From: Pandoraea anhela
Lineage (GTDB): Bacteria > Pseudomonadota > Gammaproteobacteria > Burkholderiales > Burkholderiaceae
NCBI RefSeq assembly: GCF_902459655.1
Contig: NZ_CABPSB010000015.1
Location: 1 to 64,000, forward strand
Reading direction: 5' to 3'
DNA: 64,000 nt
The notes beneath the pieces are model-generated. The model worked only from the letters and a program-made list of their open reading frames with translations. It had not been told where the DNA came from and made no database searches. How positions within the stretch are numbered: the first letter of the stretch is position 1; each line of letters begins with the position of its first letter. Position numbers and translations under genes: made by a program. This document shows positions 1 through 64,000 of the stretch, piece after piece.

Positions 1-118
1 AACGGAACAACGACCGCGAAATTCCCACCAGCCCGCAAGCCCGGGTGACACCCATCGCGCGCTCGGTCATCAACGTTTGGACCGCTTCGCGTTTGGCTTG
101 CGGGCTTGCTACTTTCGG
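1..118 (-). CDS. IS3-family transposase OrfB, N-terminal part (partial, runs off the left edge)
   Basis: In the frame -1 to orfA the DNA encodes a typical OrfB beginning, with QAKREAVQTLMTERAMGVTR followed by ACGLVGISRSLFR, the region before the DDE integrase core. It overlaps the orfA end at a CCGAAAG sequence, as expected if an OrfAB fusion transposase is made by -1 ribosomal frameshifting. The catalytic domain is outside the window, so activity cannot be judged. Confidence 0.7.
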
Positions 119-369
119 GCAAGCAGGTCCTTCAGCGCTGCGTTGTCCAGCATCGAATCGGCCAGCAATCGCTTCAGCCGGCCATTCTCCTGCTCAAGCT
201 CCTTAAGACGCTGCGCATCCGACACGGTCATCCCGCCGAATTTGGCTTTCCAGTTGTAGTAGGTCGCTTCCGAGATTCCGTACTTACGGCACAACTCGGC
301 CGGCTTGAGACCTGCCTCGCCTTCCTTCAACACGCCAATGATTTGCTCTTCACTGAATCGCTTCTTCAC
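109..369 (-). CDS. IS3-family transposase OrfA (helix-turn-helix subunit)
   Basis: This 86-residue protein starts MKKRFSEEQIIGVLKEGEAG. It has the HTH_Tnp_1 fold (about residues 4-50, with LCRKYGISEATYYNWKAKFGG as the recognition region) and a C-terminal leucine-rich coiled coil (residues 55-85). It binds the element's inverted repeats and is normally joined to OrfB by frameshifting. Full length for the family and apparently intact. A second, diverged relative lies at 13289-13552. Confidence 0.9.
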   Translation of the reverse strand: MKKRFSEEQIIGVLKEGEAGLKPAELCRKYGISEATYYNWKAKFGGMTVSDAQRLKELEQENGRLKRLLADSMLDNAALKDLLARK

Positions 370-396
370 TTCCGTTCCCCTTCGTTGGAACGGACT

Positions 397-1542
397 CTAC
401 ACCGTCTGCGGACTATTCAGGGGGAGCAGGTCACGCGAGGACACGAGTGCCGATTGCGTCGCGCCGGCATTCGCGATCAGCACGCCGTGACCGGACAGAT
501 TGATCGAACCGCCCGCGAGTATCGACGCACCGCTCAGCGTGGTTTGTCCTGTCGACCGCCACGACAGATTGTTCGCGACGTTGATCTTGCTCGCGGGCGC
601 GAGCGTCACGTCGCCTGCAGACGTCAGCGAGAAATCGCCGGCATTCGCCATCATGGCGCCGGCATGGCGTACGCCCGCCCCGAGGTCGGTCGTCAGAAGC
701 TGGATACGGCCCGACGTAATGCTGCCGGTCGGTTCCACGTCGAGCGCAATGGCGTTGGGATTCGCTTGCTGGGTGTTGGCAAGCGTGACCCAATCGTTAT
801 TGTTGTCGTCGGGCGAGAAGCTCGTGTTGAGCGAGGCCTTGCTGCTACCGGCGATCACGCGCACGTAAGCCGTGGGGGACGAGAAGTCATTGCCGATGGG
901 CGCACTGACTTTGACGGTCTTGGCGATGAGTTCCAGTCCGATGAGCGTGCCGGCAAGGCCGCCGCCCGTGACTTCGATGGTGCCTTGCCCGGTGTTGAGC
1001 ACGACATTGCGTTGGTAGAGGCCCGGGGCGACGAGCACGTCGCTGAACGACACCTGCCCGGTGCTCAGCGCGACGTGTCCCGTGTTGACGAACGACCCGC
1101 CGTTGACGGTAATGCCGTTAGGGTTCGCGAGGACGACGTTCGCACGCGGGCCGGCCACAGCGATCTGCCCCTGGATCAGGCTCGGCGACGTGCCCGTCAC
1201 TTCGTTGACGATGGTCCGGGCGTTGACGCCCGTGTTGCCCAGCGTGGCGCCGGCCCGATCGACGTTGAAGCTCGTATAGGTATTGTGCGAAACGCCGTAG
1301 ACCGGAGGCGCGATGGCGACGTTCTGGCGTCCATCGGGACCGACCGTGACGGAGGTGGCTGTGCCGCCGTCCGGCACAATGCCGGCGGCGTGACATTGCG
1401 CGGCCACGGCGAGCCATGCCGCCAGGCCGAGCATGGATACGCTCAAACACGTCTGAAACCGCCGAATCCCCGAACTGCATTTGGTGTGCCCGCCAATCCC
1501 GCCGGCCAACGGCGAGACTTCGCGCGTCGATTGCCAAGGCAT
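397..1542 (-). CDS. FhaB-like two-partner-secretion exoprotein, N-terminal fragment truncated by an IS element
   Basis: The frame encodes 381 residues. An N-terminal hydrophobic segment ends AAQCHA near residue 52 (signal peptide), followed by a TPS (haemagglutination activity) domain of about 250 residues that includes the hallmark ANPNGITVNGG near residue 140. Such domains target large beta-helical adhesins or toxins to a TpsB outer-membrane pore. Full-length relatives exceed 1000 residues; here the gene stops shortly after entering the IS, and the last 11 or so residues (DLLPLNSPQTV) are IS-encoded. A weak AAAGA lies before the ATG. No tpsB gene is in the window. Probably non-functional as an adhesin. 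Confidence 0.85.
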   Translation of the reverse strand: MPWQSTREVSPLAGGIGGHTKCSSGIRRFQTCLSVSMLGLAAWLAVAAQCHAAGIVPDGGTATSVTVGPDGRQNVAIAPPVYGVSHNTYTSFNVDRAGATLGNTGVNARTIVNEVTGTSPSLIQGQIAVAGPRANVVLANPNGITVNGGSFVNTGHVALSTGQVSFSDVLVAPGLYQRNVVLNTGQGTIEVTGGGLAGTLIGLELIAKTVKVSAPIGNDFSSPTAYVRVIAGSSKASLNTSFSPDDNNNDWVTLANTQQANPNAIALDVEPTGSITSGRIQLLTTDLGAGVRHAGAMMANAGDFSLTSAGDVTLAPASKINVANNLSWRSTGQTTLSGASILAGGSINLSGHGVLIANAGATQSALVSSRDLLPLNSPQTV

Positions 1543-2211
1543 CTGATCTTTCGTCTTTTAGTTGTTTTACCGCTCGCAACATCCGAAGGTCGTCACGAAT
1601 GGCGACTTCTCGCCACCCCGTCAACGTTCCCCGAACGGCACATCGCGCGCCGGCCATCGTGTCGTGCCAGCTTTGCGCAAGGTGCCGCGCCCCTCGGATT
1701 CCTAGCTGATGAGAACCAGCCCAGACAAAGCATTACGGAAACGAAATCACAGTTCTTTAGGGTCCCGACGTGATTTTTTTGAGATTTACTCGCGCTCCGT
1801 TGTTTTTAATCGTTTTCGGACATCGATAGCGCAGATGACTTCGATTATCGAAATATCAATACTACGCATGATTACGTAGACCATTGATTTTTTGATGTTT
1901 TCATGCGCCACCAACGAAATATCAGGCATCCATATAATTTTCGCGACATTGGCGATCCCACGTCACGTCGCTTTACTCCATCGATTGATCTCATCGATTG
2001 ATCCCATCGATTAAACGCTTTGGATTTAGATGCTTAGGAGCACGGCAGCTTCTCCATTTTTCACGCTGACCGGCTTTCGATCGACGGCGCCCCCCCGTAA
2101 AGAGAAAAGCCCTGCATCGCTGCGGTCGATGGGACTACGCCCCGCGGCCTATCGAAACGCGTGATGGGGTGTCCGGTATGCCCCTGACCCTCAAGAATTC
2201 CGGATGGCGGT
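1543..2211. other. Intergenic region, AT-richer than its surroundings, no gene recognised
   Basis: This 670-base stretch separates the truncated exoprotein gene from the bufferin operon. Positions 1750-2040 are clearly richer in A and T than the flanking genes. It contains the tandem repeat at 1979-2012 and two copies of CGAAATATCA (1849-1858 and 1915-1924). It probably holds the exoprotein promoter. No open frame with coding character was seen. Confidence 0.5.
1979..2012. repeat. Tandem 13-base repeat, about 2.6 copies (CATCGATTGATCY)
   Basis: CATCGATTGATCT (1979-1991) is followed directly by CATCGATTGATCC (1992-2004) and then by CATCGATT (2005-2012). The perfect 13-base phasing puts copies on nearly one helical face every 13 bases. 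It could be a regulator-binding array or a simple slippage product. Nothing in the sequence decides which. Confidence 0.6.
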
Positions 2212-2237
2212 GTAACCAGCAGGCAGTCTCCGGCGAA
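2212..2237 (+). promoter_or_regulatory. ECF sigma-F-type promoter of the bufferin operon (GTAACC-N16-CGAA)
   Basis: GTAACC at 2212-2217 and CGAA at 2234-2237 are exactly 16 bases apart, the arrangement known for sigma-F promoters in Caulobacter. The same exact pair precedes the sigma gene and the nrsF gene. The -10 continues as CGAATTAGC, shared with the sigma gene promoter. The start of transcription would fall around 2243-2246. Confidence 0.8.
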
Positions 2238-2242
2238 TTAGC

Positions 2243-2267
2243 AGACGTATCCACAGGGGATACGTCT
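2243..2267 (+). promoter_or_regulatory. Perfect 10-bp inverted repeat in the bufA leader
   Basis: AGACGTATCC (2243-2252) and GGATACGTCT (2258-2267) are exact inverted repeats around the five-base loop ACAGG. Because the predicted transcript begins at about 2243-2246, the mRNA would start with or very near this hairpin, 16 bases before the GGAG ribosome-binding site. It may protect the 5' end of an abundant small-peptide mRNA. An operator is the alternative. Confidence 0.55.
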
Positions 2268-2293
2268 TGCTTAATTTGCATCGGAGAACTTTC

Positions 2294-2605
2294 ATGTCGA
2301 CAAAAATTGCGACGACTTCCGCATTGATCGCCAGCGCCGTCGCTGGTCTTCTCGCCACCGCAGCGCACGCCGGCCCGCTCACCCAAGCCGAAGTGAATGC
2401 CGCCGTCTCGGCCCATAAGGAGAAGTGCTACGGCGTCGCCCTCAAGGGCCAGAACGACTGCGCCGCCGGCCCGGGGACCACCTGTCAGGGAACGTCGACC
2501 GCCGACTACCAGGGCAACGCATGGAAGTTCGTTCAGGGCGGCACGTGCACCAACATTCAGGTGCCGGGCGGCGGACACGGCTCGCTTACGCCGATCAAGT
2601 CCTAA
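2294..2605 (+). CDS. bufA: Bufferin precursor peptide BufA (DUF2282 family)
   Basis: A 103-residue exported peptide. The signal sequence runs to about AHA at residue 26; the mature part has four cysteines at 45, 56, 64 and 85 in the contexts EKCYG, NDCAAG, TTCQG and GTCTN, with the family block [10 protein letters not shown]. Members are ribosomally made and modified on cysteines by the DUF692 enzyme with its DUF2063 partner, and sequester copper in the periplasm. The ATG at 2294 was preferred over one at 2267 because GGAG lies just upstream of it and the signal peptide then starts normally ([10 protein letters not shown]). First gene of bufABC-doxX, preceded by a sigma-F-type promoter. Confidence 0.92.
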
Positions 2606-2636
2606 ACCGCAGTTCGTGTTGGAAACGGGGGCGAAG

Positions 2637-3563
2637 ATGACTGACCTCATCAGCAGCACGGAGGCCGACGCTTGTGTCCCCGCCTTCGCGTCGGGCATCA
2701 CCCATGCCCGCAGACCGGTAGGAACGAGCTTCAAGCACGAACACCTTCAGGCTATTCTTGCCGACGGGCTGCGCGACGGCTTCTTTGAAGTTCATGCCGA
2801 AAACTACATGGGCGACGGCGGTCCGCCACACAGAGCGCTGGCCGCGATTCGGCAGGAGTACCCGCTGTCGATCCACGGCGTCGGCATGTCCATCGGTGGC
2901 CCCGACGCGCTCGATAACGGGCATCTGACGCGTTTTCGGGAACTGGTGGCGCGCTACGAGCCGGAACTGGTCTCGGAACATCTGGCATGGTCGTCGCATG
3001 CCGGCACGTTCTATAACGACCTACTCCCCCTGCCTTATACGGCCGCCACGCTGGCGCACGTTTGCGCCCATATCGATCAGGTGCAGGAAGCGATCAGGCG
3101 GCCGCTGCTGCTGGAAAATCCGGCGACATACGTCGCATTCACGACATCCACGATGACCGAGCTGGAGTTCATTCGCGAGATAGTGAAGCGCACCGGGTGC
3201 GGCTTGTTGCTCGACGTCAACAACGTCATGGTGTCCACGACGAATCACGGCGCTTCGGCGATCCAGTATCTCGACGCGTTTCCCGTGGAACACGTCTGCG
3301 AAATCCATCTCGCAGGACACAATGTACAGACCGACGATTCACACAGACCGTTGCTCATCGATAGTCACGACCGGGCGGTCTCTCCCGACGTGTGGACACT
3401 GTTTCACCGTGTGATCGCAAGGGCCGGCGTCATCCCCACGCTGATCGAGTGGGACAGCGATTTGCCGGACTGGCCGACATTGCGAGCGCAGGCGCTCACC
3501 GCTCGCCATATCATCGAGACGCTGTCGCAAACACAACCGGAGATCGGCAGACATGTCGGTTAA
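2637..3563 (+). CDS. bufB: Bufferin maturation enzyme BufB (DUF692, multinuclear non-haem iron oxidase)
   Basis: A 308-residue TIM-barrel enzyme of the MNIO family. Metal-ligand regions are visible: the [10 protein letters not shown] segment near residue 50, [11 protein letters not shown] near residue 85, [14 protein letters not shown] near residue 195, CEIHLAGH and LIEWDSD near the end. Family members oxidise cysteines of the precursor (to thiooxazole in a studied bufferin) with iron and oxygen in the cytoplasm before export. The open frame extends upstream over bufA, but MTDLISS at 2637 follows the bufA stop and fits the family. Its last 11 bases overlap bufC. Confidence 0.93.
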
Positions 3564-4359
3564 GTCGCTGCCACCTACGCAAGCCGAAGCCACGCGCCGG
3601 TTCGCATCAGGGTTGCTTAACCCGGCGCATCCGCCGCCCGACGATCTCGCAGGTACGGAGGATTCGGCAGTCAACAAGCGCTATGCGGTGTATCGCAACA
3701 ATGTCACGGTCAGTCTGATCGACGCTCTGGCATCGATTTACCCCGCAGTCCTGCGCATCACGGGGACCGACTTCTTCCGTGCCATGGCGCGCTTTCACAT
3801 TCGTGCCACGCCACCGGTCTCGCCGTTGCTCTTCGCGTACGGGCGCGACTTCCCCGCGTTTATCGCGTCGTACGAGTACGCCCGGGAACTCCCATGGCTG
3901 GCAGACGTTGCCCGCATCGAGCGCGCATGGCTCGACGCTTACCACGCGGCGGACGCCCCCACGCTGTCCATCGAGTCCCTCGCGGCGCTGGACGCCGACA
4001 GACTCACGTCAGTGCGCTTCATTGCGCATCCCGCCGCACAGGTGATCCGCTCCTCCTATCCGGCGGTCACGCTGTTCGCGATGCACCGCGAAGCGCAAAG
4101 TGCCATTTCATCGGTGGGCGACGACGCGCAAGACGCGCTCATCACTCGTCCGGATCACGACGTCATCGTGTCGCATCTTCCCGCAGGAGGAGCGGAATTT
4201 CTGACGGCCCTCATCGGCGGCGCGACATTGAGCGACGCCGTGGACACGGCCATGAACGCCTGCGCGTCTTTCGACGTCACCGCCAACATCGACGGCATGA
4301 TGTCGGCGGGGGTGTTCTGCGCCATTCACTCACGCAATTCACTGGACTCACGAGACTAA
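3553..4359 (+). CDS. bufC: BufC, DUF2063 partner protein of the MNIO enzyme
   Basis: A 268-residue protein whose N-terminal half (about residues 10-105) has the DUF2063 pattern, including [20 protein letters not shown] and YPAVLRITG. The C-terminal half is more variable. In this family it acts as the recognition partner that presents the precursor peptide to the DUF692 enzyme. Its ATG lies inside the bufB 3' end (11-base overlap), so translation is probably coupled and a bufB-bufC complex is expected. Confidence 0.9.
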
Positions 4360-4363
4360 CGTC

Positions 4364-4870
4364 ATGTCAGACACCCCCGTCATTCGCGCGCCCGCCAGCA
4401 AGCTGATCGCACGCGCGGCATGCCGCGCCACCGCACTCGCCCAATGGCTGGCGCAACCGTGGCTTGCTCAACTCGCGCTGCGCCTGGCGCTCGCCGTGCC
4501 GTTCTGGCGCTCGGGCATCCTCAAATGGCAAGGCTTCCTTCAACTGAGCGACACGGCGATCGATCTGTTTTCCGAGGAGTTCATGCTGCATTTGCCCGGG
4601 GGGCCGTATGCACTGCCCGCCCCCCATGTCCTGGCATTCCTCTCGGCATGCGGCGAGGTCATTTTCCCGGTGCTGCTCGTGGCGGGACTCGGCACCCGAT
4701 TCGCGGCGCTGGGATTGCTTGCCATGACAGCCGTGATCGAACTGACGGTCCCTGATGGCTGGCCCGTGCATCTGACGTGGGCTGCGATGGCGCTCGCCGT
4801 TGCCGCCTGGGGAGCAGGGCCGCTGTCGATCGACCATTTGCTTGGCGACCGGCATAGTCGTCACCCTTGA
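4364..4870 (+). CDS. DoxX-family membrane protein of the bufferin operon
   Basis: A 168-residue inner-membrane protein with about four hydrophobic segments (roughly residues 40-60, 80-105, 108-130 and 135-155) and the DoxX pattern ALAVPFWRSGILKWQGF. It starts four bases after the bufC stop and is clearly co-transcribed. DoxX proteins often accompany DUF692/DUF2063 genes; a redox or membrane-quinone role is suspected but unproven. Confidence 0.85.
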   Translation: MSDTPVIRAPASKLIARAACRATALAQWLAQPWLAQLALRLALAVPFWRSGILKWQGFLQLSDTAIDLFSEEFMLHLPGGPYALPAPHVLAFLSACGEVIFPVLLVAGLGTRFAALGLLAMTAVIELTVPDGWPVHLTWAAMALAVAAWGAGPLSIDHLLGDRHSRHP

Positions 4871-4910
4871 ATCGCCATCGCGCGGGGGCGTGCGGTTGAG
4901 GGGGAGCGGA

Positions 4911-4943
4911 GGAGCGAAGTGGCGCAGTAGCGGAGTAGCAGAG
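4911..4943. repeat. Low-complexity purine-rich stretch with imperfect GCGGAGNAGC units
   Basis: In the gap between doxX and the convergent sigma gene the plus strand repeats GCGGAGGAGC, GCGCAGTAGC and GCGGAGTAGC in a row. It looks like slippage-type low complexity. No terminator hairpin was seen in this gap. Confidence 0.4.
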
Positions 4944-5089
4944 TTGAGGCATCGAGATCAGGTCGAACGCCTTGGCTCCGCAACAGCCGCGCTCTTGCCG
5001 CTGCCCCCGGGTGACACAACCGGCGCCTCGTCATGCAGCATGGCGCCATCGCTGCCGACACGACACCGCACGCAAAAGGTCGTCGACGC

Positions 5090-5635
5090 TCATATCGCCT
5101 GCCGCACGCGTGCAGCCAGTGCTTTCAACCCGCGATGAATGCTCACCTTCACGGCCGATTCGGTCAATCCCGTCAGGCGCGCCGCCTCGGCGACCGACAG
5201 CCCGTGCAACTTCACGTGCAGAATGGAAAGCCGTTGCTTGTCGGGCAGTTGATCCAGCAACTTGCCGATATCGCGCCGTGCTTCGGCAGGCACGTCGTCG
5301 ACCTCGGAAAAAATGTCCTCGTGATCGTCCAGCGGTTCGTTGAGCGACGCCCGTCTCGCGTGATTGCGGAAAAAGTCCATCAGCTTGTACCGGGCAATCG
5401 CATGCACCCAGGCAGTCAGCGGGTCATCGGGTCGGAAGGTATGCCGTGCATTGTGGACAGCCAGGAGTGTTTCCTGAACGAGATCCTCCGCATCCGCACG
5501 AAAATCGGGGATACGCCTGCGAAGATAACCTCGCAAGTGCCGAGTGAGTTCTACGAGAAATGCACGATAGTCGGCCGAATTACCTGCCAGGCCACTGATA
5601 AATAGTGCCTTCAGACGCGGCTCTGCGGAATACAA
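5090..5635 (-). CDS. ECF RNA polymerase sigma factor, sigma-F-like
   Basis: A 181-residue sigma factor. Region 2 lies at about residues 25-90 (DAEDLVQETLLAVHNARHTF and WVHAIARYKLMDFFR) and region 4 at about 120-175 (GLSVAEAARLTGLTESAVKV, the helix-turn-helix). No extra domains. The start is a TTG at 5635, chosen because GGAG stands 8 bases before it and no ATG is near. It probably directs its own promoter (5853-5878), the divergent nrsF gene and bufA, all with the same -35/-10 pair. The 5' leader would be about 210 bases. Confidence 0.9.
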   Translation of the reverse strand: MYSAEPRLKALFISGLAGNSADYRAFLVELTRHLRGYLRRRIPDFRADAEDLVQETLLAVHNARHTFRPDDPLTAWVHAIARYKLMDFFRNHARRASLNEPLDDHEDIFSEVDDVPAEARRDIGKLLDQLPDKQRLSILHVKLHGLSVAEAARLTGLTESAVKVSIHRGLKALAARVRQAI

Positions 5636-5852
5636 GGTCCTGTCTCCAGAATCACTGCGTAACGCAACGCCTGTCGCCAGACCACGGGTTGCGCACCAGC
5701 GCTCGACATCACTTACGCCAATGCCGTATGTGAGCCCGATAGGCTCATGTCGGCGCAGCGAACACCCTCTGCCGTTACGAGACGTTTCAACGAGCCGACC
5801 CGTCCCGTATCGGCAGCTTCCAAGCGCTTTTATTTCACGCCCGTTGAGCTAA

Positions 5853-5878
5853 TTCGTCGGCAGGCGGACGCAGGTTAC
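5853..5878 (-). promoter_or_regulatory. ECF sigma-F-type promoter of the sigma factor gene (GTAACC-N16-CGAA)
   Basis: On the minus strand GTAACC (5878-5873) and CGAA (5856-5853) are separated by exactly 16 bases, and the -10 continues CGAATTAGC as in the bufA promoter. It points at the sigma gene, implying positive autoregulation. Confidence 0.75.
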
Positions 5879-5917
5879 ACACGAGATAGGGGCGGCATCG
5901 ATCAAACGCGTTCGGCT

Positions 5918-5943
5918 GTAACCACCGTCACGCTCGGGTCGAA
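5918..5943 (+). promoter_or_regulatory. ECF sigma-F-type promoter of nrsF (GTAACC-N16-CGAA)
   Basis: GTAACC (5918-5923) and CGAA (5940-5943) with an exact 16-base spacer lie 46 bases before the nrsF start. The -35 elements of this and the divergent sigma promoter are only 39 bases apart, back to back. Confidence 0.75.
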
Positions 5944-5989
5944 ATACAGGAGATATCTGCTAAGAATCCGGCGACGGGGCCGACGACGC

Positions 5990-6631
5990 ATGGAAACGCG
6001 TGAACTGATCAACCGGTTGTGTCGACATCCGGCGCCCATGGCGCATCAGGGGCCATCTTCGAGAATGCACCATGCGCTGATCATGGGTCTCGCGGGAAGC
6101 ACGCTGGTGCTCATTGCGCTGTATAACTTTCACAGCAACATGCCCGATCTGATACTGACGAAGATGTTCTGGATCAGGCTGGCATTTCCGCTCGTTACGA
6201 TCATCACGGCGATGACGTTGACTCAGCGGCTTGCGCGCCCCGGCGCCTCGACGAAATACGCCGGACTTACCGTGGCCTTGCCCATCATGACGATGCTGGC
6301 GGCCGCATGCGTCATTTTGCTCACAGCGCCGAAGGGTTATCGACTGCAATTGGTGCTTGGGAGGCGTTGGCACGTCGCAAGCCTCGACATCGTCTTGCTG
6401 TCGGTTCCGCCACTCATTGCCTGCATCGCCACCATCAAGGGCCTCGCCCCTACGCGCCTGACGTTGGCGGGCGCGAGCGCTGGATTGCTCGCCGGCGCGC
6501 AGGGCGCGCTCGTGTATTCCCTCTTTTGCTCGAATCTCGACGTTCCATTTTGGGGCGTCTGGTACGCCATTTCCCTGCTGACGACGGTCGGCATCGGTGC
6601 CGCGATTGGTCCCCGGCTGCTTCGTTGGTAA
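5990..6631 (+). CDS. NrsF-like anti-sigma factor (DUF1109)
   Basis: A 213-residue membrane protein with six predicted helices and the DUF1109 start METRELINRL and end RLLRW. Members hold the cognate ECF sigma at the membrane and release it on metal or oxidative stress. Of the two cysteines I recall as sensors in Caulobacter (131 and 181), only the second has a clear counterpart (Cys180 in YSLFCSN); the first position reads WHVASLD, without Cys, although Cys145 is nearby. The longer open frame starting at 5747 was rejected because METREL is the family start. Divergent from the sigma gene rather than in one operon. Confidence 0.85.
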   Translation: METRELINRLCRHPAPMAHQGPSSRMHHALIMGLAGSTLVLIALYNFHSNMPDLILTKMFWIRLAFPLVTIITAMTLTQRLARPGASTKYAGLTVALPIMTMLAAACVILLTAPKGYRLQLVLGRRWHVASLDIVLLSVPPLIACIATIKGLAPTRLTLAGASAGLLAGAQGALVYSLFCSNLDVPFWGVWYAISLLTTVGIGAAIGPRLLRW

Positions 6632-6651
6632 CGCGCGATCCACACGAACGA

Positions 6652-8232
6652 ATGAACCTCGAAACATTGCTCCAATGCTCGATGTTGCGTGAAGCCCGCC
6701 TCGTTGCGGGGCATCAGGCGCAACGTTGCGACATCCAATCCGTGTGCATCGCGGAATCGATTTCACCGGTGCCGCCCGAGCGGTGCGCGCAGCTGCTTTT
6801 GACAACCGGCGGCGATTGGCCGCGCGACGAAGCCGGCGCCCGTCAGGTGATTCGCGCGCTCGCGGCCAGTGGCGTTGCGGCCGTGGTGTTATCCACGACG
6901 CCCCATCTGCCGAGCTTCCCCCCTTCGTCCATCCGTGAAGCTCAAGCAAGCGCCCTGCCGTTGCTCGAAATTAGCGGCGACATTGCGTTCTATCGTCTCG
7001 CGCATGATGTCCACGCACATCTCGTCCACAAGCGCATCGACTTGATGCAGCGGTGCGATGAAATCAATCGAACGCTGACGATCACGGCGTTGTCGGCAAA
7101 CTCTCTGGACGATCTGGCGCAAGCGCTGGGCCTCTGTCTCGGGCGCACCGTTCGATTCTTGAGCGCGGACGGCACGGCAATGGGGACCTATCTCACGGCG
7201 GGCTATGCCCCCGCGCCCGCAATGCACAGAGGGGCCTATTTGCAATATCTACAGGATCATCGGGTCATCGAACGAATGAATGCCGAGATGGCCCCCGTCA
7301 TCGTCGAACGCTGCGACGCCGGCGACGCACCGCGACGCCTCGTCAGCGCAATGAGGATCGGCGGCGACATCGCGGGCTTCGCGATGATCGACGAGAATGC
7401 GACGCCTATCGGCCCGACGGAGATTCGCGCGATCGAGCACGCCAGCCTCATCGGGGCCTTGCATCTGTCCCACGCTCGCGCACTGCATCTCCAGGAGGAG
7501 CGACTGGGCTATTCGATGGTGGCCGCATTGCTGGAAGGAAAATTTGTCGAGACGCCGGCTGCACTCGAGCGTGCCCGAATGAGCGGATGGGACGCCCAGG
7601 CGCCCTACAGAATCTGCCTGATGCTGCTCGGCGAACCGCTGCCCCTGAGCCGCGAGGGCTTTTCGCGGCGAGAACAATGGGTCGAACGTTTGAGACGGTA
7701 TCTCGACGACATTGGCCAACCACCGCTCATCGTCGTCTCGCTAAATCAGATACGGTTTCTGCTCTCTCCCGGCGTAGCGCCGGCGTCACTATGGCGGCAA
7801 CTAGGTCATCGCACGAGTGCGCTCGCCGTCAGTCGGGAGCACGTGGGCATCGACGGAATGGCGAAAGGTGGCGAAGACGTGCAATCGCTTCTGCCCTCGC
7901 TAAAACCGGGAAAAATTCACTATTTCGAGCAAATCATGTTTCCACGCGCCTTGCTGGGCGACGCCAACGCACGTGCGCTGTTCATCGACAGTCAGTTAGG
8001 CCCCCTGCTTGCCGACAAGCGACAAAAGCCGCTTCTGGAGACATTACGCGCCCTCTGCGAGGAAGGATTTCAATGGGCCGCCACGGCACGACGACTCAAC
8101 GTGCATATCAGCACCGTGCATTATCGGGTCGAGCGAATCGAGGCCATGCTCGGCGTCGATTTCGATACACAGTCGAGCCGATTCGAGGTGCAGGTCGCCA
8201 TGGCGATGCTCGGGCTGACGGAGGACTCCTGA
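6652..8232 (+). CDS. PucR-family transcriptional regulator
   Basis: A 526-residue regulator. It has an N-terminal PucR-type sensory domain (about 1-125), a middle region, and a C-terminal helix-turn-helix (LLETLRALCEEGFQWAATAR followed by RLNVHISTVHYRVERIEAML, about 462-505), the usual PucR/CdaR-type end. PucR proteins control purine, allantoin or amino-acid use. The start MNLETLLQ lies 20 bases after nrsF, so read-through from the sigma-F promoter is possible. It converges on the glsA-glnA-amtB operon, a plausible target. Confidence 0.85.
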   Translation: MNLETLLQCSMLREARLVAGHQAQRCDIQSVCIAESISPVPPERCAQLLLTTGGDWPRDEAGARQVIRALAASGVAAVVLSTTPHLPSFPPSSIREAQASALPLLEISGDIAFYRLAHDVHAHLVHKRIDLMQRCDEINRTLTITALSANSLDDLAQALGLCLGRTVRFLSADGTAMGTYLTAGYAPAPAMHRGAYLQYLQDHRVIERMNAEMAPVIVERCDAGDAPRRLVSAMRIGGDIAGFAMIDENATPIGPTEIRAIEHASLIGALHLSHARALHLQEERLGYSMVAALLEGKFVETPAALERARMSGWDAQAPYRICLMLLGEPLPLSREGFSRREQWVERLRRYLDDIGQPPLIVVSLNQIRFLLSPGVAPASLWRQLGHRTSALAVSREHVGIDGMAKGGEDVQSLLPSLKPGKIHYFEQIMFPRALLGDANARALFIDSQLGPLLADKRQKPLLETLRALCEEGFQWAATARRLNVHISTVHYRVERIEAMLGVDFDTQSSRFEVQVAMAMLGLTEDS

Positions 8233-8253
8233 CGAGCATCGATCTCCTGAGCA

Positions 8254-8287
8254 AAAAAAGCCCCCCCGGTTCACACCGAGGGGGCCC
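8254..8287 (-). terminator. Rho-independent terminator of the amtB operon
   Basis: A GC-rich stem (GGCCCCCTCGGT with ACCGGGGGGGC on the minus strand, loop GTGA) is followed by seven T on the minus strand. It sits between the convergent pucR and amtB genes; the T run favours termination of amtB transcripts. Confidence 0.8.
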
Positions 8288-8298
8288 AAAAGCCCGAA

Positions 8299-9717
8299 TC
8301 ATTCCAGGCGTTCGCCGTGCAACGCCAGATCGAGCCCTTCATGCTCCTGCGACGGATTCACCCGCAATCCCAGCGTGGCGTCCACCGCCCACAGCAACAG
8401 GCCAGTCATCACCCCGCTGAAAATGAGCGTCGTCAACACGCCCTGCGCCTGAACGATCAGCGAGCCGCTGTTTCCACCGATGGCCGCTTTCGCGAAGACG
8501 CCGGTCAGCAAAGCACCGACGATGCCGCCCACCCCGTGTATCCCGAACGCGTCCAGCGAGTCGTCGTAGCCGAAGCGTACTTTCATATAGGCCACGCAGC
8601 CGTAGCACAGCGCGCCGCTGAGCAGACCGATCCAGATGGCGCCCACCGCGTCGACAAACCCTGCTGCCGGCGTGATCGCCACCAAACCGGCAACCGCGCC
8701 GGAGATCAATCCCAGCACTGTCGGCTTTCCCTTCACGCGCCATTCGGCCAACATCCACATGAGCGCTCCTGACGCCGCCGCCACTTGCGTGGTGAGCATG
8801 GCGAAACCGGCGCGCCCGTCAGCCGCAAGCGCCGATCCGGCATTGAACCCGAACCAGCCGACCCAGAGGAGCGCGGCGCCGATCATGGAGAATCCGAGGT
8901 TATGCGGCGCCATATCCTCCTGGCCATAACCGAGTCGCTTTCCGAGAACCAAGGCACACACCAGTCCTGCGATACCCGCATTGATATGCACCACCGTGCC
9001 GCCGGCAAAATCCAGAATGCCCTTGCCGGCCAACCACCCGGTCGGCTCCCAAACCATGTGTGCAATCGGCACATAGACCACCAGCGACCAGAGCCCGGAG
9101 AAGAGCAACATGGACGAGAACTTCATCCGGTCGGCAAACGCGCCGGTGATCAGCGCCGGCGTGATGATGGCAAACGTCATCTGGTACATGACATAGACAG
9201 CTTCCGGAATCGTGACGGCCAGATGACTGACCGTTAGCTGAGCGCCATCGCCATGGTTCTCGTACCCCATGCCGTGCAGAAACAGACGACTCGTCCCGCC
9301 GATGAAACCGTTCCCGGGTGTGAATGCCAGTGAATAACCCGCAACGACCCACAACACCGTGATCAGGCAGCAAATGGAAAAGCTCTGCATCATCATGGTC
9401 AGAACATTCTTCTTTCTCACCATGCCGCCGTAAAAGAGCGCGAGGCCGGGAATCGTCATCAACAGGACCAGTGCCGTAGACACCAGCATCCAGGCTGTGT
9501 CCCCCGCGTTGATCGTCGTCGACGCCACGACCATGGGCGCACTCGGCGCGGCCGGTGCCGGCTTTGCCGCAGGCGACGGGATCGATGCATCGGCGCCGGA
9601 CGCGACAGCGGTCGGCTGCACCGTCGCCGCACTTTGCTCTGCGGTTTGGGCGGTAGCCAGCGTGTGCCCCGTCAGCATCGAAAATCCGACAAATAGACAG
9701 AACAGCCACTTCTTCAT
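8299..9717 (-). CDS. amtB: Ammonium transporter AmtB
   Basis: A 472-residue channel protein with an N-terminal signal peptide (MKKWLFCLFVGFSMLTGHTL, cleaved near ATAQ), an Ala/Pro-rich linker and about 11 membrane helices. The twin pore histidines are in VVHINAGIAG and FGIHGVGG. AAGGA stands before the ATG. It conducts ammonium/ammonia and is usually controlled by GlnK; no glnK gene is adjacent, unlike the common glnK-amtB pair. It follows glnA after 95 bases and is probably the last gene of glsA-glnA-amtB. Confidence 0.95.
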   Translation of the reverse strand: MKKWLFCLFVGFSMLTGHTLATAQTAEQSAATVQPTAVASGADASIPSPAAKPAPAAPSAPMVVASTTINAGDTAWMLVSTALVLLMTIPGLALFYGGMVRKKNVLTMMMQSFSICCLITVLWVVAGYSLAFTPGNGFIGGTSRLFLHGMGYENHGDGAQLTVSHLAVTIPEAVYVMYQMTFAIITPALITGAFADRMKFSSMLLFSGLWSLVVYVPIAHMVWEPTGWLAGKGILDFAGGTVVHINAGIAGLVCALVLGKRLGYGQEDMAPHNLGFSMIGAALLWVGWFGFNAGSALAADGRAGFAMLTTQVAAASGALMWMLAEWRVKGKPTVLGLISGAVAGLVAITPAAGFVDAVGAIWIGLLSGALCYGCVAYMKVRFGYDDSLDAFGIHGVGGIVGALLTGVFAKAAIGGNSGSLIVQAQGVLTTLIFSGVMTGLLLWAVDATLGLRVNPSQEHEGLDLALHGERLE

Positions 9718-9812
9718 CAGAGAATTCCTTCGAGTTTTTGGACGTTATCGATACGCAAGCGCGAGCCGCGAGCGCGGCATTCACCCTGCTGGCGATGCCG
9801 GCCCGCTTGCGA

Positions 9813-11219
9813 TCAAAGGGAGTAGTACATCTCGAATTCGACAGGGTGAACCGCCTGACGATACCGATCGATCTCGCCTCGCTTCAGCTCGATATAGGCA
9901 TCGAGCATGCCGTCCGTGAACACGCCGGCTTTCGTCAGGAAGGCTCTGTCGGCGTCGAGCGCATCGAGTGCCTCGTCCAGCGACGCACATACCGACGGGA
10001 TTTTCGCTTCCTCGTCGGGCGACAAGTCGTAGAGATTTCTGTCGGCCGCCTCACCGGGGTGGATACGCTGCTCGACCCCATCGAGGCCCGCCATCATCAA
10101 GGCAGAGAAACACAGATAGGGGTTCGCCATCGCGTCAGGGAAGCGGGTCTCGATTCGACGCGCCTTCGGCTCGCTCGTGAAAGGAATGCGGATAGAGGCA
10201 GACCGGTTCTTTGCCGAATAGGCGAGTTTGACGGGTGCCTCGAAGTGCGGCACGAGCCGCTTGTACGAGTTGATCGACGGGTTCGTAATCGCGTTGAGCG
10301 CGCGTGCGTGACGAATGATCCCGCCGATGTAGAACAGCGCGAATTCCGATAACCCGGCGTAGCCGTTGCCCGCAAAAAGGTTAACGCCGTTCTTCCAGAT
10401 CGACTGATGGACATGCATGCCGGAGCCGTTGTCGCCCACCACGGGCTTGGGCATGAACGTCGCCGTCTTGCCGTAACGATGTGCGACGTTATGAACCACA
10501 TACTTCAGTCTTTGCGTCCAATCGGCGCGTCGCACCAGCGTCGCGAACTTCGTGCCGATTTCGTTTTGTCCCTGACCGGCGACTTCGTGGTGATGGACCT
10601 CGACGGGAATGCCCAATCGCTCCAGTGTGCGACTCATCTCCGAGCGCATGTCCTGATGGGTGTCGACAGGCGGCACGGGGAAATAGCCGCCTTTCACGCC
10701 CGGACGATGACCGCGATTGCCGCTGGGCAGTGTCAATCCGGAGGACCAGGGCGCCTCCTCCGAGTGAATGTCGAGCAGGCAGCCCGATGCATCGTGACTC
10801 CAGTTCACCGCGTCGAAAACAAAGAACTCGGGCTCCGGGCCGAAGTAGGCGGAATCGCCATGCCCCGAATCGCGCAAGAAGGCTTCTGCGCGCTTGGCGA
10901 TGGATCGGGGGTCTCGCTCATACCCTTTGCCGTCGGACGGTTCGATCACGTCGCAAGACATGACGAGGGTCGGCATCTGAAAGAACGGGTCGATGAATGC
11001 GCTGTCCGGATCCGGGCGCAGCAGCATGTCCGACGCCTCGATGCCTTTCCATCCGGCGATCGACGATCCGTCGAACGCGTGTCCTGCCGAGAACTTTTCC
11101 CGGTCGAACGCCGATACCGGAACGGTGACGTGCTGCTCCTTGCCGCGCGTATCGGTGAATCGGAAGTCGATAAATTTCACGTCGTCTTCTTCGATCTGAC
11201 GCATCACTTGCTCAATCAT
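9813..11219 (-). CDS. glnA: Glutamine synthetase, type I
   Basis: A 468-residue GSI that joins glutamate and ammonia with ATP. Visible are the N-terminal [12 protein letters not shown], the latch/ATP region GQNEIGTKF, the [10 protein letters not shown] loop, [13 protein letters not shown] and NRSASIRIP. The adenylylation tyrosine stands in NLYDLSPDE near residue 397, so GlnE control is expected. Start MIEQVMRQI at 11219 gives the family length and overlaps the glsA stop by 8 bases (translational coupling). This copy may be a second paralogue beside a housekeeping glnA elsewhere. Confidence 0.95.
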
Positions 11220-12831
11220 TTTGCTCAACACCTTTAAGTAGAGACACAATTTCCTGATGGTTCGCGCGCTCGGCGTCTTGCAGCGGCAAATTTCCCCATC
11301 GATCTTTCGCGTTCGCGTTCCCTCCGTTCTGGATGAGATAGCGAACGGACGCCACCTTGTTTTCGGAGGCTGCGATATGCATCGCTGTCCGTCCGTCGTA
11401 ATCTGCGGCATTGATGTCGGCGCCACACGCGATCAATCGCTCCATTTCGCGCAAGTCGCCCGCTGCCGCGGCCCAACAGAGATTGACGACGGCGGCATTT
11501 GCTTCGGATCGACTGCGGCGAGTGGGATTGATCTTTTGTGCGTTGATCCCGCCGACGATGTCGAAGTTGTGGAACGAGTATCTGGACGTGAGCCTTTTGC
11601 AGAACTCGATGCCGCGCACGCTGTTTCCCAGTTCGTCGAGGGGGGGAGACCAGATGCATAGCCCCATGACTTCCGGGATGACCACCATGACTCCGCCGCC
11701 GACGCCCGACTTCGCCGGCACGCCGATCAGGAAAGCAAACTCGCCGGAGAAGTCGTACATGCCGCACGAGTGCATCAGGGAAAGACAGTTCTTGACCGTC
11801 TCGCTCGAGAAGATTCGTTTGTCGGTCAGCGGGTTGACGCCACCGTTAGCGAGCGTTGCCGCCGCAACGGCCATCGAATCGCACGTCATCTCCACCGAGC
11901 AGCATTGGAAGTAGAAGTCCAGCGTGGCCTGAATATCGGTGTCTTTCGGCAGTGCCCCGTTCTCCCGGAGAAAGTAGGCGAGCGCGAAATTCCGGTCTGC
12001 GGTATCGCGCTCCGACAAGAACACGGTGTTGTTGAAGGAGACCGAGCCACCGGCGCTGAGATCGCGCCACTTGTCGAAGACGTAGGCGAACCGGGCGGAC
12101 GCCGAGCCCGAGTCGCGAATCAGTGAGCAGCTTGCGATGGCGCCGGCGTTGATCATCGGGTTGTGCGGCCGCCCCCGGTTATCGAGCGTAATCGCGTTGA
12201 ACGAATGCCCGCTCGGCTCTCGTCCGATGGTTTTGTGAAGCCGTTCGACGCCCACATCCTCGGACGCGAGACAATAGCTGATCGTCTTGGAGATCGACTG
12301 GATGCTGAAGAGCTCTCTGGCGTCGCCATACCGGGCGCGTTGGCCGTGCACGGTGCATAAACTCACGCCGAACTTGTCCGCGCTCACGCTTGCGAGTTCC
12401 GGAATGTAGGCGGCTACGCGTCCGCCCGACACCGCCGCCACTTGCCGAAAGATTTCGCCGATATCGTTCGTGAACCGATCCCATCCAGGAATCACGAAAT
12501 CGTCTTCGATCACTCGACGGAACAAGCGCGGATTCCGGGAAAAGAGTTGCACGAATTCTGCGGGCGTCATCTCGGCGGTTTCGTGATTCCTGAACGCCTC
12601 GTAGATGTCGCCGACGCGGGGATCGTCCTCAAGGATCCCCGCGCTGACCAGACGCTCCCTGAACCGCGCCACAGTAAGACGTGTCTCTCCGGGTGCAACC
12701 AAAAGACGGTAAAGCGCCATGGACTCGTCGTCCGCGCCACTTGGCTTGGTAACGTAATCGTGTTCCCTTGCGTCGAGTGCATCGCCTTCGATTGCCGCCT
12801 TGCGCACCTTCCCGCCAACTGCCTTAACCAT
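11212..12831 (-). CDS. glsA: Glutaminase of kidney type with C-terminal ankyrin repeats
   Basis: A 539-residue protein. It has an N-terminal helical region (1-115), a beta-lactamase-like glutaminase domain (about 118-425) with the Ser-x-x-Lys pair at 179-182 in [12 protein letters not shown], plus NPMINAGAI and [11 protein letters not shown], and two to three ankyrin repeats (about 450-535; [20 protein letters not shown]). It hydrolyses glutamine to glutamate and ammonia. The architecture is like animal GLS; many bacterial glutaminases are only about 300 residues. ATG at 12831 has AAAGGA at good spacing; an ATG at 12855 is possible but has a weaker site. First gene of glsA-glnA-amtB. Confidence 0.93.
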
Positions 12832-12855
12832 TGCCCCAATCCTTTCGCCAGACAT

Positions 12856-13217
12856 ACGTGGGTCGCACTTTCACTGACGACCTACTTGAATTGGCAGGTC
12901 AGTCACTCGTGCATAAAATAGTTGAGCGGCATAGCAAAAGAACCCCGTCTTTCGTAGAAATACTCGGGACGAATTCACGTGGATTCGTACTGTAACCAGC
13001 GGGACATATCAGACGGGCGGCGAGTCTTGCGCAATGGCTGACGGGGCATCGGCTTGGACGAGCGAGGCATTGAGCTTTGCTCATCACCCGCTTCACTTGG
13101 GATGACGCAACGGATCAATCAGGAAGTGAAAAATGTTCACTAGTCGCGAGCGAGGCAGAGAACAGTGCCATCACTGAGGTCCACCAGGAAGATCCGTTGA
13201 ATGCGTTGGGCAGACAC
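12856..13217. other. Intergenic region upstream of glsA, no gene recognised
   Basis: This 360-base stretch holds the upstream region of glsA and runs into the IS3 remnant. A lone GTAACC at 12992 has CGGG, not CGAA, at the right spacing. No open frame with coding character or known RNA was recognised. Confidence 0.5.
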
Positions 13218-13288
13218 TGACCTGACGTCTCTCCAGATTTAAGTAGCGCGACGATTTAGCGTCCAATCACGTAGTCAGGAGATTGGAC

Positions 13289-13552
13289 ATGAAGAAGGGA
13301 TTCACCGACGAACAAATCATTGGCTTCCTGCGCGAAGCCGATGCCGGGATGGCGATCAAGGCGCTGTGCCGTCAGCACGGCTTTTCCGAGGCGAGCTACT
13401 CCCTGTGGCGAAGCAAGTTTGGCGGCATGAGCGTGCCCGATGCGAAGCACCTGAAGGAGTTAGAGGCAGAGAACGCTCGACTGAAGAAGCTGCTGGCTGA
13501 ATCGCTGCTGGAGAACGAGGTGACGCGCGAGGCAATGCGAAAAAAGTGGTGA
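13289..13552 (+). CDS. IS3-family transposase OrfA
   Basis: An 87-residue OrfA starting MKKGFTDEQIIGFLREADAG, with the HTH segment LCRQHGFSEASYSLWRSKFGG and a C-terminal coiled coil ending AMRKKW. CAGGAG precedes the ATG at 13289 (a TTG at 13283 was set aside). The frame is intact, but its partner orfB is broken. It is diverged from the orfA at 109-369. Confidence 0.85.
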   Translation: MKKGFTDEQIIGFLREADAGMAIKALCRQHGFSEASYSLWRSKFGGMSVPDAKHLKELEAENARLKKLLAESLLENEVTREAMRKKW

Positions 13553-13607
13553 GCGCACCGTCACGCCGGGAGGTGATGCGCCATATGCCCCATCGTGGCT
13601 TGAGCGA

Positions 13608-14147
13608 GTGCCGAGCCGACCGCCGAGGGCGAATCAAGTTTGGTTGATGGATTTCGTGTTCGACCGAACAGCGGAAGGTCGTGTGATCAAGAACCTGACG
13701 GTGGTCGATGATGCGGCGCATGAAGCGGTGGCCATCGTGCCGGAGCGGGCGATTGGCGGACTAGCGCTGACGCGCATTCTGGATCGCGTGGCGTTGCATC
13801 GCGGTTTTCCGCAAGCGATTCGAACCGATAACGGCAGGGAATTTTGCGGTCGTGCGATGCTGAGCTGGGCACACGAGCGGAGCGTGGAGCTGTTTCTAAT
13901 CGAGCCGGGCAAGCCGAACCAGAACGCTTACATTGAATCGTTTAATGGGCGCTTTCGTGATGAATGCCTGAACGAGCACTGGTTCACCAGCCTGCATCAT
14001 GCGAAGGTGGTAATCGAGGCATGGCGACGGGAAGGCAACGAGGAGAGGCCGAAGAAATCACTGGACGGATTAACGCCGGCGACCTACGCCCGGAAGCTAG
14101 CGGAAAAGCGATTGCATTACCCCTCCCCCCCGGACTCTAAAGCCTAG
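13608..14147 (+). pseudogene. IS3-family transposase OrfB, N-terminal part deleted
   Basis: The remaining 179 codons hold the rve/DDE core: the first Asp in VWLMDFV, the second in RTDNGREF, and the Glu in NAYIESFNGRFRDE. The segment that normally links OrfA to the core (roughly 80-100 residues) is missing; after orfA only MRHMPHRGLSECRADRR remains in a different frame. A truncated remnant rather than a working transposase. Confidence 0.8.
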
Positions 14148-14157
14148 TGCTACTGAA

Positions 14158-14262
14158 GACGGGGGGACGTCGGCCGACTGGATTCAGTTCTACAACCACA
14201 GACGGCCACATCAGGCACTGAGGATGAAAACCCCGGTCGAGGCATTCGCTTTAGCTGCTTAA
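14158..14262 (+). pseudogene. C-terminal remnant of a second IS3-family OrfB
   Basis: A frame reading ADWIQFYNHRRPHQALRMKT followed by PVEAFALAA and a stop is the typical C-terminus of another IS3 transposase, unrelated in frame to the element just upstream. Only about 34 codons remain. It suggests one IS landed in or beside another. Confidence 0.7.
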
Positions 14263-14373
14263 CCTGTGCAGGTTTTGCTAGGGCGATACATACCAACACT
14301 TCGTTTTTGGTACCAACAAATAATACCAGCAAGATTTTCAGCGGTCGTCGGACGGTCTCGGACGCAAAAAAAC

Positions 14374-14412
14374 AAAAAACCCCGAGAAATCGTTGATTTC
14401 TCGGGGTTTTTT
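14374..14412. terminator. Bidirectional rho-independent terminator
   Basis: CCCCGAGAAATC and GATTTCTCGGGG form a 12-bp perfect stem with a GTT loop, preceded by six A and followed by six T, so it can work on both strands. It lies just downstream of the tRNA-Thr gene in the leftward direction. Confidence 0.9.
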
Positions 14413-14443
14413 GAAGTTTATCGGACTTCGATGAACTTGAATA

Positions 14444-14519
<76 letters not shown>

Positions 14520-14643
14520 GAAGTCGTGTATTGTAACCGATTCACTGGTCACTGCGACTACCTGTCAGTGCAAAATCGTTCGCTTTTGTATCCGCCAACG
14601 CAATGCCCAAAAAAGCATCACACCGGCAACCCGACATCGCGAA

Positions 14644-15102
14644 TTACTTCACCACTTTCAGGTGGGCGCGTCCGGCGTTGCCGCCAGCAGCACCATTGCC
14701 ACCGGGGCGCGTAGGATCTGGATCGTCTTCCACCGACTCCTGCGCCGGAGGCACGGCTTCCAGCTCAGGACCTTCGTCCGCGCTCGCCTGCTTGTCGACC
14801 GGGAATGCCATCCCCTGGCCGTTCTCACGAGCGTAAATCGCCAGCACGTTCGGCACCTGCACTTCCACCTTCTGTGAGATACCGCCGAAGCGAGCGCTGA
14901 ATTCGATCCAGTCGTTACCCATCTGCAAGCCGCTCGTGGCATCGAAGCTGATGTTCAGCACGATCTCGCCATCTTTCACAAACTCGCGCGGCACCCGCGT
15001 TTTGGCATCGACATGCACGGCCAGATACGGCGTGTAACCATTGTCGGTACACCACTCGTACAGCGCGCGCAGTAAATAAGGCTTGGTAGACGTTTCAGGC
15101 AT
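14644..15102 (-). CDS. sspB: ClpXP protease specificity-enhancing factor SspB
   Basis: A 152-residue adaptor that delivers ssrA-tagged proteins to ClpXP. The N-terminal substrate-binding domain (about 1-110) starts MPETSTKPYLLRALYEWC; a long flexible acidic/Gly-rich linker follows and the ClpX-binding tail ends AHLKVVK. The start at 15102 was chosen by family alignment; the frame stays open further upstream. Last gene of petABC-sspAB. Confidence 0.93.
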   Translation of the reverse strand: MPETSTKPYLLRALYEWCTDNGYTPYLAVHVDAKTRVPREFVKDGEIVLNISFDATSGLQMGNDWIEFSARFGGISQKVEVQVPNVLAIYARENGQGMAFPVDKQASADEGPELEAVPPAQESVEDDPDPTRPGGNGAAGGNAGRAHLKVVK

Positions 15103-15177
15103 ATGACCAACGTATCCCGCCGCGAAACCCGCCGCCCCAATCGACAGACAGGCCTCGCCAACGGGCAAATCAACGCA

Positions 15178-15789
15178 TTAGCGACGCATGACCTTTTCAG
15201 ACGGCGTCAGTGCTTCAATGTACGCCGGACGGCTGAAAATCCGCTCGGCATACTTCATCAACGGCGCAGCATTCTTCGACAACTCGATACCGTAGTGATC
15301 GAGACGCCACAGCAACGGCGCAATCGCCACGTCGAGCATCGAAAACTCCTCGCCCAACATGTACTTGTTCTTCACGAAAATCGGCGCCAGCTGCGTCAGA
15401 CGATCGCGAATCGATTGACGTGCCTTCTCATGATTCTTCTCCGCCGCCTTGCCCTTCTCGTTCTCGAGCGCGCTCACATGCACGAACAGCTCTTTCTCGA
15501 AGTTGAACAGGAACAGACGCGCACGCGCACGCTGTACCGGATCGGCCGGCATCAACTGCGGATGCGGGAAACGTTCGTCAATGTACTCATTGATGATGTT
15601 CGATTCGTACAGAATCAGGTCGCGCTCGACAAGGATCGGCACCTGACCGTACGGGTTCATCACCGCAATGTCTTCCGGCTTGTTGAACAGATCGACGTCA
15701 CGGATTTCGAAATCCATGCCCTTTTCGAACAAAACCAGCCGGCAACGCTGGGAGAAGGGGCACGTCGTGCCCGAGTACAAAACCATCAT
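15178..15789 (-). CDS. sspA: Stringent starvation protein A (GST-like RNA polymerase-associated regulator)
   Basis: A 203-residue glutathione-S-transferase-fold protein: thioredoxin-like part (1-80, MMVLYSGTTCPFSQRCR) and helical C-terminal part (90-200). SspA binds RNA polymerase and affects stress and virulence gene expression; it lacks GST activity in E. coli. AAGGA precedes the double ATG. It lies between petC and sspB, the common beta-proteobacterial arrangement. Confidence 0.95.
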   Translation of the reverse strand: MMVLYSGTTCPFSQRCRLVLFEKGMDFEIRDVDLFNKPEDIAVMNPYGQVPILVERDLILYESNIINEYIDERFPHPQLMPADPVQRARARLFLFNFEKELFVHVSALENEKGKAAEKNHEKARQSIRDRLTQLAPIFVKNKYMLGEEFSMLDVAIAPLLWRLDHYGIELSKNAAPLMKYAERIFSRPAYIEALTPSEKVMRR

Positions 15790-15872
15790 AGCGCGTCTTC
15801 CTTAAAAACCAACGGGGCCGGGGCGGGAAACCGACGCTTCCCAAACCCTGGCCCCGTCGTACAGACGTTATT

Positions 15873-16592
15873 TTACTTCACGTCCTTCCAATAGGCCGAA
15901 TTCAGGCGCCAGGCAAGTACCGTAAAGAGTCCCAGGAACAACAAAACCCAGACACCCAACTGCCGACGCGTACGTTGCGCCGGCTCCGACATCCAATCCA
16001 GATAAGATACCAAATCCGCCATGGCAGAATCAAATTCCACCGGTTTCATCGTCCCTTGCGTGATCTGAACGAACTGCGCCGGGCCATGCTCCGCCCCCTC
16101 CACATGCTTCAACCCCCGCTGTCCCTGCATCTGCCAAAACGGATTCGGCATCCCCACATTGGGAAACGCCAGGTTGTTCCAGCCCGTCGGACGGGAATCG
16201 TCCCGATAGAAGGTACGCAAGTAGGTGTACAGCCAGTCGGTGCCTCGTGCCCGAGCCTCGACCGACAGGTCGGGGGGCGCCGAACCAAACCACTCCTTGG
16301 CGTCTGCCGCGCGCATGGCCACGGTCATCGTCTCGCCGATCTTTTCCGTCGTAAAGAGCAGATTGTTCTTGATCTCCGCCTCCGACAATCCCAGATCCTT
16401 GAGACGCGAATACCGCATCGACGTTGCGGAGTGACAGTTCAGGCAGTAGTTCACGAACAGCTTGGCGCCCCGTTGCAGCGATGCCAGATCGTCGATCCGG
16501 TTGGGCGCCGTGTCCAGCGCCCCGCCCTCTTCAGCCAAAGCCGGCGCCGCGAAGCCACTCAGAAGCGCCAGGATAAGCAACAGTTTTCTCAT
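15873..16592 (-). CDS. petC: Cytochrome c1, bc1 complex
   Basis: A 239-residue c-type cytochrome with a cleavable signal (MRKLLLILALLSGFAAPALA), the haem site CLNCH near residue 52, a probable Met ligand in the NVGMPNP region and a C-terminal membrane anchor (about 210-230). It passes electrons from the Rieske protein to cytochrome c. Third gene of petABC, 31 bases after petB. Confidence 0.96.
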   Translation of the reverse strand: MRKLLLILALLSGFAAPALAEEGGALDTAPNRIDDLASLQRGAKLFVNYCLNCHSATSMRYSRLKDLGLSEAEIKNNLLFTTEKIGETMTVAMRAADAKEWFGSAPPDLSVEARARGTDWLYTYLRTFYRDDSRPTGWNNLAFPNVGMPNPFWQMQGQRGLKHVEGAEHGPAQFVQITQGTMKPVEFDSAMADLVSYLDWMSEPAQRTRRQLGVWVLLFLGLFTVLAWRLNSAYWKDVK

Positions 16593-16623
16593 CTTGATAT
16601 CCCTAGTCGTCGTTTGAGTGCGC

Positions 16624-18009
16624 TCAATGCGCCGCGAAGGTCACGCGCTCCGGCACCGGCTTGAAGACGCCGCGCTTGCTCCACAGCGGCATCAGCCAGA
16701 AAAATCCGAAGTAATACAGCGCACCGATCTGCGAGATGGCCGTCTTCACGGGCGTAGGCCCCTGAATCCCCAAATAGCCAAGCACGAAGAAAACGACGAC
16801 GAGAATCCCCAACAGCACCTTGTGGAATCCGGGACGATAACGGATCGACCTCACCGGGCTATGGTCCAGCCACGGCAGGAAGAACAGCGTAACCACCGCG
16901 CCGCCCATCACGACCACACCCCAGAACTTGGCTTCGGTCAGGAACATGAACACCAGCAGCAGCACCACACCGCCAGACGCCGCGACCTTGGTCGTCACCG
17001 CCGCTTTACCCTTGATCCACCAGACCGCCGTCACCAGCACCGCAATGCCCATGAGCACGTACTTGAAATCGTCGGTCGTGGCGCGCAGCATCGAATAGAA
17101 CGGCGTGAAATACCACACCGGCGCGATGTGCGGCGGCGTCTTGAGCGGATCGGACGGGATGAAGTTGTTCGCTTCGAGGAAGTACCCGCCCATCGTCGGC
17201 GCGAAGAACACGATGGCCGAGAACACCATCAGGAACACGCCCACGCCCATGATGTCGTGCACTGTGTAATACGGATGGAACGGAATGCCGTCGAGCGGGC
17301 GACCGTTTGCGTCTTTCTTGTCCTTGATCTCGATGCCGTCGGGGTTGTTCGATCCGACCTCGTGCAGCGCGATGATGTGCGCGACGATCAGCCCGATGAG
17401 CACCAGTGGGATCGCGATCACGTGGAACGCGAAGAAGCGGTTGAGCGTGGCATCAGAGACGACATAGTCGCCGCGAATCCACAGCGACAGGTCCGGACCG
17501 ATGAACGGGATGGCGGAGAACAGGTTCACGATCACCTGCGCGCCCCAGTACGACATCTGCCCCCACGGCAGCAGATAGCCCATGAACGCCTCGGCCATCA
17601 GGCACAGGAAGATCAGACAGCCGAACACCCATACCAGCTCGCGCGGCTTACGGTACGAACCGTACAGCAGCCCCCGGAACATGTGCAGATACACCACGAC
17701 GAAGAACATCGAGGCGCCCGTCGAGTGCATGTAGCGGATGAGCCAGCCCCACGGGACTTCGCGCATGATGAACTCGACGGACGCGAACGCGAGGTTGGCG
17801 TCGGGCTTGTAGTTCATCACCAGAAAAATGCCGGTGAGGATCTGGATCACCAGCACCAGCATGGCCAGGGAGCCGAAGAAGTACCAGAAGTTGAAATTTT
17901 TGGGCGCGTAATACTCGGACGCGTGGTCCTTCCAGAGCTGCGTGAGCGGAAACCGGCGATCGATCCAGCCCAGCACGCCCGTCGTGTCGACCTGTTTGTC
18001 GGCGGCCAT
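16624..18009 (-). CDS. petB: Cytochrome b, bc1 complex
   Basis: A 461-residue protein with eight membrane helices, fusing b6-like and subunit-IV-like parts. It carries haem-ligand histidines in the helices around HSTGASMFFVVVYLHMFRG and FFAFHVIAIP, and the Qo segment PWGQMSYWGAQVI. The Qo motif usually written PEWY is PVWY here (APVWYFTPFY), a variant I recall from other proteobacteria. It oxidises quinol and moves protons. Starts two bases after the petA stop. Confidence 0.96.
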   Translation of the reverse strand: MAADKQVDTTGVLGWIDRRFPLTQLWKDHASEYYAPKNFNFWYFFGSLAMLVLVIQILTGIFLVMNYKPDANLAFASVEFIMREVPWGWLIRYMHSTGASMFFVVVYLHMFRGLLYGSYRKPRELVWVFGCLIFLCLMAEAFMGYLLPWGQMSYWGAQVIVNLFSAIPFIGPDLSLWIRGDYVVSDATLNRFFAFHVIAIPLVLIGLIVAHIIALHEVGSNNPDGIEIKDKKDANGRPLDGIPFHPYYTVHDIMGVGVFLMVFSAIVFFAPTMGGYFLEANNFIPSDPLKTPPHIAPVWYFTPFYSMLRATTDDFKYVLMGIAVLVTAVWWIKGKAAVTTKVAASGGVVLLLVFMFLTEAKFWGVVVMGGAVVTLFFLPWLDHSPVRSIRYRPGFHKVLLGILVVVFFVLGYLGIQGPTPVKTAISQIGALYYFGFFWLMPLWSKRGVFKPVPERVTFAAH

Positions 18010-18011
18010 GA

Positions 18012-18626
18012 TTACGCTTCTCCTTTTTCGTCTTTACCGATCACGATCTTGGTGTCGTTCACGAACATGAAACGAGGAACGTCGAGATTCTGCGGCGCCG
18101 GCTTGTTCTTGAACACGCGGCCAGACATGTCGTAGGTCGATCCGTGACACGGGCACAGGAAGCCCGGATCCTTGCCCAGCGCGGGCTGAGCGCCCACCTG
18201 GTACGGTCCCGACGGAATACAGCCCAGATGCGTACAGACGCCGATGACGACAAGCAGGTCCTTGTGCTCGACACGCGCGCGAAACTCGTTCTTGGCGTAC
18301 TCGGGCATCGGGAAATTGAACGTCTGCCTGGAATCCGGATCGGCCAGTTCAGGCGTCACTTTGGACAGCGAAGCCAATTCTTCCGGCGTACGGCGCACGA
18401 TCCAGATGGGAAGTCCGCGCCAGGCCACCGTCATCTTTTCGCCCGGTTTGAGCTCGCTGACGTCGGCTTCGACGGGCGCTCCGCCAGCCTTGGCGCGCTC
18501 CGAGGGTTGGAGGGAACTGACGAAAGGAACCAACGTTGCAACGCCGCCCACGCCTCCAGCTACGGACGTTGCAATCAACAGATTCCGGCGGCTACAGTCG
18601 ACGGCCTTTTCTTGATTGTCACTCAT
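18012..18626 (-). CDS. petA: Rieske iron-sulfur protein, bc1 complex
   Basis: A 204-residue protein with an N-terminal membrane anchor (about 16-38, a Tat-type NLLIATSVAGGVGGVATL helix after SRR) and a soluble domain whose 2Fe-2S ligands are in CTHLGC and CPCHGS. ATG at 18626 (MSDNQEK) was preferred to a GTG four codons earlier. First gene of petABC-sspAB; it needs the Tat system encoded at 21.6-23.3 kb. Confidence 0.95.
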   Translation of the reverse strand: MSDNQEKAVDCSRRNLLIATSVAGGVGGVATLVPFVSSLQPSERAKAGGAPVEADVSELKPGEKMTVAWRGLPIWIVRRTPEELASLSKVTPELADPDSRQTFNFPMPEYAKNEFRARVEHKDLLVVIGVCTHLGCIPSGPYQVGAQPALGKDPGFLCPCHGSTYDMSGRVFKNKPAPQNLDVPRFMFVNDTKIVIGKDEKGEA

Positions 18627-19054
18627 CACAAGCCCCACACGGTTGAATTTGTATTTCCGTCAACCTTAAATCATACGCGAGCGTAAATGCCTGAAACAAC
18701 GGCAAAACGCCGCAGTCTCCTAGTGGTTTTCGCGTATTTTCAAAGGATTAACGTACCCTGCGGGTGGCTACCGCCCACCCGGGGTTTCGCTTCTGGGATG
18801 CTGCACGAGAGTCGCTATGATCGCCGCTTTCGTTGACGCGTGCACGACATTTAGTCATCATTTTCCCTGTCTCGCCCCGGTGACATCGTGCGCGGCCTGT
18901 GGCAATCGCGTGACATCGATGGACGTTGATCGACGTTACCGATGCCGTCATCCCGAGACCCGCATGAGATTACCGGTCAATTCAATGCCAATTCGTGATG
19001 GCTGGTGCAGCGATGCGCCCCCCGGCCACTCATTAAAAACAGCGGAGGAATGGC
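18627..19054. other. Divergent intergenic region between petA and mscL
   Basis: About 430 bases that must hold the petABC-sspAB promoter and the mscL promoter. No open frame with coding character and no obvious structured RNA was found. A plausible ribosome-binding GGAGG lies at 19043-19047 for mscL. Confidence 0.5.
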
Positions 19055-19501
19055 ATGAGCTTCATGTCGGAATTCAAGGAATTTGCCGTCAAGGGCAATG
19101 TGATCGATCTGGCCGTCGGTGTGATCATCGGCGGCGCGTTCGGCAAGATCGTCGATTCGGTCGTCAAGGACCTGATCATGCCGGTCGTCGGCGCCATCTT
19201 CGGCGGGCTGGACTTCTCCAGCAAATTCATCCTGCTCGGGTCGATTCCGCCGGACTTCAAGGGCAATCCGACGTCCTATGCCGATCTCACCAAAGCCGGC
19301 GTCGCCGTGTTCGGATACGGCAACTTCATCACCGTCGCCCTGAACTTCCTGATTCTGGCGTTCATCATCTTCCTGATGGTCAAGCAGATCAACCGCCTCA
19401 AGCGCCCCGCCCCGGAAGCCCCGACCGCGCCGGCGCCGACCCCGGAAGATATCGTTTTGCTGCGCGAAATCCGCGACAGCCTCAAGAAGCAGAACGGGTA
19501 A
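19055..19501 (+). CDS. mscL: Large-conductance mechanosensitive channel MscL
   Basis: A 148-residue channel subunit with the conserved start [22 protein letters not shown]1 (about 17-40), a periplasmic loop, TM2 (about 85-108) and a cytoplasmic helix with a Pro-rich linker ([14 protein letters not shown]). It opens on hypo-osmotic shock to release solutes. Strong GGAGG before the ATG. Stands alone, convergent with the Nif3-like gene. Confidence 0.96.
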
Positions 19502-19546
19502 ATCGCCGGCATTGCGCGCCTGCCCCGGATCGTCCGGGGCAGGTCG

Positions 19547-20296
19547 TCAGGCCGGGTTCGGCATGTCGAAGAAGCGATGTTCGAGCCCGAAGCGCTCGGC
19601 GAGGTGTTCGCCCACCGCGCTGGCGCCCCCGCGTTCGGTCGCGTGATGCCCCGCCGCCAGGTATCCCACGCCGCTTTCCAGCGCGAGATGTTGCGTCGGT
19701 TCAGACACTTCGCCGCTGATGTAGACGTCGGCCCCGGCAGCTATGGCCGCCTCGAAGAAACCTTGCGCGCCGCCGGTACACCACGCCACGCGGCGCACCT
19801 CACGGTTCGGATCGCCCAGCATCAGCGGCTTGCGTCCCAATTGCCGTTCGACGTGAGCCGCAAGGGCCGCCAATGTCGTGGGTTGCGCCGGCGCACCCAG
19901 CCAACCCAGCTGATCGGGGCCGAAACGGCCACCATCGTCGGCAAACCCCAGCAACTTGCCGAGTTGCGCGTTGTTACCCAGTTCGGGGTGGGCGTCGAGC
20001 GGCAGGTGGAAGGCGAACAGATTGATGTCGTTGCCGATCAGCAGGCCGAGACGCTTACGCTTCATCCCGGTAATGCGGGCATCTTCGTTCTTCCAGAAGT
20101 AACCATGGTGGACGAGGACGGCATCGGCGCCCCAGTCGCACGCGGCCTCGAGAAACGCCTGGCTGGCGGTCACGCCGGTGGCGATCTTTTGGACCCGGTC
20201 GCGCCCCTCGACCTGTAGGCCGTTGGGGCAGTAATCGCGAAATTGCGCGATTTGCAGGGTATCGTTCAGATACAATTCCAGTTCAACACGATTCAT
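19547..20296 (-). CDS. Nif3/YbgI-like dinuclear metal-centre protein
   Basis: A 249-residue NIF3 family protein with the metal-binding HHGYFW segment near residue 64, HLPLDAHPE near 97 and the C-terminal GHHATERGG (about 216-224). Members form toroidal hexamers with two metals; the biochemical role is unsettled despite the label GTP cyclohydrolase I type 2. Divergent from the protease gene with only 18 bases between start codons. Confidence 0.9.
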
Positions 20297-20314
20297 ATAA
20301 GGCCTCGCTCTTTC

Positions 20315-21532
<1,218 letters not shown>

Positions 21533-21547
21533 TCGAAGCGGCGGGCA

Positions 21548-21583
21548 ATAAAAAAGCACGAGACGCTACCCGTGCTTTTTTTG
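21548..21583. terminator. Bidirectional rho-independent terminator
   Basis: AAAAAGCACG and CGTGCTTTTT form a 10-bp stem with T runs on both strands, between the protease gene and the convergent tatC. Confidence 0.88.
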
Positions 21584-21627
21584 CTTCGGCGCGAGATGGC
21601 AAAGCATTCTGCTATCCCGCCCCCGGA

Positions 21628-22431
21628 TTACGACGTGGCTTCCCCATTGCCTTCGCTATCGCTCTTCTCCCCACTTTGCGGTTGCTGGCCTTGCTTGACG
21701 AACAGACGCGCGGCAATCAGCCCGAGTTCGTAGAGAATGCACAGCGGCACGGCGAGCAACAGTTGCGAGAGGATGTCCGGCGGCGTCACGACCGCCGCGA
21801 GCACGAAAGCCCCCACCACCACATACGGACGAATCTGCTTGAGCTTCTCGATGCTCACCACGCCCATGCGCGCGAGCACCACGACGACGACCGGCACTTC
21901 GAAAGTCACGCCGAACGCCATGAACATCGTGAGAACGAAACTCAGGTAATTGTCGATATCGGTGTTCATCTCCGCGCCCAATGGCTGGTTGTAATGCGCG
22001 ATGAAGTGGAACACCGTCGGGAAGACGAGGAAGTAAGCGAACGCCATGCCGATCAGAAACAGCGTGTAGCTGCTCACGACCAGCGGCATGACCAGTTTCT
22101 TCTCGTGCTGATACAGCCCCGGCGCAATAAACGCCCAGATCTGATACAGCACGATCGGCAGCGCGATCACGAACGCAACCATCAACGTGACTTTCATCGG
22201 CACGAAGAACGAACCGGTGATGTCCGTGACGATCAGCTTGCCGTCGGCCGGCAGCGACTGCGTGAGCGGCCGGGCGAGCAAACGGAAGATGTCGGGCGCC
22301 CAATAAACCAGCGAAAGGAACACGACGATCACTGCGGTGCCCGCACGAATGATGCGGTTGCGCAGCTCGATCAGGTGCGAGATGAAGGTCTCTTCGGCAC
22401 CCCCTTCGGGGATTTGTTTCTCGTCGCTCAC
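21628..22431 (-). CDS. tatC: Sec-independent translocase subunit TatC
   Basis: A 267-residue integral membrane protein with six helices and the conserved cytoplasmic start region FISHLIELRNRIIRA; also FAYFLVFPTVFHF. It recognises twin-arginine signal peptides. The start is GTG (MSDEKQIPEGG). Last of tatABC; the gap to tatB is 114 bases, so a small internal signal is possible. The local Tat substrate petA is nearby. Confidence 0.96.
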   Translation of the reverse strand: MSDEKQIPEGGAEETFISHLIELRNRIIRAGTAVIVVFLSLVYWAPDIFRLLARPLTQSLPADGKLIVTDITGSFFVPMKVTLMVAFVIALPIVLYQIWAFIAPGLYQHEKKLVMPLVVSSYTLFLIGMAFAYFLVFPTVFHFIAHYNQPLGAEMNTDIDNYLSFVLTMFMAFGVTFEVPVVVVVLARMGVVSIEKLKQIRPYVVVGAFVLAAVVTPPDILSQLLLAVPLCILYELGLIAARLFVKQGQQPQSGEKSDSEGNGEATS

Positions 22432-22545
22432 GTCGACTTATCCAGGAATGAAGCCGGCACAGTGCCAGATAGCGGGAAGTTCGGGCGGTTGATCTCGGGA
22501 GGGTCTTGACCGATCTCCACAGGTCTCGAAAGGCCTCGGAATCCC

Positions 22546-23088
22546 TCAGAAGAACTTGACGGGTCGACGCAGCTTGGCCGGCGTATGACGCGCCACGCGC
22601 GCCGCCCCCGACTGCACCCGTGTTCGGGTCGTGCTGGCTTGCTTGAACCAGATGGGCGTGGCGGCCCGCCGCACGCGCCAGTTGCGACGCCGGGTCGACG
22701 CCCGAATACTCGACGTCACCACCGGCTCGGCGAGATAGCCATCGGAATATCCGGTCGCTGCATCGGTCCCACCGCCAGCGATTTCGCCCGACGACGTGCC
22801 GGTCGCACTCGCCCAGGCGTCGTTGAGCGACTCCTCCTGCTCATGCAACTGCTTCTGAACGGTGTTCTGAGCGCTGCGGGCCGCGTCCTCGAACTGGGTG
22901 CGCATGTTGCGCAACTCGTCGAGCTCCATCTCGCGGCTCACTTCGGCCTTCACGTCGTTGATATAGCGCTGCGCACGCCCGAAGAGCGCACCCGCCGTGC
23001 GGGCAACCTTGGGCAGACGCTCAGGACCGATCACGACCAGCGCGACCACGCCGATCAACATGAGTTTGGAAAGACCGAGATCGATCAT
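22546..23088 (-). CDS. tatB: Sec-independent translocase subunit TatB
   Basis: A 180-residue protein with one N-terminal membrane helix (MIDLGLSKLMLIGVVALVVI), the hinge GPERLP and an amphipathic helix, then a charged cytoplasmic domain. Its last 40 residues are unusually basic (many Arg/Lys). Lies 12 bases after tatA. Confidence 0.94.
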   Translation of the reverse strand: MIDLGLSKLMLIGVVALVVIGPERLPKVARTAGALFGRAQRYINDVKAEVSREMELDELRNMRTQFEDAARSAQNTVQKQLHEQEESLNDAWASATGTSSGEIAGGGTDAATGYSDGYLAEPVVTSSIRASTRRRNWRVRRAATPIWFKQASTTRTRVQSGAARVARHTPAKLRRPVKFF

Positions 23089-23100
23089 GTCGACGCCGGC

Positions 23101-23346
23101 TTAGCCTTGCTTGTGATTGCTCGCGTCCTTGGCCTGCACGTCGATGGTGGTCGAATCGCGCAGTTCCTTGGCAGCCGCCGGGTCTTCCTTGGCACCGGGG
23201 GCGCCTTCGCCTTCCTTCATGCCGTCCTTGAAGCCCTTGACCGCGCCACCGAGGTCGCTGCCGATATTACGCAGCTTCTTGGTGCCGAACACCATCATCA
23301 CGATCACCAGCACGATCAGCCAGTGCCAAATACTCAACGAACCCAT
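23101..23346 (-). CDS. tatA: Sec-independent translocase subunit TatA
   Basis: An 81-residue pore-forming subunit: membrane helix ([20 protein letters not shown]), hinge [14 protein letters not shown], amphipathic helix and charged tail. ATG at 23346 has AAGGAG seven bases upstream and is preferred to a GTG two codons earlier. First gene of tatABC. Confidence 0.95.
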
Positions 23347-23631
23347 GACCACTCTCCTTGCGTTTGCTTACCCCTGCCGCTTCGCGACGAGGTTTTGTCG
23401 AGCCCGACTGCCCGCGACCCCGTGGTCTGCTGCGCAGCGCGCTGTGTTTGCCCCGTGTTTCGCGACCACGTGCCCCATTGTGGCACATTGCACGTCACGT
23501 CCAGCATCGTAACCGCGCACGGCGCCGGGTAGAAATAAATGTTTCGTGAAACCTTTCCCGATGCGTGAGCGTTGCACGTTCTGGCCATATAACGCGGCAA
23601 GACGTCACGTTATTCCCGGAAAACTCGCTGT

Positions 23632-24006
23632 TTACATGCGCTTCCACGGCCGCGGTCCGGCCAGAATGTGCATGTGAAGATGATAAACCTCCTGGCCGCC
23701 GCCCGGCCCGGTGTTCATCACGACGCGAAAACCGTTGCCCTCGATGTTCGTCGCATCGCCGTCGAAGCGATAGCCCTGTTCGGCGGCCAGCTTCGGCGCG
23801 AGCAGCATCATCTTGCCCAGCAGCGCCTGATCTTCCGGCTGGCAATCCTGCAACGTGGCGATGTGCTTGCGCGGCACCATCAGCAGATGCAGATCCGCGG
23901 CCGGATTGATGTCCTTGAATACCACGACGTCGTCGTCGGCATAGACTTGTGCGCTCGGGATCTGCCCGGCGACGATTTTGCAGAAGATACAGTTTTCGTG
24001 CGTCAT
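23632..24006 (-). CDS. hinT: HIT-family purine nucleoside phosphoramidase (HinT-like)
   Basis: A 124-residue HIT protein with CIFCKIVAGQIPS near the start and the histidine triad VYHLHMHIL near residue 110. It hydrolyses adenosine phosphoramidates. The hisE - DUF4870 - hinT - tatA order is typical of this lineage. Confidence 0.93.
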   Translation of the reverse strand: MTHENCIFCKIVAGQIPSAQVYADDDVVVFKDINPAADLHLLMVPRKHIATLQDCQPEDQALLGKMMLLAPKLAAEQGYRFDGDATNIEGNGFRVVMNTGPGGGQEVYHLHMHILAGPRPWKRM

Positions 24007-24055
24007 GCGTGTGTCTTCCTCTTGAGCTTCCTTGCTTTGCGTGGGATCGCGGCGC

Positions 24056-24487
24056 TCAGGCCCGCGTCGCGTACATGGGTTTGTTGTCGTTCAGGTAGAG
24101 CCAGCCCTTGACGATTCGATACAGCGTCCAGATGCCCAGCACCCAGAGAATCGCAAAGCCGACCAGCACCACGGCAAGCGCCAGACCGAGCACCGCCCAT
24201 GCCACCGACCACCAGAAGGTCCGGATCTGCCACGTGAAGTGCGAAGCGTAGAGCGTGCCGACGGCGTCGTCGCGCTTGATGTAATTGATGATGATGGCCA
24301 CGATGGCCGTAACACCGCCCGTGAGCCAGAACAACGCATAAAGCGCGTAAAGCACGTGCGTGAGCTTGCGCATCGCGCGCTCCTGCTCCTCGGTCGGGGC
24401 AGTCACGATATTGGGCGCGTTCACGGTATAGGGATGGTCCGGGCTGCCGGGGGAGCCGGACGAGCCGGGGCTATGCGGATCGTTCAT
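24056..24487 (-). CDS. DUF4870-like membrane protein
   Basis: A 143-residue protein with a Pro/Gly/Ser-rich N-terminal tail (1-35) and three to four membrane helices (about 45-65, 90-115, 115-130). The pattern matches the DUF4870 family; no function is known. Between hisE and hinT in the same direction. Confidence 0.75.
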   Translation of the reverse strand: MNDPHSPGSSGSPGSPDHPYTVNAPNIVTAPTEEQERAMRKLTHVLYALYALFWLTGGVTAIVAIIINYIKRDDAVGTLYASHFTWQIRTFWWSVAWAVLGLALAVVLVGFAILWVLGIWTLYRIVKGWLYLNDNKPMYATRA

Positions 24488-24589
24488 GAAGCGCCTCCTC
24501 TTGAAAGCCTGCCCGCCCCGACGCGGCGATACGGTCGAAGGCGGCAGTGACGGACGGATGAAGCCGGCTCGTCGACAAACAACGCGGCA

Positions 24590-24946
24590 TCAGTCCGCGT
24601 GCTCGCCGCGCGTGCCGCGTTGCGCCTTCTCGACGAGCCCCGACAGTCCTTCGCGGCGCGCCAGTTCGGCGAGCACTTCGTTCGGGCTCAGGTCATGATG
24701 GGCGAGCAACACCATGCAGTGGAACCATAGATCGGCGGTCTCGTTGACCAGCTTCCGGCGCAGATCGTCGGCACCGCCGATACGAATGTCCTTGGCGGCA
24801 AGCACGACTTCCGTCGCTTCTTCGCCGATCTTCTTGCAAATGGCGTCGTCGCCCTTGTGGAACAGACGGGCCACGTACGACTTGTCGGGATCGCCGCCCT
24901 TACGCGAGGCGATCACTTCGGCAACACGTTCGAGCGTATCGTTCAT
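24590..24946 (-). CDS. hisE: Phosphoribosyl-ATP pyrophosphohydrolase
   Basis: A 118-residue all-helical MazG-like enzyme for step 2 of histidine synthesis; active-site acidic residues are in [14 protein letters not shown] and [17 protein letters not shown] at 24946 was chosen over a longer open frame because the latter overlaps hisI. The gap to hisI is five bases. Confidence 0.95.
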
Positions 24947-24951
24947 GGTGC

Positions 24952-25353
24952 TCACTTGTCGTAAATCTTGCTCGGGTCCTTGAGCACCGGTTCGACGGTA
25001 GTCCACTGCCCCGTCTCGGCGTTGCCCTCGAACTTCTGGAAGAAGCAGGAGTGACGGCCGGTATGGCACGCGATCCCGTCGTTCTGCGTGACCTTGAGCA
25101 GCACCACGTCTTCATCGCAATCGAGACGGATCTCGTGCACCTTCTGCACGTGGCCCGATTCCTCGCCCTTGTGCCACAGACGCTTGCGCGAGCGCGAGTA
25201 ATAGACGGCCTCGCCGATTTGCACCGTGCGCGCGAGCGCTTCACGGTTCATCCAGGCGAACATCAGCACGTCGTTGCTGCCGACTTCCTGCGCGATCACG
25301 GGCACGAGGCCCTGCGCGTCCCAACTAACCTTGTCCAGCCAATTCTGAGTCAT
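24952..25353 (-). CDS. hisI: Phosphoribosyl-AMP cyclohydrolase
   Basis: A 133-residue zinc enzyme for step 3 of histidine synthesis, with [11 protein letters not shown] and the zinc-site [13 protein letters not shown]. Separate from HisE, as usual in beta-proteobacteria (they are fused in enterobacteria). Confidence 0.96.
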
Positions 25354-25370
25354 GATGCGTCGATTTCCGT

Positions 25371-26144
25371 TCAGAGGCGTACCGAAATGCCTTTATCGGC
25401 CATGAAGCGCTTCGCTTCGCCGACCGTGTGCTCGCCATAGTGAAAGATGCTCGCGGCGAGCACCGCGTCCGCATGGCCTTGCGTCACGCCGTTGGCCAGA
25501 TCGGCCAGCGATCCCACGCCGCCCGAGGCGATCACGGGAATGCTCACGGCGTCCGACACTGCGCGGGTGAGCGCCAGATCGAAACCGCTCTTGGTGCCGT
25601 CGCGATCCATGCTCGTGAGCAGGATTTCGCCGGCGCCCAGCGCTTCGATCTGCTTTGCCCACGCCACGGCGTCCAGGCCGGTGTTCTTGCGCCCGCCATG
25701 CGTGAAGACTTCCCAGCGCGGCGCTTCGCCGTCGGCCGAGACACGCTTGGCGTCGATCGCCACGACGATGCACTGCGAGCCGTACTTGGCTGCCGCGTCG
25801 GCCACCAGTTGCGGGTTCGCTACGGCCGACGAGTTCATGCTGACCTTGTCGGCGCCGGCATTGAGCAGACGTCGCACGTCCGCGACTTCACGCACGCCGC
25901 CGCCCACCGTCAGCGGGATGAAGACCTGCGCGGCCACCGCTTCGATGATCGGCAGAATGAGATCGCGCCCGTCGGAGGTCGCGGTGATGTCGAGGAACGT
26001 CAGTTCGTCGGCGCCCTGCTCGTCATAGCGGCGGGCGATCTCGACGGGGTCGCCCGCGTCGCGAAGTTCGACGAAATTGACGCCCTTGACCACGCGGCCG
26101 GCCGTCACGTCCAGACACGGGATGATGCGTTTAGCGAGAGCCAT
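25371..26144 (-). CDS. hisF: Imidazole glycerol phosphate synthase, cyclase subunit HisF
   Basis: A 257-residue TIM barrel starting [20 protein letters not shown], with the catalytic Asp in CLDVT near residue 11 and the second Asp in [15 protein letters not shown] near 130. It uses ammonia from HisH to make IGP and AICAR. MALAKR at 26144 is the family start. Confidence 0.97.
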
Positions 26145-26182
26145 GATATTGGCGAGCGAGACGGGGTCAGCCGTCGTCCCGC

Positions 26183-26932
26183 TTATGCCGCTCCTTCGGA
26201 AAGCTCGTCGGCACGCGTTTGCGCCGCCGAGAAATTCAGATCGCCCGAGTAGATGGCGCGGCCGCAGATGACGCCTTGGACGCCTTCCCCCTCGACCTTG
26301 CACAGGGCATCGATATCTTCCAGGTTCGACAGACCGCCGCTGGCGATCACCGGCACGGTCACGGCCTGCGCCAGGCGCACGGTCGCGTCGATGTTGATGC
26401 CCTGGAGCATGCCGTCGCGGCCGATATCGGTGTAGATGATCGACTCGACGCCGTAATCCTCGAACTTGCGCGCCAGATCCACGACTTCATGGCCGGTGAG
26501 CTTGCTCCAGCCGTCGGTGGCGACTTTGCCGTCCTTGGCGTCGAGGCCGACGATGATATGCCCGCCGAACGCGCTGCATGCATCGCGCAGGAAGCCGGGA
26601 TTCTTCACCGCCGCCGTGCCGATGATGACGTACGACAACCCGTCGTCGAGATAGCGTTCGATGGTCCCCAGGTCACGAATGCCGCCGCCAAGCTGCACAG
26701 GAATGTCAGCGCCCACTTCCTGAATGATGGCGCGGATGGCCGCTTCGTTACGCGGCTTGCCGGCAAATGCGCCGTTCAAGTCCACCAGATGGAGACGGCG
26801 CGCGCCCTGATCGACCCAATGTCGGGCCATGGCGGCGGGGTCCTCCGAGAATACGGTGGCTTGATCCATGTCGCCTTGTTTGAGGCGAACACATTGACCG
26901 TCTTTAAGGTCGATGGCCGGGATGAGCAGCAT
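26183..26932 (-). CDS. hisA: ProFAR isomerase HisA
   Basis: A 249-residue TIM barrel with [20 protein letters not shown] (first catalytic Asp) and [16 protein letters not shown] (second Asp). ATG at 26932 is the family start; a TTG two codons earlier was rejected. 38 bases before hisF. Confidence 0.96.
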
Positions 26933-27123
26933 AGGCAATCGTGAAACGTCGCTAGTGGGAAGTAAAAGGGATTCGCGAGGTACGCGGACAACACAAAACC
27001 GACCCCGGTCTTGCCGGACTCCGGCGCGTCGGGATCGGATTTATCAACATGACACAGTATAAGCCGTGATGGAGAGCAAGCTCTGGGAGGAAACCGCGAG
27101 CCGCCGCACCGCACGGGTATTCA

Positions 27124-27765
27124 TCAGGGCTTCCACTGCGCAAAATTGCGATAAAGCGCAAGGCCGGCCTGGGCGCTCTTTTCCGGGTGAAACTGGGTGG
27201 CGAAGATATTATCTTGGGCCACAGCACAGGTAAAGGGCACTCCATAGACCGTTTCGCCGGCCGTCAGTTCGGGCCTGGCGGGCACCACGTAGTAGCTGTG
27301 CACGAAGTAAAAATAGCTGTCGTCGGGCACGCCGGCCCAGATCGGGTGATTGCCCTGCGTCTGACGCACGCGGTTCCAGCCCATTTGCGGCACTTTGAAG
27401 CGCGAACCGTCGTCCTGCACCTGACCTTCGAGATCGAAGCGCACCACGCGCCCCGGCAGCAGGCCGAGCGCGGGCGTGTTGCCCTCGTCCGACATATCGA
27501 ACAGCATCTGCTCGCCCACGCACACGCCGAACATCGGCTTGGTGGCGGCGGCCTCGACGACCGCTTCGCGCAGCCCCGACTCGTTCAGGCAGCCCATGCA
27601 GTCGCGCATCGCGCCCTGCCCCGGCAGCACCACGCGGTCGGCGGCGCGAATCTCGGCGGCGTCGCTGCTGATGCTCACGTCGGCCTCGGGGGCTGCGGCC
27701 CGCAGCGCCTGATAGACCGAGCGCAGGTTGCCCATTCCGTAGTCGACAATCGCAATCTTATTCAT
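27124..27765 (-). CDS. hisH: Imidazole glycerol phosphate synthase, glutamine amidotransferase subunit HisH
   Basis: A 213-residue class I amidotransferase starting [17 protein letters not shown], with the nucleophile in GVCVGEQ near residue 84 and His/Glu in ATQFHPEKS. It supplies ammonia to HisF. The start overlaps the marC stop as ATGA. A 190-base gap without a gene separates it from hisA. Confidence 0.96.
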
Positions 27766-28388
27766 CTCAAACCCGGCAGCAGTATTTTCAAACCATCGAT
27801 AATGAATTCCACGGCCAGCGCCGAGAGGATCAACCCCATCAGACGCGTGCCGATGTTGATGCCCGTGCGCCCCAGCCAGCCTTCGATCCGGCCTGCGCTG
27901 CGCAGCGCCATCCAGCACACCGCCCCGACCCCCACGCCGATCGCCATGAGCGACAGAATCTGAGCCCAGCCGTGCGCGCGTCCCGAGTAGATGATCACGG
28001 TGCTGATCGTGCCCGGCCCGGTCAGCAGCGGAATCGCGAGCGGCACCACGGCGATGTTCGGCCGCTCCTCCGCTTCGTGACGCTCTTCAGCCGTCGCCCG
28101 CGTGTTGCCCGTCTGCGCGTTGATCATGTTCACTGCCATGAGCAGCATGATCACTCCGCCGCCGACTTCCAGCGACGCGATCGAGATACCGAAGAAGCGG
28201 ATGATCGCCTCGCCGAACAGCCCGGAGCCCGCCACCACCAGCGCCACGGCAATCGCCGCGACGTTGATCGTATGGCGCTTCTCAGCACGCGTCTGCGTGG
28301 ACGTCAGGCTGATGAACAGCGGGATCGCCCCGAGCGGGTTGATCAGTGCCAGCAGCGAGATGAAGAACTTGAAGGCGTCGAGCGTCAT
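27762..28388 (-). CDS. MarC-family integral membrane protein
   Basis: A 208-residue protein with six predicted helices and the family patterns [18 protein letters not shown] and [15 protein letters not shown]. Function unknown; the old link with multiple antibiotic resistance was not upheld. It sits inside the his cluster between hisB and hisH with an ATGA overlap, so it is co-translated with hisH. Confidence 0.92.
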
Positions 28389-28538
28389 AAGGAACCACCG
28401 GACGAGCCGGAGTGCAGGGAGGCACGAGCGCCGGCGTCCGGCCGGTCATGAATCTTCGCAGGGGCGCCGGGCTTGCGTCCGGCGGGCTATCCGGCGGATC
28501 TCGCCGGTCACGCTGACATCACAGACCTTTCAGGAACC

Positions 28539-29126
28539 TCAGAGGCTACCCTTCGTGGACGGCACGACACCCGCCGCACGCGAATCGATCTCGACCGCCA
28601 TGCGCAGCGCACGGCCGAACGCCTTGAACACCGTTTCGCACTGGTGATGGGCGTTGATGCCGCGCAGGTTGTCGATATGCAGCGTGACGCCCGCGTGATT
28701 CACGAAACCGCGGAAAAATTCGATGAGCAGGTCGACGTCGAAATGGCCCACGCGAGCGCGCGTGAAAGGCACATGGAATTCGAGGCCCGGACGACCCGAG
28801 AAGTCGATCACCACACGCGAGAGTGCTTCGTCGAGCGGCACGTAGCTGTGGCCGTAGCGCACGATGCCCTTCTTGTCGCCGATGGCCTTGGCGACCGCCA
28901 TACCCAGCGTGATACCGACGTCTTCCACCGTATGGTGATCGTCGATGTAGGTATCGCCCTTGGCTTCGATATCCATATCGATGAGGCCGTGGCGCGCGAT
29001 CTGGTCGAGCATGTGGTCCAGAAACGGCACGCCGGTATCGAGGGTCTTACGGCCGGTGCCGTCCAGGTCGATCTTGACGCGTATTTGCGTTTCGCTGGTA
29101 TCGCGAACGACTTCCGCAATGCGCAT
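28539..29126 (-). CDS. hisB: Imidazoleglycerol-phosphate dehydratase
   Basis: A 195-residue monofunctional IGPD for histidine synthesis, with [29 protein letters not shown] and the C-terminal [19 protein letters not shown] providing the Mn-binding histidines. It lacks the histidinol-phosphatase domain of the enterobacterial fusion. Between hisC and marC. Confidence 0.97.
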
Positions 29127-29153
29127 GATGATGAGTTCTCGTCGTATAGCTTG

Positions 29154-30218
29154 TTAGAGCGATGCGGCCAGGGCCTTGACCATTGCCGCATTCTCCGTGG
29201 GGGTGCCGACCGTCAATCTGAGGCAATTGGCCAGCAATACGTGCATTTTACCCACGTTTTTGATCAACACCTTGTGTGCGAGCAGGCCGGCGTGGGTTTT
29301 GTCGGCATCCGGCACCCGAACCAGCAGGAAATTGGCGTCGCTCGGGAACACCGTCACCCCGGGAAGCGCCGCCACGGCGGCCGCCAGCCGCGCCCGCTCG
29401 GCACGCAATTCGCCCGCCTGCGCGTCGAGCACGTCGAGGTGATCGAGCATGAATTCGGCGCAAGCCTGCGTCAACACGTTCACGTTGTAAGGGGCACGCA
29501 CCTTGTCGAGCTGGTCCAGCCACTCGGCGCTGCCCGCCACGTACCCAAGGCGAATGCCCGCCAGCCCGAGCTTCGAGACGGTGCGCATCACCAGCAGGTT
29601 CGCAAATGCCGTCACGCGCGGCATCCAGGTCTTGCCGGCGAACGGCTGGTAAGCCTCGTCGATCACGACCAGCCCGTTGCCGGCCGCGCGCACCAGCGTC
29701 TCGATGTCCTCGTCCGCGAACAGGTTGCCGGTCGGGTTGTTCGGATACGCCAGATACAGCACCGCGCCCGGATGCGCGGCAATCGCGTTCAGCATGGCCG
29801 GCATATCGAGCGAGAAATCCGGCCGCAGCGGCACGCCCACGAACGCGATGCCCGCGAAGCGCGACGACATCTCATACATCACGAAACCCGGCGTCGGCGC
29901 AATGACTGCCGCCCCCGGGCGAGCCGTCGCCGTCGCGATCATGCTGATGATTTCGTCCGAGCCGTTGCCCAGCAGCAGATTCGCGCCCGCCGGCACGCGC
30001 ATCGTGCGCGCGAGCTTCTCCAGCAAGGCCTGCGGACGCGGCGCCGGGTAGCGGTTTAGCGCCACGTCGGCCAGCCGCTGCCCCAGCGCGGTGCGCAGCG
30101 CGTCCGGCAGCCCGTAGGGGTTCTCCATCGCGTCGAGCTTGAGGAAGCCGCTGGCATCGGGCACGGCATACGTACTCATGGCGAGCACATCGGAGCGAAT
30201 CACTTGGCTGACGGACAT
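29154..30218 (-). CDS. hisC: Histidinol-phosphate aminotransferase
   Basis: A 354-residue PLP enzyme (fold type I) with [38 protein letters not shown] and the PLP lysine in [15 protein letters not shown] near residue 218. It converts imidazole-acetol phosphate to histidinol phosphate. 27 bases before hisB. Confidence 0.96.
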
Positions 30219-30288
30219 GGGAATGGATTTGAGGGAGCGGGTTGGCTAAGGTTGGCGTGGGGTGGCGCGGGTGGGCTGAAAATGGGCG

Positions 30289-30855
30289 TCAGTTGAAAGC
30301 GAACGTCAGCAAACCGGCGTCGGCGCCATCGATCTTGACGGAGCAACGACGGCCGGTCTCGACACTACCCAGCGCATCGGTAATGCGCTGTACGCGCACG
30401 CCCGTCTGCCAGGACAGCGCCTGCGCCACGGCCGGGCTCACCCGGGCCGGCGACGCCTCGGCTTCACAGCGCATGGCGACGAGCCGGTTGCCCACGCGGC
30501 CGAACACGCCGTGCGCGACTTCGTCGTCGGTGCCGCGCAACGCGGTCTTGCCGTTCAGGCGCAGCACGTAGACGTCGTTGTCGAACGCCTGACGTCGCAC
30601 ACACACCGTCATCTTCTGGACGGACGCGCCTTCGAACGTGGCGTGCTGACAATAGCTGCCGGCGGCGTGCGCGGCTGTGCCGGCCGTCAGCCCGAGACCG
30701 AACCACACGACGGCAAGCCCGCCGGCACGCAGCCCGGCCCGTACAAGGCGGGCGGGCAGCGATGACAGGAAAAGAGAGGCATTTGCGCAGGTCCGACGCC
30801 GGGCCGTGGCCGGCGTCGTCTGACAATACGCGGGCCGCAGGGCGTCGTCGCGCAT
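30289..30855 (-). CDS. Uncharacterised exported protein between hisD and hisC
   Basis: A 188-residue protein of unknown family. A basic N-terminal stretch of about 35 residues precedes a hydrophobic segment (GLAVVWFGLGLTAGTAAHA) that looks like a signal peptide, so the true start may lie further in. The mature part (about 125 residues) has four cysteines (SYCQHAT, MTVCVRR, AMRCEAE, GRRCSVK), possibly two disulfides. The ATG at 30855 lies one base after the hisD stop. It is an unusual insertion in a his operon; I do not recognise a function. Confidence 0.65.
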   Translation of the reverse strand: MRDDALRPAYCQTTPATARRRTCANASLFLSSLPARLVRAGLRAGGLAVVWFGLGLTAGTAAHAAGSYCQHATFEGASVQKMTVCVRRQAFDNDVYVLRLNGKTALRGTDDEVAHGVFGRVGNRLVAMRCEAEASPARVSPAVAQALSWQTGVRVQRITDALGSVETGRRCSVKIDGADAGLLTFAFN

Positions 30856-30856
30856 G

Positions 30857-32179
30857 TCAGGACTCGTGATGCAGACGGTATTCGGCGCTGCGCGCGTGCG
30901 CTTGCAGGCCTTCGCCGTACGCCAGTTCGGCCGCGATCTCGCCGAGCATACGGGCACCGCCCTCGCTCACCTCGATGAGGCTGGAACGCTTGATGAAGTC
31001 GTACACGCCCAGCGGCGACGAGAAGCGCGCGGTGCGCGACGTCGGCAGCACGTGGTTCGGGCCGGCGCAGTAGTCGCCCAGGCTTTCGCTCGTGAACTTG
31101 CCGAGGAAGATCGCCCCGGCGTGGCGGATCTTGTCGCCCCACTGCTGCGGCGTCTCGGCGGAGATTTCGAGGTGCTCGGGCGCGATCACGTTCGCGATCT
31201 CGCAGGCTTCCGCCATATCGCGCACCTTGATCAACGCGCCGCGACCCTGCAACGACGCGGCGATCACTTCACGACGCGGCATGTCGTCGATCTGACGCTC
31301 CAGCGAAGCGTACACGCGAGCGATGTACTCGGCGTCCGGGCACAGCAGAATCGATTGTGCGAGTTCGTCGTGTTCGGCTTGCGAGAACAGGTCCATCGCG
31401 ACCCAGTCGGGGTCGGTCGAGCCGTCGCAGATCACGAGAATTTCCGACGGACCGGCGATCATGTCAATGCCGACAGTGCCGAACACGCGACGCTTGGCCG
31501 CCGCCACGAACGCATTGCCCGGCCCGACGATCTTGTCGACGGCAGGCACCGTCTCGGTGCCATAAGCCAGTGCGCCGACCGCCTGCGCGCCACCGATGGT
31601 GAACACACGGTCCACCCCGGCAATGTGCGCGGCGGCGAGCACCAGCGGGTTCTGCACGCCGTCCGGCGTGGGCACGACCATGACGATTTCCTTGACGCCG
31701 GCCACACGCGCCGGAATCGCGTTCATCAGCACGGACGACGGATACGCCGCCTTGCCGCCCGGCACGTAAATGCCCACGCGATCGAGCGGCGTGACTTTCT
31801 GGCCGAGTACCGTGCCGTCCGACTCGGTGTACTGCCAGCTATGGCTGCCGCATTCGATGCGCTGCTTCTCGTGATAGGCTCGCACGCGGGCAGCGGCGGC
31901 TTCGAGTGCCGCACGACGCTTCGGCTCGAGGCTTTCGAGCGCAGCGGCCAGCACGTCGGCGGGCAACTCCAGCGCGCCCATCTCCGCCGCGCTCAGGCGG
32001 TCGAACTTGTTGGTGTATTCGATGACGGCCGCGTCACCGCGGGTCTTCACATCGGCGAGGATTTCAGCGGCCGCACGGTCGATGGCGGCGTCTTCGCTCG
32101 CCTCGAACGCGAGCACATCGCGCAACTGCGTCGCGAAGACTTCTGCGGTCGAATCGAGTTTGCGAATGTCGAGTTTCAT
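30857..32179 (-). CDS. hisD: Histidinol dehydrogenase
   Basis: A 440-residue zinc- and NAD-dependent enzyme doing the last two steps of histidine synthesis. Signatures include [44 protein letters not shown], and the [14 protein letters not shown] active-site region. Overlaps the hisG stop by four bases. Confidence 0.97.
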
Positions 32180-32865
32180 GCTGTTTGCCGGGATGCCTGC
32201 TCGAAGGCATCCAGAATAGGCTGCAACGACTCGCGTTTCAACTTGAGCGCAGCCTGGTTGATCACGAGGCGGGACGAGATATCCATGATCTCCTCCACTT
32301 CCACCAGATTGTTGGCCCGCAGCGTGCCGCCGGTGCTCACCAGATCGACGATCGCGTCGGCCAGACCCACGAGCGGGCCCAGCTCCATCGAGCCGTACAG
32401 CTTGATCAGGTCGACGTGCACGCCCTTGGCCGCGAAGTGCTCACGCGCCACGTGCACATACTTGGTCGCCACCCGCAGGCGCGCCCCCTGACGTACCGCG
32501 TTCGCATAGTCGAAGCCGTTCGGTACAGCGACAGACATGCGGCAACGGGCAATGTTCAAATCGATCGGCTGATACAGGCCACCGCCGCCGTGCTCGATGA
32601 GTACGTCCTTACCGGCCACGCCGAAATCGGCGGCGCCGTACTGCACGTACGTCGGCACGTCCGTCGCCCGCACGATGATCACGCGCAGATTCGGATCGGT
32701 CGTCGGCAAAATCAGCTTGCGCGAGGTCTCCGGGTCTTCCGTGACTTCGATGCCGGCGGCGGCCAGCAACGGCAGCGTCTCCGTAAAGATACGCCCTTTC
32801 GAGAGCGCCAGCGTCAACGGCTGGGCTAGCGGCTTGGCCGACGTAGCCGACTTGGCGGAACTCAT
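32176..32865 (-). CDS. hisG: ATP phosphoribosyltransferase, short form
   Basis: A 229-residue catalytic subunit of the first histidine-pathway enzyme, with [20 protein letters not shown] and the PRPP loop [14 protein letters not shown]. It lacks the C-terminal ACT-like domain of the long form, so it should need HisZ, which is not in this window. The long open frame upstream is an artefact; MSSAKSAT at 32865 overlaps the murA stop as ATGA. Confidence 0.96.
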
Positions 32866-34202
32866 GCAATCTCTCCCTGGCGCGCTTCGACACGCCGGAT
32901 TCGCGCGCCCACGGCGCACAACTTGGCCTCGATACGATGATAGCCGCGATCGAGGTGATGAATACGGTCCACGAGGGTGCGGCCATCGGCCGTCAGCCCC
33001 GCGACGATCAGACTGGCGGACGCGCGCAGGTCGGTGGCCATCACGTGCGCGCCGGACAGGCGATCCACGCCCGAAATGCGCGCCGTGTTGCCCTCGATGC
33101 CGATATTCGCGCCCAGACGGGTCAATTCCTGCACATGCATGAAGCGATTCTCGAAGATCGTCTCGACGACCTGCGAGGCGCCTTCCGCAATGCAGTTCAG
33201 CGCCATGAACTGCGCCTGCATATCGGTCGGGAACGCCGGATACTCCGACGTGCGGAAGCTCACGGCACGGGCGCGGCGATCCATCTGCACGCGCAGCCAG
33301 TCCGCACCGCCGGTCACGTTCGCGCCGGTTTCGCGCAGCTTCTCGATGACGGCGTCGAGCGTCCCCGGTACCACCCGGCGCAGCGTGATGTCGCCACGCG
33401 TGGCGACCGCCGCACACAGGAACGTGCCCGCCTCGATGCGATCGGGCACGACATCATGCGTTGCACCATGCAAGCGGGTCACGCCGGTCACGACCAGACG
33501 GTCGGTTCCGATGCCTTCGATCTTCGCGCCCATCTTCACCAGCAGATTGGCCAGATCGGTCACTTCCGGCTCACGTGCGGCGTTGGCCAGCACGGTCACG
33601 CCGTCGGCGAGCGTGGCGGCCATGAGCAGGTTTTCCGTGCCCGTGACGGTGATCATGTCGGTCACGAGCGTCTCGCCATGCAGGCGCGACACGCGCGCGA
33701 CGATATCGCCGTGCGTGAGCGTGATTTCCGCGCCCATCTTCTGCAAACCCTTGATGTGCTGGTCGACGGGACGCGCGCCGATGGCGCAACCGCCCGGCAG
33801 CGACACGCGCGCCTCACCGCATCGGGCCAGCAGCGGGCCGAGCACCAGAATCGAGGCGCGCATGGTCTTGACCAGCTCGTAAGGGGCAGCCGGCTCGGTG
33901 ATCTGCGAGGCATCGAGCGTCACCGACTCGCCGTGGCGCTCGACCTTCACGCCCATACGGGCGAGCAGCGTCAGCATGGTGCGCACGTCGTGCAGATCCG
34001 GGACGTTGCCCAGCACCAGCGGCTCGGCCGTCAGCAGGCTCGCGCACAGGATCGGCAATGCCGCGTTCTTGGCGCCCGAGACGGCAATCTCTCCTGCCAG
34101 CCGCTCGCCGCCTTCGATTTCCAGGTGGTCCGCGGCCACGCGCTCGCCGGCGGCAGCCTCGCCGTTGCCGGCAACGCCAGCGCTTTCTTGCGTAATCCTC
34201 AT
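32862..34202 (-). CDS. murA: UDP-N-acetylglucosamine 1-carboxyvinyltransferase
   Basis: A 446-residue enzyme for the first committed peptidoglycan step. [13 protein letters not shown] near residue 140 holds the catalytic Cys, target of fosfomycin; [15 protein letters not shown] near 44 is the substrate loop. It has an N-terminal extension of about 25 residues. ATG at 34202 overlaps the bolA stop by four bases. Heads the his genes in the usual beta-proteobacterial order. Confidence 0.96.
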
Positions 34203-34438
34203 TGCGCCTGATACTCCGCCGGCGTCAGCGTCTTCATCGAGAGCGCGTGAATTTCGGCCTTCATGCGGTCGCCCAGCGCGCCGTACACGAGTTGGTGACG
34301 CGCGATGAGGCGCTTGCCTTCGAATTGCGCGCTCACGATGGTCGCGAAGAAGTGCTGACCGTCGCCTTCGACGGCCACATGTTCGCAAGCCAGACCGGCT
34401 TCGATGTACTGTTTGATTTGTTCGGGGGTAGGCAGCAT
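34199..34438 (-). CDS. BolA-family protein (IbaG-like)
   Basis: A 79-residue BolA fold protein, with the [20 protein letters not shown] strand-turn region and an invariant His in [10 protein letters not shown]. Such small BolA proteins pair with monothiol glutaredoxins in iron-sulfur handling or acid stress. Placed directly before murA, as for ibaG in E. coli. Confidence 0.92.
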
Positions 34439-34456
34439 GGCTGATCCTGGAGAAGT

Positions 34457-35208
34457 TCAGTGACGCAGTTTGTAGCCACGGCGCAGCAGATTCAGCGCCA
34501 CGGCAGCGAGTATCAGGAAGGTCGCGCCGACAACGGTGAGACTGGTCGTCGGGGCCACGTCGGACACGCCGAAGAAGCCGTAGCGAAACCCGTCGATCAT
34601 GTAAAAGAACGGGTTGAAATGCGAGACAGCCTGCCACAACGGCGGCAGCGATTGAATCGAGTAAAACACGCCCGCAAGGAACGTCGCCGGCATGATCAGG
34701 AAGTTCTGGAACGCCGCGAGCTGATCGAATTTCTCGGCCCAGATGCCCGCGATCAGTCCGAGCGTGCCGAGAATGGCGGCGCCCAGGAAGGCGAAGCCAA
34801 TGATCCACAGCGGCGCGGCGAACGTCAGATGCGTGAACGAAACCGTCACCACGAACACGCCAAGCCCCACGGCCAGCCCACGCACGACGGCCGCGAGCAC
34901 ATACGCGCCGAACATCTCCCAATGCGAGAGCGGGGGCAGCAGCACGAATACCAGGTTGCCCGTGATCTTCGACTGAATCAGCGACGACGAGCTGTTGGCG
35001 AACGCGTTCTGCAACACGCTCATCATCACCAGCCCGGGCACGAGGAAGGACGTGTAACTGATCTGGTCGTAGACCTTCACGCGATCTTCGAGCACGTGGC
35101 CGAAGATCATCAGATAAAGCAGCGCGGTGAGCACCGGCGCGGCCACGGTCTGGAAACTGACCTTCCAGAAGCGCAGCACTTCCTTATAGAACAACGTGCG
35201 GAAGCCGA

Positions 35209-35212
<4 letters not shown>
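34457..35212 (-). CDS. ABC-2 type transporter permease (YadH-like)
   Basis: A 251-residue membrane protein with six helices and the ABC-2 pattern ([37 protein letters not shown]). With the ATPase directly upstream it forms an exporter; the substrate is unknown. Start [11 protein letters not shown] overlaps the ATPase stop by four bases. Confidence 0.93.
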
Positions 35213-36135
<923 letters not shown>

Positions 36136-36377
36136 GGACTGCACGCACCCGTCTTGCCGGGTACGCCATTATTGTTTTCGGGATCGCGTTAGCCGCCATG
36201 ATGGCAGCGTCGAAGCCCGGAAGGGGGTCACTGCCCAAAAGTCGGCAGAAAACCCCTGATTATAAAGGAAGCCGGTGGTGGCCGTGCTCGCGCGCGCCTA
36301 CGGCGCCCGAACGGCCCGGTAACTTGGGTAACGCACCAGCCGCCCCCGAGAAACAGTCCGCCGTGCGCTCGGTCATA

Positions 36378-36409
36378 AAAAAAGCGCCGTTGCGAGACGG
36401 CGCTTCTTC
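36378..36409 (-). terminator. Rho-independent terminator of the mla operon
   Basis: AAGCGCCG and CGGCGCTT form an 8-bp stem with an 8-base loop; on the minus strand it is followed by seven T. It lies 25 bases after the mlaB stop and separates the mla operon from the downstream ABC-murA-his run. Confidence 0.85.
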
Positions 36410-36434
36410 GTCGGGCGACATGCGGCCAGACGAA

Positions 36435-36692
36435 TCAGCTCGAGAGCAGATGGTCGACACCGTACACGAGCGCGAGACTGGCCAACCCGGCCGGCAAGTT
36501 AGTGAACGCCAACGTCGCACCACGCCGGCTCGCATGACGACGCAACGCCAGCAGCACTGCGAGCGCCGACGAGTCGAAGTGCGTCAGCCCGGCGCAGTCG
36601 ACCTGGGTCTCGCCCGCGTCGATGCGATCGATGGCCTGCGCGAGGACCTCGCCGGCGGTGTCGTGAGTCAGGTCGGTCTGCAACGCGAGCAT
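36435..36692 (-). CDS. mlaB: STAS-domain protein MlaB
   Basis: An 85-residue STAS-domain protein with GLTHFDSSALAVLLALRRHA. MlaB binds the MlaF ATPase and is needed for assembly of the MlaFEDB inner-membrane complex. ATG at 36692 follows the mlaC stop by four bases; a GTG start at 36707 overlapping mlaC is possible. Confidence 0.88.
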   Translation of the reverse strand: MLALQTDLTHDTAGEVLAQAIDRIDAGETQVDCAGLTHFDSSALAVLLALRRHASRRGATLAFTNLPAGLASLALVYGVDHLLSS

Positions 36693-36696
36693 GGAC

Positions 36697-37317
36697 TTAC
36701 TTGCCACCTGCGAGTTGTTGATTACGCTCGGTCAGGAACTTGATCAGACCGTCGATACCCGACTGGTTGATCTTTTCGCTGAACTGAGTCTTGTACGTCT
36801 GGATCAGCCAGGCGCCGAGCACGTTCAGGTCGTAGAGCTTCCATTCGCCGGTTTGCGTCTTGTACAAACGGTAATCGAGTTCGATCGGCTGACCGTTGTT
36901 GATGACGCTGGTGTACACCACGGCGTCGGTATCGCCCGGCTGGCCGCGGAACGGCTTGTAGTCGACCTGCTGGTCGCGAATCTGTGCAATGGCGCCGGCG
37001 TAGGTGCGCAGCAGCAGCGACTTGAACTGTGCCGTCAGTTGGTCACGCTGTTGCGGCGTCGCGCTACGCCATGCCGGCCCGGTGGCCAGTTGCGTGGTGC
37101 GCGTGAAGTCCGCGTGCGGCAGAATCTTTTGTTCCACCAGACGCGTGATGCTGTTCAGATCGCCCTTCTGGATGTTCGGATCGCTCTTGGCGGCGGCCAT
37201 CACTTCGGTAACGGTCTGCTTGACGAGCGCGTCGGGGGCTTGAGCCTGTGCCAGCACGGGACCGGCGGCGGCGTACGTCATGAAAGCCATGACGGGAATG
37301 AGCCAGAACTTCTTCAT
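36697..37317 (-). CDS. mlaC: Periplasmic phospholipid-binding protein MlaC
   Basis: A 206-residue exported protein: signal peptide ending near VLAQAQA, then the Tol-Tol_Ttg2 domain with KQTVTEVMAAAKSD and LYDLNVLGAWLIQTYKTQF. It shuttles phospholipids between MlaA at the outer membrane and MlaFEDB. GAGGAAG precedes the ATG at 37317; the frame continues upstream without a better start. Confidence 0.95.
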   Translation of the reverse strand: MKKFWLIPVMAFMTYAAAGPVLAQAQAPDALVKQTVTEVMAAAKSDPNIQKGDLNSITRLVEQKILPHADFTRTTQLATGPAWRSATPQQRDQLTAQFKSLLLRTYAGAIAQIRDQQVDYKPFRGQPGDTDAVVYTSVINNGQPIELDYRLYKTQTGEWKLYDLNVLGAWLIQTYKTQFSEKINQSGIDGLIKFLTERNQQLAGGK

Positions 37318-37488
37318 TGTGGACTTCCTCTTTCGAGTGACGAGTGTTGCGGGTTTGGATACCCGCTTCGCGTCGGGAGTTCTCGGAATGACGGCAGCGT
37401 CGTGTAACAAACTGTTGCCCCGAAATCCGGCGGGGGCTTCTGCCGTCGACGCCCCGGCGAGCGGGACGCCCCGTCGTTCTTTGGCCGA

Positions 37489-38409
37489 TCAGCGACGGAA
37501 CGGCAGACCGCCCGGCACCATCTTGCCCGGCAAGGGTGAGCCTTGCGGCGCTTCCGGTGCTTCCGGCTCCGCCTGCGCACCGGAGGCCGGCGCCGGAGCA
37601 CCAGCGCCCGCAGCCGGCTTGGCAGGCATCGGCTGACCGCTCGTACCGCCGGCCGCAGCGCCCGTGGCACCTGTAGCGGCGGCAGCTCCGTCGTCCTCTT
37701 CGTAGTTCGGCAGCGAGGCGTCGTTCGACGCACCGCCGTTGATCAGGTACTTGCGACGCGCCAGATAGGCGTCGCGCGTGAACGAGTACGGATCGAGCGC
37801 GGCGGCTTCGAGCAGGTTCGACGCATCGAGCAGGTTGGCGCGCGTGTTCACGAGACGAACGCCGTAGAGCGAGTAGCTCACCCAATCCGGTTTGATGTAC
37901 GACGTCGGGTCGATGAACATGTTGCCGGCCATGCCGACGGTGTCGCGCACCGTGCTCGGGCCGAGCAGCGGCAGCACGAGGTACGGACCATCAGGCACGC
38001 CCCATTTGCCCAGCGTCACGCCGAAATCCTGGCTGTGCTTGGGCAGCCCGGCCGGCGTAGCGAAGTCGACCAGACCACCGACGCCGAACACCGTATTGAT
38101 CGTGATACGCATCAGATCCTGAACGGCGGCCGTGACTTCGAGCTGAAGCAGGTTGTTGGCGAAGTTGTAGACGTCGCCCACGTTGGAAAAGAAGTTCGTG
38201 ACCATGTCGCGCGCCGGTTCCGGCACGGCGAAACGGTAGCCCTTCGCGACCGGCACGAGCACCGCTTTGTCGAGCGAGTCGTTGAACTTGTACATCGAAC
38301 GGTTGAAACCTTCGACGGGGTCGGCGGGGTTGGGATTCGTGACAGTGGCGCATCCCGCCAGCGCCAACGCGCCGACCGCCAACACTGCCGAAGTACGGAA
38401 GCTGGTCAT
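37489..38409 (-). CDS. mlaA: Outer-membrane lipoprotein MlaA (VacJ)
   Basis: A 306-residue lipoprotein with lipobox ALAGC (Cys20) and the MlaA domain (about 30-235; DPVEGFNRSMYKFND, YLVLPLLGPSTVRD). It has an extra C-terminal tail of about 70 residues rich in Ala, Gly and Pro. It removes misplaced phospholipids from the outer leaflet. Its place inside the mla operon differs from E. coli, where it is separate. Confidence 0.95.
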   Translation of the reverse strand: MTSFRTSAVLAVGALALAGCATVTNPNPADPVEGFNRSMYKFNDSLDKAVLVPVAKGYRFAVPEPARDMVTNFFSNVGDVYNFANNLLQLEVTAAVQDLMRITINTVFGVGGLVDFATPAGLPKHSQDFGVTLGKWGVPDGPYLVLPLLGPSTVRDTVGMAGNMFIDPTSYIKPDWVSYSLYGVRLVNTRANLLDASNLLEAAALDPYSFTRDAYLARRKYLINGGASNDASLPNYEEDDGAAAATGATGAAAGGTSGQPMPAKPAAGAGAPAPASGAQAEPEAPEAPQGSPLPGKMVPGGLPFRR

Positions 38410-38415
38410 TTTCTC

Positions 38416-38961
38416 TTATTTTCCTTGGGTTGCCGTTGCTGCCCCAGGCGCCGGTGCGGGTGCCGTCGCCGGTGCCGCCGGTGCACCGCCCGACTGGGCG
38501 CCGCCGGCGTCTGCTGCCTTGTTGTACAGGAATTGACCGATCAGGTTTTCGAGCACGATGGCAGACTGCGTGAGCGTGATCGTATCACCGCCCTTGAGCA
38601 TCTGATCGTCCCCCCCGGGTTCGAGCCCGATGTATTGCTCCCCGAGCAGACCCGACGTCAGAATCTTCGCCGACGAGTCCTTCGGGAACTGATATTGCGA
38701 ATCGATGTTGAGCGTGACGTCGGCCAGATAGCGCTTGTCGTCGAACTGAATCGACGCCACGCGGCCCACCACCACGCCCGCGCTCTTGACCGCCGCGCGC
38801 GGTTTCAGGCCGCCGATGTTGTCGAAGCGCACCGTGACCGGATACGTGCTCGAGAACGACAGCGAACTCATGTTGCCGGCTTTGAGCGCGAGGAACAGCA
38901 GCGCTGCGAAACCGATAACCACGAACAGGCCAACCCAGAAGTCGAGGGGGTGTTTTTTCAT
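38416..38961 (-). CDS. mlaD: MCE-domain protein MlaD
   Basis: A 181-residue protein with one N-terminal membrane helix (LDFWVGLFVVIGFAALLFLA), an MCE domain (about 38-118; DNIGGLKPRAAVKSAGVVVG, GLLGEQYIGLEPGG) and an Ala/Pro-rich C-terminal tail. It forms the hexameric lipid-binding ring on MlaE. MKKHPLDF at 38961 was chosen as start. Confidence 0.95.
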   Translation of the reverse strand: MKKHPLDFWVGLFVVIGFAALLFLALKAGNMSSLSFSSTYPVTVRFDNIGGLKPRAAVKSAGVVVGRVASIQFDDKRYLADVTLNIDSQYQFPKDSSAKILTSGLLGEQYIGLEPGGDDQMLKGGDTITLTQSAIVLENLIGQFLYNKAADAGGAQSGGAPAAPATAPAPAPGAATATQGK

Positions 38962-39014
38962 TATGTCAGTGTGCGCAAACTGTCTGTCTATGTCTTGGCA
39001 GGCGAGCCGGCCCG

Positions 39015-39782
39015 TTAGCTGAACATGAGGGCCGTGAGCAGGAAGTCGAGACCGAGAACGGCCAGCGACGCCTGCACGACCGTCCGCGTCGTAGCACGCG
39101 ACACGCCTTCCGGCGTCGGCTGTGCTTCGAAGCCCTGATACAGCGCGATGAATGTGACGGCGATACCGAACACAATACTCTTGACGACGCCGTTCGCGAC
39201 GTCGGACCACACGTCCACGCCGCCCTGCATCTGCGACCAGAACGCGCCGGAATCCACACCGATCAACTGCACGCCGACGAGGTAGCCGCCGAAGATGCCG
39301 ACCGCCGAGAAGATCGCCGCGAGCACCGGCATGGCGATCACGCCCGCCCAGAAGCGCGGAGCGACCACGCGCGCGATCGGATCGATCGCCATCATTTCCA
39401 TGGCCGTCAGTTGCTCACCGGCCTTCATCAGGCCAATCTCGGCGGTGAGCGACGTGCCCGCGCGACCGGCGAACAGCAGCGCCGTGACCACCGGCCCCAG
39501 TTCGCGCACCAGCGAGAGCGCCACGAGCAGGCCGAGCGCCTGCTCCGAGCCGTACTTGTTGAGCGTGTAATAGCCTTGCAAACCGAGCACGAAGCCGACG
39601 AACAGCCCCGAGACGGCAATGATCACGAACGAGTAGTTGCCGACGAAATGGATCTGGTCGGTCACCAGACGCGGCCGGCGCAACAACGCGCTGCTCGACG
39701 CGAGCATGCGCAGGAACATGCGGGCGCCGTACCCCAAGCGCTCGACGTGACCGCGAACGAAACTGCCGATAGCCGTAATCAT
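39015..39782 (-). CDS. mlaE: Phospholipid ABC transporter permease MlaE
   Basis: A 255-residue permease with five helices and the family motif region ALLFAGRAGTSLTAEIGLMK. Its start overlaps mlaF by four bases (ATGA-type). With MlaF, MlaD and MlaB it forms the inner-membrane lipid transporter. Confidence 0.96.
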   Translation of the reverse strand: MITAIGSFVRGHVERLGYGARMFLRMLASSSALLRRPRLVTDQIHFVGNYSFVIIAVSGLFVGFVLGLQGYYTLNKYGSEQALGLLVALSLVRELGPVVTALLFAGRAGTSLTAEIGLMKAGEQLTAMEMMAIDPIARVVAPRFWAGVIAMPVLAAIFSAVGIFGGYLVGVQLIGVDSGAFWSQMQGGVDVWSDVANGVVKSIVFGIAVTFIALYQGFEAQPTPEGVSRATTRTVVQASLAVLGLDFLLTALMFS

Positions 39783-40597
39783 GCACGCGCTCCGATGCCG
39801 AAATCCTCCGCCAGCGGCGGCGCGGGATACTGGAATTTCACGGGCCCGTCGGGCTGGGCGTCGATGAACTGACGCACCGTCGGGTCGTTCGAGGCACGCA
39901 GCACGTCGGGCGTCCCCTCGGCGGCGATGCGGCCTTCGCTGATGAAATAAATGTAGTCGGCGATCGCGAACGTCTCCGCGACGTCGTGCGAGACGATGAT
40001 CGACGTGGCGCCCAGCGCGTCGTTGAGCTTGCGAATCAGGTTCGCCGTGATGCCCATCGAAATCGGGTCAAGCCCGGTAAACGGCTCGTCGTACATGACG
40101 AGGTCCGGGTCGAGCGCAATGGTGCGGGCGAGCGCCACGCGACGCGCCATCCCGCCGGAAATCTCCGCCGGCTTCATGTCGCGCGCACCACGCAGGCCCA
40201 CGGCATTGAGCTTCATCAGCACGAGATCGCGGATCAGCGCTTCGTCGAGACGCGTATGTTCCCGCAGCGGGAACGCCACGTTGTCGAACACCGTCATGTC
40301 GGTGAACAGCGCGCCGAACTGAAACAGCATGCCCATGCGGCGGCGCAACCGATACCAGCCATCGCGATCGAGCGTCGAGACGTCGGTACCGTCGAAATCG
40401 ACTTCGCCGCGACTGGCATGCACAAGGCCGCCGATCAGGCGCAGGACAGTCGTCTTGCCGCAGCCCGAGCCTCCCATGACGGCAATGACCTTGCCGCGGG
40501 GAAACCGCATATTCAACCCGGAAAGCACGAGACGTTCGCCATAACCGAAGCTGACGTCGCGCAATTCGAGCAAATTTTCCGGGTTCGGGATAGGCAC
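39779..40597 (-). CDS. mlaF: Phospholipid ABC transporter ATP-binding protein MlaF
   Basis: A 272-residue ATPase with Walker A GGSGCGKTT, signature ISGGMARRV, Walker B LVMYDEPFTGLDP and H-loop VSHDVAET. The assigned start is a GTG (MPIPNPENLL) with a poor ribosome-binding site, so the start is uncertain. First gene of mlaFEDACB. Confidence 0.95.
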   Translation of the reverse strand: MPIPNPENLLELRDVSFGYGERLVLSGLNMRFPRGKVIAVMGGSGCGKTTVLRLIGGLVHASRGEVDFDGTDVSTLDRDGWYRLRRRMGMLFQFGALFTDMTVFDNVAFPLREHTRLDEALIRDLVLMKLNAVGLRGARDMKPAEISGGMARRVALARTIALDPDLVMYDEPFTGLDPISMGITANLIRKLNDALGATSIIVSHDVAETFAIADYIYFISEGRIAAEGTPDVLRASNDPTVRQFIDAQPDGPVKFQYPAPPLAEDFGIGARA

Positions 40598-40860
40598 GTT
40601 TCGGGTCTTATAGTGCGGCGCAAAACGCCAATTATAGGGGGGTTTGCCAATCGATGCCGTTCAAGTCCGACCGGTGAAAGCAAGGAACGGCGCTGCCCGG
40701 CGGGATTTTACAGGTCCCGCGACGGTTCGCGTCGGAACGTTTCAACGAACGCAACGTTATAAAAAGCCAACCGCGGCAAGGACTTATCCGCAGACGTCGC
40801 GACACCGGTGTTGTGCGGTTGCTACAATACGGCGTTTCACGCAATAAATCGTTGACCGGG

Positions 40861-41451
40861 ATGTCCTCCCCTACGCCCAAGCCTTTCCGCCCCCTTCGAT
40901 CGCATTCTGCGGCGCCTTCTGACTTTCGGATTCGTCCGATGCGAATCGACGACCTTCCCCACGTATTGGCCGTGCAGGCGCTGGCATACGGCGAAGGCAT
41001 GCTCGAATCGGAAGCCACGCTCGCCTCGCGTCTCACGCTGTCGCCGGGGACCTGCTGGGTCGCAGTGGATGTGAAAACCGGCCTGAATCCCGACGGCGCT
41101 CAGGCCGACATCGCCGGCTATCTGTTCACACATCCGTGGCATCTGAGCGCTCCGCCCCCGCTCGATACCATTCTCGACGCCCTGCCCGAACGCCCCGACT
41201 GCTGGTACGTGCACGACATGGCGCTGGCGCCGCGCACCCGGGGTGCGGGGGTCGCCGGCGAGCTGTATGCCGCAGCCCTCAGCGCAGCGCGATCGCTCGA
41301 CTTGCGAGCGTCGGCCCTGGTCGCGGTGCAGCAGTCACAGGGATTCTGGGCACGGTTCGGTTACCAGGTGACGACAGACGTCTCGCCGCAGATCGCCGCC
41401 AAACTCGCCGGATACGGCGACGGGGCCGTACTGATGTCGCGCAAGCTGTAA
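40861..41451 (+). CDS. GNAT-family N-acetyltransferase
   Basis: A 196-residue protein with a GNAT fold: FRIRPMRIDDLPHVLAVQ at the start and the acetyl-CoA loop ALAPRTRGAGVAGELYAAA near residue 120. Substrate unknown. MSSPTPKP at 40861 was chosen. Single gene between the divergent mla operon and the convergent thiE. Confidence 0.88.
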   Translation: MSSPTPKPFRPLRSHSAAPSDFRIRPMRIDDLPHVLAVQALAYGEGMLESEATLASRLTLSPGTCWVAVDVKTGLNPDGAQADIAGYLFTHPWHLSAPPPLDTILDALPERPDCWYVHDMALAPRTRGAGVAGELYAAALSAARSLDLRASALVAVQQSQGFWARFGYQVTTDVSPQIAAKLAGYGDGAVLMSRKL

Positions 41452-41484
41452 CCCGACGTCAGGAAAATATGGGGGCCGGGCACG

Positions 41485-42678
41485 TCACCCACGCTGCGCG
41501 AACACGCGCTGCATTCCCTTCACTGCGGCCGCCACGTCGGCCGCTTCCGTCACGGCACGCACGACGGCCGTACTTCCCACCCCGGTATCGAGCACCTCGG
41601 GCAGGTTCGACGCGTCGATGCCGCCGATCGCCACGAGCGGGTAATGCGGCGCGATGAGCTTCACATATCGCGCGAGCTTCGCCAGCCCCTGCGGGGCCGT
41701 GGCGATCAGTTTGGTCGTGGTCGGGAACACGGCGCCCACAGCCAGGTAGCTCGGCCGGAAGTGATGGGCCGCCAGCATTTCGTAATAGCCATGTGTGCTG
41801 ATGCCCAGCCGCATGCCGCTCGCATGCAAGGTCGCGACCTCCTCGGCCGAAAGCGCCGCCATGTCTTCCTGACCGAGGTGCACACCGTAAGCGCCGGCCT
41901 GCGCCGCTTCGCGCCAGTGATCGTTGATGAACCACGCGCTGTCGTGCGTCACACGCCGGCCTGCGGCCACCGTGCGCTCGATCTCCGAACGCAACGCCGG
42001 ATGCGCAGGGTCCTTGATTCGCAACTGCACCGTGCCGACCTGAAGATCGGCCATGCGCCCGCACCAGTCTGCGCTCGGCAGGACCGGGTAGAGGCCGAGT
42101 CGCGCCGGGCACGCAGGAAACGGCCCGGGCGAGGGGGTCTGCCCGAGCACGGTGGGGAACGTCTCCAGCACGGTCGGCCAGGCGCCCAGCGTGTCGGCGT
42201 CTTCATGACGCGCATGACTGCCGTCGGTACGCCAGGCGCGCCCGAGTACGAGCGCGTCGTGCGGATCGAAGCCGCAATCGAGAAATGCGGCGAAGGCCGG
42301 GAGAAACGCGGGATCGTCGACGCCCGTCACGCGATACACGCCATCGGGCGTGTACAACGTGTCCTGCACATGCCCTTGCGCGTGCGCGCTGGTGCACAAC
42401 ACGACAGCGCCGCTCGCACGCCAGGCGTCCACGTTCACCGACGCCATCGTGCCGAGTCCGCTCTCCGGCACGCGCGGCAGCCAGACGACATCGCCGCTGG
42501 CCACGGCGTCGGGTGTCTTCGCGTGCAGGCGCCAGGCTGGCGACGTGGCGCTCGACGGCCACGGCGCCAGACGGGCGCGAATCTCGTTGGCCGCCTGCCG
42601 CCAGGCCTCGGCGAGGGGTTCGTCGGCGGGCAGGCATTGGACATGCGCGAGCTCCGCGGCGCCAGCGTGCGTCGTCAT
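41485..42678 (-). CDS. thiE: Thiamine-phosphate synthase ThiE with N-terminal extension
   Basis: A 397-residue protein. The C-terminal 205 residues are a full ThiE TIM barrel (VQLRIKDP, GVHLGQED, LGISTHG, VGAVFPTTTK, AIGGIDASN) that joins HMP-PP and thiazole phosphate. The first 190 residues are extra; parts (HDALVLGRAW, WPTVLETFP) suggest a degenerate domain, possibly ThiD-related. I cannot assign it. AAGGA before the ATG. Last gene of thiOSGE under a TPP riboswitch. Confidence 0.9.
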   Translation of the reverse strand: MTTHAGAAELAHVQCLPADEPLAEAWRQAANEIRARLAPWPSSATSPAWRLHAKTPDAVASGDVVWLPRVPESGLGTMASVNVDAWRASGAVVLCTSAHAQGHVQDTLYTPDGVYRVTGVDDPAFLPAFAAFLDCGFDPHDALVLGRAWRTDGSHARHEDADTLGAWPTVLETFPTVLGQTPSPGPFPACPARLGLYPVLPSADWCGRMADLQVGTVQLRIKDPAHPALRSEIERTVAAGRRVTHDSAWFINDHWREAAQAGAYGVHLGQEDMAALSAEEVATLHASGMRLGISTHGYYEMLAAHHFRPSYLAVGAVFPTTTKLIATAPQGLAKLARYVKLIAPHYPLVAIGGIDASNLPEVLDTGVGSTAVVRAVTEAADVAAAVKGMQRVFAQRG

Positions 42679-42745
42679 GAAAATTCCTTGTCGGTCCGGT
42701 GTCCGGCCGTGCCGGTCGCGATCGAGATCAGGGCAATCAGGATCA

Positions 42746-43591
42746 TCAGGCGTCCGTCTGATGCCAGAACGGCACCCCGACGACCGGCGTGCTGGCCTCG
42801 GCGCTCTCGCGCTCGGCCATCGGGCCCGCGAGCCACGCCGCGCGGCCCGCCTTGATCGCGCCGGCGAACGCACCTGCCATCTCCGCCGGCTGCGCGGCGA
42901 GCGCCACGGCGGTGTTGAGCAGCACACCGTCGTAGCCCCATTCCATGACCTGACAGGCGTGCGACGGCAGGCCGAGCCCCGCATCGACGATCAGCGGCGT
43001 GTCCGGCAGACGGTCGCGCAGCAAACGCAGACCGTATGGATTGATCACACCCTTGCCGGTGCCGATAGGCGCGCCCCACGGCATCAGCGCCTGGCAACCG
43101 ACATCGAGCAGACGACGGCACAGCACCAGATCTTCCGTGCAGTAGGGCAGCACCTTGAAGCCGTCGCGAATCAGTTGCTCGGCCGCCGTCACCAGACCGA
43201 ACGGATCCGGCTGAAGCGTGTAGTCGTCGCCAATGAGTTCGAGCTTGATCCAGTCGGTCTCGAAGACTTCGCGCGCCATTTGCGCCGTCGTCACGGCTTC
43301 CTGCACCGAGTGGCAACCGGCGGTGTTGGGCAGCACCGGCACCGCCAGGCGGCGCAGCGTCTCCCAGAAATGCCCTTCCGACGCCTGCGCCCCCGTGCCC
43401 GACAACTGACGGCGCAACGCCACCGTCACCATGCCCGGACGAGCGGCGTCGATGGCGTCGCCCAGCACTTGCAGCGACGGATAACGCGACGTGCCGAGCA
43501 GGAAGCGGCTGCCGAAGCGGGTGTCGTAAAGCGTGAGTGCGTCGCGCGTGCTGCTGGCGGCCACATTGGTCGATTCCGTGAATGCGTTCAT
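42746..43591 (-). CDS. thiG: Thiazole synthase
   Basis: A 281-residue TIM-barrel enzyme with the Schiff-base lysine in [10 protein letters not shown] near residue 117, [12 protein letters not shown], and [13 protein letters not shown]. It builds thiazole phosphate from DXP, ThiS thiocarboxylate and dehydroglycine. One base after thiS. Confidence 0.96.
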
Positions 43592-43592
43592 G

Positions 43593-43790
43593 TCAGCCTC
43601 CGGCCACCGGTTGCACGACGTCGATCTTGTCGCCCTGCGCGAGCGTGCGCGCGGCGTATTGCGTCTTGGGCACGAACTGCCCGTTGATTGCCGCCGCGAA
43701 CGGCGGCTTGGCGCCGTAGGCGGCGAGCGCCTCGGCCAGCGTCGCCGTCTCGGCCACGCTCAGTGTCTGTTGATTGATATGGATGTCCAT
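43593..43790 (-). CDS. thiS: Sulfur carrier protein ThiS
   Basis: A 65-residue ubiquitin-fold carrier ending PVAGG; the C-terminal Gly is adenylated and thiocarboxylated (by ThiF, not in this window). Lies between thiO and thiG. Confidence 0.95.
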
Positions 43791-43814
43791 CGCTTAGCGC
43801 TGCCTCGCTTCCTT

Positions 43815-44987
43815 TCATGCCTGACGGAACAGGTCCGGCCACGGCCGGCCGGCTCGCCACGCCTCCCAGTCGAACGCGTTACCGGCTGGATTGCCGGCCT
43901 TATTACTGAAATTACCGATCGCCGGCGCTCCCGTCGTTTGCATCAACGCCTGCGCCAATGCGCAGGCCTCTGCCGTGACCGCCGGCGCGAGCAGATACCC
44001 GTGACGGTACAGACCGTTCACGCGCAGCAACCGCGCCCCGTCCCACTGCACGCGCGGCAGGTGGTCGGGCAGCGCCGGACGGCAATTGACATTCAGTTCG
44101 ACGATACGCGCCTCGCCGAACGCCGGGTTCAGCGAATGCGCTGCCGAGAGCAGTTCGAGCGCCGAGCGCACTGTCATCGGCGACATGTCCTCCGATTCGA
44201 GTTCGGTCGCACCGATCACGTACAGATCGTTTTCCTTGGGCGCGATGTAGATCGGATAGCGCGGATGCAGCAACCGCACCGGCCGTCGCAACCCGATACC
44301 CGGCGCGTGAATGCGCACCACTTCGCCACGCACGCCGCGCAGTTGCGTCAGCGCCTCGCGCGCGCCCAGCCCACGGCAGTCAATGACGAGACCGGCGTCG
44401 GGATACGCCCCTTCCGCAATCTCGGTATGCCAGTGCAGTTCGGCGCCCGCCATCTCGAGACCGGCGGCAAGCGCGCGCAGCAACTGACGGTTGTCCAGTT
44501 GCCCCTCGTTCGGCAGCAGCCAGCCTTCCTGGAACCGACCGGCAAGCGCCGGTTCGACGTCTTTTAGTTGCGCCCCCGCAATGCGCTCGACGCCGCCGCG
44601 CAGCAGTTCCGGCGGCGCATTCGCGCGCATGCGCCGGTCGAACATGACGGCTTCGGCGCGGTCGGGCTGATGCCACACGACCAGCGTGCCGTTGCGTTGG
44701 AAGAAGACGTGTTCGGGCAGCGTGTCGATGATGCCGGGCCAGCGCTCGAGACCGAGCGCGCCCATCTCGACGATGCTCGGCTCGGCCACGGCCGCCTCGG
44801 CCAGCGGCGCGAGCATGGCCGCCGCCACCCAGCCGGCGGCGGACGACCCGTCGGCATCGCCCCGCTCGTAGAGCGCCACGCGCGCGCTGGCGCGAATCAG
44901 TTGCCACGCCAGCAGGCGACCGGACAGCCCGCCGCCGAGCACGGCGACATCGGGACGCGAGGCCGAAAGTGAAGTCCTCGCGCTCAT
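43815..44987 (-). CDS. thiO: Glycine oxidase ThiO
   Basis: A 390-residue FAD enzyme of the DAO family with the dinucleotide motif VAVLGGGLSGRLLAWQL near residue 14, VIDCRGLGAREAL and the C-terminal NGLYRHGYLLAPA. It makes dehydroglycine for the thiazole. MSARTSLS at 44987 was chosen over an upstream start. First gene of thiOSGE; the leader carries a TPP riboswitch. Confidence 0.94.
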   Translation of the reverse strand: MSARTSLSASRPDVAVLGGGLSGRLLAWQLIRASARVALYERGDADGSSAAGWVAAAMLAPLAEAAVAEPSIVEMGALGLERWPGIIDTLPEHVFFQRNGTLVVWHQPDRAEAVMFDRRMRANAPPELLRGGVERIAGAQLKDVEPALAGRFQEGWLLPNEGQLDNRQLLRALAAGLEMAGAELHWHTEIAEGAYPDAGLVIDCRGLGAREALTQLRGVRGEVVRIHAPGIGLRRPVRLLHPRYPIYIAPKENDLYVIGATELESEDMSPMTVRSALELLSAAHSLNPAFGEARIVELNVNCRPALPDHLPRVQWDGARLLRVNGLYRHGYLLAPAVTAEACALAQALMQTTGAPAIGNFSNKAGNPAGNAFDWEAWRAGRPWPDLFRQA

Positions 44988-45154
44988 ACACGCACGACCG
45001 TGACAGGCGTGAAAACCGCGCAAGCCATCACGGCGCGCAGGCACTCACGGGAATTCGAAGGATGTTGTGGAAGGCAACGCATGGGGCCCTTTCCTCATGA
45101 AAGCAAAAGGACGAAACGGTGCTGGACACCTTACCCCACTGGAGGAGTCGGAAA

Positions 45155-45282
45155 CTTCCCACGCCGGTATTACCCGGGTCGGGTGCAAAGGGTCTCTCTC
45201 AGCCCCGCGTGATCTCTGACATGGTGACGCATGGTAAGCCATCGCCTGCGTCCCGCCTACGTCAGTTACGGAGCACCCCTGT
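45155..45282 (-). promoter_or_regulatory. TPP riboswitch (THI element) with an extended P3 arm
   Basis: Reading on the minus strand, GGGGTGC (45280-45274) opens the element, and CTGAGAG, GACCC, ACCCGGGTAATACCGGCG and TGGGAAG complete the THI-box. Between the GGGGTGC and the CTGAGA lie about 80 bases instead of the usual 10-25, so the variable P3 arm is long (base CTCCG/CGGGG). It precedes thiO by about 170 bases and should repress thiOSGE when TPP is high. Confidence 0.9.
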
Positions 45283-45551
45283 TTCGCCCGGAGCCATTAC
45301 AACATAGATGCCAACGCCCGTGCAAGCTGGCTTCCCGGGCGTTCGGTCGCGATTTCGCGCACATGGCGTCTCGTTTTTTGACGAATTCCCGGGCGCTTGT
45401 AACGGTACGTAAACTGAAAATACCCGTGACATGCGTCTCAGGCCGGAAATCGTGCAACGCACCATCGGGAACTGCGGTCAAATAGCCCAAAAGACGGCGT
45501 CCAACGGCGCTGAACAACATTGCCTTATTGCGGCGACGCCGCCCGACGATC

Positions 45552-47345
45552 ATGGCCCAGACGCCGATGTCTCCCACACCGCCCGCCGTCCATTCTTCCG
45601 GCAACACCGCCGCAACTGCGCCCAGACCCCCGAGACAGCCGAGCGCTTGGCAATTGATCCGCCCGTACTGGGTGTCGGACAAGCGCTGGGAAGGGCGTCG
45701 CCTGCTCGCGCTCGTCATCGCGCTGAATCTCGCGGTCGTGTTCATCAACGTGCGGCTCAACGCATGGAACGCCGGTTTCTACGACGCGCTCGACAAACGC
45801 GACTGGCCCGTCTTCAAGTCGTCGCTCGCCGAGTTTGCCGTGCTGGCGTTCAGCTTCATCGTCATCGCGACGTTTCGCACCTACTTTCGTCAGATGCTCG
45901 AGATCCGCTGGCGTCAATGGGTCACGGACGCCAACCTCACCAAGTGGTTCGCCCATCAGGCCTATTACCGCATCGAGCGCGATCATCTCGCCGACAACCC
46001 CGACCAGCGCATTTCCGAAGACATCCGCACGCTCGTCAGTTCGTCGCTCGCGCTGTCGCTGGATTTGCTGACGACGCTGGTCTCGCTGTTCTCCTTCATC
46101 ACCATTCTCTGGACGATTTCCGGGGCGCTGACGTTCGCGCTCGGCGGCATGAACATCACGATCCCGGGCTACATGGTGTGGGTCGCAGCGCTGTACGCGC
46201 TGGTCGGTTCGTTCTTCATCTTCAAGGTCGGCCGCCCGCTCGTCGGTCTGAGCTATCGTCAGCAGCAGGTCGAGGCCGACTTCCGTTTCCTGCTGATGCG
46301 CCTGCGCGAATCGGCCGAGCAGGTCGCGCTTTATCGTGGCGAAGGCGCGGAGTTGTCGCGCCTGAAATCGGCGTTCGGCGCGGTGCGCGACAACTGGTGG
46401 CAGATCATGGTCGTGACCAAGCGCCTGATCTTCGCGAACTCGATTTACGCGCAGATCGCCATCGTGTTCCCGATCATGGCCGCCGCGCCGCGTTACTTTG
46501 CAGGCGCTTTCACGCTGGGTGTGCTGATGCGGATCATCGACGCCTTCGGTCAGGTGAGCGACGGCTTCTCGTGGTTCGTGAACAGTTTCCAGACGCTGGC
46601 CGACTGGAAGGCGACGATCAACCGTCTGCGCGAATTCACGCGCGTGATCGACGAAGCGCCGCAAACCGTGCGGGACGGCGGCATTTCGGTCGTCACCGCG
46701 AACGATGCGCCGGCTTACATGGCCGCCGACCTGAAGCTGTCGTTACCTAACGGCATACCGCTTACGGTCGCCGGCTCGTTCGCCTTCGCGCCGGGGTCAC
46801 GCTGGCTGGTTCGCGGGCGCTCCGGCTGCGGCAAGAGCACGATGCTGCGCGCGCTCGCGGGGCTTTGGCCGTTCGGCAGCGGACGTATCGAAGTTCCCGC
46901 CAACGCCCGCGTGCTCTTCCTGTCGCAGCAGAGCTATCTGCCCATCGACACGCTCAAGGCCGCGCTGGCGTTCCCTTCGTCGCCCGACGCCTTCACGGAC
47001 GCCGAATGCCGCGACGCATTGCATGCCGTGAATCTGTCGCAATACAGCGACGAATTGCAAACCTCGGCCCACTGGGCACGACGCCTGTCGGGGGGTGAGC
47101 AACAGCGCCTCGCCGCCGCCCGTGCGGTGCTGCAAAAGCCGGACTATCTGTTCCTCGACGAAGCGACCAGCGCGCTCGACGTCGAGACCGAAGTCGCCGT
47201 GTACGAAGCGCTGCAAGCGCGCCTGCCGGGCACGACCATCGTCAGCGTGGCGCATCGGGAGACACTCGGCCGGTTCCATCAGCACACCATGACGTTGCCC
47301 GCCATGGGGGGCGTCGAGCCGTCGCCGGTTACAGGCGCGGTGTGA
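45552..47345 (+). CDS. ABC transporter, fused permease and ATPase (SbmA/YddA type)
   Basis: A 597-residue protein. The membrane domain (about 40-330, six helices; YYRIERDHLADNPDQRI) belongs to the SbmA/BacA-like ABC_membrane_2 group, and an ATPase follows (about 385-580) with Walker A GRSGCGKST, signature LSGGEQQRL and Walker B YLFLDEATSALD. Substrate unknown; relatives take up peptides or long-chain compounds. MAQTPM at 45552 was chosen although its ribosome site is weak. Confidence 0.9.
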   Translation: MAQTPMSPTPPAVHSSGNTAATAPRPPRQPSAWQLIRPYWVSDKRWEGRRLLALVIALNLAVVFINVRLNAWNAGFYDALDKRDWPVFKSSLAEFAVLAFSFIVIATFRTYFRQMLEIRWRQWVTDANLTKWFAHQAYYRIERDHLADNPDQRISEDIRTLVSSSLALSLDLLTTLVSLFSFITILWTISGALTFALGGMNITIPGYMVWVAALYALVGSFFIFKVGRPLVGLSYRQQQVEADFRFLLMRLRESAEQVALYRGEGAELSRLKSAFGAVRDNWWQIMVVTKRLIFANSIYAQIAIVFPIMAAAPRYFAGAFTLGVLMRIIDAFGQVSDGFSWFVNSFQTLADWKATINRLREFTRVIDEAPQTVRDGGISVVTANDAPAYMAADLKLSLPNGIPLTVAGSFAFAPGSRWLVRGRSGCGKSTMLRALAGLWPFGSGRIEVPANARVLFLSQQSYLPIDTLKAALAFPSSPDAFTDAECRDALHAVNLSQYSDELQTSAHWARRLSGGEQQRLAAARAVLQKPDYLFLDEATSALDVETEVAVYEALQARLPGTTIVSVAHRETLGRFHQHTMTLPAMGGVEPSPVTGAV

Positions 47346-47488
47346 GCCGGATCGCCGCGCCCTCGTCTACCCGTCGCTTCCCAATTCGTTAACTTCATCA
47401 ATAATATTGACGCGTCTGGTATTGCCTACGGGCCGTTTGGCATAATCACGAGCACCCCATCGCCGCCGCAGGCACCCCCGGGCTTATC

Positions 47489-47760
<272 letters not shown>

Positions 47761-47872
47761 GTCCCGATTACCCGAGTCAGACGTGGACTCAAACATCGAT
47801 GCGACCCATCGAATGACAACCACGACACGTCACACACATAACGACAAGCACACGATCCACCGAGGAGTCTCC

Positions 47873-49132
47873 ATGGCATTTTTTTCCTGGTTCAACGAAC
47901 TCAACACGAAGGAACGCAAGGCGCTGTATGCGGGCTTCGGCGGCTACGCCGTCGACGCGTTCGACTTCATGATCTATTCGTTCCTGATCCCCACGCTCAT
48001 CGCCGCGTGGGGCATGACGAAGGGCGAGGCCGGCATGATCGCGACCAGTTCGCTGATCTCGTCGGCCGTGGGCGGCTGGCTTGCGGGCATTCTCGCGGAT
48101 CGCTACGGCCGCGTGCGCGTGCTGCAATGGACGATCGCCACGTTCTGCCTCTTCACCTTCCTCTCCGGCTTCACGAACTCGTTCTGGCAGTTGCTCGTCA
48201 CGCGCACGCTGCAAGGCATCGGCTTCGGCGGCGAATGGACCGTCGTCACGATGATGATGGGCGAGATGATCCGCTCGCCGCAGCATCGCGCGAAGGCGGT
48301 CGGCACCGTACAGAGCAGTTGGTCGGTGGGCTGGGCTGCGGCGGCGTTGCTGTACTGGTTCTTCTTCGCAGTGTTCGACGAAGGCACGGCATGGCGCGCA
48401 TGCTTCTGGATCGGCATCGTCCCCGCGCTGTGGATCACGTACGTGCGCCGCAACGTGTCGGACCCCGAGATCTTCACGCAGACACGCCGCAAGATCGCCG
48501 AAGGCCATTTGCAGGGTAACTTCACGCAGATCTTCGCGGGCGATCATCTGAAGACGACGATCCTCGGCAGTCTGCTGTGCACCGGCATGCTCGGCGGCTA
48601 CTACGCGATCACCACGTGGCTGCCGACGTATCTGAAGACGGTGCGCGGCCTGTCGGTGTTCAACACGAGCGCGTACCTGATCGTGCTGATCGTAGGCTCG
48701 TTCGTGGGCTACATCGTCGGCGCGATTCTCTCCGACAAGCTCGGCCGCCGCGGTGCGTTCATCTTCTTCGCCGTCGCGTCGTTCGTGCTCGGCATGGTCT
48801 ACACGATGCTGCCGATCACCGACAGCGCGATGCTGTTGCTCGGCTTTCCGCTGGGCATCGTCGTACAGGGCATTTTCGCGGGTATCGGTGCGTATCTGAC
48901 CGAGTTGTACCCGAACCACATTCGCGGCTCCGGACAAGGCTTCTGCTACAACCTCGGGCGCGGCATCGGTTCGTTTTTCCCGATCGCCGTGGGCACGCTG
49001 GCGCAGACCGGCTCGCTCGTGAAGGCCATCGGCATGGTGGCGGGCGGCGGTTATCTGCTCGTCGTCGTGTGTGCGTTGTTGCTGCCGGAGACGCGCGGCA
49101 AGTCGCTCGTCTCGACCGACTTCGTGCATTGA
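47873..49132 (+). CDS. MFS transporter (sugar/organic-acid:proton symporter type)
   Basis: A 419-residue protein with 12 membrane helices and the MFS motif LADRYGRVRVLQW after TM2 and its echo LSDKLGRRG. The start MAFFSWFNELNTKERKALYA and the GFGGEWTVVTMMMGE segment resemble metabolite:H+ symporters such as sialate or aromatic-acid carriers. GAGGAG before the ATG. It converges on the lactonase gene, so a sugar-acid substrate is possible but unproven. Confidence 0.85.
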   Translation: MAFFSWFNELNTKERKALYAGFGGYAVDAFDFMIYSFLIPTLIAAWGMTKGEAGMIATSSLISSAVGGWLAGILADRYGRVRVLQWTIATFCLFTFLSGFTNSFWQLLVTRTLQGIGFGGEWTVVTMMMGEMIRSPQHRAKAVGTVQSSWSVGWAAAALLYWFFFAVFDEGTAWRACFWIGIVPALWITYVRRNVSDPEIFTQTRRKIAEGHLQGNFTQIFAGDHLKTTILGSLLCTGMLGGYYAITTWLPTYLKTVRGLSVFNTSAYLIVLIVGSFVGYIVGAILSDKLGRRGAFIFFAVASFVLGMVYTMLPITDSAMLLLGFPLGIVVQGIFAGIGAYLTELYPNHIRGSGQGFCYNLGRGIGSFFPIAVGTLAQTGSLVKAIGMVAGGGYLLVVVCALLLPETRGKSLVSTDFVH

Positions 49133-49295
49133 GCCGGCGAGATGGCAAAACGGGACACCGGATCGAACACCAGGATCGACCGGCGTCCCGCCGCCTCACC
49201 GGATGGCCATTCGTGTAAGCCAGCCAATCCGGAACCGCTTCAGGGCGCGCCGCTTGTGTGAAACCGATGCGGCGTCGCAACCTTCGTACCCCCGC

Positions 49296-50231
49296 CTACA
49301 CACCTGCTGCCGGCAGCTCAGGCAACGCGCCTGCATAAGGCGCTTCCGGCAATCCTTGCACGCCGCATCGTACGGCAAATACGTGACCATCGTGTTCGTT
49401 CGCATTCGCCCCCGGACGAATGGACGTGACGAAAAGCGTATCGAAGTCGCGTCCGCCGAACGCGCACATCGACGGCTTGGCGACCGGCAGCACGACCTCG
49501 CGGTCGAGCGCCCCCGCCGGCGTGAATCGCAGCAGACGACCGCCGTCGTTGGCGCATGTCCAGTAACAGCCGTCGGCATCGACGGCCGCCCCGTCGGGGC
49601 GTCCCGGATACTGGTTCATGTCGACGAACAGACGCCGGTGGCTGATCGCCCCGCTGTGCGCGTCGAAATCGAACGCCCACACGCGACGCACCGTCGGATG
49701 CGAATCGCTCAGATACATCGTGCGGCTGTCCGGCGAAAAGGCCAGACCGTTTTGCGTCACCAGTCCGTCGACGAGCGGAGCGGACAAGCGCCCCTTCTCG
49801 TCGAAGCTGAAAAGCGAACCCGCATCGCTCGCGAGCGACATGTCCGCGACCATCGTGCCCGCCCAGAAGCGCCCCTGCCGGTCGCAGCGGCCATCGTTGA
49901 AGCGCATGCCCGACGCCGGGAACGCCGGCGCGGCCAGTCGCTCCCACGCGGACGCCGCCACATGGCCCGGCGCGCCCAGCCGCACGGCGAACAGGCCGGT
50001 CTCGCACGCGGCGAGCAATGTGCCGGACGCGTCGAACGAGAAGCAGGCGACCTGTTCGGGGAACGTCCACTGACGATGCTCGCCGTCGGCGGGCGTCACA
50101 CGATGCAGTTGCTTCGCGGGGATATCGACCCAGTAGAGCGCCTGCTCGTCGGCACGCCACAACGGGCTCTCGCCAACGGCATGGGGGGTCTCGCGCGACG
50201 GCTCGAGCCGCTCGATCGACGACAGACTCAT
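49296..50231 (-). CDS. SMP-30/gluconolactonase-family lactonase
   Basis: A 311-residue six-bladed propeller. Metal ligands: Glu in GESPLW near residue 20, Asn in GMRFNDGRCD near 112 and NGLAFSPDS near 160, and Asp in RPDGAAVDADG near 210. It probably opens the aldarolactone made by the uronate dehydrogenase encoded just upstream (ATGA overlap at 50228-50231). Confidence 0.9.
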   Translation of the reverse strand: MSLSSIERLEPSRETPHAVGESPLWRADEQALYWVDIPAKQLHRVTPADGEHRQWTFPEQVACFSFDASGTLLAACETGLFAVRLGAPGHVAASAWERLAAPAFPASGMRFNDGRCDRQGRFWAGTMVADMSLASDAGSLFSFDEKGRLSAPLVDGLVTQNGLAFSPDSRTMYLSDSHPTVRRVWAFDFDAHSGAISHRRLFVDMNQYPGRPDGAAVDADGCYWTCANDGGRLLRFTPAGALDREVVLPVAKPSMCAFGGRDFDTLFVTSIRPGANANEHDGHVFAVRCGVQGLPEAPYAGALPELPAAGV

Positions 50232-51052
50232 GCCTTGGGCTCCATCGGCCCCATCAGCACGAACGGGCCACCCTGGAAACGTTGCGTCCAGTCGTCCATT
50301 TGCGGGTCCGGCGCTTTGGCCGGGAACAGGCCGGCGAACTCCGCGGAGCTGTCTTGCGGACGGAAGCCGAGGAACGCGGCCTTGGTGTTGTCGACCCACA
50401 GTGTCGGGTTGTTCGACACGCCGTAGATGATCGCGTGACCGACACGGTTCGTGAACAGCGAGCAACGCACGAGTTCGACGAAATCGCGATAGCTCAGGTA
50501 CGTCACCATCATGCGCGGATTCTTCGGCTGCTCGAACGACGAACCGATACGCAGGCACACCGTCTCGAGACCGAAGCGGTCGAAGTAGTAGCGCGAGAGG
50601 TCCTCGCCGAAGCACTTCGAGATGCCGTACATGCCGTCGGGACGATGCGGGGCGTCGATGTCGAGCACTTCCGTCACCGGATGGAAGCCGACGGCGTGAT
50701 TCGAGCTGGCGTAGACGATGCGCTTCACGCCCTGCTTCTGCGCCGCACTGTAGACGTTGTACAGGCCGAGGATGTTCGCTTGCATGATGTCGTCGAACGG
50801 CGCTTCGACGGACACCCCGCCGAGGTGCACCAGCGCGTCCACACCTTCGAGCAGCGCATGGACGGCCGCGCGATCGGCGAGGTCGACCTGCATGGCTTCC
50901 TCGTGCGGCGCCGTGTCGGTGATGGGAACGATGTCGCTCACGCGCACGATATCCGCCCATTCGGCGAGCTTGCCGCGCAGTTGTTTGCCGAGATTGCCCG
51001 CCGCGCCGGTCAGCAGAAGACGGCGGAAGGGTTTGCCGGAAGTCTGGCTCAT
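50228..51052 (-). CDS. udh: Uronate dehydrogenase (NAD-dependent epimerase/dehydratase fold)
   Basis: A 274-residue short-chain enzyme with the Rossmann motif LLTGAAGNLGKQL near residue 13, HLGGVSVEAPFDD, ASSNHAVGFH and the catalytic Tyr-x3-Lys in YGISKCFGED near 136-140. It oxidises glucuronate or galacturonate to the aldarolactone. The match to known Udh enzymes is strong from memory. AAGGATC precedes the ATG at 51052. Confidence 0.88.
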   Translation of the reverse strand: MSQTSGKPFRRLLLTGAAGNLGKQLRGKLAEWADIVRVSDIVPITDTAPHEEAMQVDLADRAAVHALLEGVDALVHLGGVSVEAPFDDIMQANILGLYNVYSAAQKQGVKRIVYASSNHAVGFHPVTEVLDIDAPHRPDGMYGISKCFGEDLSRYYFDRFGLETVCLRIGSSFEQPKNPRMMVTYLSYRDFVELVRCSLFTNRVGHAIIYGVSNNPTLWVDNTKAAFLGFRPQDSSAEFAGLFPAKAPDPQMDDWTQRFQGGPFVLMGPMEPKA

Positions 51053-51262
51053 AGTGATCCTTATTGCTCCTGATTCATCGGTAAATCGCGATGCACGCAC
51101 GCCGCATGCGCGGCATGCGCATCATCGCTACAACAACACCGACGCCGCGCTGCACACCCTGGGGGGAGTGTGCGGCGCGGCGTACGTCAAATCCTGCGGC
51201 GACGACGGCGGTGACGACAACGCGGTTTCGCATCATCGCACCAGACGGTCGCGGTTCGCGCA

Positions 51263-52582
51263 CTAGGCATTGGCCGTGCGGCTTACATCGACTCCCGCGC
51301 TCTTTTGCACCGGCGCCGGCGTGGCCGTTCCGGTGATGTGCGGCTTGACCAGCGTCCACAGAATCACCGCACCGACCAGATCGCCCAGCCCCAGCGCCAC
51401 GAAGAACGGGGCGTAGCCGACGGCGGTCACGAACGTGCCGATCACCAGCGTGAAGAGCAGGTTGCCGATACCGGCGGACAGCCCCGCAAGACCGGTGACG
51501 GTCGCCACTTCGTTGCGCGGGAACAGATCGGCCGACATCGAAATCACGGTAACGGACAACGTCTGGTGCGCGAAACCGCCGAGGCACAACAGGAAGATCG
51601 CCATCATCGGATCTTTGACGAAGCCCACGCCGCACATCGCCGTCATGACGAGCGCGCCGATGGTGAACACAACACGCTTGCCGTTGAAGATGGTGATCTT
51701 GAAATGCTTGTTCAGCCAGACGGACACGGTGCCGCCCATGAGGCAGCCGATATCGGCGGCGACGAACGGCAGCCAGGCCGTGGCCGCGATCGTCTTCAGA
51801 TCGAAGCCGCGCGCCTGATTGAGGTACAGCGGCATCCAGAACACGATCGTGCCCCACACCGGATCCGCGAAGAAGCGCGGCAGCGCGATGCCCCAGAAGT
51901 TGCGCTGGCGCAGGATCGAGACGAGGTTCGGCTTGCGGGCGTCGGCAACGGCGTCGACGACGCGGCCTTCATTGATGTACGCCGACTCGGCATCCGTGAG
52001 CGCCGGGTGGTCGGTCGGGTGACGGTAGAACATGAACCACAGCACGCCCCACACAAGTCCCAGCGCGCCGGCGATCACAAACGCCGTCTCCCAGTTGTAA
52101 CGCAGAATCGACCACGCGATGAGCGGCGGCGCGAGAATCGCCCCGATCGACGTCCCGATGTTGAAGATGCCGGCCGCGAGCGCACGCTCCTTCGTCGGGA
52201 ACCAGAACGCAGCGGCACGCATGCCCGCCGGGATGAACGACGCTTCTGCCAGCCCCAGCAGGCCGCGCAACACGAACAGCCCGACCCAGCCGTCGGCCAG
52301 ACCGTGCAACATGCACACCACCGACCACATCACGCCGCAAATCAGAAAGCCCATGCGCAGGCCGATGCGGTCCATCAGATACCCCGTGATGGGCGCGCCG
52401 ATCGGGTAAAGCACGAGGAAAGCGCCCGTGATCCAGCCGTACTGCTGGGTCGTGATGTGGAGATCCTTCATCACCGTGGGGGCCGCAACGGCAAGCGAGC
52501 TGCGCGCGAGGTAGTTCATGACCGTGCCGAGCGTCAGCAGTCCGATCATCCACCAGCGCAGGCCTTTGATCTTCAGTGCCAT
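51263..52582 (-). CDS. MFS hexuronate transporter (ExuT-like)
   Basis: A 439-residue protein with 12 helices of the anion:cation symporter family (LRWWMIGLLTLGTVMNYLAR, GAPITGYLMDRIGLR, FGLAEASFIPAG-like GLAEASFIPAG). With udh and the lactonase it forms a likely uptake and oxidation route for glucuronate/galacturonate. MALKIKGLRWW at 52582 was chosen over an earlier start. A 210-base gap separates it from udh. Confidence 0.88.
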   Translation of the reverse strand: MALKIKGLRWWMIGLLTLGTVMNYLARSSLAVAAPTVMKDLHITTQQYGWITGAFLVLYPIGAPITGYLMDRIGLRMGFLICGVMWSVVCMLHGLADGWVGLFVLRGLLGLAEASFIPAGMRAAAFWFPTKERALAAGIFNIGTSIGAILAPPLIAWSILRYNWETAFVIAGALGLVWGVLWFMFYRHPTDHPALTDAESAYINEGRVVDAVADARKPNLVSILRQRNFWGIALPRFFADPVWGTIVFWMPLYLNQARGFDLKTIAATAWLPFVAADIGCLMGGTVSVWLNKHFKITIFNGKRVVFTIGALVMTAMCGVGFVKDPMMAIFLLCLGGFAHQTLSVTVISMSADLFPRNEVATVTGLAGLSAGIGNLLFTLVIGTFVTAVGYAPFFVALGLGDLVGAVILWTLVKPHITGTATPAPVQKSAGVDVSRTANA

Positions 52583-52896
52583 GATGGTTGTCTCTCCGTG
52601 GATATTTTTATGGCAAGCGATTTGGCTCGCTTGGAGAGGCATCCTACGTGAGACGATGTACGATGACAATGCCCGATGCGACAGTTTACGGATAATCCCT
52701 AGTCTTTCGGACGGTTGGTGGCATCATCACCTAAAGCCTTGTCGTAACTGAAGTTTACATATGTTGGGAGAGTTTCACCCTGGGCAAACGGTCAACAATC
52801 ACACCTTGTTGTCTGACGTCTTATATTTAGCAACCTATAGAATTTCGCCAGCCGTCCGTTGCGCAGGGCCGTTGGCGTTGCGAGAGGAACGGGCAA
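52583..52896. other. Intergenic region upstream of the uronate operon, no gene recognised
   Basis: This stretch holds the expected promoter of the exuT-like/udh/lactonase genes. It is relatively AT-rich around 52640-52860. No local regulator gene or coding frame was seen. Confidence 0.5.
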
Positions 52897-52930
52897 GAAA
52901 AAACCGTCCGGACGTTACCATCCGGACGGC
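52897..52930 (-). terminator. Rho-independent terminator downstream of gltBD
   Basis: CCGTCCGGA and TCCGGACGG form a 9-bp perfect stem with an 8-base loop; on the minus strand six to seven T follow. It lies 147 bases after the gltD stop. Confidence 0.85.
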
Positions 52931-53076
52931 TTCTTCACAGTGACGCAGATGCCTACCTCCGCGCCCCTCCTCTCAACCTCACAACCACCCCGTATTTGTG
53001 GTTTTGGCAGGCATAACCGACGGACGCGTCGCGCCCCCGAAGGCGCGCTTCGCGACTCGACGCGATCCGGTTCGCT

Positions 53077-54543
53077 TTAGCGCGGCAGTTCCGAGTGCCC
53101 CATCAGGAACTCGTCCACGGCACGGGCGCACTGACGACCTTCGCGAATCGCCCACACGACCAGCGACTGGCCGCGACGCACGTCGCCGGCGGCGAAGACC
53201 TTCGGCAGGTTCGTCGTGTAGGCGCGCTCGCCTTCGGTCGACGAACGCACGTTGCCCCGCGCATCCTTGTCCACACCAAACGCGTCGAGCACCGTTTGCA
53301 GCGGCGAGACGAAACCCATCGCCAGCAGCACGAGATCGGCCTTGAGTTCGAATTCCGAGCCCGGCACTTCCTGCATCTTGCCGTCCTTCCATTCGAGACG
53401 CACCGCGATCAGCTTTTCGACCTTGCCGTTCTTGCCTTCGAAGCGCTTGGTCGCGACAGACCAGTCGCGCTCGCAGCCCTCTTCGTGGCTCGACGACGTG
53501 CGCAGCTTGGTCGGCCAGTAAGGCCATACCATCGGCTTGTTCTCCTGCTCCGGCGGCTGCGGCAGCAGTTCGAACTGCGTTACGGCCTTGGCACCATGAC
53601 GATTCGACGTGCCCACGCAATCCGAACCGGTATCGCCACCGCCGATCACGATCACGTTTTTGCCGGTCGCCAGCAACTGGTTTGCCAGTTTGTCGCCGGC
53701 GTTGACCTTATTCTGCTGCGGCAGGAATTCCATCGCGAAATGAATGCCGTCGAGTTCGCGGCCGGGCACCGGCAGATCGCGCGGCTGTTCCGCGCCACCG
53801 GCGATGACCACGGCGTCGAACTGCGCCTGCAACTGCTCCGGCGAAATCGTCTCTTTGGAGAAGTTGTTGATGTGCGCGTCGGGGGCGTCCTTGCCGACAT
53901 AGACGCCGGTACGGAACGTCACCCCTTCGGCTTCCATCTGGCGCATACGGCGATCGATCAGCCACTTCTCCAGCTTGAAGTCGGGAATGCCGTAACGCAG
54001 CAGGCCGCCCACGCGATCGTTCTTCTCGAACACGGTGACGTCGTGGCCGGCGCGCGCGAGTTGCTGCGCGACAGCCATGCCCGCCGGGCCGGAACCGACG
54101 ACAGCGACCGTCTTGCCGGTCTTGTGCCTGGCTGGTTGCGGCTCGACCCAGCCTTCGCTCCAGGCCTTGTCGATGATCGCGTGCTCGATCGACTTGATGC
54201 CCACGGCGTCGCTGTTGATGTTCAGCGTGCAGGCCGCTTCACACGGCGCCGGGCAGATACGTCCCGTGAATTCCGGGAAGTTGTTGGTCGAGTGCAGCAC
54301 CGAAATAGCCGACTTCCAGTCCTGGCGATACACCAGGTCGTTGAAGTCGGGAATGATGTTGTTGACCGGGCAACCGTTGTTGCAGAACGGAATGCCGCAA
54401 TCCATGCAGCGTGCGCCCTGCACCTTTGCCTGATCGTCGGAGAGCGCGAGCACGAACTCCTTGTAGTGCTTCACGCGTGCCAGCGGTGCTTCGTACGACT
54501 CGCTCTGGCGCTCGAATTCGAGAAAACCTGTGACCTTGCCCAT
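53077..54543 (-). CDS. gltD: Glutamate synthase (NADPH) small subunit
   Basis: A 488-residue subunit: N-terminal 4Fe-4S ligands ([17 protein letters not shown] and CPAPCEAAC, about 47-110), then FAD ([17 protein letters not shown]) and NADPH ([13 protein letters not shown]) sites. It passes NADPH electrons to GltB. 98 bases after gltB and co-transcribed. Confidence 0.97.
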
Positions 54544-54641
54544 GTTTCTTCAGTCGGAAAGTTTTGTGGTTACCGTGCCTCGCCCGCGCGCGGCACGCCT
54601 GCGGGGCCCTCACCCCGCGTGGCGTTGCCGCGCCAGCGGAC

Positions 54642-57600
54642 TCAGGCCGCCAGTGCTTGTTTGTCGCCCGCCTTGGCCATGTCGCCCAGCGCGCGTTTGT
54701 ATTCGCTCGGGAACACCTTCACGAACTTGCGGCGTGCGCCGTCCCAGTCTTCGAGCAGCGCCTTGGCGCGCGTGGAGCCCGTGTACTGGAAGTGACGCTC
54801 GATGAGCTCGCGCAGTTGCGCCTCGTCCGTCTGGCCGCGGTGCCACAGGCCCTCGCTGACCGTACGCTCCTGCTCGCCGTGCGGCAGCACCGGATCGAGC
54901 GCGACCATCGCCGTGTTGCACTTGGCGGCGAACGTGCCGTCGAGGTCGTACACGTAAGCCACACCGCCCGACATACCGGCAGCGAAGTTACGGCCGGTCT
55001 CGCCCAGCACGACCACCGTACCGCCCGTCATGTATTCGCAACCGTGGTCGCCCGTGCCTTCCACCACTGCCGTCGCGCCCGAGTTACGCACGCAGAAACG
55101 CTCGCCGGCCACGCCGTTGAAGAACGCTTCGCCCTCGATGGCGCCGATCATCACGGTGTTGCCCACGATGATGTTGTCTTCGGCGTTGCCGCGGAAGTCG
55201 TTGGTCGGACGCACGATGATGCGCCCGCCCGACAGGCCCTTGCCAACGTAGTCGTTACCGTCGCCGACCAGATCCAGCGTGATGCCGCGTGCGAGGAACG
55301 CGCCGAAGCTCTGACCCGCCGTGCCCTTGAGCTGCACGTGGATGGTGTCTTGCGGCAGACCGTCGTGACCGTAACGCCTGGCCACTTCGCCCGAGAGCAT
55401 GGCGCCGACCGTACGGTTACGGTTGCGCACCGGCTGGATGAACGAGACGTGCTCCCCCTTTTCCAGCGCCGGCAGCGCCTTCTCGATCAGCGCGTGATCG
55501 AGCGCACCGGCCAGGCCGTGGTCCTGCGTCTCGACATGCAGACGCGGCACATCGGCTTCCACTTCCGGCAGATGGAAGATGCGGCTGAAATCGAGCCCCT
55601 TCGCCTTCCAGTGCTCCACCCCGGCCTTGGTGTTGAGCAGATCGGCGCGGCCGATGAGATCGTCGAACTTCGCGATGCCCAGTTGCGCCATGATCTCGCG
55701 CACTTCCTCGGCCACGAAGAAGAAGTAATTGACGACGTGTTCCGGCTTGCCCTGGAATTTCTTGCGCAGCACCGGATCTTGCGTCGCTACGCCGACCGGG
55801 CACGTGTTCAGATGGCACTTACGCATCATGATGCAGCCCTCGACGACGAGCGGCGCCGTCGCGAAGCCGAATTCGTCCGCGCCGAGCAGTGCACCGATCA
55901 CCACGTCGCGGCCGGTCTTCATCTGACCGTCGGCCTGCACGCGGATACGACCGCGCAGGCGGTTGAGCACCAGCGTTTGCTGCGTCTCCGCGAGGCCCAG
56001 TTCCCACGGCGTGCCGGCGTACTTCACCGAGGAGAGCGGCGACGCCCCCGTGCCGCCGTCATGACCGGCGATCACCACGTGATCGGCCTTGGCTTTCGCG
56101 ACACCGGCAGCCACCGTGCCCACACCGACTTCCGACACGAGCTTCACCGAGATCGACGACGACGCATTCACGTTCTTCAGATCGTGAATGAGCTGCGCCA
56201 GGTCTTCGATCGAGTAGATGTCGTGGTGCGGCGGCGGCGAGATGAGGCCCACGCCCGGCACCGAGTAACGCAGCTTGCCGATGTATTCCGTCACCTTGTG
56301 ACCCGGCAACTGACCGCCTTCGCCCGGCTTTGCCCCCTGCGCCATCTTGATCTGGATCTGGTCTGCGGAGACCAGATAATCGGCCGTTACGCCGAAGCGG
56401 CCGGACGCGACCTGCTTGATCTTCGAGCGCAGCGAGTCGCCGTCTTGCAGTTCGATGTCGGTCTCGATGACGTCGCGGCCCACGATCGAGGCGAGCGATT
56501 CGCCCTTCTTGATCGGAATGCCCTTGAGTTCGTTGCGATAACGACGCGGATCCTCACCACCCTCCCCCGTGTTCGACTTGCCGCCGATACGGTTCATGGC
56601 GACGGCCAGCGTGGCGTGCGCTTCGGTCGAGATCGAGCCGAGCGACATGGCGCCCGTGGCGAAGCGCTTCACGATGTCCTTGGCGGACTCGACCTGATCG
56701 AGCGGAATCGCACGCTGCGGATCGACGCGGAACTCGAACAGACCGCGCAGCGTCATGTGGCGCTTGCTCTGGTCGTTGATGAGGTTCGCGTACTCCTTGT
56801 ACGTCTGGTACGAATTCGAACGGGTCGAGTGCTGGAGCTTCGCAATGGCGTCCGGCGTCCACATGTGGTCTTCGCCACGAATGCGGAACGCGTATTCGCC
56901 GCCGGCGTCGAGCATGTTCGAGAGCACCGGGTTGTCGCCGAAGGCGTCGCGATGCAGGCGCACCGCTTCCTCGGCCACCTCGAAGATGCCGATCCCGCCG
57001 ACGTTCGACGCCGTGCCCTGGAAATACTTCTGAATCAGTTCCTGCGACAAACCGATCGCTTCGAAGATCTGCGCTCCCGTGTACGACATGTACGTCGAGA
57101 TGCCCATCTTCGACATGACCTTGTGCAGGCCCTTGCCCACGGCCTTCACGAAGTGCTTCACCGCCTTCTCGGGCGTCAGGTCGCCGCCTTGCTTGCGCGC
57201 GATCTGCGCGAGCGTTTCCATCGCCAGGTACGGGTGAACGGCTTCCGCGCCATAGCCCGCGAGCAATGCGAAGTGGTGCACTTCACGTGCCGAACCGGTT
57301 TCCACCACCAGACCCGTGCTCGTGCGCAGACCTTGCGCAACCAGATGCTGGTGCACGGCAGACGTGGCGAGCAGCGCCGGAATGGCGACCTGTTCGCGGT
57401 TCGTCAGACGGTCCGAAACGATGAGGATGTTGTAGCCCGACTTCACCGCGTCGACGGCTTCGGCGCACAGCGACGCGAGGCGAGCTTCGATCCCTTCCTT
57501 GCCCCAGGCCACCGGGTAGCAGATGTTCAACTCGTACGAGCGGAATTTGCCGCCGGTGTACTTGTCGATGTGGCGGATCTTCGAGATTTCCTTGAAGTCC

Positions 57601-59375
57601 AGCACCGGCTGCGACACTTCGAGGCGCATCGGCGGGTTGATGTTGTTCGTGTCGAGCAGGTTCGGCTTCGGGCCGATGAACGACACCAGCGACATCACCA
57701 TGTTTTCGCGGATCGGGTCGATCGGCGGGTTCGTCACCTGCGCGAACAGCTGGCGGAAGTAGTGATAGAGCGTCTTGTTCTTGTTGCTCATGACCGCGAG
57801 CGGGCTGTCGTTGCCCATCGAGCCCACCGCCTCTTCGCCGTTGATCGCCATCGGCGTCATCAGCACCTTCACTTCTTCCTGCGTGTAGCCGAATGCCTGC
57901 TGCAAGTCGAGCAGCGGCGTGGCCGTGTCGTGGTGCACGCCGGCTTCTTCGACCTTCGGCTCGATCTCGTCGAGCTTGATGCGCACGGCATCGATCCAGC
58001 TCTTGTACGGCTTGGCGTTCGCGAGGTTGTCCTTGAGTTCCTTGTCGTCGATGATGCGGCCCTGATCCATGTCGATCAGGAACATCTTGCCCGGTTGCAG
58101 GCGCCACTTCTTGACGATCTTCGACTCGGGGATCGGCAGCACGCCCGACTCGGAGGCCAGAATGACGACGTCGTCGTCGGTGATGACGAAGCGTGCCGGA
58201 CGCAGGCCGTTACGATCGAGCGTGGCGCCGATCTGACGACCGTCGGTGAACGCGATGGCGGCGGGGCCGTCCCACGGCTCCATCATTGCGGCGTGGTACT
58301 CGTAGAACGCGCGGCGGTTCTCGTCCATGAGCGTGTGCTGTTCCCAGGCTTCCGGGATCATCATCATCACGGCGTGGGCGAGCGGGTAGCCGGCCATCGT
58401 GAGCATTTCGAGACAGTTGTCGAACGATGCCGTGTCCGACTGGCCCGGATAGATCAGCGGCCACAGTTTTTGCAGATCGTTGCCGAGCACGGCCGACGAG
58501 ATCGCGCCGGTGCGGGCGTTGATCCAGTTCACGTTGCCCTTCACGGTGTTGATTTCACCGTTGTGCGCGACCATGCGGTACGGGTGCGCCAGCTCCCACG
58601 CGGGGAACGTGTTCGTCGAGAAACGCTGGTGAACGAGCGCAAGTGCCGAGACCGTGCGCGGGTCGGCCAGATCGCGGTAATAGCGGCCAACCTGATCGCA
58701 CAGCAGCAGGCCCTTGTAGACGATCGTGCGCGCCGACATCGACGGCACGAAGTATTCCTTGCCGTGCTTGAGCTTGAGCGCCTGAATGCGGTGGCTTGCC
58801 GTCTTCCTGATGACGTACAGCTTACGCTCGAGGGCGTCCGTCACCATGATGTCCTGACCGCGACCGATGAAGATCTGGCGGATGACCGGCTCGGTGGCCT
58901 TCACGTTGGGCGACATCGGCATGTCGCGATCGATCGCGACATCGCGCCAGCCCAGCACGACCTGGCCTTCCGCCTTCACGGTGCGTTCGAGTTCCTGTTC
59001 GCAAGCCAGACGCGACGCATGTTCCTTCGGCAGGAAGATCATGCCCACGCCGTATTCGCCGGCGGGCGGCAGGGTCACGCCCTGCTTGGCCATCTCTTCG
59101 CGATAGAACTGGTCGGGAATCTGGAGCAGGATACCGGCGCCGTCCCCCATCAGCGGGTCGGCACCGACGGCGCCCCGGTGATCGAGGTTTTCGAGAATCT
59201 TCAGACCCTGCTCGACGATGGCGTGACTCTTCACGCCCTTGATGTGCGCCACGAAGCCGACGCCGCAGGCATCGTGTTCGTTGGCCGGGTCGTACATGCC
59301 CTGTGCGTCCGGCGCCAAGTACGCCTCACCCGGCAGCGCTGCTGCCGTCGCAATCGGTTGCTGTTTCTTTTCCAC
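54642..59375 (-). CDS. gltB: Glutamate synthase large subunit
   Basis: A 1577-residue enzyme: propeptide of 36 residues, N-terminal amidotransferase with nucleophile Cys37 (EHDACGVGF), central domain, FMN-binding synthase domain, 3Fe-4S ligands in [11 protein letters not shown] and a C-terminal beta-helix GXGXG domain. It makes glutamate from glutamine and 2-oxoglutarate. Start is GTG (MEKKQQPIA). It completes the GS-GOGAT route with glnA at 9.8 kb. Confidence 0.97.
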
Positions 59376-59767
59376 GAGTTACACCGTCTCTTGGCGAGGC
59401 CGCCGCGCGCATGCTCGTCGCGGTCGACCGGGTTAAGTGGGGTTGGCCGGGCGGGCCAGGGCTGCGGTTTCGCGCGCGTCGAAGGTGGTTCTCGGGCGTC
59501 GCCACAGAGCGCCGACTCAGCGCGCACGGTTTTCCGCATCGCACCAAACGGCCGAAGTTGGAATATACGCCATGAAATTCACAATGACAAAAGAATTTAA
59601 TGGGGTCGGATTCCAATTAAAAACCGCACCAAAAGAAGGCTTGTTTTTATTGGGGTCAGATTAATTTCTCGCGATGGAGATTTGACGAAAAAATCAGTGA
59701 TTTCAAAAGGTTGTCGAGTAAGGGGAGGAAGCTCGGCAGGCCGGAACCGGCCTGCCGGAAAACGGCG
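59376..59767. repeat. Gene-free stretch with GGGGTC repeats and palindromes beside the RAYT gene
   Basis: Two copies of TGGGGTCRGATT stand at 59601-59612 and 59651-59662, 50 bases apart. A short palindrome AAATCAGTGATTT follows (59691-59703). A related motif with its own inverted repeat (AGAGATTT...AAATCTCT) stands on the other side of the RAYT gene near 60516-60540. Such GGGGTCAGA motifs are commonly seen near RAYT genes. The part nearest gltB should hold its promoter. Confidence 0.6.
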
Positions 59768-60469
59768 TCAGAGGGCGTTGGCCGGTGATTTACGAGGACG
59801 TCCCCGGGTGAGCGGGCTCACCCGGCGGTTGGCCGCGAGCGACATTCGCGCCTGATACTCGGGTCCGCCGAGCAGCCATCCCTTCTGCGTCGCTGTACGC
59901 AATGCGTCGACCTCATGCGCCGGCAGCGGGATCGAGAACCCCTCTGCGTAAGCGCGTTGACGCTCGAATGGCGTATTCCCGAGCGACCAGTAGAGCGCGT
60001 GATCCGTCACGAGACTGTCGACGCTCAGACCGACGTGATGGTTGTAACTGGACCACAGGTAGTTACCCGGAGCATCGGCCAGACCGGCACGGACGGGATT
60101 GAGTTCGACGTAGCGACTGGCGAGCAACAAATAGTGCTCCGCCTCGATCACCGTCGCGCGATACCGGCCCTCCCATAAGGTGCCGGTGCGTTGGTGACGC
60201 CGGTTGAAATAGAGCACGTAATAGCGGCCGACCGCTTGCAATGTCGCTGGCAAACTGCGCTCGTCGGCGGGGGTCGCCACCAGATGCAGATGATTCGGCA
60301 TCATGCACCAGGCGTGGATCGCCAGACCATTGGCGCGCGCCGCCTCGCGCAGACGATCGTGGAAAACGCGCCGGTCTTCGTCGTCGACGAAGATGGCCTG
60401 TCGGTTATTGCCGCGCAGAATCACGTGCTGCGGCTGACGCGGAATAAAGAGTCTCGGTAATCGGGCCAT
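59768..60469 (-). CDS. REP-associated tyrosine transposase (RAYT, Y1_Tnp family)
   Basis: A 233-residue protein with the IS200-like Y1 domain: start MARLPRLFIPRQPQHVILRG, HUH motif in MMPNHLHLVATP (near 55-66), TGTLWEGRYRA and the likely catalytic Tyr in ASRYVELNPVRAG. RAYTs are single-copy domesticated transposases thought to spread REP palindromes. It stands alone between gltB and an ompW gene. Confidence 0.92.
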   Translation of the reverse strand: MARLPRLFIPRQPQHVILRGNNRQAIFVDDEDRRVFHDRLREAARANGLAIHAWCMMPNHLHLVATPADERSLPATLQAVGRYYVLYFNRRHQRTGTLWEGRYRATVIEAEHYLLLASRYVELNPVRAGLADAPGNYLWSSYNHHVGLSVDSLVTDHALYWSLGNTPFERQRAYAEGFSIPLPAHEVDALRTATQKGWLLGGPEYQARMSLAANRRVSPLTRGRPRKSPANAL

Positions 60470-60666
60470 GCTGATTCAAATGTAATGCTTTAGCGCTCGA
60501 CATCACGATTCGCGAGAGAGATTTCGATGAAAAATCTCTTTAAATACTGATATCTAGCCAAACCCCGTTGATTCGTACAAAAGTTCTAGATCCGACGATT
60601 GCGCCGCGAAATCCCAAGCGCATAATGCATCGAAAAATAAATAAATAATCTTGGGAGGAAAGACAA

Positions 60667-61515
60667 ATGGCATCTCGGACCTATCGGTCCGCGGCGTGCT
60701 TGCGCGCGCTCGGACTCGGCATTTCCCTGGCGTCCACCAGCGCCAGTGCACAACAGGCCGGCGACAACGTCGTCAACCTCGGCTGGTTTCACATCGCCCC
60801 GCAGGACTCCAGCAAACCCATGACCACCCGCGTCACGCAGGAAGGGCTCACCCCCGCCCTCGTGCCCTCCAACTTTACTTCACCCGGCAGCGGCGCGAAG
60901 GTCAGCAATGCCGATACGCTCGGCCTGGTCATCACGCACTTCTTCAGCGACAACATCGCGCTGCAAACGGTGGCGGGCGTTCCCGCCAAGTTCAAGCTCA
61001 CCGGTCAGGGCGTGATCGCCCCGCCGGGACTCGCCGGCGCGCTCACGAGTATCGACCTCGGCGCGGCACAAAACAACCCGATCGTGCAAAGCGTGCGTCA
61101 GTGGAGCCCGGCGCTCGTACTTCAGTATTACTTCGGACAGGCCAATTCGACATGGCGTCCGTTTCTTGGGGTCGGCGTAAGTTATACGTTCTTTACGAAC
61201 GTCAATCTCAATCCGAATTTTGAAGCGGCGCTGAATCAGAATTTCGGCAGTGTGCTCGCTTTTACTTCCGGACATAACGGCCCCACGACGGTCGAAGCCA
61301 AATCGTCGGCGTCGTGGCAACCGGTTTTCAATGCCGGCGTTTCTTATGCATTCGACAAGCATTGGGTCGCAAGCGCATCGGTCTCCTACCTGCCGCTCAA
61401 AACCACCGCGAACATCAAAATCAAGGCACAGGACGGCACGGTGCTCTCGTCGTCCGACGCCGAAATCAAGCTAAATCCGATTGTGACGTTCGTATCGCTC
61501 GGCTACAAGTTCTAA
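60667..61515 (+). CDS. OmpW-family outer-membrane protein, first copy
   Basis: A 282-residue beta-barrel protein with a signal peptide (cleaved near ASAQQAG), the OmpW patterns DTLGLVITHFFSDNIALQTV, WSPALVLQYYFG and WRPFLGVGVSYTFF, and a C-terminal aromatic LGYKF for BAM recognition. It is 33 residues longer than its neighbour because of insertions between strands. Small hydrophobic-solute channel by family. GGGAGG before the ATG. Confidence 0.92.
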   Translation: MASRTYRSAACLRALGLGISLASTSASAQQAGDNVVNLGWFHIAPQDSSKPMTTRVTQEGLTPALVPSNFTSPGSGAKVSNADTLGLVITHFFSDNIALQTVAGVPAKFKLTGQGVIAPPGLAGALTSIDLGAAQNNPIVQSVRQWSPALVLQYYFGQANSTWRPFLGVGVSYTFFTNVNLNPNFEAALNQNFGSVLAFTSGHNGPTTVEAKSSASWQPVFNAGVSYAFDKHWVASASVSYLPLKTTANIKIKAQDGTVLSSSDAEIKLNPIVTFVSLGYKF

Positions 61516-61590
61516 ACCCAGCAGGCGGGACGCCGATTGCGTTCCGCTTGTTGCGGCCAGGAATATCGGACTCCGCAGTGAATTCCTAAA

Positions 61591-61620
61591 GCGTGCCTGA
61601 CATATAAAGGCGCGTTTTTC
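61591..61620 (+). terminator. Rho-independent terminator after the first ompW gene
   Basis: CGTGCC and GGCGCG pair (one G-T) around an 11-base loop and are followed by five T. Confidence 0.6.
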
Positions 61621-61796
61621 TTTCGTCCAGCGCTTTTTCCTAGGGGCATTCCATAGGTCGATGCGTGAATACAACACCATTAGAGCGTGACCTCCAGACT
61701 CTTGCTATCCGCCACTTTGCTCGGTCGGCATAATGGCCCTGAATTTCATTTAACGAAATTCTCGACAATAAAGAATCTTGAGCAGGAGACGAATCG

Positions 61797-62546
61797 ATGA
61801 AGTTGAAGCATTTGACGATTGCTGCCGCGGCTATGCTGACGGCATCGGGGACCGCCTTCGCACAGCAAGCCGGGGATAACGTTATCAACCTCGGTTGGTT
61901 CCATCTCTCGCCCCAGGTTTCGAGCGATCCGTTGCGTGTGACCGGTTCGAACGTTCCGGGTCTGCAAGGGCTAGCGAACAGTCGACTGGGCAACACGGGC
62001 GCGGATGTCGACGACGCAGATACGCTGGGCCTTACGCTGACGCACTTCTTCACCGACAACATCGCTGTCGAAGGCGTGTTCGGTATTCCGCCGAAGTTCC
62101 GTCTCTACGGCAAGGGCAATCTGGCATTGCCGGGTGGTGGATCGCTGGCGTCGGCCAAGCAGTGGAGCCCCGCCCTGTTGCTGAAGTATTACTTCGGTCA
62201 GGCAAACGACACGTGGCGTCCGTTCGTCGGTATCGGTGCGAGTTACTTCTTCTACTCGAACATCGACCTGACGCCGGGCTTCCAGTCGCTCGCCAGCAAC
62301 GCACTGACCGGCGGTCCGGGCGGAAACACGACGGCCTCGCTGACGAACTCCTGGGCACCGGTGTTCAACGCCGGTCTGAACTGGAACGTCGACAAGCATT
62401 GGACGCTCGCTTTCTCCGTGTCTTACATCCCGGTGAGCACGACGGCCAAGCTGACGACGACGCGTGGTCCGATCACGACGACGAGCGAAGCCAAGGTGAA
62501 GCTGAACCCGGTGGTGACGTTCCTGTCGCTGGGCTACCGCTTCTAA
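61797..62546 (+). CDS. OmpW-family outer-membrane protein, second copy
   Basis: A 249-residue barrel protein with signal peptide MKLKHLTIAAAAMLTASGTA, mature start QQAGDNVINLGWFH as in the first copy, DTLGLTLTHFFTDNIAVEGV, WSPALLLKYYFGQAND and terminal LGYRF. It is a clear tandem paralogue of the gene upstream, with its own ribosome site (AGGAG) and terminator. 281 bases separate the two. Confidence 0.93.
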   Translation: MKLKHLTIAAAAMLTASGTAFAQQAGDNVINLGWFHLSPQVSSDPLRVTGSNVPGLQGLANSRLGNTGADVDDADTLGLTLTHFFTDNIAVEGVFGIPPKFRLYGKGNLALPGGGSLASAKQWSPALLLKYYFGQANDTWRPFVGIGASYFFYSNIDLTPGFQSLASNALTGGPGGNTTASLTNSWAPVFNAGLNWNVDKHWTLAFSVSYIPVSTTAKLTTTRGPITTTSEAKVKLNPVVTFLSLGYRF

Positions 62547-62585
62547 GTCGCTGCGACTCGACGAAAGTCGCGTCAAGTTGTACCG

Positions 62586-62611
62586 AAAACGCCGCCTCGT
62601 GCGGCGTTTTT
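62586..62611 (+). terminator. Rho-independent terminator after the second ompW gene
   Basis: AAAACGCCGC and GCGGCGTTTT form a stem around CTCGT with a T run on both strands. Confidence 0.85.
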
Positions 62612-62840
62612 GCGTTTTCGGTGCTTCGTCGTCCCGCCTGTCGATGCCAAGTCAGCGCATTCCGACACCATCTTCAGCCAATCGGCTGCAACTTTCTTTT
62701 TTCGCAAACTGTCTCTCAAGGTGTACGCACGCAAGCGGGTCGCGCCATAATGGCCGCTCGCCTCAGGGTTCCACCGGCGTCGGTCTCCACGCGGATTCAC
62801 CGGACGCCGCATTTCAATACCACCTCTTGGGAGTCTGAAA

Positions 62841-63218
62841 ATGGGAATTGCCTCGAAAGCGGAAACGGCACTCAATAGCAGCCTGGAAGACGCACGTTTC
62901 GCCGGACGGCGTACGGCGCGCGCAGCACGGCTCGCGAGCGGCGATGTGTCTTCGCGTGTACGAGATCTGCTCGACGATCTGGATCACGCGCTGTCTAACG
63001 CCAAATCGGCGTCCGACGTCGAAGCGTTGCGCGCCGAGATCGGCGACAAGCTGCGTCAGGCACGCAGCGAGTTTGGCGACGCGCGCGCCAATCTGCGCCG
63101 CCGTGCCAACGAAGTCTGGGAAGAAGCGGACGGCTATGTGCACGAACGTCCGTGGCAGACCGTAGGGACCGTCGCGGCGGTCGCCCTGATCCTCGGCTTT
63201 ATCGCGGGACGCAGCTAA
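62841..63218 (+). CDS. DUF883 (ElaB/YqjD-like) membrane-anchored protein
   Basis: A 125-residue helical protein with a long coiled stretch and a C-terminal membrane helix (WQTVGTVAAVALILGFIAG) followed by RS. This is the YqjD/ElaB design, linked in E. coli to ribosome association in stationary phase. GGGAG precedes the ATG. Confidence 0.9.
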   Translation: MGIASKAETALNSSLEDARFAGRRTARAARLASGDVSSRVRDLLDDLDHALSNAKSASDVEALRAEIGDKLRQARSEFGDARANLRRRANEVWEEADGYVHERPWQTVGTVAAVALILGFIAGRS

Positions 63219-63286
63219 CTTGTCACGGAGCGATTCGCGACACCGCATCAAGTCGCGTCGCATCCTCGTCACGGTATAAAGGAGAA

Positions 63287-63315
63287 CAGCCGGCAATTGC
63301 CGGCTGCTTCTTTTT
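63287..63315 (+). terminator. Rho-independent terminator after the DUF883 gene
   Basis: CAGCCGGCAATTGCCGGCTG is a 20-base perfect palindrome followed by CTTCTTTTT. It lies between this gene and the convergent dGTPase gene. Confidence 0.85.
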
Positions 63316-63345
63316 GGGTTGACGCTACCCCGCTCTCAACGCTGC

Positions 63346-64000
63346 TCAGAGCGTCGGCTCGACGGCAAATAGCCTCCGGTACTCCTTGATTGCGTAGCGA
63401 TCCGTCATGCCCGCAACGTAATGGGCGATCCAGCGAGGCTGGTCTTCCGGATTCTCGGGACGGTAATTTGGCGGTAGCAGTCGTGGGTCTGCGAGGAACG
63501 CATCGAACAATTCCTGCACGATGCGCTGTGCCTTGGCGGCCATGCGCATCACGAGATAGTGGCGGTAAAGATTATCGAACAGGAACCGCTTGAGGCTTCC
63601 CGCCTGTTCACGCATTTCCGGGCTGAACGCCACCAGCGGCCCGGCGGCGCGCACGTCGTCCATGGAGAATGGCGACGCATCCGCCACGCGCTGACGCGTG
63701 GTCGCAATCAGGTCGACGATCAGCGCATTGATGATGCGACGCGTCGTTTCATGCACCAGCCGTCGGCCCGAGATATCGGGCCACGCTTGCCTTGCCTCGG
63801 TGCAGTAACGTTTCCAGAGCGGCACGTCGTCCAGTTGTTCGAGCACCAGCAAACCCGAGCGCACACCGTCGTCGATATCGTGATTGTTGTACGCGATTTC
63901 GTCCGCCAGATTGGCGATCTGCGCTTCGATGCCGGGCTGACGCCCTTTGAGAAAGCGCTCACCCAGTTCACCAAGGCCACGCGCGTTCGCGCGTGAACAG
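63346..64000 (-). CDS. dgt: dGTP triphosphohydrolase-like HD-domain protein (partial; N-terminus outside the window)
   Basis: The visible 217 residues are the C-terminal part of a deoxyguanosinetriphosphate triphosphohydrolase-like protein: ANLADEIAYNNHDIDDGVRS is the last metal-binding region of the HD domain, followed by the helical C-terminus (LFDNLYRHYLVMRMAAKAQR, GMTDRYAIKEYRRLF). The frame is open to the right edge; the His-Asp pair lies beyond it. It hydrolyses dNTPs to nucleoside and triphosphate. Confidence 0.92.
   Translation of the reverse strand, partial: CSRANARGLGELGERFLKGRQPGIEAQIANLADEIAYNNHDIDDGVRSGLLVLEQLDDVPLWKRYCTEARQAWPDISGRRLVHETTRRIINALIVDLIATTRQRVADASPFSMDDVRAAGPLVAFSPEMREQAGSLKRFLFDNLYRHYLVMRMAAKAQRIVQELFDAFLADPRLLPPNYRPENPEDQPRWIAHYVAGMTDRYAIKEYRRLFAVEPTL

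Follow-up and report, generated by a model that had tools for sequence, protein, structure and literature searches.

Sequence analysis of a 64,000-nucleotide stretch of the Pandoraea anhela genome, here referred to as the window, places predicted sigma-F-type promoters before a bufferin operon (bufABC-doxX), an ECF sigma factor gene and the gene for an NrsF-family membrane protein, and reveals a second sigma-nrsF1 operon in the same genome. The NrsF-family protein of the window, NrsF2, is doubtful as a standard sensor. Bufferins, modified peptides that chelate copper, were named as a family only recently, and little is understood of their membrane partners. The explanation that we favor, and hold to be somewhat probable, is that this is an accessory sigma-F-type bufferin operon accompanied by the second sigma-nrsF1 operon, that NrsF1 would control both sigma factors with NrsF2 not being the main sensor, and that the bufA leader would form a stem-loop.

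A predicted sigma-F-type bufferin operon

The operon begins with bufA (2294 to 2605, plus strand), which encodes a DUF2282 bufferin precursor (PF10048, 81.6 bits) with, as read by eye, the four cysteines after a Sec-like leader that characterize Buf1 precursors. It is followed on the same strand by bufB (2637 to 3563), whose product passes the equivalog cut-off for an MNIO maturase (NF050167, 371 against 310 bits; PF05114), by bufC (3553 to 4359) for the DUF2063 partner protein (PF09836) that accompanies the maturase in Buf1 clusters, and by doxX (4364 to 4870) for a DoxX-family membrane protein (PF07681). A modified, copper-binding peptide would be the predicted product of such a cluster. The locus is accessory, since of 32 genomes examined in the genus only 3 have an MNIO gene of any kind; the other two MNIO genes show 44 to 45% identity, and, for the insertion site, a pucR homologue (52 to 53%) was found in only 3 other genomes of the 32.

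The window contains three exact copies of the motif GTAACC-N16-CGAA, both strands counted; 100 dinucleotide shuffles gave a mean of 0.02 sites, and no shuffle had as many as 3. The sites lie at 2212 to 2237 (plus strand), 56 nt 5' of the bufA ATG; at 5853 to 5878 (minus strand), 217 nt 5' of the TTG start of the sigma factor gene; and at 5918 to 5943 (plus strand), 46 nt 5' of the nrsF2 ATG. All three are exact, as the preliminary description had claimed, and the sequence that it assigned to two of them, CGAATTAGC, is present at the bufA and sigma sites; its reading of the region as a bufferin operon with sigma-F-type promoters is likewise supported. The motif stands before the target genes, as in a sigma-F (ECF16) regulon, and we regard the sites as predicted promoters of this type.

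Conservation points the same way. When the 160 nt preceding bufA were searched in each of 40 close bufABC loci, an exact site was found 49 to 58 nt 5' of the ATG in 36 loci and a one-mismatch site in another; none was found in the remaining 3, one of which has an N15 spacer. Of the 24 loci that encode NrsF2, 23 have an exact bufA promoter and the remaining one differs from it by a single mismatch. The sister copy in genome G581 resembles the window in that an exact site also precedes the nrsF gene itself. The genome-wide search that had been proposed for defining the regulon returned 12 exact copies against 7 for a reversed control pattern, so that the motif by itself is unspecific and meaningful only when it precedes a gene, and we rejected motif counting on its own. 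Judged by eye from open reading frames, 5 of the 12 copies lie 5' of genes, namely, the three in the window and two beside a sigma-nrsF operon on contig C12; the other 7 lie elsewhere, 6 within long open reading frames and 1 overlapping the start of a gyrB-like gene.

The sigma factor gene of the window (5090 to 5635, minus strand) encodes an ECF protein with regions 2 and 4 (PF04542/PF08281), assigned to the sigma-F type by profile (NF009188, 303.8 bits; cut-off, 250) and tree. The operon on contig C12 encodes a second sigma factor and NrsF1, a two-cysteine protein, behind the same promoter. Identity between the two sigma factors is 81%, and by eye their region-4 helix sequences do not differ. 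Because of this second operon, the earlier proposal that the locus is an independent stress island has to be rejected.

A conserved element in the bufA leader

A stem or dyad of 10 bp lies in the bufA leader (2243 to 2267, plus strand; conserved core GTATCC-N5-GGATAC at 2247 to 2263). In 36 of 37 close promoters, that of the window included, a 6-bp stem of the form GUAYCC-N5-GGRUAC starts exactly 9 nt past the -10 box of bufA. We lean toward an RNA hairpin, on the basis of sequence comparisons, rather than a DNA operator. The regular expression by which the 36 rows were picked fixes most of the stem, so that "100% paired" is partly built in; this weakens pairing as proof of RNA and lowers the probability that we give both to the RNA reading and to the more novel reading of the locus discussed below. 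The free evidence is the fixed distance, a stem test run without the regular expression, and pair 4, the sole pair that the selection of rows did not constrain on either side. One-sided changes at pair 4 give U-G, seen in 4 of the 36 rows (L157, L166, L167, and L234, representing about three independent events); C-A does not occur.

That the element is instead an operator for a dimeric regulator is a serious possibility, if the less favored of the two. It is a symmetric 6-5-6 dyad whose distance from the -10 box is the same in 36 of 37 promoters, and most of the pairing evidence would fit a dyad as well as a stem, as double changes occur in only 1 of 6 pairs and shuffles reach this in 380 of 500 cases. 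However, an operator should tolerate C-A as much as U-G at pair 4, and 8 of 9 dyads in 8 genomes sit at bufA leaders, so that no wider regulon is visible in these genomes. Examination of 42 more distant bufA rows, Caulobacter itself not among them, did not reveal the stem, and an Rfam search of window positions 1 to 12000 gave two weak matches, both under the gathering score and off the leader.

NrsF2 lacks a cysteine of sigma-adjacent NrsF proteins

The nrsF2 gene (5990 to 6631, plus strand; ATG at 5990 by homology) encodes an NrsF/DUF1109 protein (PF06532, 186.8 bits) with six membrane segments in a hydropathy plot after merging of small gaps, the topology being taken from hydropathy and published predictions. 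Only one of the two conserved NrsF cysteines is present: codon 130 (6377 to 6379) is GCA (Ala) where sigma-adjacent NrsF proteins have the equivalent of Cys131, and codon 180 (6527 to 6529) is TGC (Cys), corresponding to Cys181 of Caulobacter NrsF. NrsF2 belongs to a clade of 24 copies in 23 genomes that is tied to bufABC-doxX; all 24 lack Cys130, the natural NrsF2 residues in its place being Thr or Ala, and 23 keep Cys180, whereas both cysteines are present in 119 of 119 sigma-adjacent NrsF proteins examined. His179 is replaced, as is Cys177, which is typical of NrsF1 in this family; the N-terminus is still NrsF-like (MKTxDL). In all 23 other clade members the annotation places the gene next behind doxX or bufC, in the same orientation and at a distance of 0 to 369 nt, with no sigma factor gene directly adjoining. 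The sensing role first ascribed to the NrsF protein of the window is thus doubtful on two counts, the missing cysteine and the position of its relatives. At least one further NrsF copy is present in all 23 genomes, with cysteine states checked in those copies whose sequence was fetched.

The gene is dispensable, being missing from 16 of 40 close buf loci, one of which (G754) retains a remnant. A single gain without any loss is unlikely given this remnant and the 7 changes required by Fitch parsimony on the midpoint-rooted BufB tree of the 40 loci. Linkage to a special bufA type was also rejected, as no BufA position separates the 25 nrsF2-bearing from the 16 nrsF2-free sequences at the thresholds used.

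Compared with NrsF1, the cytoplasmic segments of NrsF2 have higher relative rates of evolution (N-terminal segment, 1.28 against 0.67 to 1.03 in eight NrsF1 control sets) and two periplasmic loops lower ones (loops 1 and 3, 0.73 against 1.09 to 1.49). Shrinkage does not account for this shift, which persists in eight smaller NrsF1 sets and three NrsF2 subsets. One NrsF1 clade approaches the NrsF2 rates (N-terminus, 1.03; all periplasmic segments, 0.93), and loop 5, in which Cys180 is retained, is under relatively weaker constraint in NrsF2 than in NrsF1 (0.69 against 0.34).

Discussion

Under the favored explanation, the two-cysteine NrsF1 encoded on contig C12 would hold both of the similar sigma factors, and copper or an oxidant would release them; the freed factors would then switch on the bufferin operon and nrsF2, as well as a CxxCxxCC gene and the genes that encode the factors themselves. 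With no nrsF1 behind it, the sigma factor gene of the window could act as an amplifier, a step against which the lack of strong sigma-F autoregulation under metal stress in Caulobacter (PMC3511200) counts. NrsF2 would not be the main sensor, and the bufA transcript probably begins with the conserved stem-loop, which may stabilize or control it.

What NrsF2 does instead may be inferred from the loss of Cys131, the tie to the buf operon and the shifted rates: it would once have been an anti-sigma factor and would now act for the bufferin system from the periplasmic face of the membrane. The fuller version is tentative, namely, that a single recruitment brought NrsF2 into the bufferin operon, where it ceased to hold sigma and turned into a membrane protein that faces the periplasm and partners the copper-binding peptide system, while the conserved 5'-terminal stem-loop of the bufA mRNA adds post-transcriptional control as a second level. 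The NrsF-like N-terminus, the relaxed loop 5 and the dispensability of the gene would count against such repurposing. The loss of Cys131 can be set against Bradyrhizobium EcfF-OsrA, likewise an ECF16 sigma factor with a DUF1109/NrsF anti-sigma factor, for which the account reports tests of both cysteines: interaction with EcfF requires C129, and release requires C179 (PMC3420878). OsrA keeps both, unlike NrsF2, which lacks the one for EcfF interaction. In Caulobacter, NrsF C131S is leaky yet still inducible (PMC3511200), so that loss of Cys131 need not abolish sigma binding.

It is rather unlikely, if conceivable, that NrsF2 is a signal-blind feedback brake, which would be induced by sigma-F, recapture it and, unopenable by copper or oxidants, limit the response. 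The sigma-F-type promoters of the 24 NrsF2 loci, including the genes' own sites in the window and the G581 sister copy, the loss of His179 and Cys177 next to the sensor cysteine and the retained N-terminus would all suit a brake, but the lost cysteine is the one that OsrA needs for sigma interaction while the release cysteine is kept, the cytoplasmic segments evolve relatively faster than in NrsF1, and co-transcription of nrsF2 with bufA is an assumption. The proposal of the preliminary description, that the protein both senses the signal and acts as the usual cognate anti-sigma factor for the neighboring sigma factor, is improbable: despite its Pfam family and a divergent gene with its own site, it lacks Cys131, belongs to the buf-operon clade and not to the sigma-adjacent copies, reaches only 102.7 bits against the AntiSigF_NrsF equivalog cut-off of 300, and shares the genome with a two-cysteine NrsF1.

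The core of the locus is ordinary, as the promoter is published and sigma and NrsF genes have already been described in bufferin clusters. The Caulobacter sigF-nrsF regulon is described with an identical GTAACC-N16-CGAA promoter, an NrsF-family protein and a DUF2282-DUF692-DUF2063-DoxX operon, CC3254-3257 (PMC3511200), and sigF there is reported to be copper induced and required for copper tolerance (PMC8224329). Unlike P. anhela, which has a second sigma-nrsF1 operon and, in the window, divergent sigma and nrsF2 genes, the latter without Cys131, Caulobacter is described as having a single sigF-nrsF operon, whose NrsF carries both cysteines (PMC3511200). In Cupriavidus metallidurans, gigPABT, a bufferin-type operon induced by copper and gold, similarly adjoins genes for an ECF sigma factor and a predicted membrane anti-sigma factor, rpoQ-rsqA; there, however, gig is divergent from rpoQ-rsqA, no RpoQ promoter or RpoQ-dependent gig start was shown, and rpoQ deletion raised gig expression (PMC10304878), whereas in the window the sigma factor gene is convergent and nrsF2 has its own sigma-F-type site. 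The lack of an RpoQ-dependent start and the effect of the deletion count against the favored explanation. Sigma and NrsF genes are reported in some Buf1 clusters; a cysteine-depleted NrsF class and the leader stem were not found in the available sections of that account (PMC12452194), nor was either noticed in open-access literature titles or the starts of abstracts.

In summary, NrsF proteins that lack the OsrA-type sigma-holding cysteine constitute a natural set that could be used to separate sensing, sigma binding and other roles within this family. NrsF2 may point to an unrecognized membrane component of the bufferin system, and the bufA leader stem would provide a precise element on a stress-induced mRNA.

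Results

Three exact copies of the sigma-F-type site GTAACC-N16-CGAA, more than expected by chance within the window, were confirmed where the preliminary description had placed them, one each before bufA, the ECF sigma gene and nrsF2 (5990-6631, plus strand). The bufA ATG, the TTG of the sigma gene and the nrsF2 ATG (5990) lie 56, 217 and 46 nt downstream of the ends of their own sites, respectively. Profile matches identify a DUF2282 precursor, an MNIO maturase scoring above the BufB equivalog cut-off, a DUF2063 protein, DoxX, an ECF sigma factor and an NrsF-family protein. Upstream of the buf operon, inspection by eye shows an IS3-like transposase ORF (109-369, minus strand) next to a 381-amino-acid ORF (397-1542, minus strand) that is similar to the N-terminal portion of a filamentous haemagglutinin-type exoprotein. 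Also by eye, a 13-base unit, ATCGATTGATCYC, is repeated about two and a half times ahead of the bufA promoter (approximately 1980-2012, plus strand). Downstream lie a PucR-type regulator (6652-8232, plus strand; neighbours amt-like and glutamine-synthetase-like by eye), with homologues of 52-53% identity in 3 other genomes among the 32 of the genus, and weak, below-threshold Rfam matches to the Burkholderia sRNAs ncS54 (E 0.051) and anti-hemB (E 0.067) at 8253-8346 (minus strand).

The whole genome contains 12 exact sites, against 7 for the reversed control pattern. Judged by eye from ORFs, five are gene-upstream, namely, the three in the window and two on another contig (C12), which precede a CxxCxxCC-domain gene (PF03692) and a second sigma-nrsF operon; the other seven fall inside long ORFs or across the start of a gyrB-like gene. 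The CxxCxxCC gene (L055, 7145-7993) has its site 43 nt before the ATG, and similar-looking genes with such a site occur in L056, L062, L154, L164 and L171, the Pfam scan having covered the L055 gene alone. The second sigma factor shares 81% identity with that of the window, and the two group with the sigma factor of another genus member (support 96/88). The genome has one DUF2282 match; an MNIO match was found in 3 of 32 genus genomes, the other two at 44-45% identity. One further locus (L057, 6190-6581, genome G051) carries a second bufA immediately 3' of nrsF1, with its own site and leader dyad.

Across the seven nearest relatives, nrsF genes of the window type lie downstream of bufABC-doxX (in one, bufABC with no doxX match), no sigma gene directly adjoins them and, where seen, the sigma gene is in a separate sigma-nrsF1 operon. 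Among 398 family genomes, an even draw from a larger group, there were 24 copies in 23 genomes, window included, and the window alone has the sigma gene between doxX and nrsF2. No further copies were found in 399 order genomes, where the fetched matches retain both cysteines. We compared 162 distinct NrsF sequences from the family, order and phylum samples, fetched from part of the places listed. Both conserved cysteines (Caulobacter Cys131 and Cys181) are kept in 136, including all 119 sigma-adjacent proteins and 16 copies in other settings; one further sequence is a fragment. The Cys131 equivalent (Ala130 in the window) is absent from 25, comprising the 24 window-type proteins and a solitary G611 copy. 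The latter (L172, 11904-12542) lacks both cysteines and lies more than 400 nt from any sigma or buf gene. His179 and Cys177 are also replaced in the window type; Cys177 occurs in 96% of NrsF1 proteins from the family and 50% of all sigma-adjacent NrsF. The 24 proteins form one FastTree clade (support 1.0), NrsF2, whose sister, from G581, keeps both cysteines and has its own site, with a buf operon beside it on the opposite strand. Near the clade are tandem second NrsF genes adjoining another NrsF, with both cysteines (L064, L065, L173 and L122-L124), which are possible intermediates. A short NrsF match (42 bits) downstream of doxX in G754 (L225, 8368-8556) is probably a decayed nrsF2.

For 52 sigma-adjacent NrsF1 proteins of the family and, separately, for the 24 NrsF2 proteins, we estimated site rates over segments whose boundaries were placed by eye (hydropathy later agreed with six segments). 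Relative rates were 0.88 (NrsF1) and 1.28 (NrsF2) for the N-terminal cytoplasmic segment, 0.84 and 1.13 for all cytoplasmic segments (P = 0.0005) and 1.03 and 0.72 for all periplasmic segments (P = 0.002), the P values coming from site permutation, which ignores correlation of neighbouring sites. In eight smaller NrsF1 sets the values were 0.67-1.03 for the N terminus and 1.09-1.49 for loops 1 and 3, compared with 1.24-1.28 and 0.68-0.78 for NrsF2 and three subsets. Loop 5, which holds Cys180, shows the opposite trend (NrsF1, 0.34; NrsF2, 0.69).

The bufA promoter is exact in 36 of 40 close bufABC loci and has one mismatch in another. A stem, GTAYCC-N5-GGRTAC, starts exactly 9 nt past CGAA in 36 of these 37 promoters (one with an 8-nt loop, one with U-G at pair 2), L061 having a variant stem; in the window it extends to 10 bp (2243-2267). 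Of the three loci lacking a recognised promoter, L224 has no stem; by eye, one is present in L238, where it follows an N15 promoter, and in L237, in which no promoter was seen. When the GTAYCC-N5-GGRTAC expression is not used, stems of 6 bp or longer (G·U allowed) are possible in 37/37 leaders (200 mononucleotide shuffles: mean 3.6, maximum 9). A set of 42 other bufA rows, in which certain loci are repeated and certain stretches are truncated, showed no such stem downstream of the promoter; the four matches to the expression in this set fall on the promoter hexamer or a similar one. Of the 9 dyads located in eight genomes, 8 lie in bufA leaders, and the stray one is within chance, since the reversed pattern occurs at 8 places in the same genomes.

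Discussion

Most of the window regulon is of an already known kind. Published work describes GTAACC-N16-CGAA as the Caulobacter sigma-F promoter (PMC3511200), sigma and NrsF genes in some Buf1 clusters (PMC12452194) and, in Cupriavidus metallidurans, a copper- and gold-responsive gigPABT operon adjoining rpoQ-rsqA (PMC10304878). The last study showed no RpoQ-dependent gig start and reports increased gig expression upon rpoQ deletion.

According to PMC3420878, Bradyrhizobium OsrA C129S loses its two-hybrid interaction with EcfF and activity becomes constitutive, and C179S blocks release; PMC3511200 describes Caulobacter C131S and C181S single mutants as leaky yet inducible. By analogy, NrsF2 should hold sigma poorly on the first result and perhaps merely less tightly on the Caulobacter one. 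Together with the rate shift, these mutant results lead us to favour, with modest confidence, a periplasm-facing accessory role over that of a feedback brake. The window sigma factor may act as an amplifier; the same sources report autoregulation of Bradyrhizobium ecfF (PMC3420878) and no strong autoregulation of Caulobacter sigma-F under metal stress (PMC3511200).

The leader dyad could act as an RNA hairpin or as a DNA operator. In 32 distinct rows, selected with an expression that leaves little of the stem free, 12 cells are changed on both sides, and in none of 500 shuffles was the covariation score or the percentage of pairing as high. The expression leaves both positions of pair 4 unconstrained; among 36 rows this pair is U-A in 20, C-G in 12 and U-G in 4, with no other combination. 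Double changes are confined to one of six pairs, a number matched by 380/500 shuffles. Because row selection built in part of the pairing evidence, the RNA reading and the joint reading below carry less weight, and a DNA operator has a substantial, somewhat less than even chance of being correct. The joint reading, in which NrsF2 would be a repurposed, periplasm-facing buf partner and a 5' stem-loop would control bufA, is offered tentatively and is on balance doubtful. As variations on a known regulon, the leader stem and the NrsF2 class are both new within reach of the searches made.
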